DNA from: a bacterium
Lineage (GTDB): Bacteria > Patescibacteriota > Gracilibacteria > UBA1369 > PNNO01
DNA: 37,681 nt
Assembly (NCBI GenBank): GCA_021158225.1
Contig: JAGGUZ010000008.1
Coordinates: forward strand, 1 to 37,681
Direction: 5' to 3'
Shown: positions 1-37,681 of the stretch, in pieces
Position numbering within the stretch: position 1 is the stretch's first letter
How the letters are laid out: the number at the start of each line of letters is the position of its first letter
Position numbers and translations under genes: made by a program
The notes under the pieces: generated by a model
Told to the model about the DNA's origin: nothing
Database searches by the model: none
Seen by the model: the letters and a program-made list of their open reading frames with translations, nothing else

Positions 1-2163
1 GAATATGCGGTTTTAGATGGAGAGATACACTTTTTTATCGTTTGTCCGCGTGAACTTGAGAGTTTAATAGAAAAACAATTAACAAGTTTTTATCCGGACT
101 CTTTTGTTGAAAAAGTACAAGACTACAATATTTTCAGAGAAAAACATTATGTTTTGGGAACCTATGCAAGAGTGACAAAAGAATCCATAATCCCATTTAA
201 AACATATGACAGACTTAATTCCGACCCTATAAACAGCATTATAAATGTTTTATCCAAGTTTAAACCGGATGAAGGAGCCGCCATTCAAATAATGATTCGA
301 CCAAAAAAAGACGGCTGGCAAAAAAAAGGGCGTGCGAAAGCGGATGAGCTATTTAATAAGAAGAACAAAGCAAAATCCCCTCTTAATCCGTTAACATGGA
401 TTTCCGGATTATTTGAATTGCTTGTTCGCGGAGAAAATATTGCTGATAATCAAAGCCTTGATAATTCAAGAACAACTCCCGCAACGGAGGAAGAAGTAAA
501 AGCCATCGAAGAAAAAAATTCACAACCCGGTTTTGAAACGATTATCAGGCTTATTTCTTCTTCAAATACAAAAAGAGAAGCAAAATCGCATTTAACAAAT
601 ATGAAGAGTGCTTTCTCTCAATACACAAGCACAAACGGGAACGGTTTTACTTTTACAAAATGGCATTCCAACAAAAGACTTGTTAGAGATTTTATTTTTA
701 GAGCTTTCAGACGTTCCCACAACTATAAAATAAGGCAAAAAAAAACGATACTCAGTTGCAATGAGCTTGCAAGTTTATATCACATTCCGAACAATAAATA
801 TAATCGCTCGACAAATATTGCATGGCAAAGATTCAAACTTGCTCCCGCACCGGCTAACATACCAACAGAGGGCATATTAATCGGGCATAATTACTATCGT
901 GGAGAAACAAAAGAAATACGAATAAAAAATGAGGACAGATTTAGACATTTTTATGTTATAGGACAAACCGGTACAGGTAAGAGTTCCGTTATGCAAGTAA
1001 TGATCCGGCAAGATCTTCAAAACGGCAAAGGACTTTGTGTGGTAGACCCGCATGGACAGCTTATAGAAGACATTATGCCTTTTATCCCACGAGAACGGGC
1101 AGATGATGTTATTTATTTTAATCCGGCTGATTTAGAGCGTCCAATCGGTATTAATTTACTTGAAGCAAATACTCCGGAAGAAAGAGAGCTTGTAGCTCTT
1201 GATGCTATGAATATCATGATTAAGCTCTTTAATGAAGAAATATTCGGTCCGCGTATTCAAGATTATTTCCGTAACGGCTGCCTTACTTTAATGGAAGATC
1301 CGGAAGGAGGAGCTCTAACAGATATAGTACGTTTATTTACAGACGATGAATATCAAAAACTTAAAGTTGAGAAAGTAAAAAACCCTATAGTGCGATCGTT
1401 TTGGGAGCATCAAATGGCAAAAACCGGAGCAAGAGAAAAACAAGAAATGATTCCGTATTTCGCATCTAAATTCGGACAATTTGTTACAAACACAATGATG
1501 CGCAATATTATTGGACAAAGCAAATCAAGTTTCGACTTTGCAGAGGCCATGAATAACAACAAAATTTTGCTTATGAACCTATCCAAAGGTACAACCGGAG
1601 ACATAAACTCAAAACTCCTAGGGCTTATTATCGTACAGAAAATTCAGATGGCAGCACTTAGAAGGCAAAATCTTGGGGAAGGCGGAAGAAAAGATTTTTT
1701 CTTATATATCGACGAGTTCCAAAATTATATTACTGACAGCATAGAAACAATCCTTTCCGAGGCCAGGAAATATCGTTTGGGGCTTATTATGGCGCATCAG
1801 TATATAAAACAGCTTGAAGGCGAAGATGGAAAATCAAAAGTTAAAGACGCGGTATTCGGTAATGTCGGAACCATGATGTCATACAAAATAGGCGCACAAG
1901 ATGCTGAATATATGGCAAAAGAATTTGGACCCGTATTCTCTGAATCAGATCTTATTAACTTAGATAAATTTAGAGCCGTTATAAAACTTTCTATAGACAC
2001 ACAACCTTCAAGACCATTTAGTATAATTCCGGTTAACCCATATCTCGAGGAAGGCGATAAAGATGTTGCCGAAGCCATAAAACAACTCTCGAGACTAACC
2101 TACGGAAGAGATAAATCTTTTGTAGATAGAGAAATTCTAAGAAGAATAGGAGCGATTATGTAA
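1..2163 (+). CDS. VirD4/TraG-like DNA-transfer ATPase, 3' part (5' end outside window)
   Basis: The frame is open from base 1, so the gene begins upstream of the window; the visible part is 720 residues. A Walker A motif GQTGTGKSS lies at visible residues 321-329 and a Walker B LYIDEF with Asp at residue 571. They are followed by an arm rich in hydrophobic strands and an SEARKYRLGLIMAHQY segment, the pattern of the type IV coupling/TraG-TraM-recognition ATPase family. The region before the ATPase (about 320 residues) contains no clear catalytic motif. In this family the ATPase pumps DNA or protein across the envelope; in CPR bacteria such proteins are common and are thought to serve pilus or DNA-uptake machines. 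No other secretion genes are visible beside it, so the partner complex is unknown. It stops with TAA, 132 bp before the next gene on the same strand. Confidence 0.85.
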   Translation, partial: EYAVLDGEIHFFIVCPRELESLIEKQLTSFYPDSFVEKVQDYNIFREKHYVLGTYARVTKESIIPFKTYDRLNSDPINSIINVLSKFKPDEGAAIQIMIRPKKDGWQKKGRAKADELFNKKNKAKSPLNPLTWISGLFELLVRGENIADNQSLDNSRTTPATEEEVKAIEEKNSQPGFETIIRLISSSNTKREAKSHLTNMKSAFSQYTSTNGNGFTFTKWHSNKRLVRDFIFRAFRRSHNYKIRQKKTILSCNELASLYHIPNNKYNRSTNIAWQRFKLAPAPANIPTEGILIGHNYYRGETKEIRIKNEDRFRHFYVIGQTGTGKSSVMQVMIRQDLQNGKGLCVVDPHGQLIEDIMPFIPRERADDVIYFNPADLERPIGINLLEANTPEERELVALDAMNIMIKLFNEEIFGPRIQDYFRNGCLTLMEDPEGGALTDIVRLFTDDEYQKLKVEKVKNPIVRSFWEHQMAKTGAREKQEMIPYFASKFGQFVTNTMMRNIIGQSKSSFDFAEAMNNNKILLMNLSKGTTGDINSKLLGLIIVQKIQMAALRRQNLGEGGRKDFFLYIDEFQNYITDSIETILSEARKYRLGLIMAHQYIKQLEGEDGKSKVKDAVFGNVGTMMSYKIGAQDAEYMAKEFGPVFSESDLINLDKFRAVIKLSIDTQPSRPFSIIPVNPYLEEGDKDVAEAIKQLSRLTYGRDKSFVDREILRRIGAIM

Positions 2164-2295
2164 AAAATCGCCAAAAACACGTACTTTTATTAAACCACAT
2201 TTTTTAGCGTGCGTCCATATTGGATACGTGAATTCTTGTTGATTTTATGGGATAATATTTAGATTTAAAAAATAAAAAATCAAAACAAAAAAATT

Positions 2296-3978
2296 ATGAA
2301 TACAAAGAATATAAATTATCATCTTCTTCATGTAAGATATATTTTTCTCATCGTACTTGGACTGTTATCGTATTTTGCACTTTATGAAATGGCGGAAGCA
2401 ACATACCAAAAGACATTTACCATAAGTGCGTATTATTCGCCGATTCCGAATCAAGAAAGATATGTAACAAAAAGTTACGAAGGAGACTTAAGTCTTAATG
2501 GAAGTGGTGTAAACAGTGCCGACGGAACCCCTGTTTACCCAGGGATGATAGCTGCCCCAAGTGCTTACGCATTCGGAACAAAAATGGATATCCCAGGCAT
2601 TGGAGTTGTCGCCGTACATGACAGAGGTGGAGCAATAGTCCATGCCGGAGAAAGAGGACAATCATATGACCGTCTTGACATTTGGATGGGATATGGAGAC
2701 AAAGGTCTTTCAAGAGCTCTTAACTGGGGAAAAAGAAATGTTAATGTTACAGTTTACGGAGTAGATCCTAAAATTAAAGAAAATGTTTATTTGGAAGGAT
2801 TTACGGAAGCCGAAAAATTTATAAGAACTATTGTAACAAAGCAAAAGATCTTTAAGACAGATTTATGGTACAACCAAAGCGGAGATGAAGTCGGAAAATT
2901 ACAAAAATATCTAAAAAACCTCGGATACTACAAGGGAACGATAGATAACTATTACGGAAATGAAGTCTATAAAGCCGTTATCGCATTTCAAATAGATCAA
3001 GATATTGTGAATAACGAAGAAGAATTTGGAGCAGGATATCTCGGCCCCCAAACAAGAGCAAAACTTGAAGCGGTTATAGAGAAAAAACGCAAAGATAAAT
3101 TACCGAAAAAAAATCTTGGTCGTGATGACAGCGGAGATGAAGTTAAGAAACTTCAAGAAGCCTTAATCAAGCTTGGCTACAATCTTGAAATTACAGGAGT
3201 TTACGATCAAAAAACAATAGATGCGGTTTTTGATTTCCAAAAGGACAACAATATCGTTAATGAAGAAGACAGTCTTGGTGCCGGATATTTTGGGACTCAA
3301 ACATTCGCCGTATTATCAGATCGTTTAGCTTCACTTGAGGATCCAACAAGTCAAGATCTTGATAATTCTCAACAAGCCAAATTTACCGCATTTAACAACA
3401 CTCTTTCGCTTGGAGATAAAGGCGACGATGTAATGCGACTACAACAAGAACTAAAAAAATTCAATCTTTTACGCATAGAACCAACAGGTTACTACGGACA
3501 AATTACACAAAATGCGGTATTTAAATTCCAACAAAGAAAAGGCATTGTAACATCAATGGAAGACAGCGGAGCCGGAACTTTTGGTCCCCAAACAATAAAC
3601 CATCTAAACGGTATTCTCGGATACAGAGCAAATAATAAACAAAGAATTGCCATGCGAACAGCTAAGTTTAACGGCAAGATATTGGTCGACAAGAATATAG
3701 AAATAGCTAAGCCGAAAACTCAACCAGTACCGGTAGAGGAGCTTTTCCGGGAAGACCTAAAATTTGGAGTAAGAGGAAAACAGGTGGCAATGCTTCAAAC
3801 TTCCCTATCAAAACTTGGACTGTTCTCCGGATCACTTACCACGGATTATTTTGGTAATAAAACTCTCGATGCCGTTATTAACTTCCAATTGGAACAAGGG
3901 ATTATAACTTCAAAAAATGACCCGGAAGCTGGATATGTCGGGAAAAAAACAAGAGCAAAACTAAATAAACTTACTTAG
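2296..3978 (+). CDS. Secreted 3D-domain protein with four peptidoglycan-binding repeats
   Basis: 560 aa. Residues 14-34 form a single hydrophobic signal or anchor segment. A 3D (double-psi barrel, MltA/RpfB-type) domain spans about 42-155, with its conserved acidic positions visible in HDRGG (D109) and YDRLDIWMG (D125, D128). Four PG_binding_1-like repeats follow at about 194-257, 276-342, 371-438 and 489-556, each ending in a GAGYFG-PQT-type motif. The family remodels or binds peptidoglycan, so this is expected outside the membrane. The start ATG at 2296 has only A-rich sequence upstream and no SD. The last 18 bp overlap the 3' end of the convergent HD gene, so the two stops sit inside each other's coding sequence. 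Confidence 0.88.
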   Translation: MNTKNINYHLLHVRYIFLIVLGLLSYFALYEMAEATYQKTFTISAYYSPIPNQERYVTKSYEGDLSLNGSGVNSADGTPVYPGMIAAPSAYAFGTKMDIPGIGVVAVHDRGGAIVHAGERGQSYDRLDIWMGYGDKGLSRALNWGKRNVNVTVYGVDPKIKENVYLEGFTEAEKFIRTIVTKQKIFKTDLWYNQSGDEVGKLQKYLKNLGYYKGTIDNYYGNEVYKAVIAFQIDQDIVNNEEEFGAGYLGPQTRAKLEAVIEKKRKDKLPKKNLGRDDSGDEVKKLQEALIKLGYNLEITGVYDQKTIDAVFDFQKDNNIVNEEDSLGAGYFGTQTFAVLSDRLASLEDPTSQDLDNSQQAKFTAFNNTLSLGDKGDDVMRLQQELKKFNLLRIEPTGYYGQITQNAVFKFQQRKGIVTSMEDSGAGTFGPQTINHLNGILGYRANNKQRIAMRTAKFNGKILVDKNIEIAKPKTQPVPVEELFREDLKFGVRGKQVAMLQTSLSKLGLFSGSLTTDYFGNKTLDAVINFQLEQGIITSKNDPEAGYVGKKTRAKLNKLT

Positions 3979-4485
3979 AAAAGGTTTAAAAAGTTCTTTC
4001 TCAAGCTTAAAATAAGCATCGTAAATTTTACTTTGTTCTTTTTGATTATCGTTATTAGGATTATACCTTTTTTGACCATCTTTAAAACGCTCTTCAAGAC
4101 TAACAATATTTGTATGAAGCACTCTTTTATCCGCATATGTCATAATCTTTTCTTCTAAAGTAAAAGGTAAGTTTTCTTTTTCTATAATCGCTCTAAAAGC
4201 ATGTTTTTTTATCATATTTGCAATAATAGGCTCCCCAAGCTTTATTAGTATTAAATAAGCGATTTTTGAATGATCACTCTTTTCTTGAGGATCAAAATCC
4301 AAAATTTTAACAACATCATGCAAAAGACAAGCAAAATGAAGATTCTTATAATCAACTTTAACGCCTTTTTCAAGGTAGCGTTTAGCTATTCTGTCCGCAA
4401 CAAAATCAACTTTTTTACAATGTTTCATAATATGTTCGGGAGTCTTGTATTTTTTATATAACCTTTCTACCTCTTTTTCAGTCAT
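3961..4485 (-). CDS. HD-domain protein (predicted metal-dependent phosphohydrolase)
   Basis: 174 aa. The HD signature is visible as H22, H56-D57 (LLHDVVK), H95 and D119 (YADKR), the metal ligands of HD-superfamily phosphohydrolases. There is no second catalytic domain, signal peptide or membrane segment, so it is probably a small cytoplasmic enzyme acting on a nucleotide or similar phosphoester; the substrate cannot be read from the sequence. Its ATG is one base downstream of the tsaE stop codon, so the two are surely one transcript. The 3' end overlaps the convergent 3D/PG-binding gene by 18 bp. Confidence 0.75.
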   Translation of the reverse strand: MTEKEVERLYKKYKTPEHIMKHCKKVDFVADRIAKRYLEKGVKVDYKNLHFACLLHDVVKILDFDPQEKSDHSKIAYLILIKLGEPIIANMIKKHAFRAIIEKENLPFTLEEKIMTYADKRVLHTNIVSLEERFKDGQKRYNPNNDNQKEQSKIYDAYFKLEKELFKPFLSKFI

Positions 4486-4486
4486 A

Positions 4487-4930
4487 TTATATTTTAGAAA
4501 AATTTATAATTCTATCATTATCCCCTTCTCCATAAGAGAATTTAACAACAAGAGTCCCTCTTGGAAACAAATGTTTAATTTTTTCCGGCCATTCTATAAG
4601 AGCAATCATATTACTTCTCTCAAGTATCTCTAAAAGCTCACTTTCAATAAGATCATCGGCTCTAGAAAGCCTATAATAGTCAAAATGATAAATATCTTTC
4701 TCGCCATTTTCATACAAACGATAATAAGTATATGTAGGACTTTTAACTTTATCATCTTCTATAGAGAAATATTCACAAAACCCTTTAACGAAAGTTGTTT
4801 TACCGCTTCCCAAGTTCCCTTCAAGACAAATTATCGAACCTTCAATAGAACCAAAATCTCTTGCGAAATTTTTCGCTAACTGTTTTGTTTCTTGGCTTGT
4901 CTTCGTGGTTATTTCATATGGTAACTGCAT
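4487..4930 (-). CDS. tsaE: tRNA threonylcarbamoyladenosine biosynthesis ATPase TsaE
   Basis: 147 aa, the normal family length. Walker A is GNLGSGKT (residues 38-45, K44); SPTYTYY (64-70), HFDYYRL (82-88) and LIEWPEK (111-117) are the diagnostic TsaE motifs. TsaE is the ATPase that, with TsaB and TsaD, resets the complex that puts threonylcarbamoyl on A37 of ANN-decoding tRNAs; those partners are not in this window. It heads a two-gene minus-strand unit with the HD protein and is divergent from the M23/SLH gene across a 76-bp gap. Confidence 0.95.
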   Translation of the reverse strand: MQLPYEITTKTSQETKQLAKNFARDFGSIEGSIICLEGNLGSGKTTFVKGFCEYFSIEDDKVKSPTYTYYRLYENGEKDIYHFDYYRLSRADDLIESELLEILERSNMIALIEWPEKIKHLFPRGTLVVKFSYGEGDNDRIINFSKI

Positions 4931-4940
4931 ATCAGCATAT

Positions 4941-4969
4941 TTGATTAATAGGTCAACTTCTGATATAAT
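4941..4969 (+). promoter_or_regulatory. Predicted sigma-70 promoter for the M23/SLH gene
   Basis: TTGATT (4941-4946), a 17-bp spacer and a perfect TATAAT (4964-4969), 37 bp before the ATG. It lies in the divergent gap with tsaE. Confidence 0.7.
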
Positions 4970-5006
4970 ATACTATAAAAAACAAAAATAAACTAAAAAT
5001 TTCACT

Positions 5007-6911
5007 ATGTTCCGAAAAAAACAAAAACATCATGTTAGTCCTCTTGCATGGCTTGGAGCTTTTATTTCACTCTTAATATCGATTTTTTTAGTTGAAATTA
5101 ACGCTACAAATTTTCAAGCAAGTATTGTTCCTACAACAACGGCTCCGGCTTTTGACGGTCTTGTAACTCCGGTACAAAAATCTCCGGACTGGATGTCATT
5201 AAGCAATACGGAATGGAAAATGACTTACTCTCAATTAAATCAAAGAGGGAAGTTGATTCCTTTACCAAAATACAATCCGTCCCATCTTAAAATGTCAACA
5301 GACTCATTAACATGGGGAAATCCATCCGATGATGCGATTAGAAACGAAAAAATTACGTTTTCTGTACCATACATGGGGAATTATCTTCTTGACGGAAAAG
5401 AGTATGCCGGAAGCCATTTGGCAGTAGACATAAAAATCCCATACGGGACACCTATTTATGCAATCGGAAACGGCATTGTTATTAAAACTTCCGAACAACT
5501 ATATGGTTTTGGGAAACATATTGTTATTAAACACAAGAATTTTCCATCTTACAATTCTCCATCACAGAAAGCGACTTATTTCTCAAGTTACTCTCATTTA
5601 AGCGATATTGTTGCACATGAAGGAGCCATCGTAAAAAAAGGAGAACTTATAGGATATTCCGGCAGTACCGGGACATCTACAACCCCTCATATTCACTTTC
5701 AGATCGACAATACTTCAGCTCCATGGCATCCGTTTTGGCCATTTACTTCAAAAGAAGCTACAAATGCCGGATTAACTTTTACTCAAGCCGTTAATGCCGG
5801 ACTAAATCAAGATATTGCAATCAGAGACACTATTAATCCCCTTTTGTACATACAAAAATACGCTTCAAATACACAAAGCACATTACCTACAAATCCACAG
5901 AAACCGGAAGAAACAACTCCGGAACCTACTGTGCCTACGTCAACAACCACAGATACGGAAGAACCATTCACTGTAAATACGCCCGAATCGGAGACTCAAC
6001 CTGCACATACAAATATTTCTACTAATCTCGAAGAAACTCCAACAACCGGATTCGTTACTTTTAAAATAGATACAAAAAGCACATTTGAAGAAAATAAAGA
6101 TTTTACAGTTAAAATTGAAGCTGTTACCAGAACCGGAGATTTAATTACAGATTATGTTCCATCATCACCGATAAAAATTGAATTAATTCGAGGGAAAGCC
6201 ACGATAAATCCAACAAGGCTTTCACGCTCTAATTTTAAAAATGGTGTCGCCACTTTAAAAATCTCACCAAAAAGCGCTTCTCCAATTAAATTCAGAATTC
6301 ACACAGACAATGTAATTAAAGAAAGCCCCATAATAGCAAAAGGATTGTTTCTTGATGTGAGCGAAGTCCATCCACACTTTAAGGCAATAAGTTTCCTAAA
6401 AAACGAAGGGGTAATTCAAGGATATCCCGACGGATCATTCAAACCGAAAAACGATGTATCACGCGTAGAAGTTATGAAATTTATTCTTGAAGGAATAGGA
6501 ACAAAACTTAAAACAGCACAAAGTCTGCCATTTAAAGATACAGAAGATAAAGCTTGGTATTCGGATTATCTTCAAACCGGAATTGATTTGGGGATTATAG
6601 CCGGCTATCCTGACGGAACATTTAAACCTGCAAATACGGTTAATAAAGCTGAATTTCTAAAAATGCTTGTTAGTGCAATGGATACAGACATTGATCCTAA
6701 AATCGGGAATCTTCCGTTTAAAGACATCGACAAAGACAGTTGGTATGCAAAATATATTCAATTCGCATATAAGAAAAACCTTATAGATACGAATGGAAAT
6801 ATGTTTAATCCTCAGGAAGAAATGACTCGCGAAGATGTTGCGGAAGCAATATATCGAGTTCAAATTCTTAAACAAACCGGAGCCGCAATGTTTAATAGCA
6901 ATGCAGCTTAA
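5007..6911 (+). CDS. Secreted M23 metallopeptidase with three SLH repeats
   Basis: 634 aa. An N-terminal signal or anchor helix (about 12-30) is followed by an M23/LytM domain (about 115-245) with all zinc and catalytic residues in place: H137 and D141 (HLAVD), H197 (YSHL), H228 and H230 (HIH). A Thr/Pro-rich linker (288-345) leads to a beta-rich, possibly Ig-like domain (345-445), then three S-layer homology repeats at about 449-495, 508-556 and 569-617 (GYPDGSFKP, GYPDGTFKP and a diverged third copy). M23 enzymes cut peptidoglycan cross-links, and SLH repeats tether proteins to wall polymers, so this is an envelope hydrolase held at the surface. A hairpin spans the stop codon (GCAAT...ATTGC, 6898-6921) but has no T tail. 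Confidence 0.92.
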   Translation: MFRKKQKHHVSPLAWLGAFISLLISIFLVEINATNFQASIVPTTTAPAFDGLVTPVQKSPDWMSLSNTEWKMTYSQLNQRGKLIPLPKYNPSHLKMSTDSLTWGNPSDDAIRNEKITFSVPYMGNYLLDGKEYAGSHLAVDIKIPYGTPIYAIGNGIVIKTSEQLYGFGKHIVIKHKNFPSYNSPSQKATYFSSYSHLSDIVAHEGAIVKKGELIGYSGSTGTSTTPHIHFQIDNTSAPWHPFWPFTSKEATNAGLTFTQAVNAGLNQDIAIRDTINPLLYIQKYASNTQSTLPTNPQKPEETTPEPTVPTSTTTDTEEPFTVNTPESETQPAHTNISTNLEETPTTGFVTFKIDTKSTFEENKDFTVKIEAVTRTGDLITDYVPSSPIKIELIRGKATINPTRLSRSNFKNGVATLKISPKSASPIKFRIHTDNVIKESPIIAKGLFLDVSEVHPHFKAISFLKNEGVIQGYPDGSFKPKNDVSRVEVMKFILEGIGTKLKTAQSLPFKDTEDKAWYSDYLQTGIDLGIIAGYPDGTFKPANTVNKAEFLKMLVSAMDTDIDPKIGNLPFKDIDKDSWYAKYIQFAYKKNLIDTNGNMFNPQEEMTREDVAEAIYRVQILKQTGAAMFNSNAA

Positions 6912-6975
6912 AAGCTATTGCGACAAAAGCATAAACTGATGTAAAGTATCGAAAGGAATTTGACAATTTTTAGAT

Positions 6976-7860
6976 ATGAATGAAGAAACGCAACCTGAAC
7001 CTCCTAAAGACACAATTAACGCAGATAATAGATCTGTTGAAGAAATTTTTTCTCCCAAGCCTAAAGAAGAAGGACAACCTAATAAACCTGAGATTCCAAA
7101 ACCTCAAACCACAACTCAATTATCACCGGAAACACCGGAAGTACCAAGAACACCGAAAGATAAGCCGGACAATAAAGAGAAGGGGAAGTTTTTAACTCTT
7201 ATTCTTGATATAGGACTAAACCTTTTGATTGTTTTTGGTCTTGTTTTTATTATTCAAAGTTTTATAGCTTCGCCGTTTAAAGTTTCCGGCCCTTCAATGT
7301 GCGATACGATAAATAATCTTAACGGAGAATGTGTAAGAGATTATGGAGAATATATAATTGTAAACAAACTCATTTATCAAGACTTCTTTGGATGGAGTTT
7401 AAGCAAGCCATCCAGAGGCGATATAATTGTATTTCGTCCACCACACAATAAAGACCAATTTTATATAAAAAGAATTATCGGATTACCAGGCGATACAATA
7501 AAATTGATTGATGGAAAAGTATATTTATTTAATTCCGAGCATGAAACCGGCTATGAACTACCTGAACCTTACTTAAACGATACAAATAGCGGACACACCG
7601 ACCCCAGTACAAACCGAGTTACAACTTTTAATGTTCCGGAAGGAATGTATTTTGTGATGGGTGACAACAGGAAGCAAAGCACCGATTCTCGCAGTTGTTT
7701 TAGGGATATCTTTGAAGGAGGATGTCGCGGTGACCAACAAGCATATTATGTTCCACGAGAAAATATACAGGGGAAAGCCTCAGTTGTACTTTGGCCACTT
7801 AATAACATTCGAATTCTAAAAAGCGCCAAGTATTTTCAAGAAAATGAAAACAAGACTTGA
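6976..7860 (+). CDS. lepB: Signal peptidase I
   Basis: 294 aa. A Pro/Glu/Lys-rich cytoplasmic N-terminus (1-70) precedes one membrane helix (about 73-97). The catalytic Ser is S107 in SGPSM and the general-base Lys is K165 in YIKRIIGLPGD; MGDNR (229-232) closes the active-site set. It removes signal peptides from exported proteins, which fits the surface proteins encoded upstream. The long N-terminal extension is unusual compared with the short cytoplasmic end of typical Gram-positive SipS-type enzymes. It ends with TGA, which supports the standard code. Confidence 0.95.
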   Translation: MNEETQPEPPKDTINADNRSVEEIFSPKPKEEGQPNKPEIPKPQTTTQLSPETPEVPRTPKDKPDNKEKGKFLTLILDIGLNLLIVFGLVFIIQSFIASPFKVSGPSMCDTINNLNGECVRDYGEYIIVNKLIYQDFFGWSLSKPSRGDIIVFRPPHNKDQFYIKRIIGLPGDTIKLIDGKVYLFNSEHETGYELPEPYLNDTNSGHTDPSTNRVTTFNVPEGMYFVMGDNRKQSTDSRSCFRDIFEGGCRGDQQAYYVPRENIQGKASVVLWPLNNIRILKSAKYFQENENKT

Positions 7861-7885
7861 CATCTTTCTAATTTGCGTTTAATAT

Positions 7886-7914
7886 ATCATCTTACTTCTT
7901 TGAGTAAGAATGAT
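7886..7914 (+). terminator. Weak terminator-like hairpin after lepB
   Basis: ATCATCTTAC (7886-7895) pairs with GTAAG-a-ATGAT (7904-7914, one bulged A) around an 8-nt loop. Only a short mixed A/T tail follows, so termination is likely partial at best. Confidence 0.35.
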
Positions 7915-8048
7915 CAATTTACTTTATAAGTAGCTTATTTATGAGCTTTCTTTACACGCAACCCACACGCCTGTCGATAAATTCGTAAAGCATTTTCTTG
8001 TTTGTACTTATACATTAAGAAAGCCTGTTCTTTGAAATTTAGTTTTAG

Positions 8049-8148
8049 CAGTACACAGAGACCATTCTGATGACTATGCGGTCAGAAAACCAATACAGAC
8101 ATGCATGATTTTCTGCGCTTCATAGCGTTAGAAAAATCTCTGTGTCTG
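8049..8148 (+). ncRNA. Candidate structured RNA or leader (three-way junction)
   Basis: The closing helix is CAG-t-ACACAGAGA (8049-8061) with TCTCTGTGTCTG (8137-8148): 12 pairs with one bulged T. Inside are two further hairpins: TTCTGAT/GTCAGAA (8065-8071 with 8081-8087) and TTTTCT-g-CGCT/AGCG-tt-AGAAAA (8109-8119 with 8124-8135). An intrinsic terminator starts 15 nt later (8164). No protein frame is visible in 7861-8247. The arrangement of junction, terminator and then an SD-led gene resembles a riboswitch or attenuator, but I match it to no known family and see no convincing promoter. It could instead be a free small RNA. Confidence 0.4.
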
Positions 8149-8163
8149 TTTTCGATATATAGC

Positions 8164-8202
8164 AACCTATTCATCCATATGGATAGATAGGTTTTAGTTT
8201 TT
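8164..8202 (+). terminator. Intrinsic terminator or attenuator upstream of the repeat-protein gene
   Basis: AACCTAT (8164-8170) pairs with ATAGGTT (8187-8193), with an inner ATCC/GGAT helix (8173-8176 with 8181-8184). It is followed by TTTAGTTTTTT. AGGTTT (8189-8194) could instead pair with AAACCT (8206-8211), a possible antiterminator, giving the mutually exclusive pairing expected of an attenuator. Confidence 0.6.
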
Positions 8203-8217
8203 TAGAAACCTCAAACG

Positions 8218-8240
8218 CCCCTGGAAAAGGGACAAAGGAG
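8218..8240 (+). promoter_or_regulatory. Strong Shine-Dalgarno with small upstream hairpin
   Basis: AAAGGAG (8234-8240) lies 7 nt before the ATG at 8248. It is directly preceded by a CCCT/AGGG hairpin (8219-8222 with 8228-8231). Most genes in this window lack an SD, so this one stands out and fixes the start. Confidence 0.7.
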
Positions 8241-8247
8241 AAAAAAA

Positions 8248-9108
8248 ATGCAGAAAACAACATCAGTCACCACGAGACTAAAAAGATGGCACAAGATCGT
8301 GCTTGGAATCCTCGGGGTCGTAGGCATCGTTTTCATCGTCATCCTAGTAATGATGATGATGAAAGATACACGACCCGCAAGAGTTGCAAATACAGCGAGA
8401 GAAACCTCTAAGATGGCAACATCTGCCTCCAAGGCAGCAATGTCAAAAGCCAACAAAGCTATCAAGATGGCAACAACTGCCAACGCAGTGGCAACAACTG
8501 CCTCCGAAGCAGCAACAACTGCCTCCGAAGCAGCAACAACTGCCTCCGAAGCAGCAACAACTGCCAACAAAGCAGCGACAACTGCCAACAAAGCAGCGAC
8601 AACTGCCAACAAAATGGCGACAACTGCCAACGAAGTGGCGACAACTGCCAACAAAATGGCGACAACTGCCAACGAAGTGGCGACAACTGCCAACGAAATG
8701 GCAACGACCAACGCCGAGACCATCTCGGCTCAAAAGAAAGCATTTTGCCGGCACCACATTGACGACACTTTCTGCAAAGACATAAAACCTGAGCAGAAAC
8801 AGAAGCAGAAAAAGATGCCTCGCAAAACAGTGCGACGGCGTCGGCACCGCCGACGCGACACTTGGCCCCGCCGTCAACGAAAACTCACTCATTCTCCAAC
8901 TCCTACCACCACTCAAGTAACCTCTCTCGGGAGACGCATCGGCGTCCTTGAGAAAAAAGTTAAAAAGCACTCCGTGGTGCTCGCACGCCACACTGTACTT
9001 CTCAAGCCCCTCGACAGATTCCAGGACGAGTTGGGTCCGAAGTACAAGGAGCGTGTCCTTGCGCTACTTAGAAGGCTTGCGCCAAAGGTACAAGCTCACT
9101 CAAGGTAA
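8248..9108 (+). CDS. Single-pass membrane protein with Ala/Thr-rich heptad repeats
   Basis: 286 aa, function not recognised. A short basic N-terminus is followed by one strong membrane helix (about 16-38). Residues 75-151 are eleven seven-residue repeats of the form ATTA(N/S)xx, with degenerate copies on both sides; a strict seven-residue period with Ala at positions 1 and 4 suggests a long alpha-helical or coiled-coil stalk. Then come two Cys (FCRHH and FCKD), a very basic patch (about 175-205, Lys/Arg-rich) and a second predicted helix (about 225-283) rich in Leu, Arg and Lys. The gene is clearly GC-richer than its neighbours (about 50 %) and has a strong SD, which suggests foreign origin or unusual expression. 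A stalked membrane-anchored protein that binds acidic polymers is possible but is only inference. Confidence 0.7.
   Translation: MQKTTSVTTRLKRWHKIVLGILGVVGIVFIVILVMMMMKDTRPARVANTARETSKMATSASKAAMSKANKAIKMATTANAVATTASEAATTASEAATTASEAATTANKAATTANKAATTANKMATTANEVATTANKMATTANEVATTANEMATTNAETISAQKKAFCRHHIDDTFCKDIKPEQKQKQKKMPRKTVRRRRHRRRDTWPRRQRKLTHSPTPTTTQVTSLGRRIGVLEKKVKKHSVVLARHTVLLKPLDRFQDELGPKYKERVLALLRRLAPKVQAHSR
8470..8700 (+). repeat. 21-bp tandem repeat, 11 copies
   Basis: Eleven in-frame units of the form GCAACAACTGCC followed by three variable codons (AACGCAGTG, TCCGAAGCA, AACAAAGCA, AACAAAATG, AACGAAGTG, AACGAAATG). Runs of adjacent identical units (three TCCGAAGCA, two AACAAAGCA, alternating AACAAAATG/AACGAAGTG) indicate recent expansion, so copy number probably varies between strains. 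Confidence 0.95.
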
Positions 9109-9138
9109 AAAATCATCGAAGACAGACCATCCAATTAG

Positions 9139-9166
9139 ACGGCCACCCTAAAAAAGTGGTCGTTTT
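9139..9166 (+). terminator. Intrinsic terminator of the repeat-protein gene
   Basis: ACGGCCAC (9139-9146) pairs with GTGGTCGT (9156-9163) as an 8-bp stem with one G-T pair, a 9-nt loop and a T run to 9166. It lies 30 bp after the stop codon. Confidence 0.75.
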
Positions 9167-9212
9167 CCCTATATGAAAATATTTTTATTCACCGTGAACA
9201 GTGTAAAACAAA

Positions 9213-9590
9213 TTACTGTTCTTCTCTGGCAACAAAATATAACTCAACTATGGAAACGGATAAAATAAGCAAAACCCCGGACCACCAATTAAGCACACCT
9301 AAAATTAAGAACATAATACAACCAAGAGCAATCACACTTAGCTCTATCCCCTGCCTAAATGCAATCGCAATATGGTTTGAATAAATTTCATTCTTATTAA
9401 GCCACATTCTAAAATAGAAACCTATCACGGTAAAAGTACAACCCAATGCAAAAAACAAACTTAAAAAGAACAAAATAAGAGCAAGTGCAGTAGATTCAAA
9501 CGGATCAAGCTTGTTTAAAACAATAAACCAAGCTATCCAACTAACCAATCCTGCAATTCCGACAAAAGATAAATATCTATTATGTGTCAT
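9213..9590 (-). CDS. Small integral membrane protein of unknown function
   Basis: 125 aa from the ATG at 9590 (MTHNRY). The frame extends to 9647, but that longer start would overlap the uracil-DNA glycosylase gene and adds a poorly matching N-terminus. There are four hydrophobic segments (about 6-26, 35-62, 80-100 and 103-120) joined by short loops, with an F-Y-F-R-M-W turn between the second and third. I know of similar short membrane proteins in CPR genomes but no function. It is the last gene of a minus-strand run after the DNA glycosylase; the plus-strand terminator of the repeat protein faces it. A GAACAGT/ACTGTTC hairpin (9196-9221) overlaps its last codons. Confidence 0.7.
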   Translation of the reverse strand: MTHNRYLSFVGIAGLVSWIAWFIVLNKLDPFESTALALILFFLSLFFALGCTFTVIGFYFRMWLNKNEIYSNHIAIAFRQGIELSVIALGCIMFLILGVLNWWSGVLLILSVSIVELYFVAREEQ

Positions 9591-9639
9591 ACCTTTTAAA
9601 ATAAAATAAATCTCGCTAAAACTCACCCAATAAACTTTA

Positions 9640-10212
9640 TCACGCACTTTGAATCATTGAAAGTAATTTGGGAATCTTCCTCATATCCGCCTTTAAAATT
9701 TCCCTATAGCTCCCATTATACAATGCTACCGCCGGATGATACATCGGAAAATAAACCTGAATACCTCCCCCAACACCTTTGTACCTCTTAGCCTGCCCAT
9801 GCACTTGAGAAATTTTTAAATCGGGCAAAAATCTGTTCATTGCATACCTTCCCAAAGTAATAATGAGCTTTGGTTTGATTAACTTTACTTGTTCCTCCAA
9901 ATACGGCCAACAAACGGAAATTTCATTATCCTGAGGATCTCTATTGTTCGGAGGCCTGCATTTAACAATATTCGTAATAAAAATATCACTGCGTTTCAAA
10001 TCTATTTCAGCCAAAAGTTCATCCAGAAACTTTCCGGCAGCGCCAACAAACGGCTTTCCTTGAATATCTTCAGCTTTCCCCGGAGCCTCACCAACAAACA
10101 TAATATCGGCATTCATATTTCCATCCCCGGGAACCGCATGCGTTCTTGTTTTATAAAGTCCACATTTCTGACACGAGAGAATTTCCTCGTTAATACTTTT
10201 TAATGTGTTCAT
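9640..10212 (-). CDS. udg: Type-4 uracil-DNA glycosylase (Fe-S)
   Basis: 190 aa. Four cysteines for the 4Fe-4S cluster are at C14, C17, C85 and C101, spaced as in family-4 UDGs. The active-site motif GEAPG is at 41-45, and the C-terminal motif YHPAVAL carries H159. The enzyme removes uracil from DNA as the first step of base-excision repair. The first 23 bp overlap the end of the upstream membrane-protein gene, implying translational coupling. No SD is visible. Confidence 0.93.
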   Translation of the reverse strand: MNTLKSINEEILSCQKCGLYKTRTHAVPGDGNMNADIMFVGEAPGKAEDIQGKPFVGAAGKFLDELLAEIDLKRSDIFITNIVKCRPPNNRDPQDNEISVCWPYLEEQVKLIKPKLIITLGRYAMNRFLPDLKISQVHGQAKRYKGVGGGIQVYFPMYHPAVALYNGSYREILKADMRKIPKLLSMIQSA

Positions 10213-11179
10213 GAAAATGACTTAAATAAAAACCAAACAAGAAAACCACAATACCTATTCCCAGAAGATACAAGGAATAAACACTCATTCTATCAACTAC
10301 AAATCCAAGGAGAAAATTATAAATTTCTTGCAAAGATGAGATCTCTTCCGCAAGCATATCCGGGAAATTCACACTTGTAATCGTTAAAGACGGGACTTGT
10401 CTTATAATCTGTGCTCCTCCAAGCCCAAAAACACCTGCAAGAGCCAAAGAAGCCCCAGTAAATTTACTAATCAAACTATAAGGAGAATAAATAAACAAAG
10501 CAATAAACAACAAAACAACAAGCATAATTAGTGGCAGAATAATTTGAAGATAGTCTACAAAAGAAAGTATTTGTTTTACAGAAACCTGACCTTCGGTTTC
10601 CAAAGCAAGTTCCAATGTAAATTCCCCCGGAATTATATTATTAAGCTCTTTTTCAATTTCATGTTTAACTCCTTGCGTAATTTCATCTGTATTAAAACTA
10701 TCAGGAATACAGACAGGTTTGCCCTCAACATATTTAAGTTCAAATTCTTCATCTTCCGCAACAGTACAGGGCTGAATATTTTCCACGACTTTAATCGCAA
10801 TATTCTCCGCAATTGGTCCCATATTATTTTTAATCGGCATAAGAGAAATAACAATGGCATCATTTTTCCTACCATCGTTTATTCCTTTTAACTGAGCCTT
10901 AAAATCATCAACTAGCTCCTGCATAAGATCTTCAGGTATATATTTTTTAATCATCGCATCAATATCTTCCTTCGTAAAATAAGTTTTCACATCATCCTCT
11001 TTTAATAATTCGCTTGAAATAAAAGAAGTCGCATATTCATAAGACCGATCCAAAATCTTTCCATTATAAAAATCCATATTCAAATAAGTAGCGGTGATGC
11101 TCCTTAAAAAAAGCGCCGGCAGAGAAACCAGTGCAAATATAATTACAAGTAAAACAGCAATAGTCCTTCGTAATTTCAT
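10190..11179 (-). CDS. Four-helix membrane protein with large extracytoplasmic domain, unknown function
   Basis: 329 aa. Helix 1 is at about 5-28. A 180-residue hydrophilic, acidic region containing two Cys (PCTVAEDEEF and KPVCIPDSF) follows. Three more helices lie at about 210-232, 238-258 and 300-320. The topology suggests that the large domain is outside the membrane and that the two Cys could form a disulphide. I do not recognise a family. It lies between the DHH gene (separated by a terminator) and the uracil-DNA glycosylase, with which it overlaps by 23 bp. Confidence 0.65.
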   Translation of the reverse strand: MKLRRTIAVLLVIIFALVSLPALFLRSITATYLNMDFYNGKILDRSYEYATSFISSELLKEDDVKTYFTKEDIDAMIKKYIPEDLMQELVDDFKAQLKGINDGRKNDAIVISLMPIKNNMGPIAENIAIKVVENIQPCTVAEDEEFELKYVEGKPVCIPDSFNTDEITQGVKHEIEKELNNIIPGEFTLELALETEGQVSVKQILSFVDYLQIILPLIMLVVLLFIALFIYSPYSLISKFTGASLALAGVFGLGGAQIIRQVPSLTITSVNFPDMLAEEISSLQEIYNFLLGFVVDRMSVYSLYLLGIGIVVFLFGFYLSHFHEHIKKY

Positions 11180-11190
11180 AGCACAAAACT

Positions 11191-11217
11191 TAAAAAATGC
11201 TGATAAGAGATTATCAG
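11191..11217 (-). terminator. Intrinsic terminator of the DHH gene
   Basis: On the minus strand CTGATAA-tctc-TTATCAG (7-bp perfect stem, 11200-11217) is followed by C-A-TTTTTT (11193-11198). It begins 7 bp after the DHH stop codon and separates it from the downstream membrane-protein gene. Confidence 0.8.
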
Positions 11218-11224
11218 TTATTCG

Positions 11225-12244
11225 CTATTGAGACAAGCCAACATCACTCCTCGGCTTAACTGCGCGGTGTTGCCTTTTATCATGTGCCGGAACAATTTTC
11301 CATCTAACTTCTTTCTCAAGTTTTCCCGGAACACTAAAACCGGCTGCCTTCTTATGACCTCCTCCGCCAAATTTCGAGGCAATCTCTTCAAGATCAATGT
11401 CATCTTTTCTGGTTCTAAACGATCCTTTAACATTTCCATTCTCATCTTCATGAAGCAAAACCGTATAATTTGTTTTGGGAACACAATTAATAAAATCCAC
11501 CACTCCCGACAGCTCATCTATTTCAGCACCACATTCATCAAAATCCTTCTTTGTAATAACGGACATAGCCACCCCTTCTTTATTCACTTTTAAATTTTCA
11601 AGAACTCTTCCCCAAAGTTTTAAAGTTGAAACCGGAGTAGTTTTAAAAAGATTTCTTGAAACATCGACAACTCTTCCTCCACAAGCCATAAGCTCCCCAG
11701 CAACTTTTAAAGTTTCCGGAGTTGTATTTTGATGCATAAAGCTACCGGTATCATTATAAATCCCCGTTAAAAGAGCTGTAGCTGTCACAGGCGTAAAATC
11801 ATAACCCGCAAATTTAAAAAATTTAAAAATCATCATTGTTGTAGAAGCCGCATGAATATCAACAATATTCACAGTGCCAAAATCATCGTTGGACGCATGA
11901 TGATCAATATTTATTACAGGGACATCTCCATCAAAAATCCCCTCATATTTCTCATGATAATTCGTCATATAAGAAGCTCCTGCATCACACACAATCATTA
12001 AATCGTAATCGTGAAAATCAAACTCATGAATGAATTTTCTAACATCCGGCATATAGTTGTATCTATCCGGGATTTCATCTATACACGCCATCGAAACATC
12101 TTTACCTTCCTTTTTAAAAGCATGATAGAACGAGATACATGCTCCAAGAGTATCTCCATCCGGTTTTCTATGCGCTATAAGCAGTATCTTTTCGGATTTA
12201 TCTATAAGTGTTTTCGCTTGCCTGAATTTAGCTTCCATATCCAT
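11225..12244 (-). CDS. DHH-family phosphoesterase (NrnA/RecJ-like)
   Basis: 339 aa from the ATG at 12244; an in-frame TTG at 12307 would add 21 residues with no family resemblance. DHH metal ligands are visible: H25, D29 and D31 (HRKPDGD), D87 (CDAGA), D114-H115-H116 (DHH) and D165 (YNDTG). The DHHA1 substrate-binding motif GGGGHKKAAG is at 293-302. Length and motifs fit the NrnA group, which degrades short oligonucleotides (nanoRNA) or dephosphorylates pAp; cyclic-dinucleotide cleavage is a known alternative in the superfamily. It lies downstream of the metallophosphoesterase with a 72-bp gap and ends in its own terminator. Confidence 0.9.
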   Translation of the reverse strand: MDMEAKFRQAKTLIDKSEKILLIAHRKPDGDTLGACISFYHAFKKEGKDVSMACIDEIPDRYNYMPDVRKFIHEFDFHDYDLMIVCDAGASYMTNYHEKYEGIFDGDVPVINIDHHASNDDFGTVNIVDIHAASTTMMIFKFFKFAGYDFTPVTATALLTGIYNDTGSFMHQNTTPETLKVAGELMACGGRVVDVSRNLFKTTPVSTLKLWGRVLENLKVNKEGVAMSVITKKDFDECGAEIDELSGVVDFINCVPKTNYTVLLHEDENGNVKGSFRTRKDDIDLEEIASKFGGGGHKKAAGFSVPGKLEKEVRWKIVPAHDKRQHRAVKPRSDVGLSQ

Positions 12245-12316
12245 AAGCACAAATCTATAATAAAGATTTTTAGAAAAAATTTTACTACTTTTCTTTACTT
12301 TTGGCAAGTAATAATT

Positions 12317-13615
12317 TTAACTAAACTTAAATCTGGACTCGCTAATAATCGTATCTTTTTTAATAGACTTTGGAAGATCCTTATTCCTAACTGTAAATCG
12401 CTCCAATACGGTTAGTTTTGGCTCAAAATATTTCGGCCAGCTCTTAAGACTTATAACCATATCATCGCCGTTCGGCTCAAAAATAAGATATGTTAAATTA
12501 AAATAAGGCACATAAACACTTGGAAACCTGAACTTAGTCGAGATTCTTTTCATAAGTTGCTTCCAACTACCCGAATCAGCAAATTTATATGACTCATACA
12601 ACCCGGCAATATGAGTATGACCGGTTACATAAAAATCCGCTTTTTCTTTAAAACTGTTTTTTCCGTCAATAACTTCTTTAGCCCTTTTTCTATACGCATT
12701 ATGTCTTGCAACCAATATCTCACTGAAACTATGCACTCCGTATTCCAAAAGATTCTTTTTAAAATCCCTTTTAACAAACCAGAAAAATGCAAGTATAGTA
12801 ACAATGACCATATCAAAATACAACAAGAAAATTACTACTTTGGAAAAAGTATTCGTATCCAAAAAAATTAACAACGGTTTTAAAAAATGTGGCTGATAAA
12901 ATTCTGTCACAACATCAAAAATAAAATACGGCAAAGCAAAACTAAAAAGTATTAACATCGGGATAAGTACAGCTCTTAAAATAGGACCAAGTTCGTAATA
13001 AAAATACTTGCTAAGAATCCAATATGGAACAATTTCCGTATCTACATTATCCATATCTTTTAGCCAAGCCGGGCTTTTATGTTCCATTCCCATTCTCATT
13101 AACTTATATACGAAAATTTTATTAAAATGGTATGCTAAAGAACTATTCGTAAACATATCGAAACTCTGGAATTTGGTGGATGGTTCAACTTGATTACCAT
13201 GCTCACCTATAATTCTAAAGACTTTCCCATTATAAACAAATTTCCTTTTAAAGAATTGGCTGGCATCGACCATGATATTATACATAGCCAAATCTTCTTG
13301 ATATTTTTTATTGTAGAAAAGCTCATGATCATGATTTCCCGGAAGAATAGTTATTTTATGTTTTTCCCCGAAATTTTTAAGAGCATTAAATAAATCTTTG
13401 TATTCTTCTATCGTTGAATCAAGTTGTTCATCTATAGTTTCCTCTACTTTCCAAAGATCGAAGAAATCTCCCAAGATAATTAACTCAAGATCACCTTCAT
13501 ACTTACCTTTCTCATTTAGAAAAGAGATTAATTCTTTATCACAAGAAAAATCTTTAATAAGCTTGTCTCCACCGATATGAAGATCACTGATAATTATTAA
13601 TTTCCTTTTATTCAC
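12317..13615 (-). CDS. Metallophosphoesterase with inserted membrane hairpin
   Basis: 432 aa. All calcineurin-like metal motifs are present: SDLHIGG (D11, H13), LGDFFDLW (D50), GNHDHE (93-98), GEHGN (H139) and TGHTHIAG (H333, H335). Two membrane helices (about 213-237 and 258-281) are inserted between the GEHGN and TGHTH motifs, so the catalytic domain is split and anchored to the membrane. The pattern of motifs resembles LpxH-type pyrophosphatases acting on membrane-associated nucleotide-lipids, but the substrate here is unknown; a lipid or nucleotide-linked envelope intermediate would fit the anchoring. It heads the minus-strand run that continues into the DHH gene. No SD. Confidence 0.87.
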   Translation of the reverse strand: MNKRKLIIISDLHIGGDKLIKDFSCDKELISFLNEKGKYEGDLELIILGDFFDLWKVEETIDEQLDSTIEEYKDLFNALKNFGEKHKITILPGNHDHELFYNKKYQEDLAMYNIMVDASQFFKRKFVYNGKVFRIIGEHGNQVEPSTKFQSFDMFTNSSLAYHFNKIFVYKLMRMGMEHKSPAWLKDMDNVDTEIVPYWILSKYFYYELGPILRAVLIPMLILFSFALPYFIFDVVTEFYQPHFLKPLLIFLDTNTFSKVVIFLLYFDMVIVTILAFFWFVKRDFKKNLLEYGVHSFSEILVARHNAYRKRAKEVIDGKNSFKEKADFYVTGHTHIAGLYESYKFADSGSWKQLMKRISTKFRFPSVYVPYFNLTYLIFEPNGDDMVISLKSWPKYFEPKLTVLERFTVRNKDLPKSIKKDTIISESRFKFS

Positions 13616-13632
13616 TTCAATTCATTATTGAA

Positions 13633-13709
13633 TGGTACGCCCGGCAGGATTCGAACCTGCGACCTTTGCCTTAGAAGGGCACCGCTCTATCCGGCTGAGC
13701 TACGGGCGC
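13633..13709 (-). tRNA. tRNA-Arg (anticodon UCU)
   Basis: 77 nt including an encoded CCA. The acceptor stem GCGCCCG/CGGGCGT has a G1-U72 wobble. The D arm is GCTC/GAGC. The anticodon loop CTTCTAA gives anticodon UCU (13673-13675) for AGA/AGG codons. The T arm is GCAGG-TTCGAAT-CCTGC with discriminator A. The 27-43 pair of the anticodon stem is a G-A mismatch. AGA is a heavily used Arg codon in this window, so this should be a major tRNA. Confidence 0.97.
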
Positions 13710-13752
13710 ATGAGTAATAATTTACCAAAAACATCTTATAGAATGGTCTGCA

Positions 13753-14472
13753 TTAGAGCAAGAGCAAAACAAAGAATGCAATAATATTATTAATTATATG
13801 AAAAAGAATCCCGGGCCAAATGGATTGCGTTCTCACATATAAAATATTAAGAACAAAAGCAAGAATAATCAGTGGCATAATCGATTGAAACTCAAAATGT
13901 ACCGCCGCAAAAATAAGAGCAGTAAGAATAATCCCCCAAATCGGGCTTATTCTTTTTACCAGCGTGTTTAACACGAATCCTCTAAAAAAGATTTCTTCAA
14001 TAAATGGCGCCAAGATAATTGCGACAAAACCTGCAAATATAATTCCAACAGCACTGTTACCAAAGAAATCAAACAATGACTTCTGCGGTTCAAATCCAAA
14101 CGATCCGATTCCAAAAACAGAAAAAAGAGTTATTACAAAAATGCTAAGTCCAATATAAAAAATATAAGACGATGTAATCCATGCAATAGTTTTCCAAATC
14201 CCAATCCACTTAAAGCCAAACTGCTTTATATTAAACCCATATTTACGAATAACAATATACCAAAGGGGGAAAAGTAGTCCAAACGACTGCAAAACATATA
14301 AACCAAAAAGGAATAAAGAGGAAAGCAAGGCATTGTTCTGCAAAGAAAGTAGATATTCTCTGGCTCCGGATAATCTTAATCCTAAATAAAAAACAAATTC
14401 GAGAAAAAAAGCCATAACAAATACATTGAACACATCTTTAACCGTCCATTTATGCTTATCGTGAAGCTCCAT
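13753..14472 (-). CDS. CPBP-family intramembrane glutamic endopeptidase
   Basis: 239 aa with about seven membrane helices. The CPBP/Abi motifs are visible: EEIFFRGF (E159, E160, R164), FAAVHF (H192) and HIINN (H225, N229). The family cleaves within or next to the membrane (CAAX-type processing, bacteriocin self-immunity); its substrate cannot be inferred here. It lies upstream of the tRNA on the same strand and is divergent from the bPH gene. Confidence 0.9.
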   Translation of the reverse strand: MELHDKHKWTVKDVFNVFVMAFFLEFVFYLGLRLSGAREYLLSLQNNALLSSLFLFGLYVLQSFGLLFPLWYIVIRKYGFNIKQFGFKWIGIWKTIAWITSSYIFYIGLSIFVITLFSVFGIGSFGFEPQKSLFDFFGNSAVGIIFAGFVAIILAPFIEEIFFRGFVLNTLVKRISPIWGIILTALIFAAVHFEFQSIMPLIILAFVLNILYVRTQSIWPGILFHIINNIIAFFVLLLL

Positions 14473-14535
14473 TGTGATTTTAAATAAAATAAGTTATGAT
14501 TTTACCGTTAGAATCCAAGATATACACACTAGGCA

Positions 14536-14564
14536 TTGACATATTCCATTTTTTTGTTCATAAT
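14536..14564 (+). promoter_or_regulatory. Predicted sigma-70 promoter for the bPH-ruvB genes
   Basis: TTGACA (14536-14541, perfect), a 17-bp spacer and CATAAT (14559-14564), 29 bp before the ATG at 14594. Confidence 0.75.
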
Positions 14565-14593
14565 ATGCGCCTGCTTGGCTAATTCAACCTCAA

Positions 14594-15130
14594 ATGAAAC
14601 TACAATCAAACGAACAAATAATAAAGACTTTTCACCATCACCCTCTTCCTTTCTTTATACAAATAATTAAGACTATTGGAGCAAGTTTGCCGTTCTTCTT
14701 TCTACTTTATCTTTTTACCCCTTCATTATCTTATAATAGTATTATTATTGCAAATTTAATAATCATAGGCATATTTGGAATAATAATACTTTATCTCGGT
14801 TTAATTTACTGGCTCGATAAGCTGATTATTACAAACAAACGAGCAGTTCATGTTGATTGGATAGTGTTATCGAAAAGAATTGAAGGAGAAGCCCTTCTTA
14901 ATGACATTCAAGATATACAGACGCAAGAAAAAGGATTACTTTCCGCCTTGTATATATTCGATTATGGTTCAATTCAAATTAAAACAGCCTCATCCAAAAC
15001 AACCATCACTTTTACGGAAGCACCGGATCCGGAGGGTATTAAAGCTTTCTTAGCCAAGAATATTGAAGCATGCAAGCCAACAGCCACATGCGATATAGAC
15101 ATAGCCGGCACTCCGGCTCTTGAATCATAA
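14594..15130 (+). CDS. Membrane protein with bacterial PH (YdbS-like) domain
   Basis: 178 aa. Two membrane helices (about 20-43 and 50-75) are followed by a C-terminal PH-like region (about 77-160) with [16 protein letters not shown] and the [13 protein letters not shown] segment typical of bPH_2 proteins. The function of these domains is poorly known; some act in toxin resistance or envelope stress. The gene is directly upstream of ruvB (19-bp gap) and shares its promoter. Confidence 0.8.
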
Positions 15131-15149
15131 TCTAAAAAACATTCAAATT

Positions 15150-16178
15150 ATGATAGAAAAAAGCACAGCGAAAAAAAAGAAAAAACGAGAAGAAGAAAAA
15201 GAATCCCAAATATACGAGAACTCTTTAAGACCAAAGAAACTGGCAGAATACATAGGTCAGGAAACCATTAAAAAAAATCTTGACGTTGCAATTAAAGCAG
15301 CTAAATTAAGAAAAGAGCCATTAGACCATACTCTTTTACACGGTCCAGCAGGACTTGGCAAAACGACCCTCGCCAACATTATAAGTAACGAGATGGGAGT
15401 AAATATGAAAGTAACATCCGGTCCGGCTTTGGAAAAACAAGGAGATCTAGCATCGATACTAACTAATTTGCAAGAAAACGACACACTTTTTATAGATGAA
15501 ATCCACAGGATCCGTCCTGCAATAGAAGAAATTCTTTATACGGCGATGGAAGATTACGGAATCGATATTATTATTGGAGAGGGTCCTTCAGCAAGATCCA
15601 TGAGATTAAACATTCCGAAATTCACGCTAATTGGAGCAACGACAAAAATGAGTCTTCTTTCATCTCCATTAAGAGACCGTTTTGGAAATACTTTTAAATT
15701 AAGTTTCTATAATGAAGATGAACTGCATGAAATCGTTAAGCGAGCTGCGCTGATATTATCATATTCAATCGACGAAAAAGCTTCCAAAGAAATTGCAAAA
15801 TCATGCAGACAAACCCCAAGGATAGCAAACAGACTGCTTAGAAGAATTAGAGACTTTGCCGAAGTTGAAAACATGAAAACAATTACACTGGAAACCACAA
15901 AAAAAGGACTGACTTCTCTTGGAATAGATACAATGGGATTGGATCAAGGAGACAGAGAAATTCTTGATCTTATTATTTCCAAATTCAATGGTGGCCCGGT
16001 AGGTCTTAGCGCAATATCAGCCGCATGTTCGGAAGAACAAAGCACTTTGGAAGATGTATACGAACCATACCTACTAAAAATCGGATTTTTGGAAAGAACT
16101 CACAGGGGAAGAATAGCTACCAAATACGCATATGACCACCTCGGATATGAATACATTGAACCAAAGAATACACACTGA
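15150..16178 (+). CDS. ruvB: Holliday junction branch-migration helicase RuvB
   Basis: 342 aa from the ATG at 15150; an upstream in-frame TTG at 15120 overlaps the previous gene. Walker A is GPAGLGKTT (65-73), Walker B DEIHR (116-120), sensor GATTK (162-166) and the arginine-finger region PLRDRFG (173-179), followed by the winged-helix domain. The Lys/Glu-rich first 20 residues are a family-typical variable tail. RuvB is the hexameric motor that, with RuvA, drives branch migration; ruvA and ruvC are not in this window. It stops with TGA. Confidence 0.97.
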
Positions 16179-16184
16179 TATAAT
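16156..16184 (+). promoter_or_regulatory. Predicted promoter for the lipoprotein gene, inside the ruvB 3' end
   Basis: TTGAAC (16156-16161), a 17-bp spacer and a perfect TATAAT (16179-16184). The -35 box lies in the last codons of ruvB and the -10 directly after its stop. Confidence 0.7.
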
Positions 16185-16238
16185 AGCAGGCGCATAAATT
16201 TAATTAACACTGTTTTCACTCTCTTAAAACAATCAATC

Positions 16239-17915
16239 ATGAAAAAAGAATCACTGTTTAGTGCAAGTCTTATTTTGTTAACAATCTTAAGCTTTTCATT
16301 CGTAGCAACTTCGTGCTCATTATTCGGATCAGATAACAAAAACGAGGTTAGGTTTGAAAACAATGTACAAGAAAAACGTGTCGGCATACTTAAATCTCTC
16401 GGAGGAATGAGCGTGGGAGAAGCAACTCATCTGCTTGAACTTGATAACGGATCTACAATACGCCTTAGAAGCCTTAACACAGACTTAAACAGCAAAAAAT
16501 ATCTCTCAAAAAGAGTTGAGGTTCGTGGTCCTATAGCTACAACAAGCGATGGAAAAAGTCTAATGGATGTTCAAAATATCGATATCGCAGAAGACAAAGA
16601 ATCAACAAATCCAGTTACAGGAGTTGAGACACCATATACAAATGCAAAAATGGGAGTGCATCTTACTTACTTGGATTCGTGGCAGTTAACGGAAGAAGAC
16701 ACAAGATTGATTTTTACATCACCGGCCGACAATGAAGCAACGGACTCTATAACAATCGAGAAAATTCCAAACCCTCAGAAAAGAACTCTTGAAGAATTTT
16801 TACAAGTTCCTTCAAATGAATCCAGCTTATTAAATTCCGGATATACTCAAACATTGGTCGGAACAGATCATTTAAATGGACTCAAAAAGGAAAGTAACGA
16901 CAGATATAAACTTGATGTATGGCTTACAAGAGGAGATGCCGTGTATCAATTTGAATTTACAGGATCAGATCATCCAGATTTGGCAAAAAACAGAAACACC
17001 TTTTTCTCTATGATAGCCAGTTTTAAATTTGTCGGGATACTTGAAGACAATAAGGCTGATAATGGAGAAAACATTAAGCCGGAAGAGAACACTTCCACTG
17101 AAGATAGAAAAAACACATTGAGTACAGAAGAAGATACTTCAAAACCGGAAGCAGACACTGCTAACAATTTGGCAACAGAGAAAGACTCCCCCGCTGTTAT
17201 AACCGCTGACAAGCAAGAATCTAGCACACTTACCACCACATACAATTCGGTTGCCCGATATTTAAGCGAACAAATTAATACATTGGCTCCAGAACCTTCC
17301 GAGAACAAATCATGGAAAGCATATTCATTTGAATTTACAGATCCGAATTATGTTTACATAAATTACGGCGATGGAGTTGTTAAAAAGAGGATTCTTGTAA
17401 CCTACACCGAAGAAGGGACAGGATTCAACACAAATGTAGAAGCTTATTTTAATCAAGGAGAAACAACATCATGGGAACGGGTAAGCGGAGAAAACCCGGT
17501 AGAAAATGCTAAAAAAACAGTTATAACTTTGGATAGTGAAAATACAACTCAACCAACTGTCGTAAAGGAAGGATATAGATATTTTGAAAGCTTGCCATAT
17601 GATTTTTTGGCGCAATATCCATCAAGCTGGTATTTTAGCGGAACAAGCGGAAGCGGAGATGTTTTGCATCACTATGGATTTAGTAACGAACCTGTCGAAA
17701 ATGGGAATGAGCTCGTTAGTATTGACATTGTGAAAGGACCATTACCAAGCGGATCATCAATTTCGGTCGGAGGAAACACCGGCGTGAAAGTTTATGAAAA
17801 TGGCGAAGTGGCAATATATATTAAAAGGGACGACGGGAATTTATACAAAATTCACGGCAATAGCGATCAGGAAACAACCGTAATTGAAATAGCCTCCACT
17901 ATTACAGCCAGCTAG
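16239..17915 (+). CDS. Large lipoprotein with PsbP-like domains, unknown function
   Basis: 558 aa. Signal segment 5-25 ends in ATSC (C26), a plausible but imperfect lipobox. Three parts follow: a beta-rich N-terminal region (35-130); a domain (about 140-265) beginning with YLDSWQL and ending SMIASFKFVG, similar in layout to PsbP/MOG1-like secreted domains; an acidic, Thr/Glu-rich linker (270-340); a middle domain (345-450); and a second PsbP-like unit near the end beginning YPSSWYF (about 480-558). I do not know a function. It would sit on the outer face of the membrane. It has its own promoter and no SD. Confidence 0.72.
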   Translation: MKKESLFSASLILLTILSFSFVATSCSLFGSDNKNEVRFENNVQEKRVGILKSLGGMSVGEATHLLELDNGSTIRLRSLNTDLNSKKYLSKRVEVRGPIATTSDGKSLMDVQNIDIAEDKESTNPVTGVETPYTNAKMGVHLTYLDSWQLTEEDTRLIFTSPADNEATDSITIEKIPNPQKRTLEEFLQVPSNESSLLNSGYTQTLVGTDHLNGLKKESNDRYKLDVWLTRGDAVYQFEFTGSDHPDLAKNRNTFFSMIASFKFVGILEDNKADNGENIKPEENTSTEDRKNTLSTEEDTSKPEADTANNLATEKDSPAVITADKQESSTLTTTYNSVARYLSEQINTLAPEPSENKSWKAYSFEFTDPNYVYINYGDGVVKKRILVTYTEEGTGFNTNVEAYFNQGETTSWERVSGENPVENAKKTVITLDSENTTQPTVVKEGYRYFESLPYDFLAQYPSSWYFSGTSGSGDVLHHYGFSNEPVENGNELVSIDIVKGPLPSGSSISVGGNTGVKVYENGEVAIYIKRDDGNLYKIHGNSDQETTVIEIASTITAS

Positions 17916-17995
17916 AAACAATTCGCCTTGCTTGTTCAATAATTTTATACAACATATTTTACCGATTGAGTAAAGAGATTTTACCACTTCTTAAA

Positions 17996-18024
17996 TTCAA
18001 ATTTTGGCTATTTTATGCTAGAAT
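17996..18024 (+). promoter_or_regulatory. Predicted extended -10 promoter for clpC
   Basis: TTCAAA (17996-18001), a 17-bp spacer, and TAGAAT (18019-18024) preceded by TGC, an extended -10. It lies 31 bp before the ATG at 18056. No CtsR- or CIRCE-like operator is visible. Confidence 0.6.
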
Positions 18025-18055
18025 TTAATGACGATTATAAATTATAACAATAGCT

Positions 18056-20626
18056 ATGGATAATTCACAAAGATTCGAAAAATTTACAAAAGAAGCTAAA
18101 CAAGCTCTTGTAGTTGCCCAAGAACGCGCAAAAGAGGCTAATCTTAGTTATGTAGGTACTGAGCATATTCTTATTGGGATTCTCTCTCAAAAAAACTCTC
18201 TTGGATCACATATTTTAAGAAATTTCGGTGTTTCAGACGACAATGTGCAACTTGTACTTAAAACGGTAGGGAGACTAACTACTCAAGGTAAACGGGCTAC
18301 AAGCAGACCGGGAGGACTTAGTGGTTTTGCCAAAAAAGTTATCGAAGATGCCGTAAAAGTCGGAGAAAAATTCAATCATTCGTTTATCGGAACAGAGCAT
18401 TTGCTGTATTCTCTTGTATCTCAAGACAATACAGCGGCAACGGTAATACTTGAAAATATGCGTGTAAACCCAGAAGATATTAAAGATCAGTTAACACAAA
18501 CATTCGAAAAAGGGCAAACAGCTCAACAATCGGCAACAATGAACCAGAATGGGCCAGGAGTAAATCCTATGGAATTTTTTCTAAACGGATTACAAGGAGT
18601 ACTTGTAGGAAATGTAGAGAAAGACCAATTTAATAAAACGAAAAAGAAAGATGGTAAAAAAAGCAAAACACCGGCACTTGACTACTTTACAAGCGACCTT
18701 GTTAAAGAAGCCTCTGAAGGAAAACTCAGCAAGGTTGTCGGAAGAAAAAAGGAGATAGAACGCGCAATAAGCATCCTTTGTAGAAAAACAAAAAATAATC
18801 CGGTTATGATAGGAGAACCCGGTGTAGGAAAAACGGCAATAGCAGAAGGACTTGCCCAAGCAATTGCCGTGGATAACGTGCCGGAAATTCTTATGAACAA
18901 AAAAATCCTATCTCTTTCCATGACATCGGTTATAGCCGGAACAAAATACAGAGGAGAATTCGAAGAAAGAGTAAAGCAGATTCTTGACGAACTAAAAACC
19001 GTTAAAAACGCAATTCTATTTATTGACGAAATCCATACGGTCGTAGGCGCCGGATCCGCAGAAGGATCTCTTGATGCCGCCAATATACTCAAACCGGCGC
19101 TTTCTCGTGGAGACATCCAAATAATCGGAGCTACCACTACAGCCGAATATAGGAAACAAATAGAAAGCGATGCGGCTCTCGAACGAAGATTCCAACCGAT
19201 AATTGTACCCGAACCAACTCAAGAAGAGACCAAAGCAATGCTTGAAGGACTTAGAAAATCATTTGAAAACCATCACAATTTGCAAATTACAGACAAAGCA
19301 ATTGATTCCGCAATCTCAATGTCGGCAAGATATATAAACGACAGATTCCTTCCGGATAAAGCAATTGATCTTATTGATGAAGCCGCCGCACTTATGAGAG
19401 TTAATGCAAAAGGAGACAACAGCGCTCTTAAAAAACTGCAAAAAAAACTAAATCATATTATAAAAACCAAAGAAGACGCTGTTTCAAGACAAGATTACGA
19501 AAAAGCCGCACAACTTAGAACAGATGAACTTGCAATTCTTAAAGATATAGAAAATGCGAGGATTATAAATATCCCCCGCTCACAAAGGAAAAAAGTTACT
19601 GAAGACAATATATCTCAAGTTGTATCAAATATGACCGGTATTCCCGTAACAAAGCTCGTTAAGTCCGACATGCAAAGACTTATGAATCTTGAAAAGAGAC
19701 TAAAAAAACGCATTGTTGGGCAAGATGAAGCCATAGAAACCGTTTGCAGAGCAATTAGAAGATCGCGTGCCGGTTTTGCCGATCAAAATCGTCCAATAGG
19801 TTCGTTTATTTTTATGGGACCAACCGGAGTAGGTAAAACCGAATTGGTTAGAGCTCTTGCTCAAGAAGTTTATAACGACAAAGACGCACTTATTAAAATA
19901 GATATGAGTGAATTCATGGAAAGACACAGTACTTCAAGACTTGTTGGAGCAACAGCCGGCTACATCGGCTACGAAGATGGAGGCCAACTTACAGAAGCCG
20001 TTAGAAGAAAACCTTATAGTATTGTGCTTTTTGACGAAATAGAAAAAGCCCATACAGATGTTTTCAATCTGCTCCTTCAAATACTTGAAGACGGAGTACT
20101 AACCGACAATAAAGGTAGAAAAATAGATTTTAAAAATACAATCATAATTCTAACATCAAATATAGGGGCAGAACGCCTTACTAAAAAGGCAGCACCAATC
20201 GGATTTTCAAGTGAAAAAAATAAACTCGAGCAAGCCGAGGAAGATTATAAAAGAACAAAAGAAGAGATACTTAATGATCTTAAAGGACATTTTAAACCGG
20301 AATTCCTAAACAGAATCGATAAAACAATTGTATTCAGGGCACTTACCCAGAAAGATATTGCGAATATAGTTACTCTTCATATTTCAATGTTGCAAAAAAG
20401 ACTATCCTCAAAAAATCTAACCATCGAAATGACTCCTGCGGGATTAAAGTTGCTGGCGAAAGCAAGTTACGATCCTCAATACGGAGCAAGACCGGTACGC
20501 AGAGCAATTCAGGACCTTGTAGAGGATCCTTTAACTCAAAAATTCCTTGAAGGTGAATTTAAGGAAGGAGACGCTGTTATTATTTCGGTTTCAAAAGAAG
20601 AATTGACACTGAAAAAGAAAAAATAG
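18056..20626 (+). CDS. clpC: ATP-dependent Clp protease ATP-binding subunit ClpC
   Basis: 856 aa. Two Clp N repeats (about 5-75 and 80-150), AAA D1 with GEPGVGKTA at 253-261, a UVR-type coiled segment (about 465-498, KEDAVSRQDYEKAAQLR), and AAA D2 with GPTGVGKTE at 588-596. The short middle domain and UVR motif mark ClpC rather than ClpB. An IGF tripeptide at 715-717 is in the position of the ClpP-docking loop, so it should feed substrates to a ClpP peptidase, which is not in this window. A Gln-rich linker follows the N domain. Confidence 0.95.
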   Translation: MDNSQRFEKFTKEAKQALVVAQERAKEANLSYVGTEHILIGILSQKNSLGSHILRNFGVSDDNVQLVLKTVGRLTTQGKRATSRPGGLSGFAKKVIEDAVKVGEKFNHSFIGTEHLLYSLVSQDNTAATVILENMRVNPEDIKDQLTQTFEKGQTAQQSATMNQNGPGVNPMEFFLNGLQGVLVGNVEKDQFNKTKKKDGKKSKTPALDYFTSDLVKEASEGKLSKVVGRKKEIERAISILCRKTKNNPVMIGEPGVGKTAIAEGLAQAIAVDNVPEILMNKKILSLSMTSVIAGTKYRGEFEERVKQILDELKTVKNAILFIDEIHTVVGAGSAEGSLDAANILKPALSRGDIQIIGATTTAEYRKQIESDAALERRFQPIIVPEPTQEETKAMLEGLRKSFENHHNLQITDKAIDSAISMSARYINDRFLPDKAIDLIDEAAALMRVNAKGDNSALKKLQKKLNHIIKTKEDAVSRQDYEKAAQLRTDELAILKDIENARIINIPRSQRKKVTEDNISQVVSNMTGIPVTKLVKSDMQRLMNLEKRLKKRIVGQDEAIETVCRAIRRSRAGFADQNRPIGSFIFMGPTGVGKTELVRALAQEVYNDKDALIKIDMSEFMERHSTSRLVGATAGYIGYEDGGQLTEAVRRKPYSIVLFDEIEKAHTDVFNLLLQILEDGVLTDNKGRKIDFKNTIIILTSNIGAERLTKKAAPIGFSSEKNKLEQAEEDYKRTKEEILNDLKGHFKPEFLNRIDKTIVFRALTQKDIANIVTLHISMLQKRLSSKNLTIEMTPAGLKLLAKASYDPQYGARPVRRAIQDLVEDPLTQKFLEGEFKEGDAVIISVSKEELTLKKKK

Positions 20627-20628
20627 CC

Positions 20629-20658
20629 TTGCATAACCAAACTTATATTGAGTATACT
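20629..20658 (+). promoter_or_regulatory. Possible promoter for the S1-domain gene
   Basis: TTGCAT (20629-20634), an 18-bp spacer and TATACT (20653-20658). The -35 is poor, the -10 good. It would give a leader of about 90 nt. Confidence 0.45.
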
Positions 20659-20690
20659 TTCATAGCTCGTGTTTTTTCAACAATTCATAG

Positions 20691-20741
20691 TAGAGCCGTT
20701 GCTAAGAACCTCGAGCCATAAGAATCACTTAAAAGGCTCTA
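20691..20741 (+). promoter_or_regulatory. Inverted repeat in the S1-gene leader
   Basis: TAGAGCC (20691-20697) and GGCTCTA (20735-20741) form a perfect 7-bp stem around a 37-nt loop that also contains GAGCC. It ends 14 bp before the ATG, so folding could hide the weak AAGG ribosome site. Ribosomal protein S1 represses its own translation in other bacteria; a link here is inference. Confidence 0.45.
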
Positions 20742-20755
20742 TTAAATAAGGTTTT

Positions 20756-21943
20756 ATGAGTACTCAAATGACCAAAATTTTTGGTGATGAAAATGAAGTT
20801 ATGGAAACTTTAATGAAAGAATCACCGGAAATTGTATTCCCGCAACCGGGAACTCTTATTGAAGGAACCGTCACCGATATACATAAAAACAAGATACTGG
20901 TTGACCTTGGCGGAATTACAACCGGTATTATCGCAGGAAAAGAATCTCACGACAGCCACAATACTGTAGAAGAACTAAAACCCGGCGATAAAATATCCGC
21001 TTATATTATAGAAAGTGAAAATCCGGATGGACTTGTTGTGCTTTCACTTAGACGTGCAAGCCAAGAAAAGAGCTGGAAAATGTTTGTCGATGCTTATGAA
21101 GAAGGAGATGTTATACAGGCGACAGCAAATGAAGCCAATAAAGGCGGATTATTGTTGGAAGTTGATGGGATTAAAGGGTTTATTCCGGTTTCTCAACTTG
21201 CTCCAATGCATTATCCTCGTGTTAATGGCGCAGACTCAAATCTTATCTTAAAAAGGCTTCAAGATCTTATAGGTAAAACATTTGATGTAAAAGTAATTAA
21301 TGTTGACCATGATAACGGGAAACTTATTCTTTCCGAGAAAGCCGCTATGAGAGAACAACGAGAGAAATCTCTTGGAAAACTTAAAGTTGGACAAAAAATT
21401 AAGGGTGAAATCAGCGGAATTGTTAAATTTGGTATTTTTGTCGCATTTAACGGACTCGAAGGGCTTGTTCATATATCGGAAATTGCATGGGGACATGTTA
21501 AAGATCCGGCCGAATTTGGAAAAATCGGTGACCAAGTTGAAGTCCTTGTTATCGGAATCGAAGGAGAAAAAATTTCATTGAGCATGAAAAGACTTGTTCC
21601 GGACCCTTGGGTAGAAGCTGCAAAAACATTCAAAATCGGAACAATCGTTGAAGGCGAGATAAATAAAATCACGCAATTTGGTGCATTTATGAAGTTAAAC
21701 GATGAAATAAACGGACTAATTCACCTCTCTGAAATTACAGACGAACAAATAGAAGATGCTTCTTCTGTTCTTAAGGTCGGAGAAAAAGTAAAAGCAAAGA
21801 TTATTAGTGTAGATCCAGATGAACACAGAATTGGACTTTCAATTAAAGCTCTAACCGAAAAGCCGAAGAAAAATGATAAAAAAGATAAAGAAGAAGATAA
21901 AGCTGATGAAAACAAACCTGAAAAAGAGGAAGAAGAAAAATAA
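20756..21943 (+). CDS. rpsA: S1 RNA-binding domain protein (ribosomal protein S1-like)
   Basis: 395 aa with four S1 domains at about 27-100, 113-195, 208-280 and 293-368, the last two with the clear GLVHISEI and GLIHLSEI motifs. The C-terminus is a Lys/Glu tail. Four-domain S1 proteins are the usual form outside the six-domain Proteobacterial type; the role is to hold mRNA on the 30S subunit. In a genome where most starts lack an SD, S1 is probably important for initiation. The gene ends 2 bp before the stop of the convergent 661-aa gene. Confidence 0.92.
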   Translation: MSTQMTKIFGDENEVMETLMKESPEIVFPQPGTLIEGTVTDIHKNKILVDLGGITTGIIAGKESHDSHNTVEELKPGDKISAYIIESENPDGLVVLSLRRASQEKSWKMFVDAYEEGDVIQATANEANKGGLLLEVDGIKGFIPVSQLAPMHYPRVNGADSNLILKRLQDLIGKTFDVKVINVDHDNGKLILSEKAAMREQREKSLGKLKVGQKIKGEISGIVKFGIFVAFNGLEGLVHISEIAWGHVKDPAEFGKIGDQVEVLVIGIEGEKISLSMKRLVPDPWVEAAKTFKIGTIVEGEINKITQFGAFMKLNDEINGLIHLSEITDEQIEDASSVLKVGEKVKAKIISVDPDEHRIGLSIKALTEKPKKNDKKDKEEDKADENKPEKEEEEK

Positions 21944-21945
21944 TT

Positions 21946-23931
21946 TTAAGCAACAGATTGCAATTTCCCGGCTTTAGCTCGTGAAGCAAGTTCCAAGGCC
22001 GGGTTTAGATATTGTCCAACATTTTCCGAATGGGAAACGGATGTAGCCACAATTCTTACATTAGGATACTTGGGATTTGTAAAAACGGTTTCCTTCCCTC
22101 TTCTATACCCTTTTAAGTGTAACCTTGCAATAATTGATTTTGCTATTTTTTCTGTTTTTGTCCCAACCCTGTATGAGATATAAAGAGAATGATCTTTATT
22201 ATGCAAAACTTCGTTAATTTCCGGTACCCAATATGTTGCATCAGAATAGAAATAAGAAAATTTGTACGGTAAATGTAATCTTGAAATTCCGACAAGAGCT
22301 TTTCCACCCATGCTATGACCAACCAAATCGATATTTTTAACAGACGTTGCACCTGATTTTTCCTTGAATTTTGATGTTATAACCCCAAATAACGCACTTG
22401 CGGAAGATTGATTCCAGAGTTCTCTATACCAATATTTTGAAGCTCCGCTGTCCTTTTCATTTCCGCTAAGATAGGATCGCATATGCGAAGCTAGAACAAA
22501 ATGTACATTCTCCCCTTTTTCCCAACGTGATTCTAATATTGCAAATATTCTTTTCTTCGAGCTTAAAAAATCTTCACGCGCCGCTTTTGCCAATACTTCC
22601 GGAGGTGGCTCATTAACCGGACCATGCGCTTTATACCACGCTTGAATAGCTTTGTAATGTCCCCTGCCGGCGAAGTAAACTATTAATTTAGGCTTAGAAT
22701 CTTTTAATTTTGGATATTTTTTTAAATTCGGACTTAACATACTGGCAAACATATGTCTTCCGGGAAGTTTGAATGTTTCCTGCGTACAATTTTGTTTCAT
22801 CTCTTCCGGTGTTTCTTTAAAAGAAGCCGGCGCAGGAGCTAACTTTGCAGGAGGTGCAGAAAATGTAGGAAGTGCCGAAGGCGCTGAAGATGCCGAAAAT
22901 GCAGGAGACACCGAAGATGCAGAAGATGCTACAGGCGAAGAAGAAGAAGTGAAGGAAGAAGAAGAAGACACAGAATGTCCAACAGATGCGGAAGACTCCG
23001 AAGATCCATAAGAACTTGCAGTAACACGTCGCATTGTACTAACAGATTGATCGGAATTTTTTAGCCAAATTCTATGGGCTTTCGTCCGTATTTGAATATA
23101 AGTTTTCTCCGCTTTTGCTATACGTTTATATGCCTCGCTGGCCACGGAAACAGTCCCAACAATTCTTATTTTATCACCACCCTTTAAATAAATTCTTTCT
23201 CCGGTAACAACATTTACATATGAAATTCTCCCACCTTTCCCCGGATCATTTATAGTCCTACTACAAACCATTTTCTTATCACCGCGCATAACAATAATCG
23301 TCCTTACGTTTGCAGGTAAAATATGTTGATAATCCAAATATTTTTTATGCTTTAATCTATTTAAAGAACTAGCCGATACGGTTAAACTTCTTGCCCCGAC
23401 TTGACTTGATATTGTACTTGCCAAGTAAGCGGCTTTTTTTACCGGATCCTCCGTCTTTTCTCCTTCAATATCAATTTTGCCAGATTCGATTCGAGAGAAC
23501 TTAGTAGAATTAAGTTTTTTTACAACTTTATCTCGAGTAGCATCGGTAAAACGTTTAATACTCGAAACAAACGGTTTTAAATCTTTATCTATTTGTTTTT
23601 GTAATATCAGAATTTCCAATTGCTTCTCCACCCAAACAGCAAGAGAACCAATTGAAGTTTGTTTCCCTTTCTCCCTAAAAACTATTTTACCCCCCACTTT
23701 TTTACGCTCAATTTCCTTCCCGCAAATAGTAAGAACAACCACCTTTGGTTTTTCCTTTTTTTCATTCCTTTTTTTTGCAACATCAATACGCTTCGCCCCT
23801 GTTTCCTTTGTCTGTTTCGTATATTCTCCAGCCTTTTTTTTTGCCTGTTCGTTAGTCTTCGGAGTAGTCTCCGGAGATTTAGGCTTTTTAAAATCGCCTA
23901 ACACCTCTTTTGATCCTCTTGTAAGTGGCAT
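21946..23931 (-). CDS. Multi-domain protein with C-terminal alpha/beta-hydrolase (GHSMGG) domain
   Basis: 661 aa, family not recognised. Residues 1-65 are Lys/Thr-rich without a signal peptide. A middle part (about 65-315) contains a compact beta-rich unit (RTIIVMRGDKKMVCSRTIND, then GERIYLKGGDKIRIVGTV). Residues about 318-385 are a Ser/Ala/Pro low-complexity linker. The C-terminal 250 residues look like a lipase/esterase fold: LIVYFAGRGHY for the first strand and oxyanion region, the nucleophile elbow GHSMGG with S540, and H634 (VSHSEN) as the likely catalytic His. No acid residue can be assigned with certainty. It is probably cytoplasmic, or exported by an unrecognised route. It is divergent from the helicase-nuclease gene and ends 2 bp from the S1 gene. 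Confidence 0.7.
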   Translation of the reverse strand: MPLTRGSKEVLGDFKKPKSPETTPKTNEQAKKKAGEYTKQTKETGAKRIDVAKKRNEKKEKPKVVVLTICGKEIERKKVGGKIVFREKGKQTSIGSLAVWVEKQLEILILQKQIDKDLKPFVSSIKRFTDATRDKVVKKLNSTKFSRIESGKIDIEGEKTEDPVKKAAYLASTISSQVGARSLTVSASSLNRLKHKKYLDYQHILPANVRTIIVMRGDKKMVCSRTINDPGKGGRISYVNVVTGERIYLKGGDKIRIVGTVSVASEAYKRIAKAEKTYIQIRTKAHRIWLKNSDQSVSTMRRVTASSYGSSESSASVGHSVSSSSSFTSSSSPVASSASSVSPAFSASSAPSALPTFSAPPAKLAPAPASFKETPEEMKQNCTQETFKLPGRHMFASMLSPNLKKYPKLKDSKPKLIVYFAGRGHYKAIQAWYKAHGPVNEPPPEVLAKAAREDFLSSKKRIFAILESRWEKGENVHFVLASHMRSYLSGNEKDSGASKYWYRELWNQSSASALFGVITSKFKEKSGATSVKNIDLVGHSMGGKALVGISRLHLPYKFSYFYSDATYWVPEINEVLHNKDHSLYISYRVGTKTEKIAKSIIARLHLKGYRRGKETVFTNPKYPNVRIVATSVSHSENVGQYLNPALELASRAKAGKLQSVA

Positions 23932-23985
23932 AATTTTTTATATTTACAAATTATATTATTATATCAAATTTTTGGCTTTAATTCA

Positions 23986-24019
23986 AGCAAGGAGCACACT
24001 TTTGCACTCTTTGCTTTTT
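23986..24019 (+). terminator. Terminator-like hairpin just upstream of the helicase-nuclease gene
   Basis: AGCAAGGAG (23986-23994) pairs with CTCTTTGCT (24007-24015): 9 bp with one G-T, a 12-nt loop, then five T. It points toward the helicase gene and lies between two divergent genes, so no upstream plus-strand gene needs it. It could be an attenuator if the helicase promoter is further left. Confidence 0.5.
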
Positions 24020-24045
24020 AAATATATTCAAGTTAAACTAACGCT

Positions 24046-26811
24046 ATGAATAATTTGAATCCGGAACAATCAGTCGCTGTTAAACATATTAAAGGCCCGC
24101 TTTTAATTATTGCAGGAGCCGGAACAGGCAAAACACATGTTCTCACATCAAGAATAATTCACCTTTTAAAAGAAAAAGTAGCAAATGCGTCCGATATACT
24201 GGCCTTAACATTTACGGAGAAAGCTACGGATGAAATGATAGAACGCATTGACAAAGCTCTTCCTTATTCGTATGAAGACATGGCTATCCATACTTTTCAT
24301 GCATTCTGCGATAAAATTCTTCGCGAGGAAGGGCTGGAAATAGGCTTAGACACATCCTATATCATTCTTCCCGAAATAGATCAGTGGATGTTAATAAAAA
24401 AACATTTATTCGAATTCGATCTTAACTATTACCGTCCACTCGGAAACACAAATAAATTTATTTCAGCTCTTGGAAAACATTTTTCCCGCCTTAAAGATGA
24501 AGACATTTCGCCTGAAAAATACTATGAATATGCCGAAAATCAAGAAGATGGCGTAGAAAAAGATCGTCTTTTAGAACTAGCTTCAGCCTATAAAAAATAT
24601 CAAGAGTTAATTGTACGTGAGAATTCAATGGATTTTAACGATCTTCAATATTATGTTTTGCGCTTATTCGAAAAAAGACCCGCCATTTTAAAGCAATATC
24701 AAGAAAAATTTAAATATATTCTGGTTGATGAATTTCAAGATACAAATTTCATACAAACAAAAATCATAAATCTTCTGGCGCAAGCCCATAAAAACATAAC
24801 AGTGGTAGGTGATGACGACCAAAGCATTTATCGATGGAGAGGTGCATCAATGAATAATGTAAATGAATTTAACAAACAATTTCCAAATACTACAAAAATC
24901 ATATTAAAAGAGAATTACAGGAGCACTCCTGAGATACTTGATGTATCTTACGAAGTTATAAAAAACAATAATCCGTACAGAATAGACAAGAAGCTTCACA
25001 GCCAACTTAAAAACGGGAAACCAGTTGAGATACTATCTTTCGATCATTATCAACAAGAAACCGAATACATCGCTTCAAAAATAGAAGAACTTTCAAAAAA
25101 CAAAGATTTTAACGAGTTTGCAATACTTGTAAGAAGCCATGCTCTTGCCAAGCCGTTTATAGAGGAATTTAAAACCCGCAAAATTCCATTTCAAGTAAGG
25201 AATAAGCAAGCACTTGCCACACTTCCGGAAATAAAAGATATGATTGCTGTATTAAAATTCTTGGCAAATCCAACTGATGATCTAGCGCTTTTCAGAATAC
25301 TTAGAATGCCTATTTATTCTTTTAAAATGGAAGAAGTCCTTCTAATGGTAAATGAAGCTAAATCAGCCTATAAATCAATATATTCATTAATCAAAGAAAA
25401 AAACACATTCAAAAAAATTGTTGAAACTCTAAATAAATTGATAGATTTTACAAAATCAGACTCAATATCACGCATTTTGGGGGAATTTTTAAAACAATCA
25501 AAATACATCCAATATCTACAAAACAATCAATCCGTGGAAAATGAAGAAAAAATAGTATCAATAGCCTCTTTTTTGCAACTTATAAAAGAATATGAGCAAT
25601 CTCACTCTCACCACGATGTATCTATCATAACATTTTTGGATTATTTATCTCTCTTGGATCAAGCCGGTGCAACACTGGACAATTCCTTAACAAATAATGT
25701 GCAAGATGCCGTTCAAATACTTAGCGTACATGCCGCAAAAGGGCTTGAATTCCCGGTTGTCTTTATTCCGTCTTTGGTAAAAAATCGTTTTCCGGGAACA
25801 AACAAAAAAGACCAAATAAGAATACCGGATGCACTCTCAAGTGAAGAAATACCGGAAGGAGACATCCACTTACAAGAAGAAAGAAGACTTTTCTATGTAG
25901 CTTGTACAAGAGCTAAAGAACAGCTTTTTCTGACATACAGTCAAAAGTATCAAGGTACAAAGAAATGGAAACCATCTCCATTTATAGAAGAAGCAAGGAA
26001 AAGCAATTCCGCAATCGTTACAAACTGCGAACCGACAAAAATACAAGAGTATTCGGAAAAAGAAACTCCTGTGCGGAAAATAAATATTTATTCGCCAAAA
26101 ACTCTTAGTTACAGCAAGCTTAATACCTTTTCCAAGTGTCCTCTTAAATATAAATTTGGATATATCTACAAAATTCCGACCCCATCCGCACATGCTTCAA
26201 ATTTCGGAACATCAATCCACAACACGCTTAAAGATATTTATCAATATATAACCGTTCATAAAGATATTTCGCTTGATAAATGTAAAGAATTTTATGAAAA
26301 AAACTGGATTTCTAAAGGTTACGACAATAAAGCTCATCACAACACAAGAAAGAAAAAAGGCTGGGAAATAATACAAAAATATTATGAGGAAAATTCAAAT
26401 CCATGGGTTATCCCAACTTTTATAGAAAAAGGATTTTTCCTAAAATTAGGCAAACACACGCTTAGTGGTCGTATAGATAGAATAGATATGCTCAAAGACG
26501 GTACTTACGAAATTATAGACTACAAGACAGGCAAACTAAAAAAAGAGTCCGAGGTTAAAAAAGATTTACAGCTTTCTTTATATGCTCTTGCCTGCAAAGA
26601 AATTTACAAAATTCCCGTTTCCAAGCTAAGTCTTTACTTTTTGGAAGATAATAAAAAAATATCAACAACAAGAGACAGCGAACAACTTAAAAAAGCACGT
26701 GAAAAAATAATAAAACAATCCAACGAACTTATACACTCATCGTTTGAAGCAACTCCGGGATTCAATTGCCAATTCTGCGAATACAGACTTCTTTGCAATA
26801 AGGCCGAATAG
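24046..26811 (+). CDS. UvrD/PcrA-type helicase fused to Fe-S PD-(D/E)XK nuclease
   Basis: 921 aa. Superfamily-1 motifs in order: GAGTGKT (24-30), LVDEFQDTN (D228, E229), GDDDQSIYRWRGA, ENYRS, VHAAKGLEF and ACTRAKEQL. The C-terminal nuclease has SYSKLNTFSKCP, GRIDRID (D811, D814) and EIIDYKTGK (D825, K827). Cysteines C698, C908, C911 and C917 are spaced as in the AddB/AdnAB iron-sulphur nuclease. The fusion of helicase and nuclease in one chain matches AdnA/RecB-like enzymes that process double-strand breaks. No AddA/RecC-like partner is adjacent, so it may act alone or with a distant subunit. Confidence 0.93.
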   Translation: MNNLNPEQSVAVKHIKGPLLIIAGAGTGKTHVLTSRIIHLLKEKVANASDILALTFTEKATDEMIERIDKALPYSYEDMAIHTFHAFCDKILREEGLEIGLDTSYIILPEIDQWMLIKKHLFEFDLNYYRPLGNTNKFISALGKHFSRLKDEDISPEKYYEYAENQEDGVEKDRLLELASAYKKYQELIVRENSMDFNDLQYYVLRLFEKRPAILKQYQEKFKYILVDEFQDTNFIQTKIINLLAQAHKNITVVGDDDQSIYRWRGASMNNVNEFNKQFPNTTKIILKENYRSTPEILDVSYEVIKNNNPYRIDKKLHSQLKNGKPVEILSFDHYQQETEYIASKIEELSKNKDFNEFAILVRSHALAKPFIEEFKTRKIPFQVRNKQALATLPEIKDMIAVLKFLANPTDDLALFRILRMPIYSFKMEEVLLMVNEAKSAYKSIYSLIKEKNTFKKIVETLNKLIDFTKSDSISRILGEFLKQSKYIQYLQNNQSVENEEKIVSIASFLQLIKEYEQSHSHHDVSIITFLDYLSLLDQAGATLDNSLTNNVQDAVQILSVHAAKGLEFPVVFIPSLVKNRFPGTNKKDQIRIPDALSSEEIPEGDIHLQEERRLFYVACTRAKEQLFLTYSQKYQGTKKWKPSPFIEEARKSNSAIVTNCEPTKIQEYSEKETPVRKINIYSPKTLSYSKLNTFSKCPLKYKFGYIYKIPTPSAHASNFGTSIHNTLKDIYQYITVHKDISLDKCKEFYEKNWISKGYDNKAHHNTRKKKGWEIIQKYYEENSNPWVIPTFIEKGFFLKLGKHTLSGRIDRIDMLKDGTYEIIDYKTGKLKKESEVKKDLQLSLYALACKEIYKIPVSKLSLYFLEDNKKISTTRDSEQLKKAREKIIKQSNELIHSSFEATPGFNCQFCEYRLLCNKAE

Positions 26812-26894
26812 AAAGCATTTCAAAACCTTCTTAACCTTGTGACTTCAATGCACTTTCATCCAGTCCCGAGACTTTAACATACGCAAAATTATGC

Positions 26895-26918
26895 AATAAA
26901 AAACTCCTCAAAGAGTTT
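26895..26918 (-). terminator. Minus-strand intrinsic terminator
   Basis: On the minus strand AAACTC-tttgag-GAGTTT is followed directly by further T residues (six T in a row, then ATT). The only upstream minus-strand signal is the promoter at 27278-27306. Confidence 0.6.
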
Positions 26919-27177
26919 GAGAACCAAAGCACCTCACCGAATAAATTCGGCGAAATCAGGACTGGTACTATAATGCAATATTCTCACAAGGAGAAGGCAT
27001 TAAAGTATCAAGCGATTTCTATCCAAAGTAATCTTAAGATGATACAAAAGATGCAAGAATTACAGAAGCAATGAATGCAAATATCCAAGTACATTTACCC
27101 GAGAGCAAATATTCTTTAGAAAGAGTATCAAAAGATAACTTAAGGAGAGACGCAAAAAAGGTAGTCGTTTTCTTTGA

Positions 27178-27222
27178 GGAGAAATGGAACCTTAAACATA
27201 GTAATTAAGGTCCCGTTTCTCC
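27178..27222. repeat. 18-bp imperfect inverted repeat (long stem-loop)
   Basis: Arms 27178-27195 and 27205-27222 are complementary at 16 Watson-Crick positions, with one T-G and one A-C position, around a 9-nt loop. In the minus-strand RNA it lies about 50 nt from the predicted 5' end. There is no T tail on either side, so it is not a simple terminator. Confidence 0.85.
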
Positions 27223-27277
27223 CCACCGATGCCAAAATCTATTTTTCAATGTTCTTTTTATTTTTGATCACATATAC

Positions 27278-27306
27278 ATTATAACATCTTATTTTTAGAA
27301 AATCAA
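27278..27306 (-). promoter_or_regulatory. Strong minus-strand promoter upstream of infB
   Basis: TTGATT (27306-27301), a 17-bp spacer, then TATAAT (27283-27278) preceded by TGT, an extended -10. It faces away from infB, toward a region with no annotated gene. Confidence 0.75.
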
Positions 27307-27368
27307 CCCTATGGAAAACTTTAATCCGAAAAATTCGAATTTAAGCACATAATCCTTTACTTTTCCAA

Positions 27369-27374
27369 TATAAT
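27369..27374 (+). promoter_or_regulatory. Probable -10 box for infB
   Basis: A perfect TATAAT 46 bp before the infB ATG. No good -35 is visible at the expected spacing. Confidence 0.45.
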
Positions 27375-27420
27375 TCCCTAAACTAAAACACGTTTTAAAA
27401 AATTCGTATTTTCTCTTTAT

Positions 27421-29505
27421 ATGTCACAAAAAATCACTGAAATCGCCGAAAAATTAAATTTAACCACTAAAGAGCTTAAAGAAAAAATCATCCAGCTTGG
27501 ATTTGATATAAAATCAAACGCAAGAACTTTGGATGATGAAACTGCAGAACTTGTTCTTTCCGAGCTTTCCGAAGAAGACGAAGAAAATAACGACAAAGGC
27601 GCAGCAAAAATCTACGAAGAAATTTATGATAAAGAGCTCGATAAAGAAATTATTAAGAAACAAAGGAAACAAACCGCCGGAAAAACTTCCGAAAAAGACA
27701 AATCACCACAACAAGAAGAAGAAAAACCTCAATCTCCAAATAAATCAATCCTTATTCCAACGGTAATCTCCGTTAAAGAGTTCGCCGAAAAAACCGGCAT
27801 TAATCCGGCAAAGATTATCGGAGAATTGATGAAAAATGGAATTTTAGCAAATATAAATCAACAAATTGACTATGATACGGCTGCAATTATAGCCGGAGAT
27901 CTTGGAATAAAAATTAAGAAAAAAAGAGACGAGGTCGCCCTTGAAGACCTTTTTGCAGGAGACTTGCAAGCTCTTTTAAAAGAGGACGATAAAAACGATT
28001 TAGTCGCTCGCCCGCCGATTATAAGTGTAATGGGACATGTTGATCACGGTAAGACAAAGATTCTCGATTACATTCGGCATGCAAATGTAATAGATACGGA
28101 AGCTGGAGGTATAACACAACATATTGGGGCTTACCAAGTAGAGAAAGAGGGTAAAAAAATAACTTTTTTAGATACTCCGGGACATGCCGCTTTTACAGCA
28201 ATGCGAGCTCGCGGAGCAAAAGCTACAGACATTGCAATTCTAGTAGTGGCCGCCGACGAAGGAGTGAAACCTCAAACGATTGAAGCTATAAATCACGCGA
28301 AAGATGCAAACATTCCAATTATAGTCGCAATAAACAAAATAGATAAAGCCGGAGCAAATCCGGAAAAAGTCAAAGGAGAACTCGCCGAACATGGTTTACA
28401 AGCCGAAGATTGGGGTGGAAAAACCATAATGGTTCCCGTTTCCGCAATTACAGGGGAAGGAATAGACAAACTTCTTGAAATGATACTTCTGGTAACCGAA
28501 ATGGAAAACCTTAAAGCAAATCCAAACCGCGATGCAGTTGCTACAGTAATAGAGTCTCATTTAGATAAAAACCTCGGACCTATAGCTACCGTGATTATTA
28601 ATACAGGTACGCTTAGAATAATGGATAATATAGTCATGGGCACAAGTTATGGAAGAATAAAAATAATGAAAGATTATTCCGGAAAAAATATAAAGACAGC
28701 TCCTCCATCAACTCCAGTATTAATAGCAGGTTTATCTAAAACTCCTCAAAGCGGAGACATTCTCCAAGTTGTTAAGGATGAAAAAACGGCAAGATTAAGA
28801 GCAAATCAAATCGAGACACTTCAAAAAAATATGAACAAAGAAGGCATAAATGCCGGGAAAGACATTATCGCACGTATTGCAAGTGGAAAACTAAAGACTC
28901 TTAAGATCGTTTTAAAAACAGACACAAAAGGATCTCTTGAAGCAATAACTCAAGCGCTCGGAAAAATCAAAGACAAAGAAGTCGCAATTAAGATTATTCA
29001 TTCTGGGGTCGGAAATATTAACGAAAGTGATATCATTATGGCATCCGCAAGCAGAGGTCTTGTAGTGGCGTTTCAAATAGACCTACCTTCACAAGCAAAA
29101 AAAACCGCAGAGAGAGAACAAGTGGAAGTACTTCAATACAAAATTATATACAACCTTATCGACGATATTAAAAAACTTCTTTCCGGACTATTGGAACCGG
29201 AAATAGTTAAAATTGAACTTGGAAAAGTAGAAGTAAAAAAAATATTTTATTCCGGGAAAAAAGATATGATTGTCGGATGTAAAGTTACAAACGGAAAGAT
29301 AGAGAATAAAGCCAAAGCAAGAATTTTAAGAGGAGAAGAGATCGTAGGAGAATTTGAAATCGGATCACTTAAAAAAGTCGATGAAACGGTTGAAGAAGTT
29401 AAGGAAGGAAACGAATGCGGAATCAAAATCCCGCGAAAATCAGACGTTCAAGAAGGTGATATATTGGAAATCTATAAGGAGGAACAGAAAATTCGCACAC
29501 TTTAA
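27421..29505 (+). CDS. infB: Translation initiation factor IF-2
   Basis: 694 aa. Two IF2 N-terminal domains (about 1-50 and 118-165) flank a Lys/Glu/Gln-rich linker. The G domain follows, with GHVDHGKT from residue 205, DTPGHAAF and NKID, then the C-terminal domains up to an EEQKIRTL end. IF-2 brings initiator tRNA to the 30S subunit and drives subunit joining. The usual neighbours nusA and rbfA are missing; it heads the sugar-nucleotide cluster, with only 3 bp to the next gene. The start at the ATG has no SD. Confidence 0.97.
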
Positions 29506-29508
29506 AAT

Positions 29509-29904
29509 ATGAATTCTTTCGAATTTTTCACATTACCGGTTTTCACGGATAATCGTGGCTCTCTAATCCCCTTGGAACTAAAGGAGTATATACCTTGGGA
29601 ACCGAAGAGAATTTATTATGCAATTAATAATAAAGATGGAAGAGGCGGACATTGCCACAGAACAGAGCAAGAATTATTTATCTGCATACAGGGAAGCATG
29701 ACCGTGAAGCTTCATGATGGGAAAAATTGGACAGAAAAGAAGATGACCGCTCCATTAGAAGCCGTACATGTTAACAATATGGTCTGGCATGAATTTATAG
29801 ATTTTTCACAAGATGCAGTTCTTTTGGCAATATCTTCAACAAATTATGACAATGAAGATTATGTCCGAAATTTCGATCAATTCTTAAATGAAACAAACCA
29901 ATGA
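29509..29904 (+). CDS. FdtA/WxcM-like cupin, putative dTDP-sugar 3,4-ketoisomerase
   Basis: 131 aa, a single cupin. The active-site signature RGGHCHRTEQELFIC (45-59, H48 and H50) and the HVNNMVWHEF segment match the FdtA/QdtA/WxcM family, which moves the keto group of dTDP-4-keto-6-deoxyglucose from C4 to C3. RmlC (the 3,5-epimerase) is longer and has a different motif. It starts 3 bp after infB, and its last four bases overlap the rmlB start (ATGA). Such enzymes normally precede an aminotransferase, which is absent here. Confidence 0.82.
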   Translation: MNSFEFFTLPVFTDNRGSLIPLELKEYIPWEPKRIYYAINNKDGRGGHCHRTEQELFICIQGSMTVKLHDGKNWTEKKMTAPLEAVHVNNMVWHEFIDFSQDAVLLAISSTNYDNEDYVRNFDQFLNETNQ

Positions 29905-30875
29905 AAAAAATATTAATAACGGGCGGAGCCGGCTTTATAGGATCAAACTTTACACACTACTACTTGGATAAACATCCGGGAGATCAAGTAATGGTGCTTG
30001 ATAGGCTTACATACGCCGGGAACTTAGAAAATTTAAAAGACCTGGAAAACAACGAAAAATATTGGTTTTTACAAGGAGATATTGCGGATGTAAAACTTAT
30101 AAACAGTCTTTTTGAAAGAGAAAGATTCGACATAGTTGTAAATTTCGCAGCCGAGACACATGTTGATAGAAGCATCGAATCTCCAAGCATATTTGTTATG
30201 ACAAATATTGTAGGAACACAAACTTTGCTTGAAGCTTCAAGAAAATACGGCGTTTCCAGGTATCATCAAATATCAACCGACGAAGTATACGGCGACCTTG
30301 GAACAGATTCTACAGATAAATTTACGGAAGAAACTCCTTTATCGCCTAATTGTCCATATGCGGCATCCAAAGCATCCGCAGACTTGCTTGTTAAATCTTA
30401 TTACGAAACTTATAAATTACCGGCGACAATAAGTCGATGCTCAAACAATTACGGCCCATATCAATTCCCGGAGAAACTTATTCCTTATTTCTTTAAACTA
30501 ATAACAAATGGCGAAAAAGCGCCTGTTTACGGAGATGGAAAAAATGTAAGGGATTGGCTTTATGTTATCGATCATTGTCGCGCCATAGATACAATTTTGG
30601 AAAAAGGACATGTTGGCGAAGTTTACAATATAGGAGGTAATAACGAAAAAACCAATCTTGAAATAACTAAAATTTTACTTAAATTCCTCGGTAAAGATGA
30701 GAGTTTGATAACATTTGTGAAAGATCGTCTTGCTCATGACAGAAGATATGCGATTGATGCTTCCAAAATAAAAAGTAAACTCGGATGGGAACCGTCTGTT
30801 ACATTTGAAGAAGGTATAGCAAAAACATTCGATTGGTATGAAAACCATAAAGATTGGTGGAAAAATAAATCTTAA
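29901..30875 (+). CDS. rmlB: dTDP-glucose 4,6-dehydratase
   Basis: 324 aa, extended SDR fold. NAD-binding GGAGFIGSN (7-15), the STDEVYG motif, and the catalytic pair Y153/K157 (YAASK). It converts dTDP-glucose to dTDP-4-keto-6-deoxyglucose, the branch point for rhamnose and other deoxysugars. It is coupled to the preceding cupin by a 4-bp overlap; proS follows after 13 bp. Confidence 0.95.
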   Translation: MKKILITGGAGFIGSNFTHYYLDKHPGDQVMVLDRLTYAGNLENLKDLENNEKYWFLQGDIADVKLINSLFERERFDIVVNFAAETHVDRSIESPSIFVMTNIVGTQTLLEASRKYGVSRYHQISTDEVYGDLGTDSTDKFTEETPLSPNCPYAASKASADLLVKSYYETYKLPATISRCSNNYGPYQFPEKLIPYFFKLITNGEKAPVYGDGKNVRDWLYVIDHCRAIDTILEKGHVGEVYNIGGNNEKTNLEITKILLKFLGKDESLITFVKDRLAHDRRYAIDASKIKSKLGWEPSVTFEEGIAKTFDWYENHKDWWKNKS

Positions 30876-30888
30876 ACAACCAGAAGTT

Positions 30889-32598
30889 ATGCGCTACTCA
30901 AAGCTATTTGGGAAAACAAAGCATGAAGCCCCAAGCGATGCAAACAGTAAAAATGCGGAATTATTAACGAAAGGAGGATTTATAGATAAGCTATCTTCCG
31001 GAATTTACTCATTTCTTCCTCTTGGAATAAGAAGTTTAAAAAAAATAAATGAAATAATTAGAGAAGAAATGAATGCCATCGGAGGACAAGAAATTCTTAT
31101 GCCCGCACTTCACCCGGTTGAAATCTGGGAACAAACAGGAAGAAACAAAACAATGGATGAAATTCTTTATCGGACAAAAGCTGGAGAAAAAGAGTTTGTT
31201 TTTGGACCAAGCCATGAAGAAACTGTTACTCCTCTGGCGAAAAGACAGATTCAAAGCTACAAAGATATGCCAATGGTTGTTTATCAACTTCAAACAAAAT
31301 TCAGAAACGAACCACGAGCAAAATCCGGTCTGCTGAGAGGTAGAGAATTTGGAATGAAGGATATGTACAGTTTTCACTCAAGCGAAAAAGATCTTGATAG
31401 ATATTATAAAAAGGTAATAGAAGCTTATTTAAATGTTTATAGCAGGTGCGAAATGGACGCTTATGTTTTACAAGCTTCAGGAGGCGCATTTACAGATAAA
31501 TATTCACACGAATTCTCAATTAAAACGGATGCGGGAGAAGATACAATGATTTTATGTAAAAATTGCAAATTCGCCCAAAATTTGGAAGTTGCCGAAGGAA
31601 AATACGACAACCCTTCTTCAGATGAAGAAGAAAAAGAATTAACAAAAGTGCAAGTTGAAAGAGGTAAAACCGTAAAAGCCAATGCCGAAGCTCATAATTG
31701 TGATAATTGGCGAATATTAAAAAGCGTAGTTTATATGATTGAGGGCGCCGGACCTGTAGGGATTTTAATAAGAGGAGATTTTAACGTAAACGAAAATAAA
31801 GTTGAAAAATATTTTCAGAAAAGAGTAAGACCGGCAACATCGGAAGAACTTAAGAAATACGGACTGGTTGAAGGTTTTATATCCCCTGTCGGAGAGGATA
31901 AAAAACAAATTGAGTCAATTTCTTTTGTTGCCGATCATTCAATAGCAAAAATGAAAAATTTTGTAACGGGAGCTAATAAACTTGGCATAGACTTAGTAAA
32001 TGTAAATATCGGAAGAGATTTTGAAGCGGAAGATTTTGCTGATTTTGTTGAGGTGAAAGAAGGATTCAAATGCCCTCAATGTGGAGGACCTCTAACGGAA
32101 GAAAAAGCCGTTGAATCCGGAAACATATTTAAACTCGGAACAAAATTCAGTAATGATTTTGATCTTAAATTTACCGATAAAGACGGGAAACAAAAACCTG
32201 TAATTATGGGTTGTTACGGAATCGGGAATACAAGACTTCTTGGAACAATCGTCGAAGCTTCTAATGATGAAAAAGGCATAATCTGGCCAAAATCGGTTGC
32301 TCCTTATCATGTTCACTTAATTCAACTCGGCAATAACGATGAAGTTAATACAATGGCTGAGAAATTATACGAACTAATGAGAAAAGACAATATTGAAGTA
32401 CTTTTTGATGAAAGAGATGCAAGAGCCGGTGAAAAATTTAAGGATGCCGATCTTATCGGCTTACCTTTAAGAATTGTTGTGAGCAAAAGAACATTAGAAA
32501 AAGACAGCGTTGAATGGAAAGAAAGAAAAGAAGGAAACGCAAAAGAAGTTAAAATTGACGATGTAATCGAAAATATCAAAAAATTTATTAACGAATAA
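30889..32598 (+). CDS. proS: Prolyl-tRNA synthetase (bacterial type)
   Basis: 569 aa from the ATG at 30889 (MRYSKLFGKT, the usual N-terminus); an earlier in-frame start at 30838 lies inside rmlB. Class II motif 2 is FRNEPRAKSGLLRGREFG (138-155). An insertion (editing-type) region with paired Cys (CKNC, CPQC) follows. Motif 3 reads GCYGIGNTRLLG, where most relatives have GIGVSR. A C-terminal anticodon-binding domain follows. It charges tRNA-Pro. Its place inside the deoxysugar operon is unusual. Its stop and the rmlD start share one base (TAATG). Confidence 0.95.
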   Translation: MRYSKLFGKTKHEAPSDANSKNAELLTKGGFIDKLSSGIYSFLPLGIRSLKKINEIIREEMNAIGGQEILMPALHPVEIWEQTGRNKTMDEILYRTKAGEKEFVFGPSHEETVTPLAKRQIQSYKDMPMVVYQLQTKFRNEPRAKSGLLRGREFGMKDMYSFHSSEKDLDRYYKKVIEAYLNVYSRCEMDAYVLQASGGAFTDKYSHEFSIKTDAGEDTMILCKNCKFAQNLEVAEGKYDNPSSDEEEKELTKVQVERGKTVKANAEAHNCDNWRILKSVVYMIEGAGPVGILIRGDFNVNENKVEKYFQKRVRPATSEELKKYGLVEGFISPVGEDKKQIESISFVADHSIAKMKNFVTGANKLGIDLVNVNIGRDFEAEDFADFVEVKEGFKCPQCGGPLTEEKAVESGNIFKLGTKFSNDFDLKFTDKDGKQKPVIMGCYGIGNTRLLGTIVEASNDEKGIIWPKSVAPYHVHLIQLGNNDEVNTMAEKLYELMRKDNIEVLFDERDARAGEKFKDADLIGLPLRIVVSKRTLEKDSVEWKERKEGNAKEVKIDDVIENIKKFINE

Positions 32599-33443
32599 TG
32601 AAAATTCTTTTACTTGGAAAAAACGGCTTACTCGGAAGAGAAATCACTCATGCATTTAACAATAAAGGGAATGATGAGTTTTTTGCGCTTAATCATACCG
32701 ATCTTGATATAACCGATAAAGACGCTCTTTTTTTAATGTTAAAAGACTTTAAACCAAATTATGTTATTAACACTGCAGCATTTACTTTTGTTGATGAATG
32801 TGAAGCTAAAAAAGAATTCGTAATGGATGTAAACGGCTATGCAAATGGCGCTCTGGCAGAAATATGCAACGATCTTAACTGCCATTTGACCTATTTTAGT
32901 ACCGATTATGTTTTTGATGGGACAAAAGATGGAGAATATACGGAAGACGACACTCCTTCCCCTATTAATGTTTACGGCCATTCCAAATTACTCGGCGAAC
33001 AATTAATTCAAAAAAATACGGATAATTTTTATATTGTAAGGACTTCTTGGCTTTTTGGAATGCATAGTAGAAATTTTGTAACTACAATGCTTGAACGCGC
33101 CAAAAAGAATAAAGAAATTAAAGTTGTTGACGACCAAATAGGTAAACCGACTTATTCCCACGATCTTGCAGGAGGAGTTTTTGACATGATTCACGACAAA
33201 TCGTTGGAATCCGGAATTTATCATCTTGTTAATGAGGAAAAAACATCTTGGTATCATTTTGCAAAAAAAATTTTTGACGCAACAAATTCAAGTGATGTAA
33301 ACTTAATCCGCATTTCTTCAAATAATCTTGACAGAGTAGCCCCGAGACCTTTAAATTCGAGTCTTAAAAACTCTAAATTGCCAAAGTTAAGAACACACCC
33401 ACAAGCACTTGAAGATTATTTACATCAACTTAATATCATCTAA
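32598..33443 (+). CDS. rmlD: dTDP-4-dehydrorhamnose reductase
   Basis: 281 aa, SDR fold. GKNGLLGREI (7-16), the STDYVFDG motif (101-108) and catalytic Y126/K130 (YGHSK). The family reduces dTDP-4-keto-rhamnose to dTDP-L-rhamnose using NAD(P)H. The gene overlaps proS by one base and lies 10 bp before rmlA. Confidence 0.92.
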   Translation: MKILLLGKNGLLGREITHAFNNKGNDEFFALNHTDLDITDKDALFLMLKDFKPNYVINTAAFTFVDECEAKKEFVMDVNGYANGALAEICNDLNCHLTYFSTDYVFDGTKDGEYTEDDTPSPINVYGHSKLLGEQLIQKNTDNFYIVRTSWLFGMHSRNFVTTMLERAKKNKEIKVVDDQIGKPTYSHDLAGGVFDMIHDKSLESGIYHLVNEEKTSWYHFAKKIFDATNSSDVNLIRISSNNLDRVAPRPLNSSLKNSKLPKLRTHPQALEDYLHQLNII

Positions 33444-33453
33444 ACCAAAGCCC

Positions 33454-34251
33454 ATGAAAGGCATTATACTGGCAGGTGGAAACGGAAACAGGCTAAAACC
33501 TCTTACCGAAGTTACAAATAAACATCTTTTACCAATTTATAATAAGCCAATGATTTATTATCCGCTTAAAACTCTTCTTGATGCGGATATTCGAGATATT
33601 TTAATTGTTTCCGGTGTAAAACATGCCGGAGCATTCTTACAATTACTTGGAGAGGGTAACAAATTGGGATGTACCTTCCATTACAGAGTTCAGCAAAAAG
33701 CACTTGGAATAGCGCAAGCTTTAGGACTTGCTCGTGATTTTGTGGGAAATGAGAATTGTGCCGTTATTTTAGGCGACAATATTTTTGAAGATAATTTAAG
33801 TAAAGAAATAGCAGAACATAAAGACTCAAAGGGCGCGCATTTATTTTTAAAAGAAATGAACGATGCTTGTCGATTTGGAGTAGCGGAGCTTAATGGAGAC
33901 AAAGTAATCAATATAGAGGAAAAACCAAAACAACCAAAAAGCAATTATGCAGTTACAGGTCTTTATATTTTTGATAAAAATGTATTTGACATTATTGCGG
34001 GACTTCAACCTTCAAACAGAGGAGAATATGAGATTACCGACGTAAATAACGAATATATTAAACAAGGAATTTTAACAGCTACCATTTTAAAGAAAAGGTG
34101 GACGGATGCTGGAACATTCGAGAGTTTGTTTAGAGCCAGCGATATTACCAGAGATATTTTTATAAAAGAGAATTATAGCGAAAGACAACAACAAAACCTT
34201 CATAATCGAATTGACACAAGAATTCCCGAAGATATTAGCATACAATCTTAA
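33454..34251 (+). CDS. rmlA: Glucose-1-phosphate thymidylyltransferase
   Basis: 265 aa from the ATG at 33454; a start at 33409 would lie inside rmlD. The nucleotidyltransferase signature GGNGNRLKPLTEVTNK is at 8-23, followed by LLPIYNKPMIYYPL. It makes dTDP-glucose from glucose-1-phosphate and dTTP, the first step for rmlB. It is about 25 residues shorter than the enteric RmlA at the C-terminus, as in several short-form enzymes. Confidence 0.92.
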   Translation: MKGIILAGGNGNRLKPLTEVTNKHLLPIYNKPMIYYPLKTLLDADIRDILIVSGVKHAGAFLQLLGEGNKLGCTFHYRVQQKALGIAQALGLARDFVGNENCAVILGDNIFEDNLSKEIAEHKDSKGAHLFLKEMNDACRFGVAELNGDKVINIEEKPKQPKSNYAVTGLYIFDKNVFDIIAGLQPSNRGEYEITDVNNEYIKQGILTATILKKRWTDAGTFESLFRASDITRDIFIKENYSERQQQNLHNRIDTRIPEDISIQS

Positions 34252-34260
34252 ATTACAGTT

Positions 34261-35208
34261 ATGAGTAAAGTAATTTTAGTAAGCGGATCGATTGCGTACG
34301 ATTTTATTATGAAATATGACGGGCTTTTTAAGAATGCCATTTTAAAGAATCATTTAAGTAATTTAAACATTGCATTTACAACCAGTACCAGAGAAATGAA
34401 TTTTGGTGGATGCAGTCCGAATATTGCTTATGGAATAAAGTTGCTGGGTGGAGATCCGGTAATTCACGGAGTTGCGGGAAAAGATTTCAAAGAATATGAA
34501 GATAGACTACATAATTTGTATATTAACACTCAATATATTGGAGTATCTAAAGAGCTGTTTACAGCTTCTGCCCATATTTTAACCGATAAAAAAGAAAATC
34601 AAATTACTATTTTTTCCCCTGGAGCAATGAGTGATTTGAATTGCGACAAAAAACTCTTAAAAAAGGATCTAGCTAACATTGATCGTGCTATTCTATCACC
34701 TGATACATGTGAAAGAACGATAAGATTGGCAAAAAATTTGATTAATGCGAAAGTTCCATACATTTTTGATCCCGGACAAATGACACCGGCTTTTTCATTG
34801 GAAGATTTACTGTTTTTGTTAAAAAATGCAGAAGGCTTTATTGCAAATGAGTACGAAATCAAATTAATTCGTAAGCGACTTGGAATTGGATTGCAGAATA
34901 TTGTTGCAATGGTTGATTATTTTATTGAAACAAGAGGTGAAGAAGGAGCAATTTTAAGATTTAAAGAGTCTAAAGTGATTATTCCGGCAGTTCGCGCAAA
35001 AAAAGTTATCGACCCTACCGGATGCGGAGATGCGTTTAGAGCCGGATTATTAGTTGGCCTTTCTCGTAGATTTGATTTTGAAAAAGCATGCAAAATGGGA
35101 GCTTTAATAGGAACATATTCAGTAGAAAACCCAGGTACACAAAATTACCATTTTACTTTTAATAAGTTTAGTAAACGGTTTAAGGAAAATTTTCAAGAAG
35201 CTTTATAA
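34261..35208 (+). CDS. PfkB/ribokinase-family sugar or nucleoside kinase
   Basis: 315 aa. The substrate-binding glycines NFGGCSPNIAYG (47-58) and the catalytic motif DPTGCGDAFRAG (251-262, base D257) define the PfkB family. The C of GCGD and the overall layout resemble the adenosine-kinase-like branch, but the substrate cannot be fixed. It is the last gene of the sugar cluster, 9 bp after rmlA, and may supply or salvage a sugar phosphate or nucleoside for that pathway. Confidence 0.87.
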   Translation: MSKVILVSGSIAYDFIMKYDGLFKNAILKNHLSNLNIAFTTSTREMNFGGCSPNIAYGIKLLGGDPVIHGVAGKDFKEYEDRLHNLYINTQYIGVSKELFTASAHILTDKKENQITIFSPGAMSDLNCDKKLLKKDLANIDRAILSPDTCERTIRLAKNLINAKVPYIFDPGQMTPAFSLEDLLFLLKNAEGFIANEYEIKLIRKRLGIGLQNIVAMVDYFIETRGEEGAILRFKESKVIIPAVRAKKVIDPTGCGDAFRAGLLVGLSRRFDFEKACKMGALIGTYSVENPGTQNYHFTFNKFSKRFKENFQEAL

Positions 35209-35234
35209 AAAGGAGTTTCGCTAATGCTAAACTC
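35207..35234 (-). terminator. Distal minus-strand terminator hairpin
   Basis: On the minus strand GAGTTT-agcattagcg-AAACTC (35234-35213) is followed by C-TTTTT-ATAA. It overlaps the kinase stop codon and would end transcripts coming from the GC-rich island. Confidence 0.55.
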
Positions 35235-35244
35235 TAAAAAAAGA

Positions 35245-35259
35245 TGAAAACTCGCTTTG
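35245..35259 (+). repeat. Left copy of a 15-bp inverted repeat bracketing the GC-rich island
   Basis: TGAAAACTCGCTTTG, the exact reverse complement of 36241-36255. No direct duplication of flanking bases is visible. Confidence 0.85.
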
Positions 35260-35276
35260 AAGAAAATGAAAAGAGT

Positions 35277-35324
35277 GGCAGGTAAACCACGAACTCTTCT
35301 TAAAGGAGCCGAGGATTACCTGCC
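35277..35324. repeat. Stem-loop 3 of the 3' hairpin string
   Basis: GGCAGGTAA (35277-35285) and TTACCTGCC (35316-35324) form a perfect 9-bp stem with a 30-nt loop; an inner CTCTT/AGGAG helix is possible. On the minus strand it is followed by ACTCTTTTC. Confidence 0.75.
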
Positions 35325-35337
35325 GAAGGAAGGAAAA

Positions 35338-35390
35338 GTGGTGGCCGACCATTGAAGTTCAGACAAAATAACATCAAGATCGACCACCAC
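35338..35390. repeat. Stem-loop 2 of the 3' hairpin string
   Basis: GTGGTGG-c-CGA (35338-35348) pairs with TCG-a-CCACCAC (35380-35390), 10 pairs with one mismatch. On the minus strand TTTTCCTTCC follows. Confidence 0.75.
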
Positions 35391-35408
35391 GGGAGGGGAA
35401 AGAAAAAA

Positions 35409-35470
35409 GGAAGGCGACCCCCCATGAAACAAGCAGGAGGATGGAAGCCTAGCTGTAAGGGTCGCCTTCT
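35409..35470 (-). terminator. Stem-loop 1: likely terminator of the GC-rich lipoprotein gene
   Basis: AAGGCGACCC (35411-35420) and GGGTCGCCTT (35459-35468) are a perfect 10-bp inverted repeat, extendable to 12 with one G-T. On the minus strand CCTTTTTTC follows. The 38-nt loop is long for an ordinary terminator. It starts 11 bp after the gene's stop codon. Confidence 0.65.
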
Positions 35471-35480
35471 GGAGAAGGAG

Positions 35481-36107
35481 CTAGAAGGAGGTCTCTCCCC
35501 TTACAACCACGAACACATATTTCGCGTGTCCGTGGTTTGACCACTCGTAGTAGGCTGTTTCACCTACAAAGTGGAACAAATCAGAGGGGATATTCCCTTG
35601 GCAACCTCTACTGTAGAGATCGAGTTCCTGTCCGCAAATAAATGCGGACAGGAGAATCTCTAAGTCCGCCGCCTCACCCTCCGTTCGAGGGAAGAGGTTT
35701 GGCTGCCAACCGGCTGGCAGCATCCACAAGTTGCGGATGAGCATCTCGAAAGCCCCAATCTTTTCGGTTGGGACCTCCCAAACCTCGACCAAGTCATCAG
35801 ACTCGATGAGAAGTTGGTCCTCACCGGTGACAATCATAGCCGAGAGACCGCTCGGAAGAGTGGCCTTATGCCCGATCAAATCAGGATCACTGTCCGTTCG
35901 CTCCCGAGAGAGTGCAAAGTCGAAATCTCCGTCCCCCATCTCCACCCAGAGGGCAGTCCTACTCGAGGACAAAGTATCCACCGAGATAGTTCCGCTTTTG
36001 ATGTCATTGTTCCCGGCGTCCCCGCCAAGATGGTCGTTACAGCCTACGATAGCCAGCAACGAAATAACCAAAAAAGTTCGCGAAAAAAGATTGTTTAGAT
36101 GTTTCAT
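35481..36107 (-). CDS. Lipoprotein of unknown function in a GC-rich island
   Basis: 208 aa from the ATG at 36107, chosen because AAGGAGG lies 6 nt upstream; the frame itself runs open to 36224. Signal segment 9-22 ends in the lipobox AIVGC (C23). The mature part is acidic (GDGDFDF, SRERTDSDPD), with no repeat or membrane segment and two further Cys (ICGQ and RGCQG) that could pair. I recognise no family. GC content is about 53 %, well above the neighbouring genes, and codon choice (CTC, GTC, GAG, ACC) differs from theirs. A strong hairpin (AACCACG/CGTGGTT, 35505-35537) lies in its last codons. Its own promoter, long leader and four 3' hairpins make it a self-contained unit. Confidence 0.72.
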   Translation of the reverse strand: MKHLNNLFSRTFLVISLLAIVGCNDHLGGDAGNNDIKSGTISVDTLSSSRTALWVEMGDGDFDFALSRERTDSDPDLIGHKATLPSGLSAMIVTGEDQLLIESDDLVEVWEVPTEKIGAFEMLIRNLWMLPAGWQPNLFPRTEGEAADLEILLSAFICGQELDLYSRGCQGNIPSDLFHFVGETAYYEWSNHGHAKYVFVVVRGETSF

Positions 36108-36113
36108 TGTGTT

Positions 36114-36140
36114 CCTCCTTGGGCGCACTAAAGCGCGCCC
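36114..36140 (-). promoter_or_regulatory. Consensus SD directly below a GC hairpin
   Basis: On the minus strand GGGCGC-gctttagt-GCGCCC (36140-36121) is followed at once by AAGGAGG (36120-36114) and ATG 6 nt later. The hairpin could stabilise the mRNA or shape access to the ribosome site. Confidence 0.7.
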
Positions 36141-36162
36141 TGTTGATATTTTCCCTAAAAAG

Positions 36163-36236
36163 GGTTGATGAACTGTGCCTGCCAACAATCTGTTTTTTAT
36201 AAACAGATTGTTGTAAACAAACAACGTCCATCAACC
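36163..36236. repeat. Nested inverted repeat in the lipoprotein leader
   Basis: Outer arms GGTTGATG (36163-36170) and CATCAACC (36229-36236); inner arms CAACAATCTGTTT (36183-36195) and AAACAGATTGTTG (36201-36213), a perfect 13-bp stem with a 5-nt loop. It could be an RNA stem, a cruciform or a regulator site. A second small hairpin CCCT/AGGG is at 36153-36164. Confidence 0.85.
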
Positions 36237-36240
36237 TGTA

Positions 36241-36255
36241 CAAAGCGAGTTTTCA
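36241..36255 (-). repeat. Right copy of the 15-bp inverted repeat
   Basis: CAAAGCGAGTTTTCA, the exact reverse complement of 35245-35259, 1011 bp end to end. In the minus-strand transcript the two copies would lie in the 5' leader and 3' tail and could pair. Confidence 0.85.
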
Positions 36256-36363
36256 ATGATCAATCCTTACCGCTTTCACGTAGGAGCTTTTTAAATATTT
36301 ATAATTTTGCACATAGGCACAAAACCTATAAACAACTCCAGCAAGAGAGTAAGCAAGGAGAGT

Positions 36364-36392
36364 ATTGTACAACTCTTCTTAATATTTGTCAA
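36364..36392 (-). promoter_or_regulatory. Strong promoter of the GC-rich lipoprotein gene
   Basis: On the minus strand TTGACA (36392-36387, perfect), a 17-bp spacer and TACAAT (36369-36364). Start of transcription near 36357 gives a leader of about 250 nt. Confidence 0.75.
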
Positions 36393-36435
36393 CCCATAAG
36401 CTCATACAAAAAGAGCCGACCATATTAGTCAACCC
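36382..36435 (-). repeat. Direct repeat around the -35 region
   Basis: GGGTTGACAAATAT (36395-36382) and GGGTTGACTAATAT (36435-36422) differ at one base and are 40 bp apart, about four helical turns. The first copy contains the -35 box. The second could be an old promoter or a regulator site. Confidence 0.55.
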
Positions 36436-36460
36436 TTTTAATAGTATCTTATTACAATAA

Positions 36461-37507
36461 TTAATCACAAACACAATCCAAACGTCCATCTTCATCTGAA
36501 TCATAAGCAGCACAAGTTCCATTAGCATTGCAAGGAGGATACCCCGCATCACAATGTTCACCAGCCGATGCGCCCGGCAAACATTCGTTAATATATATAG
36601 TACAAGCTGAATTACCATTGCAATCAGGATCTACACACCCTACATAACCATTTCCATTGTTATCGTAACCATCAGTACAATGTTCTGTTATATAACAAGT
36701 CCCCAACCCAGGACCCGCCTGCCCATCACAATCCGGATCAACACAATCAGCCTTTCCATCTCCATCATCATCAATTCCGTTATTACAAATCTCTGGTGGG
36801 GTACAAGCTGGATTATTTGTACAATCCGAATCATTACAGTCAACTAACTCATCTCCATCATTGTCCGCCCCATCATCACAAGTCGTTTCCGGCTGTTCAC
36901 ACATTTCCGCATTAGGACCAATATGTCCTACACAATCAAGATCAGCACAATCGGCCTTTCCATTTCCATTATCATCAATTCCGTTATTACAAATTTCAGT
37001 GGGGGTACAAACCGGATTATTTGTACAATCCGAATCATTACAGTCAACTAACCCATCTCCATCATTGTCCGCTCCATCATCACAAGTCGTTTCCGGCTGT
37101 TCACACATTTCCGCGTTAGGACCAATATGTCCTACACAATCGGGATCAGCACAATCTTTTTTTCCATCATTATTATCATCAATTCCGTTATTACAAATTT
37201 CAGTTGGAACTTCAGCATCACCATCCGTATCACTATCAATATCTCCATCAGATACACCTCCATCTACATCAGAATCGTTCGTACCACCATCAACTCCACC
37301 ATCCTCTAAATATGGATACGTAGTCCCCGATGGATCAAATACACATCCTTGCATAGCAGTAGCACCAGCCATAGAAGCAGTTGCTGTCATAATTGCCATA
37401 AGCGTATTATTGAACCATCTTCTTAGCCTTGAGATACGGTGAATGCTTGGTTGAAATTCCTGATTTTCAACCTGATTCTGATTGTAAATATTATTTTCTA
37501 TAGACAT
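36461..37507 (-). CDS. MopE-like lipoprotein with Cys/Asp-rich metal-binding repeats
   Basis: 348 aa. A 34-residue basic N-terminus precedes a hydrophobic segment (35-54) ending AMQGC (C55), a plausible lipoprotein or signal cleavage site. An Asp/Gly-rich stretch (65-98) leads to three 67-68-residue repeats (101-168, 169-236, 237-303). Each holds two MopE-type motifs of the form EICNNGIDDDGDGKADC and TTCDDGADNDGDGLVDC, known from the copper-binding MopE/putative metal-binding family and found in many surface proteins. The Asp ladder suggests calcium. A C-terminal Cys-rich module (304-348, NECL...YDSDEDGRLDCVCD) is shared with the neighbouring partial gene. No SD. Confidence 0.85.
   Translation of the reverse strand: MSIENNIYNQNQVENQEFQPSIHRISRLRRWFNNTLMAIMTATASMAGATAMQGCVFDPSGTTYPYLEDGGVDGGTNDSDVDGGVSDGDIDSDTDGDAEVPTEICNNGIDDNNDGKKDCADPDCVGHIGPNAEMCEQPETTCDDGADNDGDGLVDCNDSDCTNNPVCTPTEICNNGIDDNGNGKADCADLDCVGHIGPNAEMCEQPETTCDDGADNDGDELVDCNDSDCTNNPACTPPEICNNGIDDDGDGKADCVDPDCDGQAGPGLGTCYITEHCTDGYDNNGNGYVGCVDPDCNGNSACTIYINECLPGASAGEHCDAGYPPCNANGTCAAYDSDEDGRLDCVCD
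36599..37207 (-). repeat. 204-bp tandem repeat inside the MopE-like gene
   Basis: Units 37207-37004 and 37003-36800 are nearly identical in DNA; 36799-36599 is a diverged third unit (201 bp). The near-identity of the first two points to a recent duplication. Confidence 0.9.
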
Positions 37508-37548
37508 AACAAATATTTATTAATTGTAGGGTAAAAGCATCTTTATGG

Positions 37549-37681
37549 TTACTTACAAACACAGTTTAACTGTCCATTGTTGTTCGAATCATACTCGGCA
37601 CAATGACCAAGACAATTCTGTCCGGAATTACAAGAATTCCCCGGAGAAGCCCAGGAAACACACTCGTTGGTATAAACAGTA
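37549..37681 (-). CDS. 3' end of a second MopE-like protein (cut by the window edge)
   Basis: 43 codons and a TAA stop are visible. The end reads NECVSWASPG, then several Cys, then HCAEYDSNNN and LNCVCK, clearly matching the C-terminal module of the downstream MopE-like protein (NECL, YDSDEDG, CVCD). This is therefore a tandem paralogue, 41 bp upstream on the same strand and probably co-transcribed. The rest of the protein is outside the window. Confidence 0.85.
   Translation of the reverse strand, partial: TVYTNECVSWASPGNSCNSGQNCLGHCAEYDSNNNGQLNCVCK

Follow-up and report, generated by a model that had tools for sequence, protein, structure and literature searches.

The window, that is, the whole stretch of 37,681 nucleotides that was analysed, carries on its minus strand a GC-rich gene for a lipoprotein of 208 amino acids (35481-36107), an open reading frame conserved as a protein and starting with a lipoprotein signal with C23. 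Its GC content is 0.517 and its GC3 is 0.60, whereas the genome has a mean GC3 of 0.284 (sd 0.059; 554 ORFs, 629 kb), which bears out the original prediction that composition and codon use differ here from the surroundings. The family has no match in Pfam, NCBIfam, or PDB, and no Rfam match was found at the locus; an AlphaFold model reached a pLDDT of only 38 and was left unused. Cys/Asp-rich repeat proteins with metal-binding motifs are clustered beside the lipoprotein in orthologous loci (36461-37507 in the window, together with neighbours in L062-L065). An exact 15-nt inverted repeat brackets the lipoprotein gene. TGAAAACTCGCTTTG lies at 35245-35259 on the plus strand and its exact reverse complement at 36241-36255, confirming the predicted span of 1011 bp from outer end to outer end.

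Read in the direction of the gene, the locus starts with a sigma-70-like promoter, TTGACA-17-TACAAT (36364-36392, minus strand), and promoters of the same type were read directly at the same place in three related genomes (G002, G003, and G005). The promoter in the window has its end at 36364, with about 110 nt between it and the 5′ arm of the repeat (36241-36255); since it lies upstream of both arms, a transcript starting from it would include both. Overlapping the 5′ arm is a boxA-like element, TGATCATTGAAAAC (36249-36262), recognized by a matrix of rRNA leaders and by its match to the 23S leader. Folding places a large predicted leader hairpin (36163-36236) after the 5′ arm and ahead of the ribosome binding site, as it does in all five orthologs. 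A smaller GC-rich hairpin (36121-36140), seen in the sequence and by folding, stands directly 5′ of the Shine-Dalgarno sequence (36114-36120) in four of the five species (the window genome, G002, G003, and G005), and none was seen in G004. The coding sequence is followed by three predicted trailer hairpins (35410-35469, 35338-35390, and 35277-35324) with pyrimidine-rich linkers, the 3′ arm (35245-35259), and a T-rich stretch on the minus strand (T7 at 35236-35242). The orthologs likewise have two or three long hairpins after the ORF, with pyrimidine-rich linkers, and then the 3′ arm and a T-rich stretch. The ORF itself is predicted to fold more stably than its synonymous codon shuffles, with z-scores over the five species of −6.1 (window genome), −2.9, −2.4, −0.8, and −4.1; 24 control ORFs, one of them the GC-rich L105 gene, gave a mean z of −0.8 (sd 1.1).

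The repeat is unique. No third copy of the 15-mer was found in the window with up to two mismatches or in the 990-kb genome with up to one, and with two mismatches the whole genome holds only two scattered, unrelated sites. At this composition about 0.13 exact inverted pairs of at least 15 nt with a spacing of 100-2000 nt are expected per window, so that by length alone, as an isolated pair, the match is moderately unlikely, not extreme. As for the expectation that such a match between the two flanks would hardly arise by chance, it holds: none of 2000 Markov shuffles of the region from 300 nt upstream to 300 nt downstream of the gene gave 15 nt. Among the exact inverted pairs of at least 14 nt in a 324-kb sample, the lipoprotein pair alone brackets a whole gene, all others overlapping ORFs. 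We also came across the 15-mer in 46 stretches of viral contigs, each with a single match and none with a pair; because these matches are never paired, they were taken as chance. No relatives of the lipoprotein were found in the viral contigs.

Of seven genomes of the family searched at the protein level, five have the lipoprotein: the window genome (G000), G002 (record PNNO01000005.1, bacterium isolate SW.3.65), G003, G004, and G005. The orthologs share 25-65% identity with the window protein, and the five belong to one family and four genera; in 353 genomes of the class, no homolog was found outside the family. In G003, G004, and G005 the gene sits as in the window, convergent with a pfkB kinase gene and downstream of the metal-binding-motif repeat genes. 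The upstream neighbour in G002 is also the same, and there the contig ends downstream. In all five orthologs the same two positions of the locus hold inverted repeats, 14-17 nt long, yet their sequence differs: the exact arms are TGAAAACTCGCTTTG in G000 (15 nt), GAAAACTCGCTTTG in G002 (14), TGAAAACTCGCTTATGT in G003 (17), AAAATCGCTTATATTT in G004 (16), and GAAAACCCGCTTGT in G005 (14). The distance from the 5′ arm to the start codon is always 85-198 nt, and that from the stop codon to the 3′ arm 150-223 nt. Other, single occurrences of the core in genomes of the family have no partner.

Within a species the arms are exactly complementary over 14-17 nt, whereas arms from diverged species fit over only 5-8 nt (12-15 nt among G000, G002, and G003, which are mutually close). 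In the named structure of 17 pairs, six pairs differ at both positions and no pair at a single position, giving a covariation score, based on five sequences, of 0.306 against 0.000-0.056 for slid versions. There are no G-U intermediates among the altered pairs, and the changing bases reach past the common core and differ between lineages. Folding of the five transcripts with ViennaRNA pairs the arms across about 900 nt every time, with mean pair probabilities of 0.98, 0.996, 0.98, 0.94, and 0.997; intermolecular duplex energies of whole leaders versus trailers gave no discrimination. From repeat, covariation, and folding together, the inverted repeat is very probably a leader-trailer helix that closes one mRNA. 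That it is a conserved base-pairing signal tying both mRNA ends, and not the end of a mobile element, is well supported. Thus, among the two readings first offered for the repeat, pairing of the two mRNA ends gained strong support from the compensatory changes and the folding, and the repeat proved to be conserved at this locus in related species, while the mobile cassette, to which we return below, found no support.

The 5′ arm seems to do more than pair. In G004 it retains TTGAAAA where its 3′ arm has stopped pairing, which points to an extra constraint, as a boxA would give. The lipoprotein element is identical to the organism's own 23S leader boxA, GTTCATTGAAA, at 10 of 11 positions, with one mismatch. 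The rRNA leaders themselves show how boxA and helix can be joined: the own 16S leader TGTCCTTTAACATTTAGGG continues directly into a leader-trailer helix (leader TGTCCTTTAACATTTAGGGTGTAATAGAGAAACC, trailer GGTTCTCTATTACACCCTGAATGTTA) that overlaps the 3′ half of boxA, and after TGTTCATTGAAAATTAGG in the own 23S leader comes the strand TTCACAAGT..AATTTGTAATTACAAATTGCTAGTCATC, which pairs with GATGACTAGCAATTTGT..AACTTGTGAA. The 23S leaders of the relatives read CGCTCATTGAAAATCAGG (G005) and CGATCATTGATAAATCGG (G004), and the lipoprotein 5′ arms TGATCATTGAAAACTCG (G000 and G002), CGTTCATTGAAAACTCG (G003), TGATCCTTGAAAAATCG (G004), and CGACCTTTGAAAACCCG (G005). In the window genome about 9 kb separate the 16S from the 23S rRNA gene (L123 and L126, contig C22), and each has a promoter-like site, boxA, and leader-trailer helix of its own.

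A boxA matrix built from six rRNA leaders only, including the 23S leaders of G004 and G005, was used to score 522 gene leaders of the window genome. Rank 1 went to the gene at 8248-9108, rank 3 to the L105:9895 gene, and rank 13 to the lipoprotein, all three GC-rich; the five lipoprotein ortholog leaders would rank between 6 and 19 of 522. Compared with the E. coli boxA consensus GYTCTTTAANA, the lipoprotein element has three mismatches and the other two genes have one each. Over 396 kb sampled from G005, the seven high-GC3 genes account for four of the six top boxA leaders among genes with their own leader (boxA score against high GC3, Mann-Whitney p 0.009; 0.03 without the lipoprotein). In G000, the same comparison over all 14 high-GC3 genes was not significant (p 0.16). 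Given this result, and since G004 and G005 each contributed their 23S leader to the matrix, an association between boxA and GC-rich genes is suggestive, not proven. High scores at L114:12711 and L144:13906 fall within coding DNA and were for that reason taken as chance. In the sampled part only S10 was seen, and NusB was not located. Judged by its sequence, the element in the lipoprotein 5′ arm is probably a boxA, though with considerable room for doubt.

A second gene in the window repeats the layout. It is GC-rich (8248-9108, plus strand; GC3 0.52) and encodes 286 amino acids with a membrane anchor and Ala-rich 7-residue repeats (in-frame 21-bp units). The boxA-like site TGTTCTTTGAAATT (8026-8039) lies 222 nt upstream of the start codon and is followed by a long hairpin and then by the 5′ arm GTCTGTTTTCGAT (8144-8156), which can pair, with one G-U pair, with the 3′ arm ATCGAAGACAGAC (9115-9127), six bases past the stop codon. 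The syntenic ortholog in G001, another genome, has the same boxA core and an exact 13-nt pair, GTCTGTTTTCGAA/TTCGAAAACAGAC. Between the two, one pair has changed on both sides and one alternates between G-U and A-U; the predicted pair probabilities reach 0.7 and 0.91. No T follows the 3′ arm of this second gene.

A third family (L105:9895-10593, with orthologs in L152-L156) encodes an exported protein and has a boxA-like leader in six of six genomes (GCTCATTAACA, GCTCATTTACA, GCTCATTCAAA, GATCCTTAACA, GTTCATTAACA, and GCTCATTAAAA). It has a long leader hairpin as well, and a consistent leader-trailer helix was not found in these six genomes. The best boxA-like leader of the G005 sample belongs to L159:18081-18479, where folding offers a candidate helix, seen in one species, between positions −66 to −58 of the leader, directly after the boxA match, and positions 13-21 of the trailer. 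L144:47-748 was considered as a further case, its TTGAAAATTGGCGG looking boxA-like by eye, but was rejected because of a matrix rank of 454 out of 522 and a helix of just 7 bp. At their ends, the window genome's contigs C24 and C14 (L144:1-748 and L117:1-127) overlap inside one GC-rich gene (GC3 0.71), showing that these contigs adjoin.

How might such a transcript be made? Starting about 110 nt upstream, transcription would produce a leader whose 5′ arm bears the boxA-like site. Nus factors, NusB/S10 among them, could bind there and hold the leader at RNA polymerase, as they do for rRNA, while the GC-rich, highly structured body is transcribed. The emerging 3′ arm would then meet the 5′ arm, and the helix would close a 1-kb loop containing the leader hairpin, the Shine-Dalgarno hairpin, the coding sequence, and the trailer hairpins. 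The most likely effect would be a stable or processed mRNA for an exported protein; whether as a stable mRNA with both ends tied, through an RNase III cut, or through termination past the 3′ arm is the least certain part. That both arms are transcribed, that Nus factors bind, that the helix closes during transcription, and what follows from it are steps that we infer. The same parts stand in the same order as in rRNA but around a coding sequence, suggesting the same action. Counting against the mechanism, the trailer hairpins with their T-rich tails precede the 3′ arm, through which transcription would have to continue. On balance, we lean slightly toward this boxA/Nus-guided closing of a leader-trailer helix in the lipoprotein mRNA as a whole.

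The helix could also be real without any Nus involvement. It would then be an ordinary 5′-3′ UTR interaction like that of Staphylococcus aureus icaR, serving translation control or as an RNase III substrate, and the boxA likeness would be a coincidence in an A-rich arm. Complementarity, folding, and covariation are explained equally well in this way, RNase III cleavage of the paired icaR UTRs is already known (PMC3868564), and the lipoprotein boxA match is moderate. However, the 5′ arm is conserved beyond pairing, the rRNA-like motif is also present in the leaders of other GC-rich genes, and the arm, 85-198 nt ahead of the start codon, does not coincide with the Shine-Dalgarno sequence in the way seen for icaR; for these reasons we hold such an interaction to be rather unlikely. 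A further, improbable explanation makes the arms the two halves of an intrinsic terminator (A-tract plus CTCGC in the 5′ arm; GCGAG, then TTTT and the T-rich stretch, in the 3′ arm), with the whole gene as its loop and the RNA ending right after closing. An A-tract opposite a T-tract is indeed typical of terminators, and a T-rich stretch follows the 3′ arm in the orthologs. The trailer hairpins upstream, however, have T-rich tails of their own, the 3′ arm of the second gene lacks a following T, and we know of no terminator with an arm so far away.

Two other explanations place the signal in the DNA. The original prediction proposed a non-autonomous mobile cassette. With terminal inverted repeats it would perhaps be an ancient insertion, and a single gene of foreign-looking composition between inverted repeats does fit that description. 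In members of other families examined, moreover, the pfkB locus has neither the lipoprotein gene nor the repeat. Yet the gene occupies the same locus across genera and keeps its GC bias in every ortholog, no second partnered copy exists in any family genome, and the arms change together, including bases beyond the common core. The flanks show no target duplication and there is no transposase, just as the prediction had said, and a search for empty sites gave none. In the genome and relatives searched, the repeat occurs only here and its flanks are unchanged, the very outcome that the prediction had named as speaking against a cassette. Fixed locus, uniqueness, and covarying arms thus contradict a currently mobile unit, and we regard the cassette as highly improbable. 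Hardly more probable are two inverted protein-binding sites, or a cruciform or recombination function, acting in DNA and not in RNA. Changes without G-U pairs are what a DNA repeat would also give, but a fixed protein site would not need the lineage-specific changes past the common core, both arms fall within the inferred transcript, and the layout matches that of rRNA leader and trailer.

Returning to the boxA/Nus-guided helix, the findings suggest that synthesis and folding of a few protein-coding transcripts here follow the pattern of ribosomal RNA. It is conceivable, though doubtful, that the family has a whole class of GC-rich, unusually structured mRNAs, mostly for exported or membrane proteins, that use the rRNA route (boxA, the Nus factor complex on polymerase, and a closing leader-trailer helix) and so yield long-lived mRNAs that are closed or trimmed. 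At boxA, the Nus complex is viewed chiefly as machinery for rRNA, and the principal task proposed for it, bringing distant RNA ends together, is hard to disentangle from ribosome assembly. An mRNA with a boxA and a covarying leader-trailer helix would offer a simple model for Nus-assisted joining of distant RNA ends. If true, the rRNA layout would be usable for coding RNAs, and GC-rich, structured gene islands in AT-rich small genomes would have a possible cause other than gene transfer.

In Escherichia coli, boxA binds NusB/S10, the complex remains on polymerase and draws the RNA into a loop, and the rRNA is enclosed by leader-trailer helices; Nus and boxA are now considered to serve rRNA chiefly in its folding (PMC5725501, PMC10250234). 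The lipoprotein transcript resembles pre-16S and pre-23S rRNA (PMC10250234) in its boxA-like leader site, its leader and trailer strands, complementary across about 1 kb or more, the compensatory changes, the leader hairpins, and the highly structured body. It differs in that the body is an ORF conserved as a protein, not an rRNA, and in that no boxB or boxC was identified. Its helix has 14-17 continuous bp, whereas that of pre-16S rRNA has 25-40 bp in Enterobacteriaceae and that of the own 16S is longer, too; with more than 17 bp needed for E. coli 30S biogenesis (PMC10250234), it sits at the lower limit of this requirement. A boxA in an mRNA leader is described for suhB and Citrobacter CKO_00699 (PMC5725501), likewise in the 5′ UTR of a protein gene, but near the gene start and with suhB being repressed, whereas here it lies 80-230 nt upstream; for these two genes, we found no description of a leader-trailer helix. 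As in icaR (PMC3868564), the ends of one mRNA pair over the coding sequence, but the icaR UCCCCUG motif pairs with the Shine-Dalgarno region, while the arm here is far upstream, longer, and adjoins boxA. With a MITE or single-gene cassette, the locus shares a gene between inverted repeats, and it differs in its fixed place, its uniqueness, and the covariation of its arms between species. Among the open-licence literature, we found no paper joining boxA with a leader-trailer helix in an mRNA. Each half is already known singly, namely 5′-3′ UTR pairing of an mRNA in icaR (PMC3868564) and boxA in an mRNA leader in suhB (PMC5725501).
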